NCBI GenBank assembly: GCA_031281735.1
Contig: JAITEZ010000291.1
Coordinates: forward strand, 1-33,255
DNA length: 33,255 nt
Direction: 5' to 3'
DNA from: Deltaproteobacteria bacterium
GTDB taxonomy: Bacteria > Desulfobacterota > Desulfarculia > Adiutricales > Adiutricaceae
Shown here: in pieces, positions 1 to 33,255 of the stretch
Position numbering within the stretch: position 1 is the stretch's first letter
Layout: every line of letters begins with the position of its first letter
Translations under genes and position numbers: made by a program
The notes under the pieces: model-generated
What the model was told of the DNA's origin: nothing
Database searches by the model: none
Seen by the model: the letters and a program-made list of their open reading frames with translations, nothing else

Positions 1-290
1 GAGGTCGCGGAAGATCCTCGCGCAGGGCCCGGCGTCCCCCTCGGCCGGGACGCCGGAACGGATGTCCCTCCGGAGGTCGTCGGCCAGTTCCCCGGCCCGG
101 CGGACGGACACCTCGGGCCCGCAGCCGAGGCTCCGGAGCATCGCCCTGCCCTGATGCTTGAATCTCACCCTCCACAGCTTGGCCCCTTGCGGGGTCACCT
201 TTATATACAGTCCCTTGCCGCCGCAGACCGAATGGGCTCCGGGCGGGGCAGGAGCGTCTTCAGGCACCGCTCGGTCAGGGTGTGTACCAT
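1..290 (-). pseudogene. Tyrosine integrase (P4-type) N-terminal arm-binding domain, frameshifted, cut by window edge
   Basis: The frame running off the left edge reads, from about position 267 leftward, GGKGLYIKVTPQGAKLWRVR, then a segment with SLGCGPEVSVRRAGELADDLR. This is the arm-type DNA-binding domain (DUF4102) that opens P4-like tyrosine recombinases; the catalytic domain would lie outside the window. A start codon with a good Shine-Dalgarno (aggagg) sits at 290 and gives MVHTLTERCLKTLLPRP, the expected extreme N-terminus, but it is in a different frame from the rest. One base must be lost or gained near 230-250. The gene is therefore a decaying integrase or carries a sequencing error; a GTG at 267 is the only in-frame start I see and has no ribosome site. 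It lies just downstream of tRNA-Leu in the same direction, as tRNA-targeting integrases usually do. I am confident of the family, less so of its state. Confidence 0.7.
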
Positions 291-308
291 CGTCCTCCCT
301 CCTGGCTT

Positions 309-328
309 GTATACACCCCGGTATACAC
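309..328. repeat. Direct repeat gtatacac / gtatacac upstream of the integrase remnant
   Basis: Two copies of GTATACAC at 309-316 and 321-328 are separated by four bases. Each contains the palindrome GTATAC. They lie about 20-40 bp upstream of the integrase ATG at 290, where an operator or an arm-type integrase binding site would be expected. The function is inferred from position only. Confidence 0.45.
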
Positions 329-373
329 CTTTGTCGCGGAAAGGGGAAGCCAGGACGGAGGCGCGGAAAGCAG

Positions 374-405
374 AAGCGGCCTGAACCCTAGGATCCAGGC
401 CGCTT
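374..405 (-). terminator. Hairpin downstream of the tRNA pair
   Basis: Arms AAGCGGCCTG (374-383) and CAGGCCGCTT (396-405) form a perfect 10-bp stem with a 12-nt loop, 42 bp past the tRNA-Leu 3' end. Read on the minus strand, a short pyrimidine-rich stretch follows rather than a clear T-run, so it is a plausible but not classical terminator or processing hairpin for the tRNA transcript. Confidence 0.5.
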
Positions 406-446
406 TGCGGAGAATGTGGAAACGCTTAAAGCGTGGAAAACACTGA

Positions 447-531
447 TGGTGCCGAAGGCCGGACTTGAACCGGCACGAGTTTCCTCACCACCCCCTCAAG
501 ATGGCGTGTCTACCAGTTCCACCACTTCGGC
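447..531 (-). tRNA. tRNA-Leu (anticodon GAG)
   Basis: The minus strand from 531 to 447 folds as a class II tRNA. The acceptor GCCGAAG pairs with CTTCGGC, the D-arm region is GGTGGAACTGGTAGAC, and the anticodon stem CCATC/GGTGG encloses loop TTGAGGG, which gives anticodon GAG. A long variable arm and the T-loop GTTCAAGTC follow, with an encoded CCA end at 449-447. The long variable arm fits leucine. Its 3' half is the likely attachment site of the adjacent integrase; no second copy of that end is visible in the window. Confidence 0.93.
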
Positions 532-547
532 ATATCCGCATGTATGA

Positions 548-623
548 TGGTGGGCGGTAGAGGATTCGAACCTCCGACTTCCACCGTGTGAGGATGGCAC
601 TCTAGCCGCTGAGTTAACCGCCC
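548..623 (-). tRNA. tRNA-Val (anticodon CAC)
   Basis: The minus strand from 623 to 548 folds as a 76-nt tRNA. Acceptor GGGCGGT pairs with ACCGCCC, the anticodon stem CCATC/GGTGG encloses loop CTCACAC with anticodon CAC, the T-loop is GTTCGAATC, and CCA is encoded. It lies 16 bp upstream of tRNA-Leu on the same strand, so the two are probably cotranscribed from the promoter at 659-687. Confidence 0.93.
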
Positions 624-658
624 GGAAGGCGGGAGCGCCCGCCTCTACAGTCGGCAGG

Positions 659-687
659 AATGTACAATATCCGGCGGATTTTTGCAA
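659..687 (-). promoter_or_regulatory. Sigma-70-type promoter of the tRNA-Val/tRNA-Leu unit
   Basis: On the minus strand a -35 box TTGCAA (687-682) and a -10 box TACATT (664-659) are separated by exactly 17 bp. The predicted start lies near 652, about 30 nt before mature tRNA-Val. This is a strong match in otherwise GC-rich DNA. Confidence 0.7.
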
Positions 688-742
688 GGGCTTTCGGGTG
701 GGGGCCGCCACCCGGGACGGGGGCCGGGCCGGCGTCCCGCAG

Positions 743-762
743 GCCCGGCGCCTGCGCCGGGC
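743..762 (-). terminator. GC-rich hairpin after the ahb operon
   Basis: GCCCGGCGCC and its near-complement flank a minimal loop just past the stop of the last ahb gene on the minus strand. There is no T-run, so termination activity is uncertain. Confidence 0.35.
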
Positions 763-764
763 CT

Positions 765-1250
765 TCAGGGCAGGTTGAAGACCGCCCGGATCTTGAAGAT
801 CCTCCTGGAGGCCAGCTCGAAGACTTCCCGCGAGCCTACCTCCCGGCGGAGCCGGGCGAGGAAGGACTCCAGCTCCTCGGGCCGGGCGTAGCAGAAGGTG
901 AACCAGACGTTCAGGGGGTTGGCCCGGACGTAGTTGTGCGTCACCTGGGGGAAGGAGCTCACGAGCCGCCCGAACTCCTCCACCCGGTCCTCGGGGACGC
1001 GGGCGGCGCAGAGCGTGGAGGTGTAGCCCAGCGGCCTGGAGTTGAAGACGGCCCCCAGCCGCCTGATGTAGCCCCGTTCCTTGAGGCTCCGGATCCGTTC
1101 AATGATCCCGGCCTCGGAGAGATCGAGGCCGTTCCGCCGCCTCAGGGTGGCCGCCAGGGCCGCGTAAGGCCTGGGTTCCACCGGGAAGCCGTCCTGGATG
1201 GCGTTCAGGATGAGCCTCTCCTCCTCCGTCAGGAGGGGGTGGGCGCTCAT
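765..1250 (-). CDS. ahbA: Siroheme decarboxylase subunit (AsnC/Lrp-like, AhbA type)
   Basis: This 161-residue protein has the Lrp/AsnC-like layout of siroheme decarboxylase: a winged helix over residues 8-70 (GIIERIRSLKERGYIRRLGA), then a ligand-binding alpha/beta domain. The motif VTHNYVR (His105, Tyr107) followed by LNVWFTF is the siroheme-binding signature of the family (NirDLGH/AhbA/B). In the alternative heme pathway AhbAB decarboxylates siroheme to 12,18-didecarboxysiroheme. I assign the A subunit from recall that THNYxR...WFTF belongs to AhbA and HxYxR...WPYxxxxMIH to AhbB in Desulfovibrio; the A/B naming could be reversed. Its ATG overlaps the ahbD stop by four bases (ATGA), so it is translationally coupled as the third gene of the minus-strand ahb operon. 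Confidence 0.85.
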   Translation of the reverse strand: MSAHPLLTEEERLILNAIQDGFPVEPRPYAALAATLRRRNGLDLSEAGIIERIRSLKERGYIRRLGAVFNSRPLGYTSTLCAARVPEDRVEEFGRLVSSFPQVTHNYVRANPLNVWFTFCYARPEELESFLARLRREVGSREVFELASRRIFKIRAVFNLP

Positions 1251-2395
1251 CGGGCGTCACCGGCGGCCCGGGGCCCGCCGGGGGCGGGGCCGGCCGCGGT
1301 CCCCCCAGGGCCCGCCGGGGACGCGGCGAGCGCCGCGGGCACGTGGGGGCACAGCGGCTCCCCGCCCAGGCAGTCGCCCTCGGCGTGGGCCCTCGCCCGG
1401 CAGCCGCCGCAGACGGCCCAGTACTCGCAGGAGGCGCACCTGCCACGGTAGCGGCTCCTGTCCCGGAGGGCGAGGAAGAGGGGGGAGGTCTCGTAGATCT
1501 CGGCTATCCCCCGCTCCCTGAGGTTCCCGGCCGGCACGGGCAGATACCCGCAGGCCGCGCAGGCGCCGTCGTGGCCCACGAACATGAAGCCCTGGCCCCC
1601 CAGGCATCCCCGGCCTGCCCGCGGGGAGGGGCGGCCCGTCTCCCGGCCGATGCGCTGGTACTGGGGGGCGCAGGTGGCCTTGAACTCCATCCCCATGCCC
1701 GGCTCGAGGGCCTTCAGGCGCAGCAGGGCCCCCTCGTAGTCCTCCGGGGCGGGGAAGGGCTCGTCCCACTCCCTGGCCCGGCCGACGGGCACCAGGAGGA
1801 AGGCGTGGAAGGCAAGGGCCCCCAGACCCCTGGCCGCGGCGAGGGTGTCCTCGAGCTTCGCGATGTTGCCGGGGGTGACGGTCGAGTTGATCTGGAAGGG
1901 TATGCCCTCGGAGCGCAGCAGCTCCGCCGCAGCGACCAGGGAGGCGAAGGCCCCGGGGAGGCCCCGGAAGGCATCGTGGCTCCCGGCGTCCGGCCCGTCC
2001 AGGCTGAGGCTCAGCCGCCTGATGCCGGCGGCCCTGATTCTCCCGCAGGCCTCCCGGTCGAGAAGGGTGCCGTTGGTGGAGAGGACGGCCGGCACGCCGA
2101 GATCCCGGGCCAGCGCGGCTAGGGTGAAGACGTCCCGGCGCATCAGGGGCTCGCCCCCGGAAAGTATGAGGATCGGCGGGGGGTTCCAGGAGGCGATCTG
2201 GCGGACGAGGGACAGGCCCTCCGCCTGATCGAGCTCCCCCGGCAGGGCCTCGGGGCTCGCCTCGGCCCGGCAGTGGCGGCAGGCCAGGTTGCAGGCGCGG
2301 GTGGTCTCCCAGGCCACGAGACGGGGCGGGGGGAGGGCTCGGGAGGCCGGCGCGGGTCCGTCCGGGGCCCCGCCCGCCGGGCTGGCGTGCCTCAC
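1247..2395 (-). CDS. ahbD: Radical SAM heme synthase (AhbD)
   Basis: This 382-residue radical SAM protein carries CNLACRHC (Cys35, 39, 42) for the SAM-binding 4Fe-4S cluster, the LSGGEPL motif and STNG. The middle carries HAFLLVPVGRARE and EFKATCAPQYQRI, and the SPASM-like C-terminus has clustered cysteines (GCLGG, CAACGY, CASCEYWAVCGGC) for an auxiliary cluster. These are features of AhbD, which decarboxylates two propionates of Fe-coproporphyrin III to vinyls, the last step of siroheme-dependent heme synthesis. The start is GTG at 2395, four bases after the ahbC stop, with AGGGAC as ribosome site. Its neighbours AhbC and AhbA support the pathway. NirJ or PqqE-like enzymes are the alternative, but the AhbD-specific motifs and context fit better. 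Confidence 0.88.
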   Translation of the reverse strand: MRHASPAGGAPDGPAPASRALPPPRLVAWETTRACNLACRHCRAEASPEALPGELDQAEGLSLVRQIASWNPPPILILSGGEPLMRRDVFTLAALARDLGVPAVLSTNGTLLDREACGRIRAAGIRRLSLSLDGPDAGSHDAFRGLPGAFASLVAAAELLRSEGIPFQINSTVTPGNIAKLEDTLAAARGLGALAFHAFLLVPVGRAREWDEPFPAPEDYEGALLRLKALEPGMGMEFKATCAPQYQRIGRETGRPSPRAGRGCLGGQGFMFVGHDGACAACGYLPVPAGNLRERGIAEIYETSPLFLALRDRSRYRGRCASCEYWAVCGGCRARAHAEGDCLGGEPLCPHVPAALAASPAGPGGTAAGPAPGGPRAAGDAR

Positions 2396-2399
2396 GTCC

Positions 2400-3614
2400 C
2401 TATACCCCGGCCGCGAGCGGGGCGCCTTCCCGGCGGCCTATCTCGGCGTCCGTGAGATAGCAGGCCGGGTCGGGAGCCCAGACGTCGCCGCGGCGGCTCG
2501 CCGCGCGGGCCCTCAGGCCCCCGCCGCAGACGTCCAGGTACCGGCAATCCCGGCAGCGCCCGTGCAGGTGGGCCCTCTTGTCCCTGAGGGAGGCCAGGAG
2601 ATGGTTCGCGGGATCGTTCCAGATGGCGGGGAAGGGCCTCTCGCGGACCGACCCCAGGACGACCGAGCGCCAGAACTGGTCCGGGTGGACGTCCCCGTTC
2701 CACGAGACGCAGCCGATGCCCTGGCCGGAGCTGGAGCCGCCGTTCAGCCTCAGGAGCTCCAGGGCCTTCTCGGCCTCGGCCGCGCGGCCCTCGGCCTTCA
2801 TCTTGATATAGAGGAAGGGCCCGTCCGCCTGGTTGTCGACCGTGAGCACCTCGGGGCGGAGGCCTCTCGCGAACATCTCCCGCGTGCGCTCGGCTATCCG
2901 GGACACCGCCAGCCGGGTCTCGCCGTGCGAGAGGATCTCCCTGGCGAGCCGGGGGTCGGCGCCGGTGTCCACCAGATGGTAGAAGCAGACCCGGGGTATC
3001 CCCCGCTCCTCCATGAGATCGAAGATGCCGTCGATGTCGCCCCGGTTGCTCCGGGTGAGGGTGAGCCGCAGGCCCACCTTGAGGCCTGCCGCGAGGGCCG
3101 TGTCGACGGCCAGCAAGGCGCCCCGGAAGGCCCCCGGCCGGCCGCGCATGGCGTCGTGGCGGGCCTCCAGGCCGTCCAGGCTTATGCCGACGTAGGAGAG
3201 CCCGATGCCGGCCAGCCTGGCGGCCGTCCCGGCGTCCAGGAGCAGCCCGTTGGTGGAGAGGACGGCCCTGGCCCCGCCAGCGACGGCGGCCTCCACCAGC
3301 CCGAGGAGATCGGGGCGCAGCAGGGGTTCGCCCCCGGAGAAGAGGATGACGGGCACCCCGTAGCCAGTGAGGCTCCGGACAAGATCCACGGCCTCGGCGG
3401 CGGAGAGCTCGTCCGCCGCCCGGCCGGCGGTGGCGGCGGCGTAGCAGTGGAGGCAGGCCAGGTTGCAGGCCCTAGTCACGTTCCAGACGACGACGGGCTT
3501 CTTGTCCTCCGAGAACTGGAGCAGGTGGCTGGGGAGGGAGGCCGATTTCCTGCCGTAGCGGAGCACGTCCGATGCCTCGACCGTGCCGCAGTAGAGTTTG
3601 GAGATCCCGATCAT
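2400..3614 (-). CDS. ahbC: Radical SAM Fe-coproporphyrin III synthase (AhbC)
   Basis: I start this gene at the ATG at 3614 (404 residues), giving MIGISKLYCGTVE, the usual AhbC N-terminus. An upstream in-frame ATG at 3681-3683 lies inside the -10 box at 3682-3687 and cannot be the start. The protein has CNLACLHC (Cys50, 54, 57), LFSGGEPLLRPDL and STNG, typical of a radical SAM barrel, and a C-terminal cysteine set (CRDCRYLDVCGGG and a later Cys) for an auxiliary cluster. AhbC converts 12,18-didecarboxysiroheme to Fe-coproporphyrin III by removing two acetate groups. It is the first gene of the ahbC-ahbD-ahbA operon. NirJ of heme d1 synthesis is the closest alternative, but no nir gene is nearby. 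Confidence 0.88.
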   Translation of the reverse strand: MIGISKLYCGTVEASDVLRYGRKSASLPSHLLQFSEDKKPVVVWNVTRACNLACLHCYAAATAGRAADELSAAEAVDLVRSLTGYGVPVILFSGGEPLLRPDLLGLVEAAVAGGARAVLSTNGLLLDAGTAARLAGIGLSYVGISLDGLEARHDAMRGRPGAFRGALLAVDTALAAGLKVGLRLTLTRSNRGDIDGIFDLMEERGIPRVCFYHLVDTGADPRLAREILSHGETRLAVSRIAERTREMFARGLRPEVLTVDNQADGPFLYIKMKAEGRAAEAEKALELLRLNGGSSSGQGIGCVSWNGDVHPDQFWRSVVLGSVRERPFPAIWNDPANHLLASLRDKRAHLHGRCRDCRYLDVCGGGLRARAASRRGDVWAPDPACYLTDAEIGRREGAPLAAGV

Positions 3615-3681
3615 TGTCAACCTGGCTTTCAAGGAGGCCGCGAGCGAGGATCCCCGGGGCTGCTCGGAACGGGGACATCTC

Positions 3682-3687
3682 ATTATA
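3682..3687 (-). promoter_or_regulatory. ahbC: -10 box of the ahbC operon
   Basis: A perfect TATAAT reads on the minus strand at 3687-3682 and places the transcript start near 3675, about 60 nt before the ahbC ATG. No good -35 lies at 17 bp; TTGACC occurs upstream but with only 12 bp spacing, so an activator may be needed. Confidence 0.55.
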
Positions 3688-3935
3688 GCACTTGCTTCCG
3701 GTCAAGGCGAGACGGCCGGATGCCGCCGGGTACGGCATGCGTGTGTCCCGCAGGCTCCGATTCCGCCGCCGGTGCAGGCAGGAAGGGGGCGATGGCAAGG
3801 GGAGTGGACGCCGGATGCGCCGTTGGCCGGCTGTGGGAGCGTCCGGCCCCGGCCGTCAGGCGGGGGGACGCCGGGCGGCGCGGGGGGGGGCGGATGCCGT
3901 TTGAGGCAAGCTTAGCCGAAAGAGGGCGGGCGGCA

Positions 3936-3951
3936 CTTGACATGACTCAAG
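3936..3951. promoter_or_regulatory. CRP/FNR-like palindrome between the divergent ahb genes
   Basis: CTTGA-N6-TCAAG is a perfect dyad with the 5-6-5 geometry of CRP/FNR-family sites. It lies in the 470-bp gap between divergent ahbC and the plus-strand decarboxylase gene, a gap with no convincing gene. A second 8-bp inverted repeat, GGTCCCGC/GCGGGACC (3957-3964, 3984-3991), follows directly. A regulator such as an FNR/HcpR homologue is an inference. Confidence 0.35.
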
Positions 3952-4058
3952 AAAGCGGTCCCGCCGGGGATTATCCTCCGGAAGCGGGACCTCCGGGAAG
4001 GCATGGAAGGTGCCCGGCCCGGGCGGCCGTTGATACTGGGACGCCCGGCCGGCGGTGT

Positions 4059-4067
4059 TGCTATAAT
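4059..4067 (+). promoter_or_regulatory. ahbB: Extended -10 promoter of the plus-strand siroheme decarboxylase gene
   Basis: TGcTATAAT at 4059-4067 is an ideal extended -10 element; no good -35 is present at normal spacing. Transcription would begin near 4074, just before the ATG at 4087. Confidence 0.55.
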
Positions 4068-4086
4068 CGCCGGGATCGGGTAAACC

Positions 4087-4743
4087 ATGTCAGTCTCGGA
4101 CGCCGCAGGCGGCCGCTCCCCGGCGTCCCGGCCGGGACGGGGCGGTTGCGGTGATTGCGTAACCGGGTTGATTCGCGGAACGGGGAAGGGAACCTTGACG
4201 GACGAAAGAGACTGGGAGGGGGCCTCGGAAGGAGCCGCGCCCCCGGAAGGGGATGGGGGGCTCACCGCGATCGAGAAGGCCGCGGTGCACGCTCTGAGCG
4301 GGGATCTGCCACTGTGCCCCCGGCCGTTCGCGGAAATCGCGGGCAGGCTGGGGCTTTCCGAGGAGGAGGTTCTCGCGATGGCGCGCGGGTTCTCCGAACG
4401 CGGCCTCATCAGGCGCTTCGGGGCGGTGCTCGTGCACCAGCGCTCGGGCTTCAGCGCCAACGCCATGCTGGTCTGGCGCTTCGAGGGCGAGGGGATAGCC
4501 GAGGCGGGCCTCAGGTTCGCCTCGCTCCCCTACGTGACGCACTGTTATCAGCGCGACCCGGCGCCCGGCTGGCCCTACAACGTCTACACGATGATCCACG
4601 CCGGGAGCCGCGGCGAGCTCCTGGAGATGGCTGGCGAGATGGCCAGGATCTCGGGGTGCGGCGACTGGGCGATCCTCGAGAGCGTGAGGGAGCTGAAGAA
4701 GGACTCGGTTCGCTACTTTCCCGAGGAGGTCGCGGGCGGCTGA
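4087..4743 (+). CDS. ahbB: Siroheme decarboxylase subunit (AsnC/Lrp-like, AhbB type)
   Basis: This partner of the minus-strand subunit has a winged helix (about residues 60-115, ending ERGLIRRFGAVL) and the ligand-binding signature YVTHCYQRD...GWPYNVYTMIHAG, where His152 and Tyr154 match the siroheme-binding pair. As drawn it has 218 residues, longer than the usual ~160-180. The first 36 residues are Gly/Arg/Ser-rich and not family-like. A TTG at 4195 preceded by GGGGAAGGG would give 182 residues and is my preferred true start; the ATG at 4087 has only a weak ribosome site. AhbA and AhbB form a heteromer, so divergent transcription of the two subunits is unusual and may share control through the intergenic region. 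A plain Lrp regulator is unlikely given the siroheme motifs. Confidence 0.83.
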   Translation: MSVSDAAGGRSPASRPGRGGCGDCVTGLIRGTGKGTLTDERDWEGASEGAAPPEGDGGLTAIEKAAVHALSGDLPLCPRPFAEIAGRLGLSEEEVLAMARGFSERGLIRRFGAVLVHQRSGFSANAMLVWRFEGEGIAEAGLRFASLPYVTHCYQRDPAPGWPYNVYTMIHAGSRGELLEMAGEMARISGCGDWAILESVRELKKDSVRYFPEEVAGG

Positions 4744-4808
4744 AGGGGTTAGGCCCCCTCGCCGCGGCGGTGAGGAGAGCCCGATGGCGGGTAGCCGGAC
4801 CCCGGCGT

Positions 4809-4837
4809 TTGCATAAGACCCCGTCACCCTGTAGGAT
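4809..4837 (+). promoter_or_regulatory. Sigma-70-type promoter before the membrane-protein array
   Basis: TTGCAT (4809-4814) and TAGGAT (4832-4837) are spaced by 17 bp. The predicted start near 4844 would leave the ATG at 4847 virtually leaderless, so the downstream ATG at 4928 may be the real start of the following gene. Confidence 0.55.
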
Positions 4838-4846
4838 GCTTCATTC

Positions 4847-6991
4847 ATGCTTAATAACGTGCCGCGGGGGGCCGCACGCCCACGCTCGGAAGCGGCGGTC
4901 GGGCTCGGCCGTCGGGGGGCTCTGAGGATGAAGTGTTCCGTTGCTCACGATACTGTCCCGTCCATTGGGGAGGCGACGGCCGCCCCCCGCGCGGCGCGTT
5001 TCACGGGATGCCTGTGGCTCTGGGCTGCGGCCTTCCTCGTGTCCATGACCATGTGCGGCCCGCTGGCGGTGTACGACGGGTTCATGATGGTCCGCTCCCC
5101 GGACGGGTTCGACGCGCTCACCCTCGCCGCGAGCGCGGCTGAGGCGATCCGTGAGGGGGGGCTCCCGGCGCGGGTGTCGGGCATCCTGGGGGGGGGGCTG
5201 GGCATCCCCTACCACCAGTTCAGCCCCCCCCTGAGCCAGCTCCTGCCCGGGGCGGTCTTCCTCCTGACCGGGAACCTTTCCGCGTCATGGGTCTTCTCGC
5301 TCATCCTGATGTCGGCCCTGGGCTTCGTCTTCACCTGGAAGACCTGCCGCCTTCTCACCCGCTCCCCGGAATGCGCGGCGGCAGGCGCGGTCCTCTTCGT
5401 CACCGCCCCCTGGCTCCTGGTAACGAGGGCCTGGAGGGAGGCGGCACCGGAGTGCTACGCGCTGTGCCTGGTGCCGGCGGCCCTCTATTTCTGTCTCAGG
5501 ACCGCGGCGGGCGGCAGGCTGCGTCACTGGCTGGGGGCCGCTCTCTCCTCCTGCTGCCTTTTCATGGCGGATCCCCTTTCCGCCCTTTCCTTTACCGTCG
5601 TTCTCTGGGCGCTTCTCCTCCTTTGCGGCGTCTCCCGGGATCTCCCGGCGCGGGCCCCCGGACCGGCCCCGGATCACGGGCAGGGTCCCGGGACGGCACG
5701 GGATGATGGGGGGGTGACCTTCCCGCCACTGGATACCGGGCCGGAAGGGGATCCCGGCCAGAAGTCCGTTCCGTCCGAACGACCCGTCCCTGCCGCCTCC
5801 CCTCCGCCGCCCCGGAAGGCTGCGGCGGCATCGGCCAGAAGATGTCAGAAAAGGGCGCTTCTCGCCGCCTGCGCCATCCCGGCCGGGGCCCTGCTGGATC
5901 TCTGGCACCTGGGCCCGGTTCTCCTGTCACGGGGCCTGGGCGCCGACGTCGCCCCCGCCCCCTGGGCGCCCGGCGCATCGATCCCGTTCATGACCCTCCT
6001 GGGCTCGTGGCCCTCCCTCTTCCCCCCTCCTGGGGGCGGGCTCCCCGCCCCGTATCAGGCGGGGGCGATGCTCACTGCCGGGCTCGCGGCCCTCGCCTGG
6101 TTCGCCTTCCGCGACCGGGGACGGCGCTTCGCGCGGGCCCTGGCGCTTGCCTCCGCGTTCGCGCTCGCTCTCTCGCTCCTTCCGGGGGTAACGGACGGGG
6201 CTCTTGCCGCGCCGCTGACAATCACCTTCCCCGCCCGGCCGCTCTCCGCCTTCGCGGGGCTCGCGGCGGTCTCCGCCGCCCTCGCTCTGGGTATCCTCTT
6301 CAGGCGTCTGCCGCGGCTGGGCGAGGGAGGCCGCAGGGCGACCGCGCTTGCCGTCGCCGCCTTCTCGGTGGGACTCGCCGCGCCCTACCTCAAGCCCGTC
6401 GCCTTCGCCGACGGCCTCCCCCTGGTGTCTTCGGGCGAAATCATCCTGGAGAACCGGACTCTCTCACGGAGGAACTACTTCCCCCTTCTCGCGTTCCCCC
6501 CGGAAGGCGCGTCCCCGCCCCCGCTGGTGATTCCGGCCGGGATATCGCCCTTCGCCGGCAAAGGCACGCCAGGGGACAGGCTTTTCAGGGTCGATCTGGC
6601 GGCCGGGGCCGGGGCCCGCAACGGGGCCGGGGACGTCGTCCTGGATGTCCCGCATTACCCCGGGCTCCAGGAGATCAGCGTACGGGTCGATGGCGCTCCC
6701 TATCCTGCGGCGGCCGGGACTTACTGGCAGAGGCGGCCCGGTATCGGGGACGGCCCTGACGATGAGGGCATGTTCCACGGGCTCCTGCTGGCGGCCCTCC
6801 CCGACCGGGGGATCCTGGAGGCCAGGGTCCGGTTCACGGGCTCGGCCTGGAGCAACCGGGCCAACCTGATCGCCGGGGCCGCCTTCCTCTCGCTGGCCGC
6901 CTTCTGTCTCGCTCGCGGGCGCCGGCCTCGCCCGATGCCTGGAGGCACCCCGGGCCAGGCACCGGAGCGGGTTCCGGAACCCGGGGCTTGA
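4847..6991 (+). CDS. Polytopic membrane protein, PTPS-related/GT-C-like family
   Basis: This is a 714-residue protein, or 687 if started at the ATG at 4928, which is more likely because the promoter ends next to 4847. A first membrane segment lies near residues 55-75, followed by an exported loop with DGFDALTLAASAAEAIREGG and GIPYHQFSPPLSQLLPG. That loop resembles the first loop of the 6-pyruvoyl-tetrahydropterin-synthase-related membrane family (PF10131-like, GT-C-like fold). Several further membrane segments, a Pro/Gly-rich loop (about residues 255-330) and a C-terminal exported domain (VPHYPGLQEISVRVDG ... LPDRGILEARVRFTGSAWSNRAN) end in a last membrane helix. The C-terminal domain is clearly shared with the two genes at 29832-33255. 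It may be a lipid-linked-sugar glycosyltransferase, but no activity is proven for the family. Confidence 0.7.
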   Translation: MLNNVPRGAARPRSEAAVGLGRRGALRMKCSVAHDTVPSIGEATAAPRAARFTGCLWLWAAAFLVSMTMCGPLAVYDGFMMVRSPDGFDALTLAASAAEAIREGGLPARVSGILGGGLGIPYHQFSPPLSQLLPGAVFLLTGNLSASWVFSLILMSALGFVFTWKTCRLLTRSPECAAAGAVLFVTAPWLLVTRAWREAAPECYALCLVPAALYFCLRTAAGGRLRHWLGAALSSCCLFMADPLSALSFTVVLWALLLLCGVSRDLPARAPGPAPDHGQGPGTARDDGGVTFPPLDTGPEGDPGQKSVPSERPVPAASPPPPRKAAAASARRCQKRALLAACAIPAGALLDLWHLGPVLLSRGLGADVAPAPWAPGASIPFMTLLGSWPSLFPPPGGGLPAPYQAGAMLTAGLAALAWFAFRDRGRRFARALALASAFALALSLLPGVTDGALAAPLTITFPARPLSAFAGLAAVSAALALGILFRRLPRLGEGGRRATALAVAAFSVGLAAPYLKPVAFADGLPLVSSGEIILENRTLSRRNYFPLLAFPPEGASPPPLVIPAGISPFAGKGTPGDRLFRVDLAAGAGARNGAGDVVLDVPHYPGLQEISVRVDGAPYPAAAGTYWQRRPGIGDGPDDEGMFHGLLLAALPDRGILEARVRFTGSAWSNRANLIAGAAFLSLAAFCLARGRRPRPMPGGTPGQAPERVPEPGA

Positions 6992-6994
6992 GGG

Positions 6995-9412
6995 ATGGGG
7001 CATCTTCTGGCGGCGCTCGCCTCGGCAGGGGGCTACGCCGGGTTCTTCCTGGCTTTCTCCCTGTCCCTGGACTTCTGGGGGAGGCTTCTGCTGAGGGCCT
7101 TGCGGGCCGGGGACGCGGCCGAGCCCGACGGCTTGCTCCCCTGCCTGGCGGCGGCGTCCGCCGTCTTCGTCCTCTGTCGGTGGCTTTCCTTCTTCACCCA
7201 TTCCCTCGAGGCGCCTTTTACCGTTTTCTTCGCCTTGGGTGGGGTGGGAGCGGCCCTGGATCTGGCCAGGAGGGCAAGGACGGCGGCGGGGGAGGCCGGA
7301 GGGGGAGGGATCAAGGCGCTCGCGGCCGTGATCCGCGGTTACGAATGGGCTGCGGTCGCGGGGGCGCTGGCCTTCGCGCTGGGCTTCTGGTTCGCCTGGA
7401 TCTGGCCTTCGGGCGTAATCGAGCCCTGGCTCCCGCCAGCGGGCGACTATTTCGCATGGATGTACCACGCCGCGTACTGGATGGGTTACGGCGATGCCGA
7501 TACCATCGGCATCGAATACCTACACCCCTGGAATTTCGACGGCTTCGGGACACAGATCCTTTTCGCCATGTACGCTTCGGCGCGCGGTCTCCCGGCCTAC
7601 CTGGCGGCCCCGGGTTTCGCCATCCTTCTCCTCGCCTGGTGCGGGGCCGGGGTTTACCTTCTCTCCCACCGGCTCGCAGGGCTCCCCCGCGCGCTCGCCT
7701 GGCTCGCCTCGCTGGGAGTGGCCGGGGGAGCGCTTTTCCGGTTCCTGGCCTGTTACGGGTCCACCGCGCAGCTGGCGGCCACCGTCGCGTATCTCGCGGC
7801 CCTCCCGGCCGCCCTGGGAGACCCGGCGGCGGCTCCCTCCCGCCGGGCGGGTTTCCTGAGGCTCTTCTTCCCTCTCCTGTTCATATTCTCCTGCTACCAG
7901 GCGGGATATCTGCTGTTCGCGGCCATAGCCGCAGGTGCGTCCTGGCTGGCCTCGCGGTTCAGGGAGGCCTCCCCCCAGGCCCGGCTGTCCCGGGGGATCG
8001 GAAACGGGGGCCGGGACGGCGGTGCCCTCCTCGGAATACGGGACGCCGCATGGCCGGTGCTGGCCGCGACCCTTCTCGCGGCGGCGGCCTCGCCCCAGCT
8101 GGCGTGGCAGGTGATCGCGAGGACCCTGTCGGCAGCCTTCCAGCAGGAGGGTTTCGGGGTGGGCCTGCTCGATCCGGCCCTCTTCACCGGTCTCCCGCTG
8201 GCCGGGGGGACACCTTTCGGGCTGTGGGCGGACGTCCGGCCCTCGGCGTGGGCCGTGTTCCTGGCCGCCCTCGGCGGCCTGGGCGCGATCGCCCTGGGAC
8301 GCCGCGGCTCGGGCTTCCCTGGCGCGGACGGGGCGGCCCTCAAGGCTGCCGCGTGCCTGTTCGCGGCCTTCCTCGCCGCCTATCTCGCCGCCTTCGCTCT
8401 GAACGGGGACGTGTACCAGTACTGGAAATTCGCGTCCATGACGGCCCTGCCCGTCTCCTTCCTACCCGCGACCCTCCTGGTGCTGGCCCTGCGCGAGTCG
8501 TGCCGCCGGCGGCCCTGCCTCTTCCCGCCCGCGTTCTCGCTCGCCGCGGCGTGCCTCGCGGCCCATCTCCTCCTCCGCTGGGGGCCGCAGGGGCCGAGAC
8601 ACTCTGCTGATGGAATGGAGTCCCTTCTGCCGCTGGCGGCCACCGTGGAGCATGTTCTGGCCGCCGACGAGGGGATCCCCCTGAAAGTGTTTGATTTCCT
8701 GAGCGGCGATAGGAATTACGCCGCGGCTACGGTCTTCCTGTACGTAGGCGGCGGCAGGGCTCGTTTCGTGAACGGCCTGTACTCGTCCCGCTCACGCCCG
8801 GATTACCTGCAGGCGGCCGAGGCCGGGGCCCCGATCTATTCCGACAGGGAGTATCCGGGCCTCTTCAAGGGGGACGGCGGGATCGCGCCGCACCCGTTCG
8901 CCGTGTACCGCCATACCATGGACGATCTCAGGCGGACCGGGGCGGTGGCCTTCCTGGACGTCGCTTCCTACACCAGAAGCCCGCGCCGGAGGATTTCGAG
9001 GATCAAGATACTCCCGCCCGGGGACCTCGCGGGGCGCGATCTGACCGTCAGGATAACCTTCGCCGAGGGTCTCGCGGGTCTCGACCCCTCCTGCCGCGGG
9101 GTCACGGCCCGCGAGGCGTCGGATCCTCCGGAACGGGATATCGGCCGCGAGAGTGGCGAATTCATGATACGTGCGCCCGCGGAATGGCAGAAGTCTGGCT
9201 ATATCACCCTCCTCCTGACCTTCCACGATCTGAGCCCGTTTCCACGCCGGGACGGGATGTCCTGGGATCCGCGGGATCCGCCGGTCTGCCGCTACTGGAT
9301 TGACGCGGTGGATGTCGTCCCCGCAGGGGAGGGTCTTCCGGACGTTGTCTCCGGCACGGTGGGCCGGGACGGCGGCGGGCGACCGGCAGAAAGCGGTTCC
9401 CGGAACGGCTGA
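6995..9412 (+). CDS. Polytopic membrane protein, ~805-residue tandem family, copy 1
   Basis: I do not recognise this 805-residue protein by name. It has many hydrophobic segments: N-terminal SLSLDFWGRLLLRAL, the pair around residues 115-135, and clusters to about residue 530. An exported-loop signature is GFWFAWIWPSG...WLPPAGDYFAWMYHAAYW, where the Asp-Tyr pair recalls the acidic first-loop motifs of GT-C glycosyltransferases. The last ~270 residues are mostly soluble, with FVNGLYSSRSRPDY, REYPGLFKG and a late GYITLLLTFHDLSPF stretch. Its ATG is three bases after the previous stop, so they are an operon. The gene at 9530 is a full-length paralog of identical length, and a third copy at 12658 is broken. 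A periplasmic sugar-transfer role is inferred from topology and neighbourhood only. Confidence 0.75.
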   Translation: MGHLLAALASAGGYAGFFLAFSLSLDFWGRLLLRALRAGDAAEPDGLLPCLAAASAVFVLCRWLSFFTHSLEAPFTVFFALGGVGAALDLARRARTAAGEAGGGGIKALAAVIRGYEWAAVAGALAFALGFWFAWIWPSGVIEPWLPPAGDYFAWMYHAAYWMGYGDADTIGIEYLHPWNFDGFGTQILFAMYASARGLPAYLAAPGFAILLLAWCGAGVYLLSHRLAGLPRALAWLASLGVAGGALFRFLACYGSTAQLAATVAYLAALPAALGDPAAAPSRRAGFLRLFFPLLFIFSCYQAGYLLFAAIAAGASWLASRFREASPQARLSRGIGNGGRDGGALLGIRDAAWPVLAATLLAAAASPQLAWQVIARTLSAAFQQEGFGVGLLDPALFTGLPLAGGTPFGLWADVRPSAWAVFLAALGGLGAIALGRRGSGFPGADGAALKAAACLFAAFLAAYLAAFALNGDVYQYWKFASMTALPVSFLPATLLVLALRESCRRRPCLFPPAFSLAAACLAAHLLLRWGPQGPRHSADGMESLLPLAATVEHVLAADEGIPLKVFDFLSGDRNYAAATVFLYVGGGRARFVNGLYSSRSRPDYLQAAEAGAPIYSDREYPGLFKGDGGIAPHPFAVYRHTMDDLRRTGAVAFLDVASYTRSPRRRISRIKILPPGDLAGRDLTVRITFAEGLAGLDPSCRGVTAREASDPPERDIGRESGEFMIRAPAEWQKSGYITLLLTFHDLSPFPRRDGMSWDPRDPPVCRYWIDAVDVVPAGEGLPDVVSGTVGRDGGGRPAESGSRNG

Positions 9413-9529
9413 GGCCGCCGCTCCGTAGGACGGGCAGGAAGGGAAGGGGGCAGTCTCGGCGGCGGGCGGACGAGCGTCGCTCCCGCGCGAGCCGAACCGG
9501 GTCAGCCTCGGAGAGAAAGGTTTGAAACC

Positions 9530-11947
9530 GTGGAACACTTTCTGGCGACCTTGGCCACGGCCTCGGGCTTCACCGGGTTCTTCCTGGCCTTCTCCCTCTC
9601 ACTGGACTTCTGGGGGAGGCTTCTCCTGAAAGCCCTGAGGGCGGGGGGTGCTGCGGAACCGGACGGCCCGCTCCCCTGCCTCGCCGCGATGGCGGCCCTC
9701 TGCGCCATTTGCCGGTGGCTCTCGTTCTTCACCAACGCCTTCGAGAGGCCTTTTGCCTGCTTCATCGCCCTGGGCGTGCTGGGGTCGGCGCTGGAGCTCG
9801 CCCGGAAGGCGAGGGCCGCGTCGCGGTTGCCCGAGGGGGGCGGGGGCCGGGCCCTCGCTGAACTGGCCCGCGGCTACGAGTGGGCCCTGTCGTCCGGGCT
9901 CGCGGCCTTTGCGCTGGGGTTCTGGTTCGCGTGGATATGGCCCTCGGGCGGGCTTGAGCCTTGGCTCTCCCCGAGCGCCGATTACTACTCGTGGATGTTC
10001 AACGCGGCGTACTGGACCGGCCACGGGGACGCTGAGACCTTCGGGATCATGCACCACTACTGGTGGATCTTCGATGGCTTCGGTGCGCTCATCGTGTTCG
10101 CCCTGTACGCCTCGGCGCGAGGCCTCGAGACCTACATGGCCTTCTCCGGCTTCGCGGTTACGCTCCTCGCCTGGAGCGGGGGGGCGGCATACCTCCTGGC
10201 CCGGCGCCTCGCCGGCCTTCCCCGCGCCCTCGCCTGGCTCGCCGCCATGGCGGTGGCCGGGGGGGCGTTTTCCCGGTTCCTGGTCTTCTACGGCGCCACG
10301 GGGCAGCTGGCGGCGACCTTCGGGTATGTCATGCTTCTCCATGCCTCCCTGTCCGCACCGCTGCCGCCGCGGGCCGCCTTCGCCAGGCTCTTCTTCCCGA
10401 TCCTTTACCTGCTGATGTGCTACCAGGCGGGCTTCCTGATGTTCGCCGCCATAGCCGCGGGGGCGCTTTTCCTGGCGGGGGCGTTCCGGGACGGCTTGCG
10501 CTGCCGGGATGGGGAGGCAGCCGGGCAGGCCCCTGCCGGGGGAAAGGGCGGAGGGCCCGGCCGGCGGCCGGTCACCGGTGCGCTCCGGGCCGCGGCCGGG
10601 GCGGCACGGCCAGTGCTGGCGGCAACGCTCCTCGCGGCGGCGGTCTCCCCCCAGACGGCCTGGCAGACCGTGCTCAGGACCGGCTCCGCCGCCTCGCAGC
10701 AGGCGGGCTACGGGACGGGCCTCCTCGATCCGGGCCTCTTCGCGGGATTCCCGCTCATCAGGGAGACCCCCTTCGGGCTGAACGCGGGGGTTCCGCCGCT
10801 CGCGTGGGCGGTCTTCCTGGCCTGCCTCGGCCTCCTGGGCCTCATAGCCCTGAGGCGGGGCGCGCGGACCTTCCCGGCGGCCGACCGGGCGGGGCTGAAG
10901 GCGGCCCTCTGCCTGTTCGCGGCTTTTCTCGCCGCCTATCTCGCCCTGTTCGCCTGGAAGGGAGACGTCTACCAGTTCTGGAAGTTCGCGAGCATGACGG
11001 CGCTTCCGATCTCCTTCCTCCCTGCGGCCCTGCTGATCCTGGCCATACGCGAGGGCTGCCGGGGGAGGCCGCGGCCTTTCGCCCTCGCCCTCGCCCTCGC
11101 GGCCGCGGCGGTGGCCCTGCCGCAACTGCTCTACTCTAATCCGCGGGGGGCTCGCCGGGCGATTGATGACATGAAGTCCCTCGTGCCGGTCGTAGACGTG
11201 GTGGGGCAGGTCCTGGAGGCTGACCGGGGGGAGGTGAGGGCGGTTTTCGATTTTTCGACACCGGAGAGGAATTTCACCGCCGCTATCCTGGCCCGGTACG
11301 GGGGCGTCCACCGCGTCGGTTTCGTGAACGGGATCTACATGCTGCCATCCTTTCCCAATTACCTGAAGTTCGCCGAGATGGGTGCCCCTATCTACACCGA
11401 TTCTGAGTACCCGGGCCTTTTCAAGGGTGCGCCGGGGGTCATCCGCCCGGAATTCACGGTCTTCCGCCATGACATGGGGGATCTGCGGCGCAGCGGGGCG
11501 GTGGCCTTCATCGGTTTCGACGACGTGAGGGATCCTATCATGAGGGTGGTGAGGCTCAGGATTCTCCCTCCCCAATCGTTCGCGGGCCGGGATTCGGCGG
11601 TCAGGATCGCTTTCGCCGAGGGGCTCGCCGGCCTCGACCTTTCCTGCCGCGGGGTTACCGCCCGGGAGGCGCTGGCGCGGCCGGAGGAGGCCGTGAGGCG
11701 CGCGGGAAGCGAGTTCGTGATCCGCGCGCCTAGGGAGTGGCAGAGGGCCGGTTACATAAACCTGATCCTCAGCTTCTACGACTTGCCGGTGCTCCCCCGT
11801 CAGGACGGGTCGGCCTGGGATCCTGCCGACCCGCCGGTCTGCAGGTACAGGATAGACTCGGTGGAGATCCTCGCGCCGGAAGACGGCCCTCCGGGCGGGG
11901 GCGGGTCCCATGAGTCGGCGGCGACCGGCGGGCGGGACCGGGGTTGA
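9530..11947 (+). CDS. Polytopic membrane protein, ~805-residue tandem family, copy 2
   Basis: This paralog of the preceding gene aligns over its whole 805 residues: GFTGFFLAFSLSLDFWGRLL near the N-terminus, GFWFAWIWPSGGLEPWLSPS followed by ADYYSWMFNAAYW, YQFWKFASMTALPISFLPA, and the tail VGFVNGIYMLPSFPNY, EYPGLFKG, FVIRAPREWQRAGYI. The start is GTG at 9530 with AGAAAGG nine bases upstream. The 118-bp gap to copy 1 shows no promoter. Conserved blocks are the aromatic-rich exported loop around residue 150, the YQxWKFASMTALP segment and the soluble C-terminus; the long cytoplasmic linker near residue 330 differs most. The function is unknown, and the divergence between copies suggests different substrates. 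Confidence 0.75.
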   Translation: MEHFLATLATASGFTGFFLAFSLSLDFWGRLLLKALRAGGAAEPDGPLPCLAAMAALCAICRWLSFFTNAFERPFACFIALGVLGSALELARKARAASRLPEGGGGRALAELARGYEWALSSGLAAFALGFWFAWIWPSGGLEPWLSPSADYYSWMFNAAYWTGHGDAETFGIMHHYWWIFDGFGALIVFALYASARGLETYMAFSGFAVTLLAWSGGAAYLLARRLAGLPRALAWLAAMAVAGGAFSRFLVFYGATGQLAATFGYVMLLHASLSAPLPPRAAFARLFFPILYLLMCYQAGFLMFAAIAAGALFLAGAFRDGLRCRDGEAAGQAPAGGKGGGPGRRPVTGALRAAAGAARPVLAATLLAAAVSPQTAWQTVLRTGSAASQQAGYGTGLLDPGLFAGFPLIRETPFGLNAGVPPLAWAVFLACLGLLGLIALRRGARTFPAADRAGLKAALCLFAAFLAAYLALFAWKGDVYQFWKFASMTALPISFLPAALLILAIREGCRGRPRPFALALALAAAAVALPQLLYSNPRGARRAIDDMKSLVPVVDVVGQVLEADRGEVRAVFDFSTPERNFTAAILARYGGVHRVGFVNGIYMLPSFPNYLKFAEMGAPIYTDSEYPGLFKGAPGVIRPEFTVFRHDMGDLRRSGAVAFIGFDDVRDPIMRVVRLRILPPQSFAGRDSAVRIAFAEGLAGLDLSCRGVTAREALARPEEAVRRAGSEFVIRAPREWQRAGYINLILSFYDLPVLPRQDGSAWDPADPPVCRYRIDSVEILAPEDGPPGGGGSHESAATGGRDRG

Positions 11948-12026
11948 GGCGGGCACGGCCTCCGGGAGGCCTGCGGCCGCCGCGCCCGGCGGGACGGGAC
12001 GTCCGGGCTTCCCGGCCGCGCAATCC

Positions 12027-12066
12027 TTGCCTCGGGCGCCGTGCCGACTGTATAATCACGATTATA
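12027..12066 (+). promoter_or_regulatory. Promoter whose -10 lies in a 16-bp dyad
   Basis: TTGCCT (12027-12032), an 18-bp spacer and TATAAT (12051-12056) form a good promoter. The -10 is half of the dyad TATAATCACGATTATA (12051-12066), so a -10 also reads on the opposite strand. No convincing gene follows directly, and the array pseudogene starts 600 bp later. The dyad could be an operator or a pair of divergent promoters. Confidence 0.45.
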
Positions 12067-12657
12067 CGTAGCCGCGGCATACTACATGACCGCGTCCCCC
12101 GGGGCCGGGGAAAGAGGTATGGCTTGACTGCCGCGTGCGCCTGGCCAGGTGTCGGCGTGCGCTTCAGCCCATCGTGGAGATCGATGCTGGCCGTTGGCTT
12201 CACCCGCTGACGGACGAGCGGGACCGCCCGGAGGTTAGGCCTCCCGCAGCCGTCCCCGGGCTGTCGGTAGGTTATTGCCGATTCGGCACGCGCCGGTTGT
12301 CACCGTGCCGTTCCCGTGCGGGCGGCGGGGGGATTGGCTGCATCTCAGGGCAGGGCGGCTTTTACAGATGATCATTTCACGGCTGGGAGGCCCCGACCGC
12401 CGCTCCCGCAGGGCGGTTCCAGTCACCCGCCGGCCCCCGCTCCCGCGCTTGGCTAGGGGATTCCCCTCGAATCGCCTTTGCCCTGGCAGGGCCCGCGCGT
12501 CTCTGCGGGAAGGCTCCCGCGCCGTAGCGCGCCTAGCCGCAGGAACGCGGCATGCGGCCGTTTTCCGTCCCGTCCTCCGGGACGAAGGTCCGCCGCGGCA
12601 CCCGGTGCGCGCGGCGGATCCCGGCCGGGGACGCGGAGGGCAAGGGGGGCGGGAAGC
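12067..12657. other. Intergenic stretch without a convincing gene
   Basis: The ~600 bp between the orphan promoter and the third array copy contain only short, overlapping GC-driven frames with no recognisable motif, no ribosome-site-supported start and no RNA fold I can name. It is probably sequence that decayed together with the following pseudogene. Confidence 0.5.
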
Positions 12658-15189
12658 TTGGCGCACCTAATGGCATCGCTCGCCGCGGCAGGCGGCTTCG
12701 CGGGGTTCTTCCTGGCCTCTCCCTGTCCCTGGACTTCTGGGGAAGGCTGATGCTGAAGGCGTTGCGGGCCGTGGACGCCGTCGAGCCAGACTGCCCTCTC
12801 CCCTGCCTGGCGGTAGCCGCCGCGTTCTTCGTGGCCTTTCAATGGCTTTCTCTAGTCACCCACTCCATCGAGAGGCCTTTCGTTGTCCTGGTCGGCCTGG
12901 GGGCGCTCGGAGCGGCTGTGGATATCGCCAGGAAGGCGAGGGCTGCGGTTGCGGACGCCGGTGCCCTCGCGGCCCTCGCCCGCAGCTACGAATGGGTCAT
13001 AGCCACAGGTCTCCTCGCCTCTCCCTGGGATTCCGGTTCGCGACGCCCTGGCCCTCCGGCGACCTGGAGACCTGGCTTTCCCCGTCCGCGGACTACTACA
13101 GCTGGGTTTTCATCGCAGGTTACTTGACGGGCCATGGCGGTCCGGAGACCTTCGGCATCGTTAGCTAGGAGCGCGATTTAGTCCAAAACTTCGGCACCCA
13201 TGCCCTGTTGGCCATGTTTTCTTCGGAGCGGGGCCTTCCGGCGCATCTCGCGGTCTCGGGCTTCCTGCCCCTGCTGCTGTCCTGGATGGGCGCCGCGGTC
13301 TACAGCCTCGCCAGGCGTCCTGCGGGGCTCCCTCGGCCCCTCGCCTGGCTGGCGGGACTGGGTGGGGTGGCGGGCGGGGAGTTCTCTAGGCTGCTGGGCT
13401 TCTACGGTCATTTCGGGCAGATGACGACCCTCTTCGGGTTCCTCCTGCTCCTGCGGGCGTCCCTGGCCGGGCCCGCCCTTCCCGCGCCGGGTTCCTGAGG
13501 ATCTTCTTCCCGTTCCTGTACATCTTCATGTGCTACCAGGCGTTTTACCTGCAGGCCGCGGCCATAGCCCTCGGCTCGCACTTCCTCGCGGACCTGTTCC
13601 GCGGCGGATCCGCGGGCGGGTTAGCCCGGTTCCCCACGACCGGCGGGGGGGACGGGTCTCCCGGAGCGGCAGGGGCGCACGCGGGGTCGCGGCCGCTGCG
13701 GCGCTCTCCCTTCTGGCAGCGGCGCGGCCGGTCGTCCTCGCGACTGTCCTGGCCGCGGCGCTCTCGCCGCAGACGGCCTGCTACGTCATGGAAAGGACGG
13801 CCTCTGCGGCCGGCCAGCCTTATGGTTACGGGCTGGGGCTTCTCGATCCGCTCCTCTTCGCGGGCCTGCCGTTCGCCGGTGACATCCGCCTCGGGGGGAA
13901 GGCACCCGGCGGGCCGTTGGCGTGGGCAGCTTTCCTGGGGGGCTTCGGCCTGCTGGCCGCGCTGACCCTGAGGCGCGGCGCCAGGGCGTTCCCCGCGACC
14001 GACGGGGCGGGGATGAAGGCGGGGGCCTCGCTGTTCGTCCTGTGCCTCGCGGCCAATCTCGCCGCCTTCTCGTGGAAGGGGTACGTCTACCAGTTCTGGA
14101 AGTTCGCTGCCATGACGGCCCTGCCCCTCTCCTTCCTCCCGGCCGCCCTCCTGGCGCAGGCCCTGTACATGGCGTGCCGCGGGCGGCCCCGGCCTTTCGC
14201 GCTCGCGCTGGCGCTCGCCCTGGCGGTCTGTTGCATGGCCCTCCCGCGGTTCAGGGGAGGGGTCCGGGGGGTGCCGGGCCAGTCTGCCGTGGAGATGCGG
14301 CCGCTCCTCCCGGTGATCGGTGTCCTGGAAGCCGTCCGGGGGTCGGAACGCGGGGCTCGCGCCGTCCACTTCGACCTCGCGGGCGTCGACAGGAGCTTCG
14401 CGGCGGCGGTCTTCCAGTACGGGGATATCGACCGCGTGCGCTTCGTGAGCGGGGCCTATTACATCCCGTCCTACCCCGACTTCCTTGCCGCGGCCAGGCC
14501 GGGGTGCCGCTCATTCGGACAGGGCCTACCCGGGGCTCTTCAACGGGACGCCGGAGAGCGCCCTGCGGAGGCTCACGCTCTACCGGGTGGGCGCGGAGGA
14601 GCTCAGGCGTGCTGGCGTGGCCCTTCTAGGTTTCGAGCCCTATACCAGGAGCCCCTCCGGGAGGGAGGCGCTTCTCAAGAGCCTCCCGCCGCGGGGGCTC
14701 GCGGGCCTGGACGTACTGGTGAGGATAACCTTCGCCGCGGGGATGGACGGCCTCGACCCTTCCTGCGGCGACGTCGTGGCCAGGGAGGAGACGGCCCGGC
14801 TGGAGGAGGCGGTCGGACGCGAGGGCGGCGAGTTCCTCATCCGCGCCCCCGGGGAGTGGCAGAAGTCCGGGTACATGGTCATCGTCCTGACCTTTCCCGA
14901 GACGCTCGACCGGCCCCGCATGCCGGGAGGGGACGGGAGGCCCTGGGACTGGGACGGCGAGTTGCCCTGCGTCTACAGCATCGATGCCGTGGAAGTCCTG
15001 CCAGACGGTGATGCCGTCCCGGAAAGAGGGGAGGGGGCGGCTCCTCAGGGAACGGATCCGCCGGACAGGGAACGGATCCGCCGGACAGGGAACGGTAGAG
15101 GTGCCGGGGTTCAGGGAGTGAGGGCCCGGGCAGGGGTGGCTGCCGCGCCCGGAGGCCCCGCCGCCCGCGCTGTGGACTGCGGGTCATGA
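12658..15189 (+). pseudogene. Decayed third copy of the ~805-residue membrane-protein family
   Basis: The sequence begins at TTG 12658 (LAHLMASLAAAGGFAGFFLA), matching the paralogs. It then breaks near 12716 (one base missing versus copies 1 and 2), near 13020, near 13490, near 13690 and near 14500. An in-frame TAG at 13166-13168 sits exactly where the paralogs read on to the FGT motif. Between breaks every block of the family is present: DFWGRLMLKAL, LETWLSPSADYYSWVFIAGY, YVYQFWKFAAMTALPLSFLP, VRFVSGAYYIPSYPDF, YPGLFNG, EFLIRAPGEWQKSGYM. Because the breaks are many and scattered, sequencing error alone is unlikely. The last frame has an extended tail containing a 20-bp tandem repeat and stops at 15189. 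Confidence 0.88.
15047..15095 (+). repeat. 20-bp tandem repeat, about 2.4 units
   Basis: The unit AGGGAACGGATCCGCCGGAC occurs at 15047-15066 and 15067-15086, followed by a partial AGGGAACGG. It lies in the tail of the decayed membrane-protein gene and probably arose by slippage. Confidence 0.85.
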
Positions 15190-15239
15190 GGCCTACCGGG
15201 GGGCGCACGCGGCCGGGGGAGAGGCGGCGGCGCTCCGGC

Positions 15240-15268
15240 TTGCCGGGGGATCGCGGGGGGATTATAAT
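15240..15268 (+). promoter_or_regulatory. Sigma-70-type promoter of the M20 peptidase gene
   Basis: TTGCCG (15240-15245), exactly 17 bp, and a perfect TATAAT (15263-15268). Transcription would start near 15275, about 50 nt before the GTG at 15328. Confidence 0.65.
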
Positions 15269-15327
15269 CGGCGGACACCGAGCCATGACCGCGCGGGAGC
15301 CCGCGCGTCCAGGGAAGGAGCCCCGAA

Positions 15328-16452
15328 GTGTCATACCCGCGCATAGTGGAGGAGTTCCTGGAGCTGGTGAGGATACCCTCCCATTCCTTCAGGGAGAGGC
15401 TCGTCGCCGACGCCTTGAAGGTCAAGCTAGCGGATCTGGGCCTCGAGGTCCGGGAGGACGGCGCGGGCGGGATCATCGGCGGGGACGCCGGGAACGTCAT
15501 CGCCCGCTGGCCGGGTGACCCGTCGCTCCCGGCAGTGCTCTTCTCGGCCCATATGGACCGCGTGCCGAACCCGGGCAGGATAGTGCCGGTCGTGCGCGAG
15601 GGGGAGGACAGGATAACGAGCGACGGGACGACGATCCTGGCGGCGGACGACGTGTCTGGGATCGTTGCCATACTGGACGGCATAAGGCGTTACAGGGAGT
15701 CGGGCGCCCCGCACGGGGACGTTGAGTGCGTCTTCTCCGTCGGCGAGGAGGAGAGCCTGCTGGGCGCGCTCCACCTGGACGTCTCGGGGTTCAGGGCCGG
15801 GGCCGCCTACGTGCTGGACAGCGGAGGGCCACTGGGCACCGTCGTGCGCGGGGCCCCCACCCAGTACACCTACACTGTGCGGATCAAGGGAAGGTCCAGC
15901 CACGCGGGCATGGCGCCGGAGAAGGGGCTCAACGCCATAAGCGTCGGGGTGCAGGCTCTCGCGCGCCTCAGGGACGGGCGCCTGTCCCCCGTGACCACGG
16001 CCAACGTCGCCATGATTTCCGGGGGGAAGGCCACCAACATCGTCTGCGATGAGCTGGAGATAAGGGGCGAGGCGAGGAGCCACGACGAGGGCGAGATCAG
16101 GGAGTTCCTGGACGAGCTGGACAGGGCCTTCCGGGAGACCTGCGAGGCCAGGGGCGCGGGGCTCGAGATCGGGCTCGCGATGGATTACCCGGCCTTCGCG
16201 GTGGGGCAGGACGCCCCCGTCGTGACGCTGGCGGCGCGGGCCATGGGGCGGCTCGGGTTGCGTCCCTCCGTCGAGATCTCCGGGGGTGGCCAGGACGGGA
16301 ACTATCTGAACGCCAAGGGCATCCCCGCCGTGGGGCTGGCGACGGGTTACGCGCATATCCACACCGAAAGGGAGGAGCAGTCCATATCCCAGCTCATAGG
16401 ATGCGGCCAGCTCGTCTCCGCCATCATAGGCGAGGCGGCGGCCGGAATCTGA
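15328..16452 (+). CDS. M20-family metallopeptidase, PepT-like
   Basis: This 374-residue protein has the two-domain M20 layout. Metal-site residues visible are His75 and Asp77 (SAHMD), Asp107/108 (ILAADDVSG), Glu140-142 (SVGEEES), Asp164 (YVLDSGG) and a C-terminal His in YAHIHTERE. The insert IKGRSSHAGMAPEKGLNAI begins the dimerisation domain. M20 enzymes of this group (PepT/M20B) are cytoplasmic zinc aminopeptidases acting on di- or tripeptides; the exact substrate cannot be read. The start is GTG with AGGGAAGGAG upstream and its own promoter. It separates the membrane-protein array from the heptose operon and looks unrelated to either. Confidence 0.85.
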   Translation: MSYPRIVEEFLELVRIPSHSFRERLVADALKVKLADLGLEVREDGAGGIIGGDAGNVIARWPGDPSLPAVLFSAHMDRVPNPGRIVPVVREGEDRITSDGTTILAADDVSGIVAILDGIRRYRESGAPHGDVECVFSVGEEESLLGALHLDVSGFRAGAAYVLDSGGPLGTVVRGAPTQYTYTVRIKGRSSHAGMAPEKGLNAISVGVQALARLRDGRLSPVTTANVAMISGGKATNIVCDELEIRGEARSHDEGEIREFLDELDRAFRETCEARGAGLEIGLAMDYPAFAVGQDAPVVTLAARAMGRLGLRPSVEISGGGQDGNYLNAKGIPAVGLATGYAHIHTEREEQSISQLIGCGQLVSAIIGEAAAGI

Positions 16453-16538
16453 CGCACCCTTGCGGCCGCCTGCGGCGAGGCCCATCGCTGGATCATGGCG
16501 CGCCTTCCGGGCCGTTGCCGCGGCGGGCCCGCCGCGTG

Positions 16539-16567
16539 TTGCTTTTCGGAGGGGAAACCCCTATATT
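16539..16567 (+). promoter_or_regulatory. Sigma-70-type promoter of the heptose/glycosylation operon
   Basis: TTGCTT (16539-16544), 17 bp, TATATT (16562-16567). It lies about 110 nt before the first gene and is the only good promoter I see ahead of the eight tightly packed genes to 23506. Confidence 0.6.
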
Positions 16568-16675
16568 GTGTCCACAGTCCCGGAGAGGGCGTCCGCGTTC
16601 CTTCCCAGCCGGGGGCGGCTTCCCCCGAGGCGGCGGAGGTCGCGCCGCCCCCCCGGTTTCCCGAAAGGGGGAGCG

Positions 16676-17620
16676 ATGACGGAACTGAGCGTGGTGGTGC
16701 CCGTCTACAACGAGGAGGCGGCCATCCCGCCCTATCTGGAGGCGGTCCGTGAGGTCCTTAAGAAGGTCACGGAGGACTACGAGATCATCTTCGCCATGGA
16801 TCCCTCCGGCGACCGTACCGAGGAGATAGTGGCCGCTGCCAACGCACGGGACCCCAGGGTCAAGCTTCTCAAGTTCTCCCGCCGCTTCGGCCAGCCCGGT
16901 GCCATCTGGGGAGGGCTCTCCTATTCCTCCGGCAGGGCGGTCATCGTCATGGACGTGGATCTGCAGGACCCTCCTGAGGTGATTCCCGAGATGGTGCGGA
17001 TCTGGCGGGAGGGGGAGTACAAGGTGGTGATCCCTCAGCGCCGGAGCCGCGAGGGCGACAACATAGTCAAGAGGATCGTTGCCTATGCCGCCTACTGGTT
17101 CATTAACAAGACGGCGACGGTCGAGATCCCGCGCAACGCGGGGGATTTCAGGCTCCTGGACCGGAAGGTGGTGGAGGAGCTCCTGAAGCTCAAGGAGACC
17201 AACGCCTTCCTGCGGGGCCTCACCGCGGTGGTGGGCTACAGGTACAGGCTCCTGCCCTTCGATCGCAAGCCCCGCGTGGGGGGGGAGGGCAAGTACTTCC
17301 CGCTCACCGGCGGCATCTTCATCGGGTTCAACGGGGTCATCGCCTTCTCGGGGGCGCTCCTGCGCCTCATGACCGTCGCGGGTTTCGTCATGGCCGGGAT
17401 CGCCATCCTCGGGGCCCTCTTCCTTCTCGTAGGCAAGCTCACCGGCTGGTACGAGTTCGCGACCGGTCTCGCCACGCTGGCCGTCCTGATCCTCTTCCTC
17501 ACCGGCTGCCAGTTCGTGGGCATGGGCATCCTGGGCGCCTACATCGGCCGGATCTACGAGGAGACCAAGCAGCGGCCTGTCTTCATCGTGGAGAGGGCCG
17601 TGGGTTTCCCGGAACGCTAG
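16676..17620 (+). CDS. Family 2 glycosyltransferase, polyprenyl-phosphate sugar synthase-like (DPM1/GtrB/ArnC type)
   Basis: I start at the ATG at 16676 (314 residues) because AAAGGGGGA precedes it and the GT2 fold begins at once (LSVVVPVYNEEAAI). The nucleotide-sugar site is VIVMDVDLQDPPEVIPEM (DxD at residues 93-95). Other family motifs are FSRRFGQPGAIWGGL and NAGDFRLLDRKVVEEL. Two C-terminal membrane helices (about residues 230-300) are as in GtrB/ArnC enzymes, which transfer a sugar from a nucleotide donor to undecaprenyl phosphate on the cytoplasmic face. Downstream are GDP-heptose synthesis genes and a GtrA-type flippase, so GDP-heptose is the likely donor (inference). Its stop is three bases before the next GTG. 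Confidence 0.85.
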   Translation: MTELSVVVPVYNEEAAIPPYLEAVREVLKKVTEDYEIIFAMDPSGDRTEEIVAAANARDPRVKLLKFSRRFGQPGAIWGGLSYSSGRAVIVMDVDLQDPPEVIPEMVRIWREGEYKVVIPQRRSREGDNIVKRIVAYAAYWFINKTATVEIPRNAGDFRLLDRKVVEELLKLKETNAFLRGLTAVVGYRYRLLPFDRKPRVGGEGKYFPLTGGIFIGFNGVIAFSGALLRLMTVAGFVMAGIAILGALFLLVGKLTGWYEFATGLATLAVLILFLTGCQFVGMGILGAYIGRIYEETKQRPVFIVERAVGFPER

Positions 17621-17623
17621 CCC

Positions 17624-18580
17624 GTGCCGGAGGGCGCAAATACCCCCTGCCCCGTCTGCGGGGGCACGGACACGGCCCCTGCCTGCGTCCGCCGGGGCCG
17701 TGTCCCTCCCCAGCGCGACTTCACGATCCTCCACTGCCGCGCCTGCCGCTTCTCCTTCATCCCCGATTACCGCGCCGACTTCGCGGACGTCTACGGCGAG
17801 GACTACTACCGGGGCCGGGGCGCCGACCCGTTGGTCAACTACGCCTTCGACCACGAGAGGCCGGAAATGACCGTGAGGGCCTTCGAGTGGGAGGGCCTCG
17901 TGCGGATATTCCGGGCCCTGGTGGGCGGCGGGCGACCCGGGGCGAGATGGCTCGACTACGGCTGCGGGCTGGGGAGCCTCGTGCGTTACGGGAGGGGCCT
18001 GGGTATCGACGTGTACGGCTACGAGCCGTACGGCCGCGGGGGGGACGGGGAGGGTCTGGCCTCCCGCGTCCTGCGCTCGGAGGGGGAGCTTCGGCGCGCG
18101 GGGCCGTTCGACTTCGTGACGGCGATAGAGGTCATCGAGCATTCGCCCGATCCCGTCGCGCTGTTGCGCTCGGTGCGTTCGCTCGTGAAGCCCGGCGGCG
18201 TCCTGTTCCTCACCACCGGCAACGCCGAGCCCTGGCGCGGGAGGCTGGGGAGATGGTCATACACCGGCGCGCCGGACGTGCACATGAGCTTCTTCGAGCC
18301 CGGCACCCTGGCCCTGGCCCTGGAGAAGAGCGGCTTCGCCCCTGAGGTCAAGGGCTACCTGCCCGGCTTCACCGACGTCATAAAATACAAGATACTCAAG
18401 AACCTGGGCATCAGGGAGAGATCGCGGCTCATCTCCCTCGTGCCGTGGCCCATCGTCTCCCGGATCGCCGACCTCAGGTACCGGGTGACGGACATGCCGC
18501 TGGGAGTGGCCGCGTACCTTCCCGCCGGCCCGGGCGCGCCGGCGCTACGGGAAGGCGGGCCAGGAGGCAACCCGAGATGA
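17624..18580 (+). CDS. SAM-dependent methyltransferase with N-terminal zinc ribbon
   Basis: This 318-residue protein starts at GTG 17624. Four cysteines in CxxC pairs (Cys9/12 and Cys38/41) form a zinc ribbon, common in sugar-modifying methyltransferases. The class I SAM fold follows, with RWLDYGCGLGSLVRYG as motif I near residue 110 and DFVTAIEVIEHSPDPVALLR, then VKPGGVLFL. It ends with ATGA overlapping the kinase start. In this setting it probably methylates a glycan or a nucleotide-linked sugar; the target cannot be read from sequence. Confidence 0.82.
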   Translation: MPEGANTPCPVCGGTDTAPACVRRGRVPPQRDFTILHCRACRFSFIPDYRADFADVYGEDYYRGRGADPLVNYAFDHERPEMTVRAFEWEGLVRIFRALVGGGRPGARWLDYGCGLGSLVRYGRGLGIDVYGYEPYGRGGDGEGLASRVLRSEGELRRAGPFDFVTAIEVIEHSPDPVALLRSVRSLVKPGGVLFLTTGNAEPWRGRLGRWSYTGAPDVHMSFFEPGTLALALEKSGFAPEVKGYLPGFTDVIKYKILKNLGIRERSRLISLVPWPIVSRIADLRYRVTDMPLGVAAYLPAGPGAPALREGGPGGNPR

Positions 18581-19560
18581 TAATCACGCGCTCCCCCCTG
18601 CGGATAAGCCTGGGCGGCGGGGGCACCGATCTCCCCTCGTACTACCGCGAGCACGGCGGGGGTTTCCTAATCGCCGCCGCCATAGACAAGTACGTGTACG
18701 TGACCGTCCTGCGGCCATTCAGCGAGGGGATCTACCTCAAGTACTCCCAGCTGGAGGCGGTGCGCTCCGTCAGGGACGTCCAGCACCGGATCATCAGGGA
18801 GGCGCTGAACCTCCAGAACCTCAAGACCCCGCAGATAGAGATAACCGCCCTGGCGGACATCCCCTCCGGGACTGGCCTCGGGTCCTCGGGCTCCTTCACG
18901 ACGGCGCTTCTCAAGGCCCTCCACGCCCACCGCCGGCAGCTGATACTGCCGCAGGAGCTGGCCGAGCTGGCCTGCCACATCGAGATAGATCTCCTGGGCG
19001 AGCCCATCGGCAAGCAGGACCAGTACATCGCGGCCTACGGCGGCATAACCTGCTTCGACTTCAACCCGGACGACACCGTGGAGGCGCGTCCGCTGGGCAT
19101 CCCCATCGAGGCGCTGTTCGAGCTGGAGGAGAGGCTCTGCCTCTTCTTCACCGGCTTCACCCGGAGCGCGGGGGATCTGCTCAGGGATCAGAAGGAGCGA
19201 TCGACCGGGGGGGACGCCGGGATGATAGCGAACCTCCACTACGTGAAGGATCTGGGGGTACGGAGCCGCGACGCGCTGGAGAGGGGGGACGTGTTCGAGT
19301 TCGGGAGGCTCATGCACGAGCACTGGGAGAACAAGAAGAGGAGGACGGGCGGCATGTCCAACCCCAAGATCGACCTCTGCTACGCCAGGGCGCTGGAGAA
19401 CGGCGCCGTGGGGGGCAAGCTCGTCGGCGCGGGCGGCGGCGGGTTCCTGATGTTCCTGGCCGAGGACAGATCGCGGCTCAGGAAGGCCATGGCCGAGGAG
19501 GGCCTGGAGGAGCTCCGCTTCCGGTTCGACTTCGACGGCGCCAAAGTGGTCTTCAGCTGA
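18577..19560 (+). CDS. hddA: D-glycero-D-manno-heptose 7-phosphate kinase (GHMP family)
   Basis: The ATG at 18577 follows CAGGAGG and overlaps the previous stop (ATGA), giving 327 residues. A longer in-frame ORF upstream is shadow sequence. The protein opens MIITRSPLRISLGGGGTDLP, the usual HddA N-terminus, has the GHMP phosphate loop IPSGTGLGSSGSFTTAL (about residues 95-111), LLGEPIGKQDQYIAAYGG, and the C-terminal GHMP glycine motif KLVGAGGGGFLMF. HddA phosphorylates heptose 7-phosphate at C1 to the 1,7-bisphosphate on the GDP-heptose route. HddC, GmhA and GmhB follow directly, which makes this assignment firm over other GHMP sugar kinases such as fucokinase. Confidence 0.9.
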   Translation: MIITRSPLRISLGGGGTDLPSYYREHGGGFLIAAAIDKYVYVTVLRPFSEGIYLKYSQLEAVRSVRDVQHRIIREALNLQNLKTPQIEITALADIPSGTGLGSSGSFTTALLKALHAHRRQLILPQELAELACHIEIDLLGEPIGKQDQYIAAYGGITCFDFNPDDTVEARPLGIPIEALFELEERLCLFFTGFTRSAGDLLRDQKERSTGGDAGMIANLHYVKDLGVRSRDALERGDVFEFGRLMHEHWENKKRRTGGMSNPKIDLCYARALENGAVGGKLVGAGGGGFLMFLAEDRSRLRKAMAEEGLEELRFRFDFDGAKVVFS

Positions 19561-19561
19561 T

Positions 19562-20272
19562 ATGCTGCCAGTCGTGATACTGGCGGGAGGGCTCGCGACC
19601 CGCCTGGGGGATCTGGCCAGGGACACGCCCAAGTCCCTCATCCCCGTGGCGGGGAGGCCCTTCATCCATCACCAGCTGGATCTGCTCAGGGGCAGCGGGG
19701 TGGAGAGGGTGGTGATCTGCGCGGGGCACCTGGGGCTCAAGATCAGCAAGGCGCTGGGGGACGGGTCGGGGCTTGGTATCGCGATCGACTACTCCTTCGA
19801 CGGAACGTCGCCCCTGGGCACCGGGGGGGCGGTGCGCAACGCCCTGCCCAAGCTCCCCGGGCTTTTCCTGATCCTCTACGGGGACAGCTACCTGGAGATA
19901 GACTACCGCGACGTGGCCAAGGCCTTCCTGTATTCCGGCAAGCTCGCCCTCATGACCGTGTTCCGGAACACCGGGCGCTGGGACCGCTCCAACGCCGTCT
20001 ACGAGAACGGCCTGGTCAGGCTCTACGACAAGAAGGCGGACGGGGTGGGCATGCAGTACATCGACTACGGGCTCACCGCCATGACCAGGGAGGTGCTGGA
20101 GGGCTGGCCGGGGGGGGGGCGCTTCGATCTGGCGGACGTGCTAGCCGATCTCTCCGTCCGCAAGGAGCTCGCGGGTTACGAGGCCCGGGACAGGTTCTAC
20201 GAGATAGGGTCACCCGCCGGCATAGCTGATCTGGAGAAGTACCTGGCCTCGCGCGGGCGCGAGGGCCCGTGA
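19562..20272 (+). CDS. hddC: D-glycero-D-manno-heptose 1-phosphate guanylyltransferase-like nucleotidyltransferase
   Basis: This 236-residue protein has the sugar nucleotidyltransferase signature VILAGGLATRLGDLARDTPKS followed by LIPVAGRPFIHHQLDLL, and GTGGAVRNALPKLPG and ILYGDSYLEIDY for the active-site Asp and metal. It carries no hexapeptide-repeat acyl domain, as expected for HddC, which makes GDP-heptose from heptose 1-phosphate and GTP. The base (GTP versus ATP or CTP) cannot be proven here; the operon context with HddA, GmhA and GmhB argues for GDP-heptose. Only one base separates it from the kinase stop, and its own stop overlaps the next GTG. Confidence 0.87.
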   Translation: MLPVVILAGGLATRLGDLARDTPKSLIPVAGRPFIHHQLDLLRGSGVERVVICAGHLGLKISKALGDGSGLGIAIDYSFDGTSPLGTGGAVRNALPKLPGLFLILYGDSYLEIDYRDVAKAFLYSGKLALMTVFRNTGRWDRSNAVYENGLVRLYDKKADGVGMQYIDYGLTAMTREVLEGWPGGGRFDLADVLADLSVRKELAGYEARDRFYEIGSPAGIADLEKYLASRGREGP

Positions 20273-21573
20273 GGATACCCACCCCCTCCTTCGTCTTCAG
20301 GTCCCTCGCGCGGCCGGGAGAAGACCGTTCCATCGAGGCCCAGGCCGTGCGGCAGGCCCTGGCCGGCCTCTTCGCCACCGCGGCGGATCTCGGCACCTTC
20401 CGGCTGGGGCTCGCGCTCCTGCTCCATCCCATGGCCTGCGCCACGGCCTCCTTCGCGGTCGGCACCACCGTCAACTTCTTCCTCACGCGGCACTATGTCA
20501 TCGGGGAGCCCGCCAGGCAGAAGCGGAGCCTGCCCGTCCAGTACCTCACGTACGTGGCGACCGGCCTCGTCTCGCTCGCCATAGTCCAGATCCTCCTTCT
20601 GGTCTTCCACCTCCTCCTGGGATTCCAGCCGTTCCACGTGAAGCTCGCCTCGGTCCCCGTGGTCTTCGTCTGGACCGTCCTGAGCAGCCGTTTCCTGGTC
20701 TTCGTCAAGCGGCCGCCCGGCGGGGGCGGGTGGCCTGGGACGCGTACCGCGCCCCTACCCGGCGCGTCCGCGCTTTCAAGGAGTCACTTTATGCCTGAAG
20801 ATGCCAGCCCCGCCGGCGCCGATCCCGCAGGCCCCGGCGCCGCCAGGGGCAACAGTCCTGGGAAATGGCCGAAGAAGGTGCCCGTACTCACCCCCGAGCA
20901 GGAGGCCATCCGCGACGACTTCATGCGGGCCCACCTCGAGGCCATGGAGACCAGGTGGTACGGCTTCGTGGGCAAGTTCGACAACCGCTACCCCCTGAAG
21001 ACCTTCTTCCCCGGGTGCCGGACGCTGGAGATCGGGGCGGGGCTGGGCGAGCACCTAAACTGGGAGGATCGCGGGAAGCAGGAGTACCACGCGATAGAGC
21101 TACGCCAGGAGCTCTGCGACAGGATCAGGGAGAGGTTCCCCGGGGTCCACGCCTGGACCGGGGACTGCCAGGAACGGCTGGACTTCGCGGACGGCTACTT
21201 CGATCGGATAATCGCCATCCACGTGCTGGAGCACCTGCCGGACCTGCCGCGCGCCCTCCGGGAGTTCGACAGGCTCCTCAAGCCTTCCGGCCGCGTCTCG
21301 GTGGTCATCCCCTGCGAGGGCGCCTGGGCGCACCGGCTCGCGCGGAACATCTCCGAGCGGCCGCACTTCGAGAGGAAGTACAAGCAGCCCTACGACTGGT
21401 TCATCCAGGCCGAGCACCTCTCCCGGCCACGGGAGATAATGGAGGAACTGAAGCTCGTGTTCGACGTGCGGGACACGCGCTTCTACCCCCTCCTCGTCCC
21501 GGTCATCAACTTCAACCTCACCATAGGCCTCACGCTGGCAAAGAAGAAGGGGGGCGGCGATGACGTTCAGTGA
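20269..21573 (+). CDS. GtrA-like flippase domain fused to a SAM methyltransferase
   Basis: An uninterrupted 434-residue frame. Residues 1-150 are a GtrA-like four-helix membrane protein (RQALAGLFATAADLGTFRL; TVNFFLTRHYVI; TVLSSRFLVFVK), the family that flips or supports polyprenyl-phosphate sugars. After a 25-residue low-complexity linker comes a class I methyltransferase (FPGCRTLEIGAGLGEHL; FDRIIAIHVLEHLPDLPRAL; LLKPSGRVSVVIP). An ideal AAGGAG (20778-20783) stands seven bases before an internal ATG at 20791, exactly at the start of the second domain, so a free methyltransferase could also be made. The layout looks like two genes joined by loss of the first stop. The GTG start at 20269 overlaps the hddC stop; the end overlaps gmhA by 14 bp. 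Confidence 0.8.
   Translation: MRIPTPSFVFRSLARPGEDRSIEAQAVRQALAGLFATAADLGTFRLGLALLLHPMACATASFAVGTTVNFFLTRHYVIGEPARQKRSLPVQYLTYVATGLVSLAIVQILLLVFHLLLGFQPFHVKLASVPVVFVWTVLSSRFLVFVKRPPGGGGWPGTRTAPLPGASALSRSHFMPEDASPAGADPAGPGAARGNSPGKWPKKVPVLTPEQEAIRDDFMRAHLEAMETRWYGFVGKFDNRYPLKTFFPGCRTLEIGAGLGEHLNWEDRGKQEYHAIELRQELCDRIRERFPGVHAWTGDCQERLDFADGYFDRIIAIHVLEHLPDLPRALREFDRLLKPSGRVSVVIPCEGAWAHRLARNISERPHFERKYKQPYDWFIQAEHLSRPREIMEELKLVFDVRDTRFYPLLVPVINFNLTIGLTLAKKKGGGDDVQ
20778..20793 (+). promoter_or_regulatory. Internal ribosome binding site and start in the GtrA-methyltransferase fusion
   Basis: AAGGAG at 20778-20783, a 7-nt spacer and ATG at 20791-20793 form the best Shine-Dalgarno/start pair of the operon, although the site lies inside an open frame. 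It marks the original or still used start of the methyltransferase (260 residues). Confidence 0.65.
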
Positions 21574-22144
21574 AGGGTTCCTGGCCGAGGCGGCCAGGAT
21601 AGTCCAGGGCCTTCCCGCGGACGAAATCGAGAGGGCGGCCGCCCTCCTCGCCAGGGTACGCGAGGAGGGCGGGAGGCTTTTCATCCTCGGGGTGGGGGGA
21701 TCGGCTGGTTCCGCCTCGCATGCCGCGAACGACTTCCGCAAGCTCTGCGGCTTCGAGGCCTACTGCCCCACGGACAACGTCTCCGAGCTCACCGCCCGCA
21801 CCAACGACGAGGGCTGGGAGACGGTCTTCGCCGGGTGGCTCGCCGGCTCGAGGCTCAGGCCCGCCGACGCGGTGCTGGTCTTCTCCGTGGGCGGGGGGGA
21901 TCTCGAGCGCAACGTGTCGGCCAACCTGGTGCGGGCACTAGAGCTCGCGAAATCCGTGGGGGCCCGCATCCTGGGGGTGGTGGGCCGCGACGGGGGGCAC
22001 ACCGCGAAGGTGGCCGATGCCTGCGTCATCATCCCCACGGTGAACCCCGACCACGTGACCCCGCATACCGAGGCCTTCCACGGCGTGGTGTGGCATCTCC
22101 TGGTGACCCATCCGGCCCTGAAAGTGAACCCGACCAAATGGTAG
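21560..22144 (+). CDS. gmhA: Sedoheptulose 7-phosphate isomerase-like SIS-domain protein
   Basis: This 194-residue single SIS domain carries the phosphosugar-binding segment LFILGVGGSAGSASHAAND (residues 40-58), then AVLVFSVGGGDLERNVSANL and IIPTVNPDHVTPHTEAFHGV. The last has the Glu/His residues placed as in GmhA. GmhA isomerises sedoheptulose 7-phosphate to D-glycero-D-manno-heptose 7-phosphate, the first committed step to GDP-heptose. The sequence belongs to the variant form found in nucleotide-heptose clusters (SGG replaced by VGG), so another ketose-aldose isomerase is possible but less likely given the neighbours. The start overlaps the previous gene by 14 bp. Confidence 0.85.
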   Translation: MTFSEGFLAEAARIVQGLPADEIERAAALLARVREEGGRLFILGVGGSAGSASHAANDFRKLCGFEAYCPTDNVSELTARTNDEGWETVFAGWLAGSRLRPADAVLVFSVGGGDLERNVSANLVRALELAKSVGARILGVVGRDGGHTAKVADACVIIPTVNPDHVTPHTEAFHGVVWHLLVTHPALKVNPTKW

Positions 22145-22205
22145 GCGCGGCCGGAGTGCCCGGCCGGCCGCCGCGGGACGCCGCGTCCGGAAGGGGCGGG
22201 GAAGA

Positions 22206-22793
22206 GTGCCCGGGGTGGCCGGCGTGACCGGCGGCGGCGCCCCGGGAGGCCGCAGGCGGGCCGTCTTCCTCGACCGGGACGGGGTGCTGAACATCGCAGA
22301 GGTGAGGGGCGGGAAGCCCTACCCCCCGGCGGACGCGGCCTCCATGCGCTTCTACCCCGGCGCCCGGGAGCTCCTGGGGAGGCTCAGGGCCGCCGGCTTC
22401 GTCCTCCTGTGCGTGACCAACCAGCCGGACGTGGCCAGGGGGACGCGCACCCTGGAGAACGTCCGGGCCATGAACGAGCGGACGCTGGCCGAGCTCCCGC
22501 TGGACGGCCTCTACGTCTGCCTCCATGATGGCCCCGCCGGCTGCCCCTGCCGCAAGCCCCGTCCCGGCATGCTTCTTGAAGGTGCCAGGGAATGGAACGC
22601 AGATCTCTCGCGGAGTTTCATGGTGGGCGACCGGGCGGGCGATGTTGGGGCCGGCCGCGCGGCGGGCTGCCGCACGGTCTTCATCGACCGCGGCTATGCC
22701 GAGCCCCGCCCGGATCCGCCCGCCGACCGCGAGTGCGCAGGCCTCAGGGAGGCCGTAGAAATAATCCTCGAAGGCGAAAGGAGACAGCCATGA
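22206..22793 (+). CDS. gmhB: D-glycero-D-manno-heptose 1,7-bisphosphate 7-phosphatase (HAD family)
   Basis: This 195-residue HAD phosphatase starts at GTG 22206 after GGGGAAGA. Motif I is AVFLDRDGVLN (nucleophile Asp23, acid Asp25), then CVTNQPDVARG and MVGDRAGDVGAGRAAGC. The zinc-binding set Cys105, His107, Cys113, Cys115 (CLHDGPAGCPCRKPRPGM) is the GmhB hallmark and separates it from other HAD enzymes. Together with HddA and HddC it indicates the alpha-anomer/GDP branch. The stop overlaps the transaldolase start by four bases. Confidence 0.9.
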   Translation: MPGVAGVTGGGAPGGRRRAVFLDRDGVLNIAEVRGGKPYPPADAASMRFYPGARELLGRLRAAGFVLLCVTNQPDVARGTRTLENVRAMNERTLAELPLDGLYVCLHDGPAGCPCRKPRPGMLLEGAREWNADLSRSFMVGDRAGDVGAGRAAGCRTVFIDRGYAEPRPDPPADRECAGLREAVEIILEGERRQP

Positions 22794-23506
22794 CCACGGC
22801 GGCGGAGCTCAAGGTGAAGCTCTTCGCGGACGGCGCGGACAGGGCCGGCATGCTGGAGATGAACCGCAACCCCCTCATCAGGGGGTTCACGACCAATCCC
22901 ACACTGATGAGGAAGGCGGGGGTCACCGACTACGAGGCCTTCGCGAGGGACATCCTCAGGGAGATCCCCGACAAGCCCCTGTCGTTCGAGGTCTTCTCGG
23001 ACGAGTTCGGCGAGATGGAGCGCCAGGCCAAGCTCATCGCCTCCTGGGGCGCGAACGTCTACGTGAAGATCCCCGTCACCAACAGCCGCGGCGAGTCCTC
23101 GGCACCTCTCGTGGGGGCGCTCGCCAAGGCCGGCGTCAGGCAGAACGTCACCGCCATGATGACGCTCGCCCAGGTCAGGGAGATAGCGGCCCGGCTCGAT
23201 GGCGGGCCCCCGGCCTACGTCTCGGTCTTCGCGGGGCGCATCGCCGACACCGGGCGCGATCCCGTGCCCCTGATGGCGGCGGCGGTGGAGCTCCTCGCCC
23301 CCACCCCCTCGGTCGAGCTAATCTGGGCGAGCCCGCGCGAGCTCCTGAACGTCTTCCAGGCGGACGCCGTGGGCTGTCACATCATCACCGCCACCAACGA
23401 CATCCTCAAGAAGCTCCCCCTGGTGGGCAAGGATCTCACGGGATACTCCCTGGAGACGGTGCAGATGTTCAAGGGAGACGCGGAAAGCGCCGGCTACAGG
23501 CTCTGA
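22790..23506 (+). CDS. tal: Transaldolase (short TalC/TalA-type)
   Basis: The true start is the ATG at 22790 (AAAGGAGA upstream, ATGA overlap with gmhB), giving 238 residues; the longer frame upstream is shadow. The fold signature is LFADGAD (Asp14), IRGFTTNPTLMRKAG, NVYVKIPVTN with the Schiff-base Lys93, and VSVFAGRIADTGRDP. Transaldolase makes or consumes sedoheptulose 7-phosphate, the substrate of GmhA, so its place at the end of the heptose operon suggests precursor supply (inference). Fructose 6-phosphate aldolase activity is possible for this short class. A long hairpin terminator follows. Confidence 0.87.
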   Translation: MTTAAELKVKLFADGADRAGMLEMNRNPLIRGFTTNPTLMRKAGVTDYEAFARDILREIPDKPLSFEVFSDEFGEMERQAKLIASWGANVYVKIPVTNSRGESSAPLVGALAKAGVRQNVTAMMTLAQVREIAARLDGGPPAYVSVFAGRIADTGRDPVPLMAAAVELLAPTPSVELIWASPRELLNVFQADAVGCHIITATNDILKKLPLVGKDLTGYSLETVQMFKGDAESAGYRL

Positions 23507-23552
23507 GGGGATCCGAGAGCTGGGCGCGGATCCGGCGGGGGCGCCCGTGCCC

Positions 23553-23621
23553 GGCGCAGATAAGGCGGAGGCCCCTCCCCGCCCTTCGCGGGCGGGGCGG
23601 GGCCTCCGCCTTATCTGCGCC
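23553..23621. terminator. Bidirectional 32-bp-stem hairpin between convergent operons
   Basis: Arms 23553-23584 and 23590-23621 are complementary at 31 of 32 positions around a TTCGC loop. The hairpin lies about 45 bp past the transaldolase stop and 86 bp before the stop of the convergent minus-strand gene. No clear T-run follows on either side, but the stem length makes it a strong barrier for both transcripts. Confidence 0.75.
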
Positions 23622-23707
23622 GTTCCGGGGATCGCGCCCGCCCGGGAGGGGGGCGGTGCGGCCTTACGGGACGTGCCGTGGCGCCGGGATCCGGGCCTGC
23701 GTCCGCG

Positions 23708-24418
23708 TCAGGCCAGCCACATCCCCAGAAGCCAGAGGGCGTAGCCCAGGGCGAAGCAGCCTAGGGGGGCCCGGGCCGCGGCGAGCCTCCTCGCGAGGGG
23801 CCGATCCCCCTGGGGAAAGAACCTGAACAGCGCGAGAACGGCTCCCAGGGTCCACATGAGGAAGCCGCCGGAGGCCGCGAGGTACCACCCCTCGTTCATG
23901 GCGGGGGCGGCGCGGTAAAGGGAGAGGTAAAGGGCCGCCTGCCGGGCGAGGGCGTCCGGATCCGCCCCGGCCCCGAGCCTCTCCCGCGCCAGGTGTTCCG
24001 CGACGCGGGCGTTCGCCGCGTCCAGGAGCTCCGGACGGGGCCGGTAGAAGCTCCTGGACGCGTTCAGCCCCGCGCGGAGCCTCAGGAAGGCGAGGTAGGC
24101 GCCCTCGCGGTCGCCCCGTGCCGCCAGACCCTCCCCCAGCGCGTACAGCTCGCCGGCCGCAGCCTGGCTCGCGCCCCAGGGGGCGTACCAGTTGAGGGCG
24201 CGAAAATAGTGCACGATCGCCCCGGACGCGTCGCCACCGGCGGCGAGATCCCGCGCGGCGGATAGCTCGCGGCCGGCCTTCACCTCCATGTAGCCCGCGA
24301 GGAAGGCCAGGAAGAGGGCGGCGGCAGCCAGGCCGCGGGCGAGCCTCCGGCGCCCGGCGCGTCCGCAGGGCGGGAGCGCCCGCGGGGCGCCGGAACCAGG
24401 AAAGGAGTCCGGCCTCAT
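23708..24418 (-). CDS. Small membrane protein with helical-repeat-like middle, unknown function
   Basis: I do not recognise this 236-residue protein. It has an N-terminal basic stretch and a membrane helix (LARGLAAAALFLAFLAGYM, about residues 27-45), a soluble helical part with TPR-like spacing (GDASGAIVHYFRALNWYAP, LGEGLAARGDREGAYLAFLRL), and two C-terminal membrane helices (SGGFLMWTLGAVLALFRFF; LGCFALGYALWLLGMWLA). Its ATG overlaps the stop of the DUF2723 gene by four bases, so it is translationally coupled and probably helps that protein, for instance as an exported-domain partner. It ends toward the shared 23553-23621 hairpin. Confidence 0.7.
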   Translation of the reverse strand: MRPDSFPGSGAPRALPPCGRAGRRRLARGLAAAALFLAFLAGYMEVKAGRELSAARDLAAGGDASGAIVHYFRALNWYAPWGASQAAAGELYALGEGLAARGDREGAYLAFLRLRAGLNASRSFYRPRPELLDAANARVAEHLARERLGAGADPDALARQAALYLSLYRAAPAMNEGWYLAASGGFLMWTLGAVLALFRFFPQGDRPLARRLAAARAPLGCFALGYALWLLGMWLA

Positions 24419-26757
24419 TCCCCCCTCCGGCCTACCCCGGGCGCGGCGGGGCCGCCAGCGCCGCCGAGCAGGGCCTCGGCGGGTTCCGGCGCGTCCGGGG
24501 GGGTCAGGAAGCAGGTCCGCAGCCGCCGGGCTAGCGCCGACGAAGCCGTTCGGCCGTCCTTCTCCAGCGTCTGGATGCGCCCGTCGAGGAAGGCGGCCGC
24601 GGCGTCCAAGGAGGCGCTCCTGGCCAGCGCGAAAGCGTAGAGCCGGATCAGGCGGAAGTCGAGGGGATCGAGCTCGAGGCCCTTCCCCCAGGCTTCCAGG
24701 GCGCCGGGAGCGTCCCCCGTGCCGTCGAGGATGTAGCCCAGCATGAGGTAGTTCTCGATCTTGCGCGGCCTGAGCCTGATGAGTTCCGCGAGCGGCGCGA
24801 GCGCGGCCTCGGGATCGCCCGCCCTCCTGAGGGAGTCGGTCATGAGGGCCAGGATGTTGTTCGACGCGCTGTGTGGCAGGAACATCCTCCCGGAGGGGTC
24901 GGTGAACGTGCCGAGGAACCTCCCTGCCGCGTCCGCGACTGTCCGGAAGCGCCCGCAGGAGTACAGGTACTCCAGGACCGTATAGAGGTTATGGTACATG
25001 TAGTCGGGGAGCTTGCGGGCCGGGGGGCCGTCGTCGCCCCCAGCCAGCCGGGCCCAGTAGGCCTCCGTCCGCCTCAGGTAGTCGTCGTAAAGACCGCGCT
25101 CCACGGCACCGGCGCCGGCCCGGTGATCCATCAGCATCTCGCCCATCCACCGGAAGCGAGCGTCCGGCACCAGGTAGGGCATTATGTCGCCGGACATCGG
25201 CCCGAAGTTGACGAAGACCCTTCTCCCCTCTGTGATGTTGGCGGCGGCGAAGAGGCTAGGGAAGCCGGGCTCCGCGGGATCCACGTAGCGCCCGTCGGGG
25301 CCGGCGGGGAAGTAGGCCAGCGGCATCTTCCCCGGCTCGGGGACGGCCATGTATCCGGGGTTGGCGAGGCCGGTGAGGAACACGAGCGTCACGTCGGGAC
25401 GCGCCGAGTAGGCATGCTGGAGGGCGAGGAGCGGGAACCAGCCGAAGCCGTGGAGGGCGAGGGACTCGGGGGGCAGGGCGGCGAGGTCCGGGAAGTAGAT
25501 CTCCGTCGACTGGAAGCCGGACCGCGCGTCGCTCTCGGCCATCCGGTCCCCGGCCAGGGAAAGGAGCTGCGCGAGGACGAGCAGGCCCGCGAGCGCCGGG
25601 GCCAGTCCCGCCGCCGCGGGCCGGATCGCGCGCCAGCGCGCCGCGCGGGCCCCGGCGAGCCTCCCCAGCTCGCCCGCGCCCAGGCAGACCGGCAGGATCC
25701 AGGCCGTGAGGGCGGGGAGGAAGGCGGAGGAGCCGTCGATCCAGTAATAGAAGAAGACGATGTTGATGAGGATGAGGAGGGGCAGGGCCACGGCAAGGAT
25801 CTGGAAGGACTTCCAGAGCAGGCGGAGCCCCCAGGCGAAGAAGGGGAGCGAGAGGAGGAAGAGGAAGGGCGAGCAGAGGTTCCGGAACTGGAGGGGCACG
25901 AGGAAGGAGATCTCCTCCACGTTCATGAATCCTTTGAAGTGGGTCTCGGAGTCCTTGGCATCGGACACGTGGCGCCAGAGGCGCTCAAGGGTGTTCGTCC
26001 TCCCGAAGTCGACGGGGAGCCTGTCCGTCGCGGAACGCACCGGCAGGAGCAGGTACACGGAGAGCCCCGCCAGGAAGAAGGCGGAGAGCAGTCCCAGACG
26101 GATCAGATGCCGGCGCGGGCCTCCCGCCCTTTCCTGCTCCGGCTCCCCCCAGAAGGTGAGGAGGAGGAGCACGGGGAGATACAGGCTCAGTGCCGCGTGG
26201 TTGCCGCAGGCCACTCCGTAGAGGAACCCCCCCGCGTGAAGCCAGCAGATCCCGTCGCCCGAGTTCCACCTGGCCGCGCAGTAGAGGAGCAGCACGAGGA
26301 AGGCCGTGTTCAGCGAATAGACCTCGAGTTCGGTGGAGGAGGCGAAGACGGCCTGGTGGAGGGCGAAGAGGGGGAGGGGCGCTAGGAGCCAGGGGCGGGC
26401 GGCGGGGCCGGCTTTGCGGCCGTGGAGATGTCCCAGCAGGAGGGCGATCAGGAAGAGCGAGAGGCCGCCCATGAGGGCGGTGAAGAGCGTCACCCGGAAA
26501 CCGATGGCTCCCAACGGGAGCCAGGTGAAAAGCTTGGCAAGCAGGTTGTAGGTGGGGAAGCCGGAAGGGTGCCCCACGTCCAGGTAGACCGGGGTGACCG
26601 TGAACTCGGGGCCGTCCCGCCAGCCGATGGCGGGGCTCGCGAAGAGAAGGTAGAATACGGTCGCCGTAGCCGCGAGGAGGAGGGGTGCCGCGTTCGATGC
26701 GGGGAGGGGCGGAAGCGGATTCGGAAGCGGAGGCCCGTTTACGGGCGTTCTGGTCAT
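24415..26757 (-). CDS. DUF2723/PMT-like GT-C membrane glycosyltransferase with C-terminal TPR-like repeats
   Basis: This 780-residue protein begins with a membrane helix and then the DUF2723 loop SPAIGWRDGPEFTVTPVYLD, followed by VGHPSGFPTYNLLAKLF. The Asp/Glu residues there match the acidic pair of protein O-mannosyltransferase-like enzymes. About ten membrane segments reach residue ~400, with an exported soluble region after them. The C-terminus (about residues 620-730) has TPR-like helices (PEAALAPLAELIRLRPRKIE; GDAPGALEAWGKGLELDP). The family is thought to transfer sugars from lipid carriers to exported proteins. It starts 20 bp past the pilA terminator, with GGGAGGG upstream of the ATG, and overlaps the next gene. 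Pilin glycosylation is an inference from this position. Confidence 0.82.
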   Translation of the reverse strand: MTRTPVNGPPLPNPLPPLPASNAAPLLLAATATVFYLLFASPAIGWRDGPEFTVTPVYLDVGHPSGFPTYNLLAKLFTWLPLGAIGFRVTLFTALMGGLSLFLIALLLGHLHGRKAGPAARPWLLAPLPLFALHQAVFASSTELEVYSLNTAFLVLLLYCAARWNSGDGICWLHAGGFLYGVACGNHAALSLYLPVLLLLTFWGEPEQERAGGPRRHLIRLGLLSAFFLAGLSVYLLLPVRSATDRLPVDFGRTNTLERLWRHVSDAKDSETHFKGFMNVEEISFLVPLQFRNLCSPFLFLLSLPFFAWGLRLLWKSFQILAVALPLLILINIVFFYYWIDGSSAFLPALTAWILPVCLGAGELGRLAGARAARWRAIRPAAAGLAPALAGLLVLAQLLSLAGDRMAESDARSGFQSTEIYFPDLAALPPESLALHGFGWFPLLALQHAYSARPDVTLVFLTGLANPGYMAVPEPGKMPLAYFPAGPDGRYVDPAEPGFPSLFAAANITEGRRVFVNFGPMSGDIMPYLVPDARFRWMGEMLMDHRAGAGAVERGLYDDYLRRTEAYWARLAGGDDGPPARKLPDYMYHNLYTVLEYLYSCGRFRTVADAAGRFLGTFTDPSGRMFLPHSASNNILALMTDSLRRAGDPEAALAPLAELIRLRPRKIENYLMLGYILDGTGDAPGALEAWGKGLELDPLDFRLIRLYAFALARSASLDAAAAFLDGRIQTLEKDGRTASSALARRLRTCFLTPPDAPEPAEALLGGAGGPAAPGVGRRGE

Positions 26758-26776
26758 TGCTGGCGCCCTCCCGGAG

Positions 26777-26816
26777 AAAAAAAAGCGCCGGGCCCCCTGC
26801 GGGGAGGGCCCGGCGG
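26777..26816 (-). terminator. Intrinsic terminator after pilA
   Basis: On the minus strand GCCGGGCCC (26814-26806) pairs with GGGCCCGGC (26795-26787), followed by GC and eight T residues (26784-26777). It is a textbook terminator 28 bp past the pilA stop, only 20 bp before the DUF2723 gene start; leaky read-through would give high pilin and low enzyme expression. Confidence 0.92.
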
Positions 26817-26844
26817 ATGCCGATACTGCGAGGATGGACGACTG

Positions 26845-27264
26845 TTACCAAATGGTGCTGGCAAGCGCTGTGGACGTGGAGGTCCTGACAGTGGACGCGG
26901 AGGCGCTGTTATAGAGGTAGACGGTGGAGCCATCGGCCTTGTGGCGAACCGAGAAGGAGAAGCCGGCATTGGGGGAGGTAATCACGGCCAGGCTGCCGTA
27001 GTAGACGTTGGCATCCTTCACGAGGCCGCCATCGGTTGCCAGGGAGGTGTAGCTGGCAACATAAGAGCCCTTCTCGGCGAAGTAGGCCTCCTGGGAGGTG
27101 GCTATGGCGTGGTAGGCGGACTGGGCCGCGTTGTCCTGGGCGCCCTTGCGGTACTTGGCGTACTGGGGGATGGCGATGGCAGCCAGGATGCCGATGATGG
27201 CGACGACGATCAGAAGCTCGATAAGGGTGAAGCCCTCGCGGTTCTCGTTGATCTTGGTGAACAT
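26845..27264 (-). CDS. pilA: Type IV major pilin-like protein (PilA)
   Basis: This 139-residue prepilin has an 11-residue basic leader ending in Gly11, cleaved before Phe12 ([20 protein letters not shown]), with Glu5 of the mature protein in place. The N-terminal helix continues [20 protein letters not shown]. The globular part has no cysteine, so the disulfide loop of many pilins is absent. The last ~20 residues are unusually Ser/Thr-rich ([18 protein letters not shown]). AAGGAGCG precedes the ATG, a sigma-54-type promoter lies 109-124 bp upstream, and a strong terminator follows, as for a highly expressed structural gene. The N-terminus resembles Desulfobacterota pilins. No pilB/C/D genes are in the window, so a pseudopilin role cannot be fully excluded. 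Confidence 0.92.
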
Positions 27265-27372
27265 GTTCGCTCCTTGATAACGGCCTTCCGGCCTGGGTGG
27301 TTGCCGGGCCGGCGGGCCCGGAGAAGTACTGGGTGGAAACTGTGGCTAGTCAGTTTTGCCGCAGTGTAGTAG

Positions 27373-27388
27373 AGCAATCGGCATGCCA
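27373..27388 (-). promoter_or_regulatory. pilA: Sigma-54 (RpoN) -24/-12 promoter of pilA
   Basis: Read on the minus strand the element is TGGCATG-N4-TTGCT (27388-27373), matching the TGGCACG-N4-TTGCW consensus with one mismatch and exact spacing. The start would lie near 27361, giving a ~97-nt leader. pilA genes in Pseudomonas, Myxococcus and Geobacter are known to use RpoN with a PilR-type activator. Confidence 0.75.
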
Positions 27389-27418
27389 GAGTGGAAAAAC
27401 AGAAAGGCGAGACCAAAG

Positions 27419-27592
27419 GTGAGTATAAGTATATCTATAATTAGTAATTTATATATTTAAAAGGTATATAAAATTTAATATAAATATAAAATTAATTTAT
27501 AAAAATATAATAAATAAATAATTATATATATTAAATTAAAATTATATATAAAAATATATATATTTTCAATTATAAAATAACGTTTAAGAGTG
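27419..27592. other. Extreme AT-rich island upstream of the pilA promoter
   Basis: About 170 bp made almost only of A and T, with many TATATA/TAAATA steps, in otherwise very GC-rich DNA. It begins ~30 bp upstream of the -24 box, where an IHF/HU bend between a sigma-54 promoter and its enhancer is normally found. It contains no gene. Xenogeneic origin or a silencer-protein (H-NS-like) target is the alternative. Confidence 0.8.
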
Positions 27593-28023
27593 GCGGTCTC
27601 TATGTCTACTCCAGTCTTTGTGCACGCAAAATAATCGAGGTTAATAGTCGGTGAACGGACAGCAGGTCATCAGCCGGTTGTGAAGGAGAGGGATGGTCTT
27701 GGAACACGGATCCTCCTTCCATACAGTTATGGCAGGAGGCCCTTCCGCCTGGCGCGGGCGGATCCCTGAGGAGTCCGGCGGTACTTCCCCGGACTGGAAG
27801 GAAGGACGGCCAGTAAGGCGCCAGGTCGCGGGGTTACGCCGCCCCGGCTGACGTGCGAAAGCGGGGGGCGGCGTATGATACAGTAATTTTGGTAGCTTGA
27901 ACGAAACCGTCAGTATCAGGCGGCTGTCGGAGAAGAGGAGGATATTCCCGGTGTCTAAGGTGGCATCAGGGATGGCGGTTCAAAGGTTGATGATGGTGTT
28001 CCCAAATATGGTCTTTAAAGTCG
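27593..28023. other. Non-coding stretch between two AT islands, with an 11-bp inverted repeat
   Basis: No convincing gene. TACGCCGCCCC (27835-27845) and GGGGCGGCGTA (27865-27875) form a perfect stem with a 19-nt loop. Three GTCT blocks lie at about 27596-27619, a possible upstream activator site for pilA. Base composition is less GC-biased than in the coding regions. Confidence 0.5.
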
Positions 28024-28092
28024 CAATCTATAGCACTAAATTTAATATAATAAATATAAATTAATCATATATTTTCGATTAATATTAAAAGG
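28024..28092. other. Second AT-rich island
   Basis: About 70 bp of almost pure A/T (TAAATTTAATATAATAAATA and similar) ending in ATTAATATTAAAAGG. It could serve as promoter or UP element for the structured-RNA-like region downstream on the plus strand, but no exact -35/-10 pair can be singled out. Confidence 0.6.
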
Positions 28093-28989
28093 TTTCCATT
28101 CACGAACGATAGTCTCATTGCCGTTGGCAGGCGGCCGGATACCATGGATCAGGCCGGAAGACGCGGGTCACGTTGCCAGCCATGACGGCCGCCCCCCGGT
28201 GCCGATCTCCCTGCTTGGGCTCAGGTGCGGAGGCACGGGCTACATCGAGGACTCTCTTAGGTGAGAGGCTTCCCCTGGCATCCGTCGGGATCTGTCCCTT
28301 GCCGGAAGACCGTGGTCGGCCGAGGCCGGGGCGGGATACGCCGTAGATGTCCCGCCGTGATCACCCGCTTTGGCGCAGTGGTCTCCTTCACGGGGCGCCT
28401 TCACGGGGGGGGGCGGCTTCGCTTCCGAGGTGCGGGCCAGGGTCAGGCGGCGAGGCCAGTCAGGGCCGATCCCGGAATCCCTGCGGGCGGCCACTTGGGC
28501 TTCGGGAAGAGGGGGGGTGCCATTCCTCTGGGGGGGAGGAGGTGCCTCAGGGCCGGCTCTCGGACGCTTCCTCCGCAGGGATACGGCGGCCGGGCCTGCG
28601 GCATCGCCGGAGGGGCGGGGCGTTCCTCTTTCCAAGATGGGATCCCACGGGGCAACTATGTTGACACGCGCCCTCCTGGCGGGCTCGCGGGCTGCGGCCG
28701 TCCAGGCTCTTCCTGGAGGGACGGGTGCCCGGGAAGCCGTTCCCTCGCGATACCCCTGCGAGGACGGCTTGCGGGAGGGCACTCCCCTGGCGTCACCCCC
28801 GTGACGTACTTGGGACGCCACCCCTCCGGGGCTTCCTTCTCGGGCCGACTCGCGGCAGGAGGTTCCGCCTGTCTCCCCTCCCCTCCCCTCCCCGCCCTCC
28901 TGGCCGACTCATCGGTCGATGCTCTCCCCGCGCTTTCAAGTGGGGCGGTGTACGGGGCGCGGGCTTTCCCTGCCCTCCTTGCCTTGAAT
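28093..28989. other. Long GC-rich stretch without a convincing gene
   Basis: Open frames exist on both strands (for example 28261-29004 + and 28240-28821 -) but encode low-complexity Gly/Arg/Pro-rich peptides with no domain, so I treat them as chance frames. A perfect CGTCAC/GTGACG hairpin lies at 28791-28806. The four-run CCCCT tract at 28875-28893 is listed separately. Confidence 0.5.
28875..28893 (-). other. Canonical G-quadruplex motif
   Basis: On the minus strand four GGGG runs are separated by single A residues, the tightest form of an intramolecular G4. It lies about 1.6 kb upstream of pilA on the pilA coding strand. Confidence 0.7.
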
Positions 28990-29831
28990 GGAATCGAAAG
29001 GTGACTCCACCTGGCAGGCTGAGATACCCGCCCGGCAACTGGGTCGCTCCGACCGGTAACGGTAGCGACCTTGGGGTCATGGGGGCAAGGAATGGATCAG
29101 GCAAGGGAAAGGCCAAAGGTCGCCTAAACGGGGGCCGAGAGCAGGCAGGCTGCAGGGCAAGCGATCGTAGAGCAGGCCTCGAGATGTTCAATGTGGGAGC
29201 CGTCCCGTCAATACCCCGGGGAAGGCCGGCACCGGCTGACGGCGACAACCAACCTGTTCCCTAGGGTGGATTGAGAGAAGGGTTACTGACAGATTGGCCG
29301 GGGAAAGCATAGGCCGGTTCCGCCGGGGTAATGACGGCTACATGCGGGCAAACGGCAGGTATCGCGACACGGGAAGCCCCGCATGGCCGGTCTCGGTAAC
29401 GATGGCGTATGAACCGGTGCCCGGCGGCGGATAGGATCAGGTCTGAAGAGTGGCAAGCCGGGCCATCGGCGGATCCGCCCTTGCGGGACGGCGTGTGAGC
29501 CCGGGTGAAGGTACTCAGTTCGTAACACCCCTGAAGGAGAGGCCATGAGGCGGCATTGAGCGGGAACAGCGCCGTCACTGGGCGCACCTGGCGGGAAGAA
29601 GGGCGTCCATGGGGAAGCAAAGAGGGAATCCTGCCGTACACCCCTGTCTCACCATGCTAAGGCTACAGATCCCTCGGGATACGGGGAGGAACCGAAAACC
29701 CGGCCTGCGGAGGCGTGCACCCTCGCATGCCTAGGACAGCCTGACAAGGTCTGGCAGTCCTCAAGCAGCGCGGCTTTGACGTGGAGGGTTTTCGTCAGGT
29801 GATAAATCGAATGCCCCGTACCTGCCGGAGG
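28990..29831 (+). ncRNA. Candidate large structured RNA (possibly group II intron-derived, no reverse transcriptase)
   Basis: Many well-formed stems lie in order on the plus strand. At 29042-29070, arms GGTCGCT/AGCGACC enclose a second stem ACCG/CGGT capped by a GTAA (GNRA) loop. Arms CATGCGGG (29341-29348) and CCCGCATG (29378-29385) pair perfectly. GGCGTGC/GCATGCC pair near 29711-29732 with one wobble. AGGAC-A-GCC pairs with GGC-A-GTCCT at 29733-29761 around a symmetric A/A pair. ACCTG/CAGGT closes near 29820-29836. The stretch lacks a credible protein frame. It resembles group II intron domain I-III style sequence, but I see no domain V and no reverse transcriptase, so the class is open. 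It ends where the tail of the 29832 gene diverges from its paralog. Confidence 0.45.
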
Positions 29832-31745
29832 TCAGGTGCCGGTCAAGCCGTATGGGCCCCGGGCCCGGAGAGGGCCAGTCTTCCCGAAGAGAGCGGCAAG
29901 GCAAAGAAGGGCGAAAACGGACAGCGCTGCCGCGCTGACGCGGTTGGCCCATCCCATCCCCGTGAAACGGACCTCCGCCTCCAGTAGACCGCGGTCCGGG
30001 AGGCCGGTGAGAACGAGGCCGTGTAAGGCGCCTGGGCCGGGCCCGTCCAGGGCGCCGAAGCTGGATCCGGCCAGGAACCCCAGGCCCTCCCTCATCTGCC
30101 AGACTGTTTCGGGCCGGAAAAGGGCCCCGCTCCCGTCCACGCTTACCTTGATCTCCTGGAGGCCGGGATAGTAGAGGACGTCCAGGGGCACGCCCCCGTC
30201 CGGAAGCCTGTGTACTCGGGAAAGATCCGCCGTGAACAGCCTCCGCGCCGCTCCCCCCCTGCCCGGGACGGGCTCAAGCCCGGGGGGGGCCCACTCTCCC
30301 GATTCAGGGCCGGGGGGAGTCCTGAAATAGGCGTCGTTGCCGTAGGTCAGGACGCCGAGGTCGCGCAGGAGGGTCTCCGTCACGGGAAAGGGATAGCCCG
30401 GCGTCAGTTCCTGCTGGTGAAGGTAAGGGCCGGCAAGGACGGCGGCGGAGAGGGCCAGGGCCAGGGCCGCGCCCTTGCGGGCGGCGGCCTGCGCCGCGCC
30501 CCCCTGGAACAGCGCCCCGAGGGTCATGGCGCCCATCAGCGAGGCCGCGAGCACGAAGATCATGACGTAACGGAACGAGGCCTGGGCCGCCTGCACGGGA
30601 GGGAACAGGCTCGCCATGGGACCGGGGGCCGTCACCAGCGCGAGGGCCAGGAGGGCCGTGACGATGAGCGGCGCAAGGTGCGGGGGCCTCCGGAGGGGAG
30701 GGCGGGCGCGGAGGGCGGACCAGGCGCAGGCGAGGAAGGAGAGGAGCAGGGGAGCCCCCAGCTGGATCCTGAGGGACAGGATGCCCTGGGTCATGATCAT
30801 CCTTTCATCGGAAGGGCTCAGCAGGGCGAGGACAGGGACGGCCGTGGATTCGAACCCGTTCCTGGGCAGCATGAGCTCTTTCATGATGAGATCGCCGTAG
30901 AGGGCGGCGGGCCCCAGATAGGCCGCGGCCATGAGGGCCGCGAAGGCCCCGGCCGCCAGGGCTCTCGCGGCCCTTCCCTCGAGCTTCCTCGGCCAGCAGC
31001 GGCGCCCTTTCCCCCGCGCGGAAAGGAGGTTCAGGGCCCAGAGGGCGCCGAATACGGCGAGGAACAGGGCCAGGAAGAAGGACGTCAGCAGGTGGGTGGC
31101 GAACAGCGCCGCCAGGGCGGCCGAGGACGCGAGGAAGCGCCCGATACCTCCCGCGCACGACCATCTCAGGAGGAGGTACAGTGCCAGGGGCGACAGGTTG
31201 AAGGCCGCGAACTCGGCCCAGGCGGTCCGCGAGACCCTGTCGAGCAGCAGGTACGGGGAAAGGGTGAAGAGGAAGGCGCCCAGGCAGGCCGCAACGCCGG
31301 AGAGGGTGAGAAGCCGGTAGAGTCTCCAGGCACCGACGAAGCCCAGCGCGGTGAAGAGGACGGCCGCGAGGGCGTACCCGGTAAGGACGTTGCCCGCGAG
31401 GATCCCGAGCGCCGCCGGGACGGCGTGGGAGAAGGGGGGGTAGAACTGGTGGTAGGGGTTCCCGAGTCCGCGGGACAGGGACGGCGAGACGCGGGGAGGG
31501 AACTGGCCCTCCGCGACGGCGTCCCGGAAGCTCAGGGAAAGGATCAGGTTGTTGAACTGATCGACGTTGAAGACGTTGCGTCTTCCGCCGTGCACCGTCT
31601 CCAGGGAGCAAAGGGACAGGGAGACCGCGAGGGCGACGATCCAGGGAAGGATCCCGTGCGGACTTCGCGCGGCGCGGGGGCAGGGACGTGGAAGGTCTCC
31701 GGCACCTGATCGGCCGGGCGCGGCCTTTTCGGCTGGTATTCCCAT
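29832..31745 (-). CDS. Polytopic membrane protein, PTPS-related/GT-C-like family, tandem copy 2
   Basis: I start at the ATG at 31745 (637 residues, AGGAG upstream); an in-frame ATG at 31898 overlaps the previous stop (TGATG) and is possible through coupling. After a first membrane helix (PWIVALAVSLSLCSLE) comes the exported loop VDQFNNLILSLSFRDAVAEG and GLGNPYHQFYPPFSHAVPAA, as in the gene at 4847. Further membrane segments follow, then a C-terminal exported domain (LYYPGLQEIKVSVDGSG; GLPDRGLLEAEVRFTGMGWA) and a last helix. It is close to its upstream neighbour at the DNA level, so the duplication is recent. The last ~15 residues differ from that copy (RGPYGLTGT), as if the end had been replaced by the neighbouring RNA-like element. 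A sugar-transfer role is inferred only. Confidence 0.75.
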   Translation of the reverse strand: MGIPAEKAAPGRSGAGDLPRPCPRAARSPHGILPWIVALAVSLSLCSLETVHGGRRNVFNVDQFNNLILSLSFRDAVAEGQFPPRVSPSLSRGLGNPYHQFYPPFSHAVPAALGILAGNVLTGYALAAVLFTALGFVGAWRLYRLLTLSGVAACLGAFLFTLSPYLLLDRVSRTAWAEFAAFNLSPLALYLLLRWSCAGGIGRFLASSAALAALFATHLLTSFFLALFLAVFGALWALNLLSARGKGRRCWPRKLEGRAARALAAGAFAALMAAAYLGPAALYGDLIMKELMLPRNGFESTAVPVLALLSPSDERMIMTQGILSLRIQLGAPLLLSFLACAWSALRARPPLRRPPHLAPLIVTALLALALVTAPGPMASLFPPVQAAQASFRYVMIFVLAASLMGAMTLGALFQGGAAQAAARKGAALALALSAAVLAGPYLHQQELTPGYPFPVTETLLRDLGVLTYGNDAYFRTPPGPESGEWAPPGLEPVPGRGGAARRLFTADLSRVHRLPDGGVPLDVLYYPGLQEIKVSVDGSGALFRPETVWQMREGLGFLAGSSFGALDGPGPGALHGLVLTGLPDRGLLEAEVRFTGMGWANRVSAAALSVFALLCLAALFGKTGPLRARGPYGLTGT

Positions 31746-31897
31746 GGGGAGCGGAACTCCTGGCCGCAACCGGTTCCCGAGGCTCGGGCGGGTCCGCAGT
31801 GGTCCCCTTCTTGATCGGGGGACGATCTGAAAGAAAGGACGCGGGATACCGGGCTTCGACGGTTGCGGTGGTTGCCGCGTGATTATAGCCTGGATCA

Positions 31898-33255
31898 TCA
31901 CCGGATAGCCATGTCCTGCCGGCGCGCGGCAGGCGGTCGGCGGGGTGGTGCCTGTCCTGATCGGGGAAGACCACGTCCGCGCCGCAGCCACGCGATCAGG
32001 CAGAGCGCGGCGAAGGCGGACAGCGCCGCCGCGCTGACGCGGTTGGCCCATCCCATCCCCGTGAAACGGACCTCGGCCTCCAGGAGGCCGCGGTCCGGGA
32101 GGCCGGCGAGAACGAGGCCGTGGAAAGGGCCGGGGCCTGGCCCGTCCAGGGCGCCGAAGCTGGACCCGGCCTGGTCATCCAGGCCCTCTCTCACCTGCCA
32201 GAGGGTTTCTGGCCGGAAACGGGCCCCGCTCCCGTCCACCCTGACCATGATCTCCTGGAGGCCGGGATAGTAGAGGACGTCCAGGGGCACGCCCCCTCCC
32301 GGAAGCCTGGGGACACGGGAAAGATCCGCCGTGAACAGCTTCCGCGCCGCCCCGCCCCTGCCCGGGACGGGATCAATGCCCGGAGGGGCCCACTCTCCCG
32401 ATTCAGGGCCGGGGAGAGTCCTGAAATAGGCGATAGTGCCGTAGGTCAGCATGCCGCGGTCGCGCAGAAGGGTCTCTGTCACGGCCAGGGGATAGCCCGA
32501 TGCCAGCCCCTGCTGATGAAGGTAGGGGACGGCCAGGACGGCGGCGGAGAGGGAAAGGGCCAGGGCCGCGCCCTTGCGGGCAACGGAATGCGACGCGTCC
32601 CCAGGGAACACAGCCCCGAGGGTCATGGCGCCCGTCAGCGAGGCCGTGAGCACGAGGATCGTGACGTAACGGAACGAGGCCTGGGCCGCCTGCACGGGAG
32701 GGAACAGGCTCGCCATGGGACCGGGGGACGTTACCAGCGCGAGGGCCAGGAGGGCCGTGACGATGAGCGGCGCCAGGTGCGGCGGCCTCCGGAGGGGAGG
32801 GCGGGCGCGGAGGGCGGCCCAGGCGCAGGCGAGGAAGGAGAGGAGCAGGGGAGCCCCCAGCTGGATCCTGAGGGAAAAGATACCCTCCCCGATCAGGTCC
32901 TTCCTTTCGTCGGCAGGGCTCAGCAGGGCGAGGATCGGGACGCCGGAAGACCCGAACTGGGTCGCGGGGAGTATGAGGTTCTTTATGATGAGATCGCCGT
33001 AGAGGGCGGCGGGCCCCAGATAGGCGGCGGCCATGAGGGCCGCGAAGGCCCCGGCGGCCAGGGCCCTAGCGGCCCTTCCCGCGAGCTTACCCAACTCGCC
33101 GCGGCGCCCTTTCCCCCGCGCGGAAAGGGAGTTCAGGGCCCAGAGGGCGCCGAAGACGGCGAGGGACAGGGCCAGGAAGAAGGACGTCAGCAGGTGGGTG
33201 GCGAACAGCGCCGCCAGGGCGGCCGAGGACGCGAGGAAGCGCCCGAGGCCTCCCG
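31898..33255 (-). CDS. Polytopic membrane protein, PTPS-related/GT-C-like family, tandem copy 1 (5' end outside window)
   Basis: The frame is open to the right edge (GGLGRFLASSAALAALFATH at the cut), so the ATG at 33094 is internal and the gene is 5'-truncated by the window only. The visible ~450 residues cover the second half of the membrane domain and the exported C-terminal domain (LYYPGLQEIMVRVDGSGARF; HGLVLAGLPDRGLLEAEVRF; TGMGWANRVSAAAL). It aligns with the next gene almost base for base over about 1.2 kb apart from scattered changes. Its stop TGA overlaps an ATG of that gene. Confidence 0.8.
   Translation of the reverse strand, partial: GGLGRFLASSAALAALFATHLLTSFFLALSLAVFGALWALNSLSARGKGRRGELGKLAGRAARALAAGAFAALMAAAYLGPAALYGDLIIKNLILPATQFGSSGVPILALLSPADERKDLIGEGIFSLRIQLGAPLLLSFLACAWAALRARPPLRRPPHLAPLIVTALLALALVTSPGPMASLFPPVQAAQASFRYVTILVLTASLTGAMTLGAVFPGDASHSVARKGAALALSLSAAVLAVPYLHQQGLASGYPLAVTETLLRDRGMLTYGTIAYFRTLPGPESGEWAPPGIDPVPGRGGAARKLFTADLSRVPRLPGGGVPLDVLYYPGLQEIMVRVDGSGARFRPETLWQVREGLDDQAGSSFGALDGPGPGPFHGLVLAGLPDRGLLEAEVRFTGMGWANRVSAAALSAFAALCLIAWLRRGRGLPRSGQAPPRRPPAARRQDMAIR

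Follow-up and report, generated by a model that had tools for sequence, protein, structure and literature searches.

Does a stretch that lacks a gene and folds on paper into a series of stems (positions 28990-29831 of the window, which is the whole stretch from 1 to 33,255 of contig JAITEZ010000291.1 of a deltaproteobacterial genome) record a structured RNA, and if so, which one? A first-pass annotation had picked out helices by eye on the plus strand and proposed a candidate large structured RNA in the style of a group II intron: either a truncated intron or a large RNA of a kind not yet described. We followed up this proposal with folding tests, homology searches, covariance models and a phylogeny of the copies.

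The stretch judged on its own

The coding side of the proposal held, as no plausible gene runs across 28990-29831: a protein-coding frame was looked for, the open frames are short or spurious, and tblastn finds no remains of a reverse transcriptase (RT). The helices themselves did not rise above chance. The minimum free energy of 28990-29831 is -352.3, against -353.2 +/- 6.7 in shuffled sequences (z 0.14), and 11 of 20 shuffles fold as stably; because the DNA is GC-rich, there is no folding signal above the shuffles. Rfam at gathering score returns two tRNAs and no group II match in the whole window, nothing relevant appears between 27400 and 29900 at E <= 5, and the stretch gives no match to RF02003 (group-II-D1D4-4), whose gathering threshold is 49 bits. 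Had only such single-sequence tests been run, there would have been grounds to dismiss the observation.

These silent tests are what speaks for the view that the stems arose by accident in GC-rich non-coding DNA and have no biological identity. We give that view almost no credence, since it is contradicted by an independent covariance-model match and by compensatory changes among homologs that are themselves group II introns, as set out below.

Homologs and the ancestral structure

The window copy is one of about seven dispersed in the same genome (G000, a metagenome-assembled genome, or MAG, of 86% completeness, to which these counts refer), with 64-72% identity among them. A search for other copies recovered C44, C20, C57, C285, C91 and C152 (E from 3e-40 to 4e-8) and the weaker C331. 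More stand in the genomes of relatives, often as several identical copies at contig ends, as expected if recently active, young multi-copy introns break assemblies. In G005, G010, G021 and G032, several contig ends carry the same intron end.

The family can be named from these relatives. RF02003 is matched at 52-84 bits by copies in G009, G016, G023 and G032 and at 80-110 bits by L123, L124, L126 and L151. An RVT_1 RT follows directly behind domain III in G016:C49 and G032:C256, and the former carries a maturase domain. With the RT of G023:C82 as query, matches are found in L123 (Deltaproteobacteria bacterium Kf353_bin9, identical to the query), L125 (Cd354_bin82) and L151 (Candidatus Adiutrix Gx485_bin45). 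The window most likely comes from the Adiutrix-like Desulfobacterota, which inhabit the guts of termites and cockroaches; a search of the literature for group II introns of bacteria from termite guts found nothing relevant.

Covariance models tie the window copy to this family. The match of model R1 to the window is not independent because R1 contains the window copy, and model R2 was therefore built from nine copies, none of them from the same genome. R2 matches 28979-29182 at 60.6 bits (E = 1e-17; the next match has E 0.17), and in the window copy 36 of the 45 model pairs remain standard.

Covariation in homologs is present as well. Across 27 further matches, all of them in other genomes, 91.7% of cells are paired and 24 of 46 pairs show two-sided changes, and none of 500 shuffles does as well; six copies from the same genome pair at 81.4%, with two-sided changes in 14 pairs. 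Both alignments lean towards the model because they were fitted to it. An unfitted MAFFT alignment of domains I-III in 35 copies reaches -15.0 kcal/mol with 22 two-sided pairs, where 12 column shuffles attain at best -4.3 kcal/mol and 8 pairs; the six own-genome copies alone, also unfitted, reach -68.4 against -57.0 at best in shuffles.

Taken together, the copies that match group-II-D1D4-4, the R2 match and the covariation identify the window copy as the remnant of a group II intron, as the first-pass annotation had guessed; its other option, an undescribed large RNA, is not supported. The plus strand descends from a large structured RNA, and the evidence is evidence of descent, with no sign of a working RNA. 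We are highly confident in reading 28996 to about 29735 as the fossil of an ORF-less group II intron copy of group-II-D1D4-4 type, even though it misses the Rfam thresholds and has no significant domain V/VI, and although the supposed driver RT is not seen in its own genome (MAG 86% complete).

The still recognisable domain I fold could also be taken as a sign that the host adopted the intron-derived stretch to serve as a large RNA, either regulatory or structural. We regard this as very improbable: the position is not conserved between copies or genomes, the flanks of the own-genome copies differ, decay is uneven and the fold is no more stable than shuffles.

Extent and missing parts of the window copy

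Table 1. Parts of the intron remnant and adjoining features in the window.
Feature	Coordinates	Strand	Evidence
Intron domains I-III, decayed; main homologous block	28996..29503	+	63-68% identity with five to seven other own-genome copies; relatives-only model R2; covariation in homologs
Decayed domain IV-like middle part without RT	29504..29735	+	Patches matching copies C91 and C44
Place expected for domain V/VI by multiple alignment; no significant match	29808..29878	+	Alignments; model R3
Approximate point where the intron-derived stretch meets the converging gene's 3' end	29879..29909	.	89% gene-paralog identity starting sharply at 29910
Separate dispersed repeat of ~900 bp; its right end adjoins the intron and stands in place of the first intron bases	28091..28995	+	
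AT-rich island	28023..28103	.	Base composition of flanks

In the sensitive alignment, homology to many other intron copies begins at 28995-28998, slightly inside the start first proposed at 28990, and the main block ends at 29503 (Table 1). Beyond it, patches at 29552-29635 and 29661-29731 match C91 and C44 (70% over 87 nt and 73% over 71 nt). The intron-derived stretch may run slightly past the end proposed at 29831, at most to about 29909: the gene at 29832-32051 resembles its paralog only from 29910, which places the junction between about 29735 and 29909. By the multiple alignment, the last codons of this converging gene may lie on a domain V/VI trace that is itself not significant.

What remains is alignable with the RT-bearing members through domains I-III, with base pairs kept. 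The GUGYG start and part of domain IV have been lost, and domains V and VI are no longer recognisable. At the place of GUGYG the window copy reads GAAUG where family copies read GUGCG, and these bases agree with the right end of the neighbouring repeat; its 5' flank is a different repeat altogether. Model R3, run with filters off over 29300-30100, finds no significant domain V/VI; the aligned domain V segment takes no domain V fold and lacks the AGC/CGC triad pairing. A domain VI with its bulged A and a 3' AY end is absent from the window copy and present in C44, C20, C285 and relatives, and an intron-encoded RT/maturase is likewise absent here and found in relatives. The suggestion of a truncated intron is thus borne out: domains I-III are kept, and RT and domain V are missing (tblastn, R3), as the first-pass annotation had also noted. 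Most bacterial group II intron copies are truncated (PMC4424553), and the window copy is of an ordinary kind. More interest attaches to the family to which it belongs.

The comparison with the RF02003 introns that carry an RT (Granulicella aggregans L126, Syntrophaceae L124, Candidatus Adiutrix L151 and Kf353_bin9 L123) sums both sides. Their domain I-III sequence and pairs are like those of the window copy, and R2 and the alignment place them in the same family; unlike them, the window copy has no RT, no GUGYG and no recognisable domain V/VI, and it stays below the Rfam threshold.

Probable separate bursts of ORF-less copies

A maximum-likelihood tree was computed from 36 copies. It unites the six G000 copies whose 5' part is intact in one clade (100/99); eight G013 copies make up a separate clade (100/100), and those of G016/G006 fall into a third (100/99). 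The G000 copies stand on longer branches, with long terminal ones, and the G013 copies on short branches. Complete G000 copies measure about 1.0-1.1 kb and have no RT; tblastn finds no RT remains in any of the own-genome family copies. Since the own-genome copies form one clade and none has RT remains, an ORF-less form probably spread in trans and then decayed.

A parallel is offered by G013, which holds at least two dozen similar ORF-less introns, mostly of about 800 nt (L255, L256, L257, L259, L261, L275 and L279). The genome has 26 R1 matches and ten RT fragments. These copies resemble the window copy in intron family, in the missing RT and in their AT-rich insertion sites; they differ in their separate clade, short branches, mostly canonical domains V and VI and CTCTACCCTAC end. 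They are an independent, younger burst, and the simplest reading is that separate ORF-less bursts spread in trans, recently in G013 and long ago in G000.

The only RT found in G000 is a frame-broken group II RT at L076 (G000:C213, 4417-5420), and the D1D4-3 and D1D4-1 matches beside it point to another intron type. No intact RT of D1D4-4 type was found in this genome (MAG 86% complete). With its sole RT frame-broken and standing among other group II types, the driver would have been lost or left unassembled.

A precedent for spread in trans exists in the ORF-less introns of Thermosynechococcus elongatus (PMC2882425). There, as here, ORF-less copies (TeI3) multiplied in one genome, and an RT acting in trans was invoked as the driver. 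The difference is that TeI3 kept RT remnants in the ORF deletion, RTs are present and mobility was assayed (PMC2882425), whereas the present case shows neither an RT remnant nor an intact driver.

The most likely history is as follows. An RT-bearing intron of the D1D4-4 family would have entered an ancestor, and one copy would have lost its RT gene. An RT/maturase supplied in trans could then have spread this short intron to AT-rich intergenic sites. The copies would afterwards have decayed, and at the window copy a repeat of about 900 bp would have come to adjoin the 5' end. The window copy is almost certainly inactive today, and we do not expect it to splice or move.

A non-canonical domain V

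The canonical domain V fold is found in the RT-bearing copies and in most G013 copies. The 3' strand of domain V reads GGAAU in G016:C69, C44, C20 and C285 and GGGAU in C152, where others read GGUUU, which leaves the AGC triad of these five copies without its usual pairing. G016:C47 is changed in the same way; C320 and C61 of G000 do not have the variant. Domain V segments with GGGAAU/CGGAAUU instead of CCGGUUU were noted at L062 5334-5445, L063 4891-4779, L065 5439-5547 and L056 3746-3638, all in ORF-less copies and across two genera.

Might the own-genome clade be an ORF-less lineage that lives on with an altered domain V, spliced and moved with the help of proteins in the past or still today, and the window copy one of its weaker members? 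We think this unlikely. The altered domain V is common to C44, C20, C285, C152 and G016:C69 and recurs in G016:C47, and in the own-genome copies 81% of pairs are still intact, 14 pairs having changed on both sides. Against this, the own-genome copies pair less well than relatives (78-85% of pairs kept, versus mostly 82-100%) and sit on long terminal branches, the variant is missing in C320 and C61, and domain V is wholly missing in the window copy. By domains I-III, moreover, C69 groups with the RT-bearing C49, whose domain V is canonical. This grouping would make the domain V variant convergent or exchanged, a reading of the sequences that is suggestive only.

The corresponding claim about the variant itself is just as doubtful: that the window copy's clade, together with G016:C69 and C47, is an ORF-less lineage that multiplied with a non-canonical domain V, its AGC triad facing an AA-containing loop in place of the usual GUU. 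If it were true, such introns would escape domain V surveys, on which the supposed rarity of ORF-less introns in bacteria is based. An odd domain V common to several copies would also offer a test of the extent to which the catalytic core can drift in an intron that goes on spreading. We return here to the fossil copy as the preferred reading.

Setting of the remnant

The 5' flanks of the family are AT-rich in 19 of the 21 copies examined (GC 0.15-0.48 over 60 nt), the exceptions being the window copy and the Granulicella copy. At the window copy, the ~900-bp repeat separates the intron from the AT island at 28023-28103. The intron likely lay at AT-rich DNA first, with the repeat inserted on its 5' side later. 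The upstream AT island that the first-pass annotation had offered as a driver of transcription does exist, and another lies at 27419-27595, but nothing marks it as a promoter; it may be better read as an intron insertion flank. AT-rich islands in this genome of ~69% GC include these two and a dozen within 2.2 kb of contig C57 (L064 5348-7514); introns lie next to such islands, as do some of the left ends of the ~900-bp repeat.

The repeat at 28091-28995 is GC-rich and has about 25-35 matching places in its own genome (besides the window, L068 197-1067, L302, L304, L296, L298 and L299). It has no convincing match in 59 relatives and none in Pfam or Rfam. Its left end follows the consensus GTATCCGTTCACG, and its right end in C8 reads CGTGAACGGATAC. 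The window repeat has both ends in a matching variant, TTCCATTCA / TGAATGGAA, which is a possible short inverted terminal repeat; both ends are seen in some copies only. The structural signal is weak (-61 versus -57 kcal/mol at best in column shuffles), and the repeat is a candidate MITE-like element or an RNA with a closing stem. We rejected it as the 5' half of the intron RNA, given its own copy set, ends and distribution and its lack of an Rfam match.

About 450 nt between the two AT islands (27576-28030) contain no gene, and the segment 27570-28040 is single-copy in the genome. The 27.4-29.8 kb gap was considered as one element and rejected on account of this single-copy segment.

On the far side of the intron, the genes at 29832-32051 and 31898-33253 (minus strand) encode membrane proteins that are tandem paralogs, with 89% identity towards the 3' end; PTPS_related matches the first one weakly and below its cut-off. 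At the other edge, a type IV pilin-like protein with an N-terminal methylation motif (PF07963) is encoded at 26845-27264 (minus strand) and adjoins the non-coding stretch.
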